From Candidatus Desantisbacteria bacterium CG1_02_49_89 (lineage in GTDB: Bacteria > Desantisbacteria > UBA1551): a DNA stretch of 9,596 nt. The notes beneath the pieces are model-generated. The model did not search any database, was not told the DNA's origin, and was given only the letters and a program-made list of their open reading frames with translations. A program made the position numbers and the translations under genes. Within the stretch, counting starts at the first letter, position 1, and each line of letters begins with the position of its first letter. This document shows positions 1-9,596 of this stretch, in pieces. The stretch spans positions 1 through 9,596 of the forward strand of contig MNUP01000097.1 in NCBI GenBank assembly GCA_001871075.1, written 5' to 3'.

Positions 1-1
1 A

Positions 2-340
2 AACGCTCACGGTACCTCGACGCTTCTCAATGATAAATGCGAAACAATGGCCGTTAAGACGGTTTTCGGCGACCATGCCTATAAGATACCGATAAGCGGA
101 ACTAAGTCCATGACAGGCCATCTGCTGGGCGCCGCTGGAGCGATAGAAGTGGTCGCAACGGTCCTGGCGCTGGAAAAAGGGATCGCGCCGCCCACCATAA
201 ATCAGGAAAATCCGGACCCGGACTGCGACCTTGACTACGTCCCCAATAAAGCAAGGGAGATGAAGGCTGAAATAGCGCTTTCCAATTCCTTCGCGTTCGG
301 GGGGCACAACGCAACCATAGTAGTGCGCAAGTTCAGGTAG
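2..340 (+). CDS. fabF: Beta-ketoacyl-ACP synthase II, C-terminal part (5' end outside window)
   Basis: This is the C-terminal 112 residues of a condensing enzyme that elongates acyl-ACP with malonyl-ACP in cytoplasmic type II fatty acid synthesis. The reading frame is open from base 2, upstream of the first ATG at 47, and begins NAHGTST, which holds one active-site His. The motif [14 protein letters not shown] follows, with the conserved Lys and the second catalytic His. The tail [12 protein letters not shown] is the usual glycine-rich end of FabF. The nucleophilic Cys lies in the missing part. The stop codon TAG forms part of a GTAG-headed hairpin (see 337-358). The family is clear; FabF rather than FabB rests on the overall match of the tail and is likely rather than proven. 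Confidence 0.95.
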
Positions 341-358
341 CTGCAGGGCTTGCCCTGC
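337..358. repeat. GTAG-headed hairpin overlapping the fabF stop codon
   Basis: A perfect 7-bp stem (343-349 with 352-358, arms GCAGGGC/GCCCTGC, two-base loop) follows the GTAG that contains the fabF TAG stop. There is no T-run after it, so it is not a typical intrinsic terminator. The core GGGCTTGCCC also occurs in the hairpin at the holA stop codon (6637-6658), so it probably belongs to the same dispersed family. Confidence 0.6.
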
Positions 359-370
359 CATTAGTTAAAG

Positions 371-444
371 AGGTTATCCCTGTAGTTCCGATAAAACTGG
401 AACTTAACACAGGGATCTACGAGTCAGAACGGGGCGGATGACTC
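371..444. repeat. Two inverted repeats in the fabF-bcd gap
   Basis: The first hairpin has an 8-bp outer stem (376-383 with 409-416, ATCCCTGT/ACAGGGAT). It continues into a 6-bp inner stem (384-389 with 399-404, AGTTCC/GGAACT), with a four-base bulge on the 3' side and a nine-base loop. The second pairs 421-426 with 439-444 (GAGTCA/TGACTC). Neither is followed by a T-run. They may be decayed dispersed repeats or structured RNA; the sequence alone does not decide. Two copies of the 9-mer GGTTAAAAG follow at 452-469. Confidence 0.5.
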
Positions 445-550
445 TCCGAAAGGTTAAAAGGGTTAAAAGTTAAATTCAGAGCTGCACTTATGGTCAGAGA
501 GTTAAAATTATATATTGAAATAAAATTCCTTTACTATTGGACAATTGTTG

Positions 551-679
551 AACTGGGAGTGAAATCCCTGTGCCGAAAAACCATTGACCCAGATCTGGTT
601 TGTAGGTCCCCTCTGTCACTTTCGAAAGAAAGTAAAGGGGATTATAAGGGCCTGCAGGGAAGCTATTTAGGGGGAAGTA
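551..679 (+). promoter_or_regulatory. Possible structured leader before bcd
   Basis: Several short stems occur in series before the bcd start. They are GGGA/TCCC (555-558 with 565-568), AAACCA/TGGTTT (578-583 with 596-601), and an outer stem 608-612 with 636-640 enclosing ACTTTC-GAAA-GAAAGT (618-633). The last has a GNRA-type tetraloop. I do not recognise a known riboswitch class. It could be a cis-regulatory RNA or remnants of dispersed hairpins. A purine-rich Shine-Dalgarno (AGGGGG, 669-674) lies five bases before the ATG at 680. No convincing promoter was seen. Confidence 0.3.
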
Positions 680-1846
680 ATGGATTACCTATTGAACGAA
701 ACGCAGAAAATGGTAGTGGACCTTACGCGAAAGATCGCAAGGGAAAAGATCACGCCCGCGGTCGCCGCGCATTATGACGAAACCGAGGAATTCCCCTGGG
801 ATATCATGAAGATACTGGCTGACGCCGGGCTTTTCGGGGTATACATACCCGAGCAGTACGGCGGGCTGGGCGGGGGCATATTCGAGCTGTGCCTGGTAAC
901 AGAGGAGCTGAGCAGGGCGTGCGGGGGTATTTCCATATGCTACGCGGCTACGGCCCTGGGCGCGTATCCCATACTTATGTCCGGCAGTGAAGAGCAGAAA
1001 AAAAAGTATATGCCTGACATAGCCGCGGGTAAAAAGCTGGCGGCATTCGGCCTGACAGAGCCAAACGCCGGAAGCGACGCCGGCGGCATACAGACAACCG
1101 CGAGGAAAGAGGGCGATCATTACGTGATCAACGGCACTAAGCAGTGGATCACGAACGGCGGCGAGGCGGAGGTTTACACGATAGTCGCGATGACGGACCG
1201 CACCAAAGGCGCCAGGGGCGCCACTGTTTTCATACTTGACAAGGGCATGCCCGGGTTCGAATTCGGAAAGAAAGAAAAGAAAATGGGCATACGGGCCTCG
1301 GCGACCCGCGAACTTATTTTTAACGATTGCAAGGTTTCGGCTGACAGGGTCCTCGGCAAGGAAGGAATGGGTTTTATAATAGCGATGAGGAACTTCGACG
1401 GGTCCCGCCCCGGAGTGGGCGCGCAGGCCCTGGGCATCGCCCAGGGTGCTCTTGACGACGCGATAGCGTACGCGCGCCAGAGGATCCAGTTCGGCAAACC
1501 GATAATCTCGTTCCAGGCTATACAGCATATGCTGGCTGACATGGCGACCCAGGTTGAAGCGGCAAGGGCGCTCATTTACGCTACCGCGAGGATGATAGAC
1601 GCCGGCGTCAAGGATATCGCGAAAGAATCCTGCATGAGCAAGCTTTTTCCCTCTGACACGGCAATGAAGGTTACCACGGACGCCGTCCAGATCTTCGGCG
1701 GGTACGGTTACATGAGGGAGTATCCGGTTGAAAAAAGGATGCGCGACGCAAAAATAACCCAGATTTACGAGGGGACAAACCAGATACAGCGCAACGTTAT
1801 CGCCCTGCAGCTGATCAAGCAGTCCGCCAAAGGCCAGAAAGATTAA
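680..1846 (+). CDS. bcd: Short-chain (butyryl-type) acyl-CoA dehydrogenase
   Basis: This 388-residue cytoplasmic flavoprotein has the usual acyl-CoA dehydrogenase length. Visible family marks are GLTEPNAGSDAGG (residues 124-136, FAD and substrate loop), QWITNG near 155-160, the QRIQFGKPI segment (about 268-275), IFGGYGYMREYPVEKRMRDAK, and IYEGTNQIQR near the C-terminus. Glu364 in IYEGT is at the catalytic base position of butyryl/short-chain enzymes. The etfB and etfA genes directly downstream suggest a Bcd/Etf complex that reduces crotonyl-CoA to butyryl-CoA. Another short-chain or aryl-acryloyl substrate, as in caffeyl-CoA reductase, cannot be excluded. The ATG at 680 is supported by the AGGGGG five bases upstream. 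The 106-bp gap to etfB is mostly a dispersed repeat, which makes transcription as one operon plausible but unproven. Confidence 0.92.
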   Translation: MDYLLNETQKMVVDLTRKIAREKITPAVAAHYDETEEFPWDIMKILADAGLFGVYIPEQYGGLGGGIFELCLVTEELSRACGGISICYAATALGAYPILMSGSEEQKKKYMPDIAAGKKLAAFGLTEPNAGSDAGGIQTTARKEGDHYVINGTKQWITNGGEAEVYTIVAMTDRTKGARGATVFILDKGMPGFEFGKKEKKMGIRASATRELIFNDCKVSADRVLGKEGMGFIIAMRNFDGSRPGVGAQALGIAQGALDDAIAYARQRIQFGKPIISFQAIQHMLADMATQVEAARALIYATARMIDAGVKDIAKESCMSKLFPSDTAMKVTTDAVQIFGGYGYMREYPVEKRMRDAKITQIYEGTNQIQRNVIALQLIKQSAKGQKD

Positions 1847-1862
1847 GATTTGGGTTAAAATC

Positions 1863-1942
1863 AGTTTATAAAGTTTACAGAGTTTACAAAGTTAAAACTG
1901 TGATAATCTGTGTCTAATTTTATTTCGTGCTTTCGTGGAAAA
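1863..1942 (+). repeat. Composite short-tandem-repeat cassette, copy 1 (before etfB)
   Basis: Three 9-mers of the type AGTTTACAA (1863-1889) are followed by AGTTAAAAC, then a shared tract holding ATCTGTGTCTAATTTTATT and two 8-mers ending TTTCGTG. It ends about ten bases before the etfB ATG. The same units in the same order recur at 4829-4942 before the V-type E subunit gene. Confidence 0.8.
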
Positions 1943-1952
1943 GAGGCCTTTC

Positions 1953-2744
1953 ATGAATATTATAGTGTGCATAAAGCAGGTGCCTGACACCGCCGCGATC
2001 CAGCTGGTAAGGATAAATCCCCAGACAAACACGCTGGTCAGGGAAGGCATACCCGCTATCATAAACCCGTTTGACGAGAACGCGATAGAGGAGGGGCTGC
2101 GCCTCCGCGAGAAATACGGCGGGGAAGTCACGGTCCTGAGCATGGGGCCGCCCCAGGTCGAGAAGGCGCTCAAGGACGCTATTGCGATGGGCGCGGACAA
2201 GGCAGTGCTCCTGTGCGACAGGGCTTTTGCCGGGGCTGATACGCTCGCGACCTCATACACCCTTGCGTGCGCCATCAAAAAAATGGGGAATTATGACCTG
2301 CTGCTGTTCGGCAAGCAGGCTATCGACGGGGATACCGCGCAGGTTGGGCCCGGAGTCGCGGAGCACCTCGGCATACCCCAGGTGACGTTCGTAAGGAAGA
2401 TCGAGATAGAGAACCAAACGATAAGAGCGGAACGGACCCTTGAGGACAGCTTTGAGCTCGTTGAAGCGAAACTTCCGATACTGGTCACGGTGACAAAAGA
2501 GATGAACACGCCGCGCTATCCTTCTCTTAAAGGCATGATGAAAGCAAAGGCGGCCCAGATAACCGTGTGGGGCTTGCAGGATATTGACGCGGACCCCAAC
2601 CGCGTGGGGCTGACCGGGTCTACGACCCAGGTTATTAAGATATTCACGCCGGAAATGCGCAAGAAGGGCGAGATCCTGCGGGGCGAACCGGACCAGATGG
2701 CAGAAGCCCTTGTCGGCAAACTGCGCGATAGCAAAGTCCTTTAG
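1953..2744 (+). CDS. etfB: Electron transfer flavoprotein beta subunit, bifurcating type
   Basis: This is the 263-residue beta subunit of the Etf heterodimer. It would take electrons from NADH at its FAD site and feed Bcd and ferredoxin or flavodoxin. Family marks are CIKQVPDT (residues 6-13), INPFDENAIEEGLRL, GADTLATS, and KQAIDGDTAQVGP (about 121-133). The DGDTAQVGP form matches bifurcating Etfs such as that of Acidaminococcus fermentans. Non-bifurcating, AMP-binding Etfs have a different sequence there. The frame extends upstream to a GTG at 1935, but the ATG at 1953 gives the family's standard N-terminus (MNIIVCIKQVPDT) and has AGAGG six bases upstream, so I use it. The bifurcating function is inferred from motifs. 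Confidence 0.93.
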   Translation: MNIIVCIKQVPDTAAIQLVRINPQTNTLVREGIPAIINPFDENAIEEGLRLREKYGGEVTVLSMGPPQVEKALKDAIAMGADKAVLLCDRAFAGADTLATSYTLACAIKKMGNYDLLLFGKQAIDGDTAQVGPGVAEHLGIPQVTFVRKIEIENQTIRAERTLEDSFELVEAKLPILVTVTKEMNTPRYPSLKGMMKAKAAQITVWGLQDIDADPNRVGLTGSTTQVIKIFTPEMRKKGEILRGEPDQMAEALVGKLRDSKVL

Positions 2745-2749
2745 ATGAT

Positions 2750-2846
2750 GATTACGGTGATTTCTAAAAGATGATTACGTTGATTATAACTAAGATTATG
2801 GTAACTTTAAATAATCACTGTAATCTCTTTACTAATCACTGTAATC
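2750..2846. repeat. Inverted arrangement of a 13-base repeat between etfB and etfA
   Basis: The etfB-etfA gap contains two units reading GATTACGGTGATT-like (2750-2762 and 2773-2785). Two units of the opposite sense follow, AATCACTGTAATC (2813-2825 and 2834-2846). The halves can pair, giving a long imperfect inverted repeat. Each 13-mer is itself a 9-base period (AATCACTGT then AATC). The same unit fills the rpsT leader at 7073-7134. Confidence 0.75.
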
Positions 2847-2864
2847 AAAGAAAATGGAAAATAT

Positions 2865-4055
2865 ATGGACAACATTAAGGTAATTATAGAAAAATGCACC
2901 GGTTGCAAGCTCTGCGTTAAGAAATGCCCGTTCGGCGCGGTCGAGTTAGTGGATAAAAAAGCGGTGATCAGGGATAACTGCAACCTGTGCGGCGCGTGCG
3001 CCGAGGCGTGCAAATCCGGCGCCATCGAGATAACCAGAAAAGTAATACACGCGGACCTGTCCGCGTATAAAGGCGTGTGGGTGTTTGCCGAGCAGAAGGA
3101 AGGCAGGATCATGCCTGTTACCTTTGAACTGCTGGGTGAAGGCCGCAAGCTTGCGGACAAGCTGGGCACAGAGCTCGCGGCGGTTTATATCGGCGAGAAG
3201 ACGCAGGGGATCGCGGAAGAACTCTTCGCGTACGGGGCGGATAAGGCGTATATCGCGGGTTCACCGCTCATGGGCCTGTACAGGAACGAATTCTACGCGA
3301 GGGTGCTTACAAGGCTGGTCACGGAATACAAGCCGGAGATCGTGCTGGTGGGCGCCACCGTGATAGGCAGGTCACTTGCCCCGAGCGTCGCGGCAAGGAT
3401 CAAATGCGGCCTTACCGCTGACTGCACCGGACTTGAAATAGACACGGAAAAAAAGATACTGATGCAGACGCGCCCGGCGTTCGGCGGCAACATTATGGCA
3501 ACCATAATTTCGCCCAACCACCGCCCGCAGATGGCAACTGTCCGCCCCAGGGTCATGAAGAGGATCGCAAAACAGGCAGGCAGGAAGGGCGAAGTTGTCA
3601 CGGTTGACCCGAAAATTTCCGCTGAGGACGCGGTTGTCGAGATACTGAAGATTATCAAACCGGAAGAGCAGGTTGTGGATCTGCAGGAAGCCGACATCAT
3701 CGTTTCCGGCGGCAGGGGTATCGGGAAAGCCGAGAACTTTTCCCTTATTAGAGAACTTGCGGAGACCATAGGAGGGGCTGTGGGAGCTTCGCGCGCGACA
3801 GTGGACGCGGGCTGGATCCCTTCATACCACCAGGTCGGCCAGACAGGCAAGACCGTCTGCCCAAAGCTTTACATTGCATGCGGCATATCAGGCCAGGTCC
3901 AGCACCTTGTAGGCATGCAGGGCTCGGATGTGATAGTCGCGGTAAACAAGGACCCCAGCGCGCCGATCTTCAACGTTGCCACGTACGGGATAGTGGGCGA
4001 CCTGTTCGAGGTCGTCCCCCTGCTTGTAAAGAAATTCAAAGAAGCCCTTAAATAA
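2865..4055 (+). CDS. etfA: Electron transfer flavoprotein alpha subunit with N-terminal 2[4Fe-4S] domain
   Basis: This 396-residue protein is longer than ordinary EtfA (about 310-340) because of an N-terminal ferredoxin domain. That domain has two CxxCxxCxxxC clusters, at Cys11/14/17/21 and Cys39/42/45/49. The alpha-subunit domain I follows (about residues 70-235). The FAD-binding C-terminal domain comes next, with SGGRGIG, GASRATVDAGW, HQVGQTGKTV, CGISGQVQHL and NKDPSAPIF, ending in YGIVGDLF. Ferredoxin-fused EtfA is known from the caffeyl-CoA reductase/Etf and lactate dehydrogenase/Etf complexes of acetogens. The extra clusters probably route low-potential electrons to or from ferredoxin. 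The ATG at 2865 has only a weak upstream purine stretch (TGGAAA), but the Cys cluster begins ten residues later, so the start is close to right. It is the last gene of the Bcd/Etf set. Confidence 0.95.
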   Translation: MDNIKVIIEKCTGCKLCVKKCPFGAVELVDKKAVIRDNCNLCGACAEACKSGAIEITRKVIHADLSAYKGVWVFAEQKEGRIMPVTFELLGEGRKLADKLGTELAAVYIGEKTQGIAEELFAYGADKAYIAGSPLMGLYRNEFYARVLTRLVTEYKPEIVLVGATVIGRSLAPSVAARIKCGLTADCTGLEIDTEKKILMQTRPAFGGNIMATIISPNHRPQMATVRPRVMKRIAKQAGRKGEVVTVDPKISAEDAVVEILKIIKPEEQVVDLQEADIIVSGGRGIGKAENFSLIRELAETIGGAVGASRATVDAGWIPSYHQVGQTGKTVCPKLYIACGISGQVQHLVGMQGSDVIVAVNKDPSAPIFNVATYGIVGDLFEVVPLLVKKFKEALK

Positions 4056-4062
4056 AATATTA

Positions 4063-4226
4063 ATTATGAATGCTGAATTATGAATTATGAATCAACAACA
4101 AGGTATTTTTGAAATTGTCCCAAAGGGATCCCTTCGGGATAACTCAGGGCTTCTCGAAGACCCGCCAATCCTTAAGGTGGGAGCCCTGATTCCTTCATTC
4201 ATAACTCATAACTCATAATTCATAAT
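4063..4226. mobile_element. 164-bp MITE-like element with 30-bp inverted ends made of 7-mers
   Basis: The left end (4063-4092) is four 7-mers of type ATTATGA. The right end (4197-4226) is the opposite-strand version, TCATAAC/TCATAAT. By eye the two 30-base ends match at 26 positions. The interior can fold into a branched structure: ATCCC-TTC-GGGAT (4128-4140), an outer stem TCAGGGCT/AGCCCTGA (4144-4151 with 4182-4189), and inside it CTTC/GAAG (4150-4159) and CCCGCC/GGTGGG (4161-4166 with 4176-4181). It has no coding capacity. No clear target duplication was seen, and the ends are tandem repeats, so it may instead be two STRR arrays that happen to face each other. Confidence 0.5.
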
Positions 4227-4260
4227 TGAACTCAATAAGAAAATTAAGGAGGTTTTAAAA

Positions 4261-4737
4261 ATGAGCTGGGGTTTAGCTTTATCGATTCTTGGCGCGGCGT
4301 TCGCTGCGGGTTTTGCGGGAATAGGTTCTGCCAAGGGAGTGGGGCTCGCAGGAGCGGCAGCCGACGGGCTGCTCACTGAGGAGCCGGACAAGTTCGGCAC
4401 GATGCTTCTGCTTGTGGGCCTGCCCGGGACCCAGGGGATCTACGGATTCCTTATTTGCTTCCTGGTAGTGATGAAGATAGGGCTTCTGACCGGAAAGATA
4501 CCCGACATTTCATTTCTGCAGGGATTAAGCATATTTTTCGCCTGTATTCCGGTTGGGCTGGTGGGCTGGATATCCGCGATACATCAGGGTAAATCCTGCG
4601 CAGCCGGCATCGCGGTAGTCGCGAAACAGCCTAAGGACATGATGAAGGCGCTTATATACGGCGTTATGGTCGAGACGTACGCGGTCCTGGGACTGCTTGC
4701 GAGCATAATCCTGCTCAACGGCATTAAGCTCGTCTGA
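4261..4737 (+). CDS. ntpK: V-type ATP synthase/ATPase subunit K (proteolipid, duplicated hairpin)
   Basis: This 158-residue membrane protein has four transmembrane helices formed by two c-type hairpins, as in Enterococcus hirae NtpK (156 residues). It forms the rotor ring that carries ions through the membrane. The first hairpin has GIGSAKGVG and LPGTQGIYGF; the second has AIHQGKSCAAG and VMVETYAVLG. The single ion-binding carboxylate is Glu138 in hairpin 2; hairpin 1 has Gln58 instead. Leu54, Thr57, Gln58, Gln109 and Glu138 align with the Na+ ligands of NtpK (Leu61, Thr64, Gln65, Gln110, Glu139), so Na+ transport is likely. A full AAGGAGG Shine-Dalgarno (4246-4252) lies eight bases before the ATG. 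The E subunit gene is the next gene; no other V-ATPase subunit is visible. Confidence 0.95.
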   Translation: MSWGLALSILGAAFAAGFAGIGSAKGVGLAGAAADGLLTEEPDKFGTMLLLVGLPGTQGIYGFLICFLVVMKIGLLTGKIPDISFLQGLSIFFACIPVGLVGWISAIHQGKSCAAGIAVVAKQPKDMMKALIYGVMVETYAVLGLLASIILLNGIKLV

Positions 4738-4743
4738 ACTACA

Positions 4744-4764
4744 GTCATTTGTCATTAGTCATTT
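4744..4764 (+). repeat. Three 7-mer units (GTCATTT type)
   Basis: GTCATTT, GTCATTA and GTCATTT run in tandem just after the ntpK stop codon. The complementary-strand version of the array occurs at 7702-7722. Confidence 0.75.
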
Positions 4765-4783
4765 GTAAAAAGCCAAATATTTC

Positions 4784-4815
4784 TCCGTACTTCCGTCATT
4801 CCGTGTTTCCTTGGT
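4784..4815 (+). repeat. Four 8-mer units (TCCGTnnT type)
   Basis: TCCGTACT, TCCGTCAT, TCCGTGTT and a decayed TCCTTGGT follow one another with an exact 8-base period, between a 7-mer array and a 9-mer array in the same gap. Confidence 0.6.
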
Positions 4816-4828
4816 AGTATTTAAAAGC

Positions 4829-4942
4829 AGTTTGCAAAGTTTATAGAGTTTACATAGTTTGCAAAGTTAAAACCGTGATAATCTGTGTTGATCTGTGTCT
4901 AATTTTATTTCGTGTTTTCGTGATACTTTCGTGTTTTCGTGG
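4829..4942 (+). repeat. Composite short-tandem-repeat cassette, copy 2 (before the V-type E gene)
   Basis: Four 9-mers of type AGTTTGCAA/AGTTTACAT (4829-4864) are followed by AGTTAAAAC and the same ATCTGTG...TTTCGTG tract seen at 1863-1942. Copy 2 is longer through one extra 9-mer, an extra ATCTGTGTTG-like unit and an extra block of TTTCGTG units. It ends some 30 bases before the start codon. Confidence 0.8.
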
Positions 4943-4975
4943 AAATCTGTAATCTGTGGTTGGGAAAGGATGTTT

Positions 4976-5560
4976 ATGGCGATCGAAGCGATTATCCGGA
5001 AAATTTTAGGCGACGCGCGTAAAGAGGCGGATGCAATAAGATCAAAGGCGTCAGGCCAGGCGGAAGGGATACTGGCAGAAGCCAGGGCCAGGGCTGAACT
5101 GCTGAAAGCGGATATTGGCGAGAAGGCAGGCGGGCGCGCGAGGCAGGAAGAGGAAAGAATGAGGATTTCCGCGGTCATAGACGCCAAAAAGCAGGTCCTG
5201 GCGGAAAAACAGAAAGCCATATCTGCCGTGTTCAGCGCGGCGCTTGAAGAGATCAAGGGCATGGACAAAGCAGGATACCAGGATATAATCGGGAAGATGC
5301 TTTCGTCCGCTGACGGAGACGAGGAGGTTATAATACCTTCCTCAGAAAAAAGGATAGATGCCGCGTTCATAGAGAAGATCAATAAAACGTATTTTAAAAA
5401 GAAGGCGGGCTTTCGCCTGTCGGTCGAAAAGAGGGAAATGCCGGGTGGCGGTTTCATACTGAAGAAAGAGCGCGTGGAGAAGAATAATTCGTTCGCCGTT
5501 ATCCTGAATTCGCTGAGGCCGGTGATCGAAAGGCAGCTGGCGGAAATGTTATTTAAATAA
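4976..5560 (+). CDS. ntpE: V-type ATP synthase/ATPase subunit E (peripheral stalk)
   Basis: This 194-residue soluble protein matches the usual length and layout of the E subunit. A long charged, alanine-rich N-terminal helix (about residues 1-90, coiled-coil-like, rich in A/E/K/R) is followed by a compact C-terminal domain containing GGGFILKKERVEKNNSFAVILNSLRPVIERQLAEMLF. The C-terminal part (a Gly-Gly segment, then N-N-S-F and a final helix) is typical of vacuolar/archaeal-type E. It would pair with a G/H-type subunit as a peripheral stalk holding the catalytic head; no such partner is in the window. The frame runs upstream, and ATG codons at 4970 and 4976 are both possible. AAAGGA at 4965-4970 sits five bases before 4976, which decides the start. 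The 238-bp gap from ntpK is full of repeats. Confidence 0.85.
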   Translation: MAIEAIIRKILGDARKEADAIRSKASGQAEGILAEARARAELLKADIGEKAGGRARQEEERMRISAVIDAKKQVLAEKQKAISAVFSAALEEIKGMDKAGYQDIIGKMLSSADGDEEVIIPSSEKRIDAAFIEKINKTYFKKKAGFRLSVEKREMPGGGFILKKERVEKNNSFAVILNSLRPVIERQLAEMLFK

Positions 5561-5576
5561 CCGATCCCTTCCTTTT

Positions 5577-5613
5577 CCCTCTCCCCGATGCGGGAGAGGG
5601 TGGGGGTGAGGGG
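5577..5613. repeat. CCCTCTCCC/GGGAGAGGG hairpin element
   Basis: A 9-bp perfect stem (5577-5585 with 5592-5600) is followed by a G-rich tail, TGGGGGTGAGGGG. A related element with a compensating stem change is at 7209-7269. There is no T-run on the + strand. Confidence 0.7.
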
Positions 5614-5618
5614 AATTT

Positions 5619-5642
5619 GTAGGGGCTCAATTCATTGAGCCC
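5619..5642. repeat. GTAGGGGC hairpin before holA
   Basis: GTAG is followed by an 8-bp perfect stem (5623-5630 GGGCTCAA with 5635-5642 TTGAGCCC) and loop TTCA. It abuts the holA start region, where no Shine-Dalgarno is seen. Confidence 0.75.
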
Positions 5643-5662
5643 GAATGGTAGCTGAAACTAAA

Positions 5663-6640
5663 ATGTCAAACACCAAGGAATTATTTTCTGAGATCGAAAA
5701 GGGCGCAATAAGGCCCTTTTATATTTTTGCCGGAGTGGAAGAATACCTGAAGGAAGAAGCGGTTGAAAAGATAAAAAAGAAGCTGATAGATCCTTCCCAG
5801 GAAGCCTTCAATTATTACGTCAAACAGGGCGACGAAGTATTTTCTTCGGGCATCAGTTCCCTGCTTGGCGCCTGCCAGACCGTCCCTTTTTTCAGCCAGA
5901 AAAAACTGATCGTCGTGAAAAATGCGGAAGCGGCGTGCAAATTAAAAGATATCGCCGAATACGCCCGGGACCCGGTTCCCAGCACCTGCCTTATCCTTAC
6001 GGTCCTGAAGACCGAAACCGCCCTGAAAAAATACGAGGTTATGTTCTATAGTCCCTTTGTCCCTGAAGCCAAAGCCTGGATCCGGAAAAGGGCCGCGGAA
6101 GAGGGCAAAAAAATGACGGAACCGGCTGTTAACGCCCTGCTGGAAAGGGCGGGCACCGGCCTGGGCCTGCTGTCAAAAGAGATAGAGAAGCTCGCGTTGT
6201 TTTCAGGCAGGAAGGAAAGCATAGAAGAAGAGGATGTCAGGGCGGTGATCTCAAGCAGGGAAGCGCCTGACGTATGGAACCTGGTGGATTGCGTGGCTGA
6301 AAGAAGAAAAGACGAGGCTCTGAGATCCGCGGGGATCCTTATCAGGGAAGGAATATCGCCCGGCTACCTGATCGCTATGATGGCAAGGCAGTTCAGGATG
6401 ATAATGATCGCTAAGCAGCTTATAGAGAAAAAACGTTCCAGCGCTGAGATAGGAGCCGCGATCGGTTCTAGATCGCCGAGGCAGACGGGAAAGGTTATGG
6501 AGCAGGGAAGGAAATTCTCGCAGAAGGAACTGGAGGATAACCTGAACCGGCTCCTTGATACCGAATTCAACATCAAGTCCGGCAGGATCTCAGAGGATCT
6601 TGCTCTTGAAATATTGGTAAGCAAGTTATGCAGCGCGTAG
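5663..6640 (+). CDS. holA: DNA polymerase III subunit delta
   Basis: This is the delta subunit of the clamp loader, which opens the beta sliding clamp for loading on DNA in the cytoplasm. From the chosen start it is 325 residues, normal for HolA/YqeN. The N-terminal RPFYIFAGVEEYLKEEAVEKI matches the family opening. It is followed by a central AAA+-like region (VPFFSQKKLIVVKN, then LLERAGTGLGLLSKEIEKLALF) and the C-terminal helical collar domain (DVWNLVDCVAERRKDEALR..., ending LDTEFNIKSGRISEDLALEILVSKL). An in-frame ATG at 5645 would add six residues. Neither ATG has a visible Shine-Dalgarno; 5663 fits the family N-terminus better. The gene is convergent with rpsT, as in Bacillus (yqeN-rpsT). 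Its TAG stop is part of a hairpin repeat. Confidence 0.92.
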   Translation: MSNTKELFSEIEKGAIRPFYIFAGVEEYLKEEAVEKIKKKLIDPSQEAFNYYVKQGDEVFSSGISSLLGACQTVPFFSQKKLIVVKNAEAACKLKDIAEYARDPVPSTCLILTVLKTETALKKYEVMFYSPFVPEAKAWIRKRAAEEGKKMTEPAVNALLERAGTGLGLLSKEIEKLALFSGRKESIEEEDVRAVISSREAPDVWNLVDCVAERRKDEALRSAGILIREGISPGYLIAMMARQFRMIMIAKQLIEKKRSSAEIGAAIGSRSPRQTGKVMEQGRKFSQKELEDNLNRLLDTEFNIKSGRISEDLALEILVSKLCSA

Positions 6641-6658
6641 GGGCGGGCTTGCCCGCCC
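6637..6658. repeat. GTAGGGGC hairpin containing the holA stop codon
   Basis: GTAG (holding the holA TAG) is followed by GGGCGGGC (6641-6648), loop TT, and GCCCGCCC (6651-6658): a perfect 8-bp GC stem. It could help end transcription, but only two Ts follow. The right half plus TTGTAGCGGTC recurs at 7462-7481. Confidence 0.75.
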
Positions 6659-6667
6659 TTGTAGCGG

Positions 6668-6719
6668 TCCCGATTTACCTGTCCGCCAGTTAGTTTGGAG
6701 GATCGGGATATCTTTCTTT
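6668..6719 (+). terminator. Probable intrinsic terminator of holA
   Basis: Stem TCCCGAT/ATCGGGA (6668-6674 with 6702-6708) encloses a smaller GTCCGCC...TTGGAGGA pairing. It is followed on the + strand by a pyrimidine/T-rich run (TATCTTTCTTT, 6709-6719). It lies between convergent holA and rpsT. The stem is preceded by GTAGCGG, so it may also belong to the GTAG hairpin family. Confidence 0.5.
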
Positions 6720-6720
6720 A

Positions 6721-7053
6721 TTAGATCTTATTGGCTTTTAACGCGAGCCTTGATTTATGCCTTGCCGCTTTGTTTTTGTGTATCACGCCGCTCCGGGCCG
6801 TTTTATCCAGGGTGCTGAATGCCAGGCTCAGGGCTTCTTTTATCTTTTGTTTGTCTTTTGAGGCGATAGCGAGCTCTGTGTTCTTGAGCGTGGCTTTCAG
6901 GTTCTTTTTTATCCCTGAATTATGCTCCCTTTTTCTTTTTTCCTGCCTTATCCTTTTTAGTATAGAGGGTTTTCTTTTCTTTACTTTAGGTTTTGCCGGT
7001 GCCCCTGCCGGCGCTGCCGGCGCTGCTGCCTTTTTCTTTTTTTCTTCCGCCAT
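6721..7053 (-). CDS. rpsT: 30S ribosomal protein S20 with Ala/Pro/Lys-rich N-terminal extension
   Basis: S20 binds 16S rRNA early in small-subunit assembly. This copy is 110 residues, against about 85-90 usually. The core begins near KPSILKRIRQEKRKREHN and continues GIKKNLKATLKNTELA, with the C-terminal HKNKAARHKSRLALKANKI that marks the family. The extra residues are an N-terminal segment of about 20-25 residues made of Lys, Ala, Pro and Gly. The start is well supported: GGAGG (7058-7062 on this strand) lies four bases before the ATG, and a consensus promoter is upstream. It is convergent with holA. Confidence 0.93.
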   Translation of the reverse strand: MAEEKKKKAAAPAAPAGAPAKPKVKKRKPSILKRIRQEKRKREHNSGIKKNLKATLKNTELAIASKDKQKIKEALSLAFSTLDKTARSGVIHKNKAARHKSRLALKANKI

Positions 7054-7072
7054 TTTTCCTCCAGTTAGTATT

Positions 7073-7134
7073 AATCGGTGTAATCATTTTTAAATAATCA
7101 CTGTAATCATTAGTCTGCGATAATCACCGTAATC
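7073..7134 (-). repeat. Three 13-base repeats filling the rpsT leader
   Basis: Read on the + strand the units are AATCGGTGTAATC (7073-7085), AATCACTGTAATC (7096-7108) and AATCACCGTAATC (7122-7134). On the rpsT strand they begin a few bases after the predicted transcript start and run almost to the Shine-Dalgarno. The same unit lies between etfB and etfA. Confidence 0.8.
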
Positions 7135-7144
7135 ATCTTTTAGT

Positions 7145-7172
7145 ATTATATCTGTTTTCCGCTAAATGTCAA
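7145..7172 (-). promoter_or_regulatory. Consensus sigma-70-type promoter of rpsT
   Basis: On the minus strand, TTGACA (7167-7172) and TATAAT (7145-7150) are both perfect and 16 bases apart. Transcription would start near 7138, leaving a leader of about 85 nt before rpsT. Confidence 0.85.
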
Positions 7173-7208
7173 GTTTAAATGTCCTTTCACTTTTGTATAT
7201 CCATATTA

Positions 7209-7269
7209 CCTTCTCCCCTTGCTTGTCCGCCAATCTTGGTGGAGGGCGGGAGAAGGCGAGGATGAGGGG
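7209..7269. repeat. CCTTCTCCC/GGGAGAAGG element with a second hairpin nested inside
   Basis: A 9-bp stem (7209-7217 with 7248-7256) has the same layout and G-rich tail (GAGGATGAGGGG) as the element at 5577-5613, with a base-pair change that keeps pairing. Its loop holds another hairpin, GTCCGCCA...TTGGTGGA, related to the inner part of 6668-6708. Confidence 0.6.
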
Positions 7270-7372
7270 ATACGCGCAGGGGCGGGGTTTATCCTGAATC
7301 TGAGCGACCTGTCCTTCGAAGCCTGAAAGGCGTAGTAGGAAGTGAATGGTTCAGAGACTTGCCCGCCCAAAG

Positions 7373-7418
7373 GTAGCCGCGGGCTTCAGCCTGCGCGTAG
7401 GGGCGACTTTGGTCGCCC
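7373..7418. repeat. Two tandem GTAG-headed hairpins
   Basis: The first has GTAG followed by CGCGGGCT/AGCCTGCG (7378-7385 with 7388-7395, one G-U pair). The second has GTAG (7397-7400), then GGGCGAC/GTCGCCC (7401-7407 with 7412-7418). Together with 5619-5642 and 6637-6658 they show the same head with different paired arms. Confidence 0.65.
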
Positions 7419-7438
7419 TATTTAAATTCCTCTGTTTC

Positions 7439-7494
7439 CCTCTTTATCAAAGGGGGATTTTGCCCGCCCTTTGTAGCGGTCGCATTCATGCGAC
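7439..7494. repeat. Further hairpin repeats in the rpsT-IS gap
   Basis: CCTCTTT/AAAGGGG (7439-7445 with 7449-7455) is followed by a copy of GCCCGCCC-TTTGTAGCGGTC (7462-7481) leading into GTCGCAT/ATGCGAC (7479-7485 with 7488-7494). The segment 7463-7481 matches 6651-6667 apart from one extra T. The rest of 7270-7372 shows nothing that I recognise; 7500-7555 is A-rich. Confidence 0.55.
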
Positions 7495-7563
7495 GTATTT
7501 CTATTTAACATGAAGATAAAAGAAGATAGAAAAGTATAAAAGATATAAAAAGTACCTTTATTC

Positions 7564-7591
7564 TTGACAAATAGCGATTTCGAGTTATAAT
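7564..7591 (+). promoter_or_regulatory. Orphan consensus sigma-70-type promoter
   Basis: TTGACA (7564-7569) and TATAAT (7586-7591) are both perfect and 16 bases apart. No gene starts within the next 300 bases on this strand; the first CDS is the transposase at 7942, which has its own promoter. It shares the extended form TTGACAnnTAGCG with the rpsT promoter. It may drive a small RNA, or a gene cut off by the insertion sequence. Confidence 0.75.
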
Positions 7592-7701
7592 ACATATATA
7601 CCCAACTTCCTCTTATCCATCTTCCTAACCCATAAAAATCTCTCCCGATTACTCATTCCAAATTCCCTTCAATCTATGAAATCTACTGTTCTTATCCTAC
7701 T

Positions 7702-7722
7702 AATGACAAATGACTAATGACT
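7702..7722 (-). repeat. Three 7-mer units (AATGACA/AATGACT)
   Basis: AATGACA, AATGACT and AATGACT run in tandem. Read on the other strand this is the same array as at 4744-4764. Confidence 0.7.
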
Positions 7723-7887
7723 AATTGACAGCAGACGAGCCCGGGGGATTTTTGTTTTTAAGTAAAAGAATAGAAGAATTAGGCTATTGCTGTCCGAAGA
7801 TCCTGATACATGCCAATTGGGATCCGCGTTTCTTTGCCTTAGTGTCCTCAAGTTAAGATTTAATTCTCTATCAGTAGGCGGCGAAAC

Positions 7888-7915
7888 TTGAAAAACCCAA
7901 AAAAGGCTGTATAAT
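7888..7915 (+). promoter_or_regulatory. Transposase promoter
   Basis: TTGAAA (7888-7893) and a perfect TATAAT (7910-7915) are 16 bases apart and lie 26 bases before the orfA start, inside the tentative left end of the IS. Confidence 0.65.
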
Positions 7916-7941
7916 AGTAGTAAGTCTTAAGGAGGACACTG

Positions 7942-8268
7942 TTGGAAACCATAGAAAACAAGAAAGAACGGATAAAGCTGACACCGGAACAGTTGTTCAA
8001 TGTCTACATGGAATGCATTGCCCCGGGCGCTCCGGTAAAGATGATCCTGCAGCGCAACGGCCTTGTCCCATGGGACCTGGTAGCCATACGCAAAAAGGTC
8101 AAGGCGGCGGCCATAGAAGCGTTGTCCAGGAAGGGCAAGCCCGGGCGCAAACAGCAGGTCATACCCGTAGAACAGTACCAAAGAGTCGCAAGACAGCTGG
8201 AAGAAACAAAAGACGCCCTTGCCGCAGTGGGCCACGAGCTGTCCTTGTTAAAAAAAAGAACGGATTAG
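7942..8268 (+). CDS. IS3-like transposase OrfA (helix-turn-helix protein)
   Basis: This 108-residue protein starts with TTG at 7942. The start is supported by GGAGG at 7931-7935, six bases upstream, and the absence of a nearby ATG. Residues about 15-60 (LTPEQLFNVYMECIA... LQRNGLVPWDLVAIRKKV) look like a DNA-binding helical domain. Residues about 75-103 (VEQYQRVARQLEETKDALAAVGHELSLLKK) look like the leucine-zipper-type coiled coil used by IS3 OrfA for multimerisation. OrfA would bind the IS ends and limit transposition. A run of eight A residues near its end is the frameshift site into orfB. Confidence 0.8.
   Translation: METIENKKERIKLTPEQLFNVYMECIAPGAPVKMILQRNGLVPWDLVAIRKKVKAAAIEALSRKGKPGRKQQVIPVEQYQRVARQLEETKDALAAVGHELSLLKKRTD
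8250..8258 (+). promoter_or_regulatory. Programmed -1 ribosomal frameshift site
   Basis: A slippery heptamer A-AAA-AAA (8250-8256) lies in the correct phase of orfA and is followed by AG. Slipping one base back moves ribosomes from orfA into orfB, which has no start codon of its own nearby. The fusion would be 463 residues (105 from OrfA and 358 from OrfB). No strong downstream stimulatory stem was identified by eye. Confidence 0.75.
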
Positions 8269-9332
8269 GGCTTTTAGGCGCGCTTAAAGGACATTTCAAG
8301 AAAGAGACAAGGACAGCCGTAGTCGAAAGCATCAAAGAAGCTGTTTCCCAGGGATTAACCCAGAAACGAGCCTGCCGGATATTCGGGATTGAGCCGAGGA
8401 AACTGCGCAGATGGGCTAATCCGAAGCCGCTGGTAAAGCGTATTGCATGGAACAGGATCCTTGCCCATGAGCGGGAAGCCATTGTCCGGACTGCCACAGA
8501 AGAAAGGTTCTGGGACAAACCCGTAAGCCATATCTTCGTCCACGGCCATGAGTCAGGGAGGTTCTTTGCCTCTCTTTCAACTGTGTACAAGGTCCTGAAA
8601 AGTGAAAGACTGCTGCGCCCAATCAGGAGGCGCAAGAGAAACGGCTCCTATGTTTCCGCTCATTCTCTTCTGGATCAGGGGTTTTCGCTTCTTTGCTACG
8701 ATGCTACGTGCTTTGTCACTGAAACAGGGATTGCCGTGTGGGCTATACCGGTAATGATTCTGCCTTGCCGCTACCTGCTTCACATAGGATATTCCCTGAC
8801 AGGTGTCACTTCTTCTGACCTGGTAAGGGCTGTAACTGAGGCGCTGGCTCTTATGCCGCCTTCGCTGGAATTAAACCTGGTGGCTCACTCTGACAGAGGC
8901 TCTGCGATGAAAGCAGCTTACACCAGGATTACTGTTAAAGACCTGCTTGGCGCTCTGATACACTACGGCAGGCCTCATACCCCTGACGACGAAGGCTGGA
9001 TAGAGGCGTTTATCAAAACGCTTAAGTACCACAGGGAAGCCCCTGTTTCCTTTAAGATCGTAGATGACGTAGTCAGCTGGCTTGCGCGCTTCCCTGACCT
9101 TTACAATAATGACCCCCACAGCTCTCTAAAGTATGTTACTCCGCTTCAGGCTCTGTCGGGTCAACAGGAGGTGATACTAAATCAAAGAAAACAGAATCTT
9201 GTGTCTGCCCGGAAGCGCCGTTATGCCTTCTGGCAGAAGAACCAGCCTTCTTCCTTCATCGGAAAAGAGGCGGTTGTACCTGCTTCTCTTACAGAGCCTC
9301 CGTCGGCAGAAGTAGCTATGCAACTGGTTTGA
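8256..9332 (+). CDS. IS3-like transposase OrfB (DDE catalytic domain, made as an OrfAB fusion)
   Basis: Counting from the frameshift point, OrfB is 358 residues. An N-terminal helical region includes a helix-turn-helix-like segment (SQGLTQKRACRIFGIEPRKLRRWA). It is followed by the RNase H-fold integrase core. Candidate catalytic residues are Asp149 (CYDATCF), Asp213 (AHSDRGS) and Glu250 (EGWIEAFIKTLKYHRE), with 36 residues between the last two, close to the family's 35. YNNDPHSSLKYVTPLQAL near the end is the usual C-terminal integrase motif. The open frame extends back to 8013, but that part overlaps orfA and is not protein-like. All catalytic residues are present and no internal stop was seen, so the element may be active. 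T-ending codons look more frequent than in the host genes. Confidence 0.85.
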   Translation, partial: KNGLGLLGALKGHFKKETRTAVVESIKEAVSQGLTQKRACRIFGIEPRKLRRWANPKPLVKRIAWNRILAHEREAIVRTATEERFWDKPVSHIFVHGHESGRFFASLSTVYKVLKSERLLRPIRRRKRNGSYVSAHSLLDQGFSLLCYDATCFVTETGIAVWAIPVMILPCRYLLHIGYSLTGVTSSDLVRAVTEALALMPPSLELNLVAHSDRGSAMKAAYTRITVKDLLGALIHYGRPHTPDDEGWIEAFIKTLKYHREAPVSFKIVDDVVSWLARFPDLYNNDPHSSLKYVTPLQALSGQQEVILNQRKQNLVSARKRRYAFWQKNQPSSFIGKEAVVPASLTEPPSAEVAMQLV

Positions 9333-9386
9333 GGTCAATTTGGCAAAAAAACTCCGCAATCCGGCGGTATTCAGGCCTTCAGATGT

Positions 9387-9596
9387 ATGATTACAGGATC
9401 TAAATTCTCCGATGCAAAATTTAAAGCACCCCCGGGTGTTTATCTTTGGCTTTCTTTTGAGGACAACGGGAATTATTATGTGGTTAAAGACAAATACGGA
9501 ACAAAATATTATTTTATTAATTATGAAACTACCTTCCCATCCTCATTATGTAACGGTTATTTAAAAAAGATAAGAGACAAGAATGGCCACGAAATA
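9387..9596 (+). CDS. RHS/YD-repeat protein fragment (runs off the window)
   Basis: Seventy codons are open to the end of the window. The translation contains FKAPPGVYLWL, YYVVKDKYGTKYYFI and NGYLKKIRDKNGHEI. These match the RHS pattern of a PPGV segment, a DG-type beta strand with KYGTKYYF, and a closing G-L-I-D-NG repeat. RHS proteins form large shells around C-terminal toxin or effector domains and act at the cell surface or in secretion. The frame is open back to the transposase stop at 9330; ATG 9387 has no Shine-Dalgarno, so the true 5' end may have been removed by the IS. The segment is visibly AT-richer than the genes at left. The family is moderately sure; the start is not. Confidence 0.6.
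   Translation, partial: MITGSKFSDAKFKAPPGVYLWLSFEDNGNYYVVKDKYGTKYYFINYETTFPSSLCNGYLKKIRDKNGHEI

Follow-up and report, generated by a model that had tools for sequence, protein, structure and literature searches.

Ordered modules of imperfect 7- to 10-base repeats in intergenic gaps of a Candidatus Desantisbacteria genome

Repeat modules of the window

The window (the whole stretch of 9,596 nucleotides that was analysed) is an entire contig; the draft genome to which it belongs measures 2.48 Mb and is 93.5% complete. By Pfam, its genes encode the end of a beta-ketoacyl synthase, an acyl-CoA dehydrogenase, EtfB, EtfA with ferredoxin domains, V-ATPase subunits K and E, HolA, ribosomal protein S20 and an integrase-core transposase. 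At 7942-9332, an overlapping frame pair (108 aa and the integrase-core ORF) is transposase-like, as in IS3-type elements.

The gap between the V-ATPase genes ntpK and ntpE is, on direct reading of the letters, made of five short repeat modules set end to end (Table 1): 7-mers at 4744-4764 (GTCATTT/GTCATTA/GTCATTT), 8-mers at 4784-4815 (TCCGTACT/TCCGTCAT/TCCGTGTT/TCCTTGGT), 9-mers at 4829-4864 (AGTTTGCAA/AGTTTATAG/AGTTTACAT/AGTTTGCAA), a 10-mer module, and TTTCGTG units that span 4908-4942. TRF recovers the 7-mer, 9-mer and TTTCGTG arrays of this gap and, elsewhere in the window, arrays at 1863-1893, 4058-4092, 4197-4227 and 7702-7730. The 7-, 8- and 9-mer arrays of the gap, to which a first, sequence-only reading had drawn attention, are thus present where it placed them (by direct reading, and by TRF for the 7- and 9-mers), as are the similar arrays it noted near 1863, 4063, 4199 and 7702; its four 8-mers are correctly located and form a degenerate array. 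That reading also took the units to be mutually unrelated, which does not hold for all of them: the 8-mer, 10-mer and TTTCGTG modules have a common YYGTG core. One layout occurs in two copies in the window, at 1863-1938 and at 4829-4942. Folded RNA was rejected as the identity of the gap, which folds no better than its shuffles (z +1.42), and an Rfam scan of the window matched no family.

Table 1. Repeat features of the window, with positions counted from its first letter.
Feature	Position	Strand	Remarks
ntpK-ntpE gap	4738..4969	+	multi-module copy of the dispersed composite
7-mer module GTCATTT/A	4744..4766	+	3 1/3 units; module counted 30 times in fetched gaps
Linker TAAAAAGCCAAATATTT	4766..4782	+	conserved elsewhere in the genome between 7-mer and 8-mer modules
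Degenerate 8-mer module (TCCGTNNT)	4784..4815	+	appears to occupy the slot filled elsewhere by CTCTGTGTCTCCGTGCCTCTGTGG
9-mer module AGTTTNNAN	4829..4868	+	four units, every neighbour pair different
10-mer module CCGTGATAATCTGTGTTGATCTGTG	4873..4897	+	ATCTGTG units at 4881-4897
TCTAATTTTA linker and 8-mer module TTTCGTG	4898..4942	+	four units, GTGG end; exact linker at 6 places
Shorter composite copy before etfB	1863..1938	+	9-mer, ATCTGTG, TCTAATTTTA and TTTCGTG modules
7-mer module TATGAAT	4058..4092	+	five units, etfA-ntpK gap
Dispersed palindrome TCCCAAAGGGATCCCTTCGGGA	4118..4139	.	strand unassigned; between two 7-mer arrays
7-mer module ATTCATA/ACTCATA	4197..4227	+	direct reading, TRF
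7-mer module GTCATTA/T	7702..7730	-	direct reading, TRF

Abundance, order and unit variation in the genome

The genome was surveyed in a sample of 100 contigs (1.35 Mb, with 8,000 masked N), in which "coding" and "intergenic" are approximate terms, the genes coming from a simple hexamer-trained caller. In 171 kb of intergenic sequence, TRF at a score of at least 36 finds 276, 103, 91 and 97 arrays of periods 7, 8, 9 and 10, against 1, 4, 3 and 7 in five pooled order-3 Markov shuffles; the heptamer is the commonest array period in the genome. Period 6 gives six intergenic arrays and periods 1-5 none; periods 14, 16, 18, 21 and 23 are likewise detected, the first four of these being multiples. 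The density of arrays of periods 7-10 is 44-144 per 100 kb in non-coding versus 1.2-8.7 in coding sequence, and an array of this kind is present in 409 of the 633 gaps of at least 80 bp, with two or more periods combined in 148 gaps. Chance is thus far exceeded, neighbouring arrays of different period are frequent, and the restriction to gaps proposed in the sequence-only reading stands as a strong bias. The restriction may come mostly from the loss of harmful, gene-breaking insertions.

Relative to the genes, array strand is near random (38:28 for the 9-mer, 43:28 for the 10-mer and 20:21 for the octamer), and a fixed orientation with respect to genes was dropped on these ratios. Avoidance of convergent or divergent gaps by the 9-mer arrays was dropped as well, since nearly all gaps are co-directional. 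By our own gene calls on the fetched contigs, 841 of 866 gaps are ++ or -- and only 25 are strand switches; the one-strand gene runs are very long, for which short contigs and the simple caller could partly account.

The same units and linkers recur at distant gaps, on one strand and in one order. Tripled AGTTTNNAN has 138 matches genome-wide (0 for the reversed control), and none of the 72 AGTTTNNAN arrays of at least two units in the fetched part is coding. The flanks of these arrays give the layout: a 7-/8-mer array, the 9-mer array, AGT, a 10-mer array of AATCCGTG/AATTCGTG/AATCTGTG type with GTGG at its end, and CTCTGTG and/or TTTCGTG. The same-strand order runs from the 7/8-mers through AGTTTNNAN, AATCCGTG and CTCTGTG to TTTCGTG, with counts for and against of 14:2 for 9-mer before 10-mer, 6:0 for 10-mer before CTCTGTG, 4:0 for CTCTGTG before TTTCGTG, 4:0 for 9-mer before TTTCGTG and 4:0 for the CGTGTCAA 8-mer before the 9-mer. 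The linker TCTAATTTTATTTCGTG is exact at six places. Between GGCAG and TAAAAGCCAAATATT, which is followed by octamers, one slot takes either a GTCATTT or a TTGTCAG array, and the window's TCCGTNNT and CTCTGTGTCTCCGTGCCTCTGTGG would be homologous in slot in the same manner. With the window gap as query, nhmmer returns 51 hits (E<1e-3) from the 1.35 Mb of fetched contigs; the composite 9-mer and 10-mer pattern had no match in other genomes. A further dispersed repeat, of GACCCAGCTCTGGTTCGTAGGCCCC type, is seen at 580-620 of the window and in flanks at L093, L018 and L085, and in some cases stands where a CCGTG array would have its latter half (aatccgtgccgtagggtcatc...).

The sequence-only reading had the arrays side by side; they do adjoin, but as parts of a repeated, ordered composite. 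A mechanism that adds arrays to each gap independently finds no support in the unit sequences, linkers, strand and order common to distant gaps, nor in the dissimilarity of adjacent units, the cross-phylum module and the whole-block gain and loss in related species described below.

Unit order was permuted within arrays (5000 permutations) for strict-register arrays of at least three units in seven families. Identical adjacent units number 94, against 128.7 when permuted, and 0 of the 5000 permutations is as low; identical next-but-one units number 96 against 81.5 (p 0.008). The dissimilarity is carried by four families (A9, D7, H7 and K7), and the two large families B10 and G8 give no signal. 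A raw TRF test of within-array similarity points in the opposite direction for periods 8-10 and was set aside for the strict-register arrays because indels shift the register; a neighbour test on the octamer module was excluded from the evidence because it is biased, its last unit ending in G. In AGTTTNNAN, unit variation is concentrated at positions 7 and 9, and at position 6, on which the search set no constraint, 91% of units have A.

Slippage is the usual explanation for short tandem arrays between genes, which are then given no further attention. Local growth of 7-10 base units through slippage during replication, the origin proposed for long simple sequence repeats, would fit the heptamer as commonest period, as in an earlier survey, and one Roseateles ortholog that has four units versus three (see below). 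Slippage leaves identical neighbours, as in STRRs and long simple sequence repeats; the present neighbours are less alike than permuted ones, and viral contigs that match the same 9-mer pattern have, by contrast, mostly identical units. The present arrays were therefore built from variant units or filtered for stability, and we infer that stability accounts for the dissimilar neighbours. As the same units and linkers also lie at many unlinked gaps, we regard local growth as very improbable.

The octamer module across phyla

The octamer module CTCYGTGNCTCYGTGNCTCYGTGG is present in 55 copies in the window genome and in 3-222 copies in each of 22 genomes reached from other loci (reversed control 0 in all); there is none in the second genome from the window's order. 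A near-identical TCTCYGTG... form matches at least 117 stretches of species genomes, where we estimate about 0.06 matches by chance for uniform base composition. From the genome titles, several of which are of isolates, the module ranges over at least 12 named phyla, which we take to be Planctomycetota, Pseudomonadota, Acidobacteriota, Nitrospirota, Chloroflexota, Bacteroidota, Chlamydiota, Spirochaetota (Leptospiraceae), Verrucomicrobiota, Desulfobacterota (Geobacteraceae), Armatimonadota (Abditibacteriaceae) and FCPU426. The dominant variant and the layout differ between genomes: outward-facing octamer pairs with inner 7-mer arms in Abditibacteriaceae, an octamer array in terminal repeats of ~42 bp in Parachlamydiaceae, and in most cases lone arrays within composites, not hairpins, in the window genome. 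One Parachlamydiaceae genome (G015, L367-L376) has dozens of copies of MITE-like elements of ~115-480 bp, with ~42 bp terminal repeats composed of the octamer array and GCACAGAGAGC, and with nested inner repeats.

Roseateles carries the module as hairpins of 52-108 bp, with arms of octamers and a conserved GTGG end; these form strong DNA folds. Among 20 species of the genus of Roseateles caseinilyticus, 8 have 0 copies and the others 4-222. At the first of three gaps compared, the two genes overlap in eight congeners (AAATCATGA), three genomes (G007, G035 and G031) carry hairpins, differing in variant, in their spacers, the copies of G027 and G009 have one arm only, and a palindrome of another kind lies there in G037 and G040. 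The second gap measures 7-36 bp in nine species and 142-173 bp, with a hairpin, in five, the left arm having four units in one of the five and three in the other four. At the third, four species have 2-19 bp, two have a hairpin and the rest other, often palindromic, sequence. For two gaps, the empty form, seen in 8-9 congeners, is 2-36 bp and the form with the hairpin, seen in 3-5 species, about 100-170 bp; the occupied gaps differ in more than the hairpin. The octamer hairpins of Roseateles thus come and go as whole blocks, and unit number can change too. Neither a clear target-site duplication nor a sharp common boundary was found in the compared gaps, the boundaries of which have strongly diverged. 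A search for the hairpin on plasmids gave no match, with a repeat filter that may have masked it. Near octamer hairpins, Roseateles L407 has matches to tRNA-Sec, SECIS_3 and 5_ureB_sRNA (5223-5521, 8222-8313 and 16812-16870).

For the window itself, the comparison set includes one other genome of the phylum, from the same order. Its syntenic gaps are ~68 bp (etfA-ntpK) and ~58 bp (ntpK-ntpE) and hold no arrays, versus 205 and 232 bp in the window; by analogy with Roseateles, the window composite too would be gained and lost as a block. A different repeat family occupies the syntenic etfA-ntpK gap of that genome (L476, 1432-1500), with another hairpin, GGGGTCAGGTCTTGACA...TGTCAAGACCTGACCCC.

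Could the elements be palindromes of REP/BIME type that Y1 transposases (TnpA-REP/RAYT) move? REP/BIME elements, and REPINs with RAYT, are likewise short, intergenic, non-autonomous and present in hundreds of copies (PMC2817692, PMC3733652, PMC3116915), and REP elements share with the Roseateles form the palindrome and a GT(A/G)G end (PMC2817692). The length, GTGG end and strong folding of the Roseateles hairpins point this way, the Abditibacteriaceae octamer elements fold in the same stem-loop fashion, and the window genome has 10 Y1_Tnp matches as well as REP-like GTAGGGGCGGGCTTGCCCGCC sequences. However, every one of the 20 Roseateles genomes has Y1_Tnp, the 8 that lack the hairpin among them, and the best Y1 gene of each has no octamer array closer than ~1.5 kb. 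RAYT was rejected as the mobiliser, Y1 presence being unrelated to hairpin count and octamers being absent beside the best Y1 genes. The elements differ from REP/BIME further in that their arms are tandem octamers, no link to a Y1 transposase was found, the window form is not a hairpin and the window modules are mostly non-palindromic. We consider this origin improbable, if somewhat less so than local slippage. GTAGGGGCGGGCTTGCCCGCC, a GTAG-tagged palindrome resembling published REP elements, lies at 6636-6660 of the window and in many other gaps; the window genome may have an ordinary REP/RAYT system beside its arrays.

Known systems and interpretation

The closest described counterparts are the multicopy sites of Geobacter, four tandem octanucleotides or five heptanucleotides paired on opposite strands, for which regulator binding was proposed and not shown (PMC2700814). 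In G. bemidjiensis, multicopy sequences occur in 12% of intergenic regions, with several together in 31% of these (PMC2996986). Like the present arrays, they are dispersed and partly degenerate 7-/8-mers with several families in one gap; the pairs lie on opposite strands at variable distance, their units are GTTGCTYN and MTYCTGA, they are described from one genus, and their authors read them as regulator sites; an ordered composite of periods 7-10 and empty sites are not reported in the text available (PMC2996986). Outside the window genome, the octamer module shows the Geobacter arrangement of three to five degenerate 7-/8-mers in opposite-strand pairs, whereas the window-genome octamers are mostly unpaired.

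On this model, put forward for the Geobacter sites and for TAACTGA repeats alike, selection would maintain the arrays as clustered targets of a protein that binds DNA or RNA, with gaps recruited into a regulatory network and units varying only where the protein does not read. The concentration of AGTTTNNAN variation at certain positions, the intergenic bias and the published interpretation of paired octanucleotide arrays as global-regulator sites all agree with it. Sites of this kind are harder to reconcile with a strand near random to that of the genes, with whole sites missing at the same genes in related species, and with a range of 0-222 copies within one genus. We hold this explanation to be unlikely, though the strongest of the three rivals.

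The sequence-only reading had likened the arrays to cyanobacterial STRRs, and in kind this is apt: like STRRs and long simple sequence repeats, they repeat a short unit head to tail, mainly between genes and at many loci; the likeness fails in that adjacent units are identical less often than when permuted. Cyanobacterial STRRs and the TAACTGA repeats of Beggiatoaceae are also intergenic heptamers in many dispersed copies, patchy across distant lineages and, as for the present arrays, without a known mechanism; they differ in having a single period and unit, sometimes in long arrays, and the available text does not report linkers or module order (PMC4679880). MITEs resemble the Parachlamydiaceae and Abditibacteriaceae forms in having terminal inverted array repeats around variable insides, and the octamer hairpin is gained and lost as a block between related genomes as MITEs are; no target-site duplication was found in the diverged boundaries of the Roseateles gaps.

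We think it probable that the ntpK-ntpE gap represents one copy of an intergenic repeat that is dispersed, oriented and non-autonomous, spreads as pre-formed blocks and is not grown locally. This view draws on the dispersal, order and strand of its parts, the intergenic bias, the scarcity of identical neighbours, the range of the octamer module across phyla and its whole-block presence or absence in Roseateles. The body of the repeat would be a string of short imperfect tandem modules of periods 7, 8, 9 and 10 with conserved linkers between them; copies would arrive between genes as ready-made blocks, by copying or by movement. Once there, modules would decay, give way to others in their slot and now and then change in unit number, and arrays whose neighbours differ would persist because they slip less. 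The window composite would spread as the octamer hairpin does; since the octamer arrays of the window genome are mostly single and the gap folds no better than its shuffles, its mode of spread may nevertheless differ from that in Roseateles. More tentatively, and in our view with the balance against it, the elements could belong to a bacteria-wide class, in at least 12 phyla, of non-autonomous mobile intergenic elements made of imperfect 7-10 base modules, with common unit sequences, a rule that neighbours differ and dedicated copying machinery that assembles ordered composites.

What is new is a modular, imperfect short-unit intergenic element as a variant of described repeats, with a cross-phylum distribution; the unit sequences, searched as strings, had no match in open-licence literature, where an earlier description under another name is possible. 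The arrays behave as a modular, spreading repeat class, the octamer module filling gaps in unrelated phyla and, within a single genus, ranging from 0 to >200 copies per species. Elements like these are easily overlooked because simple-repeat filters mask them. With Roseateles, Azospirillum and Magnetospirillum, the octamer carriers include cultured bacteria in which the mechanism and any function are testable. The elements, which may affect transcription or mRNA stability, lengthen the gaps within gene runs: those of the window reach 205-232 bp, those of the same-order genome 58-68 bp.
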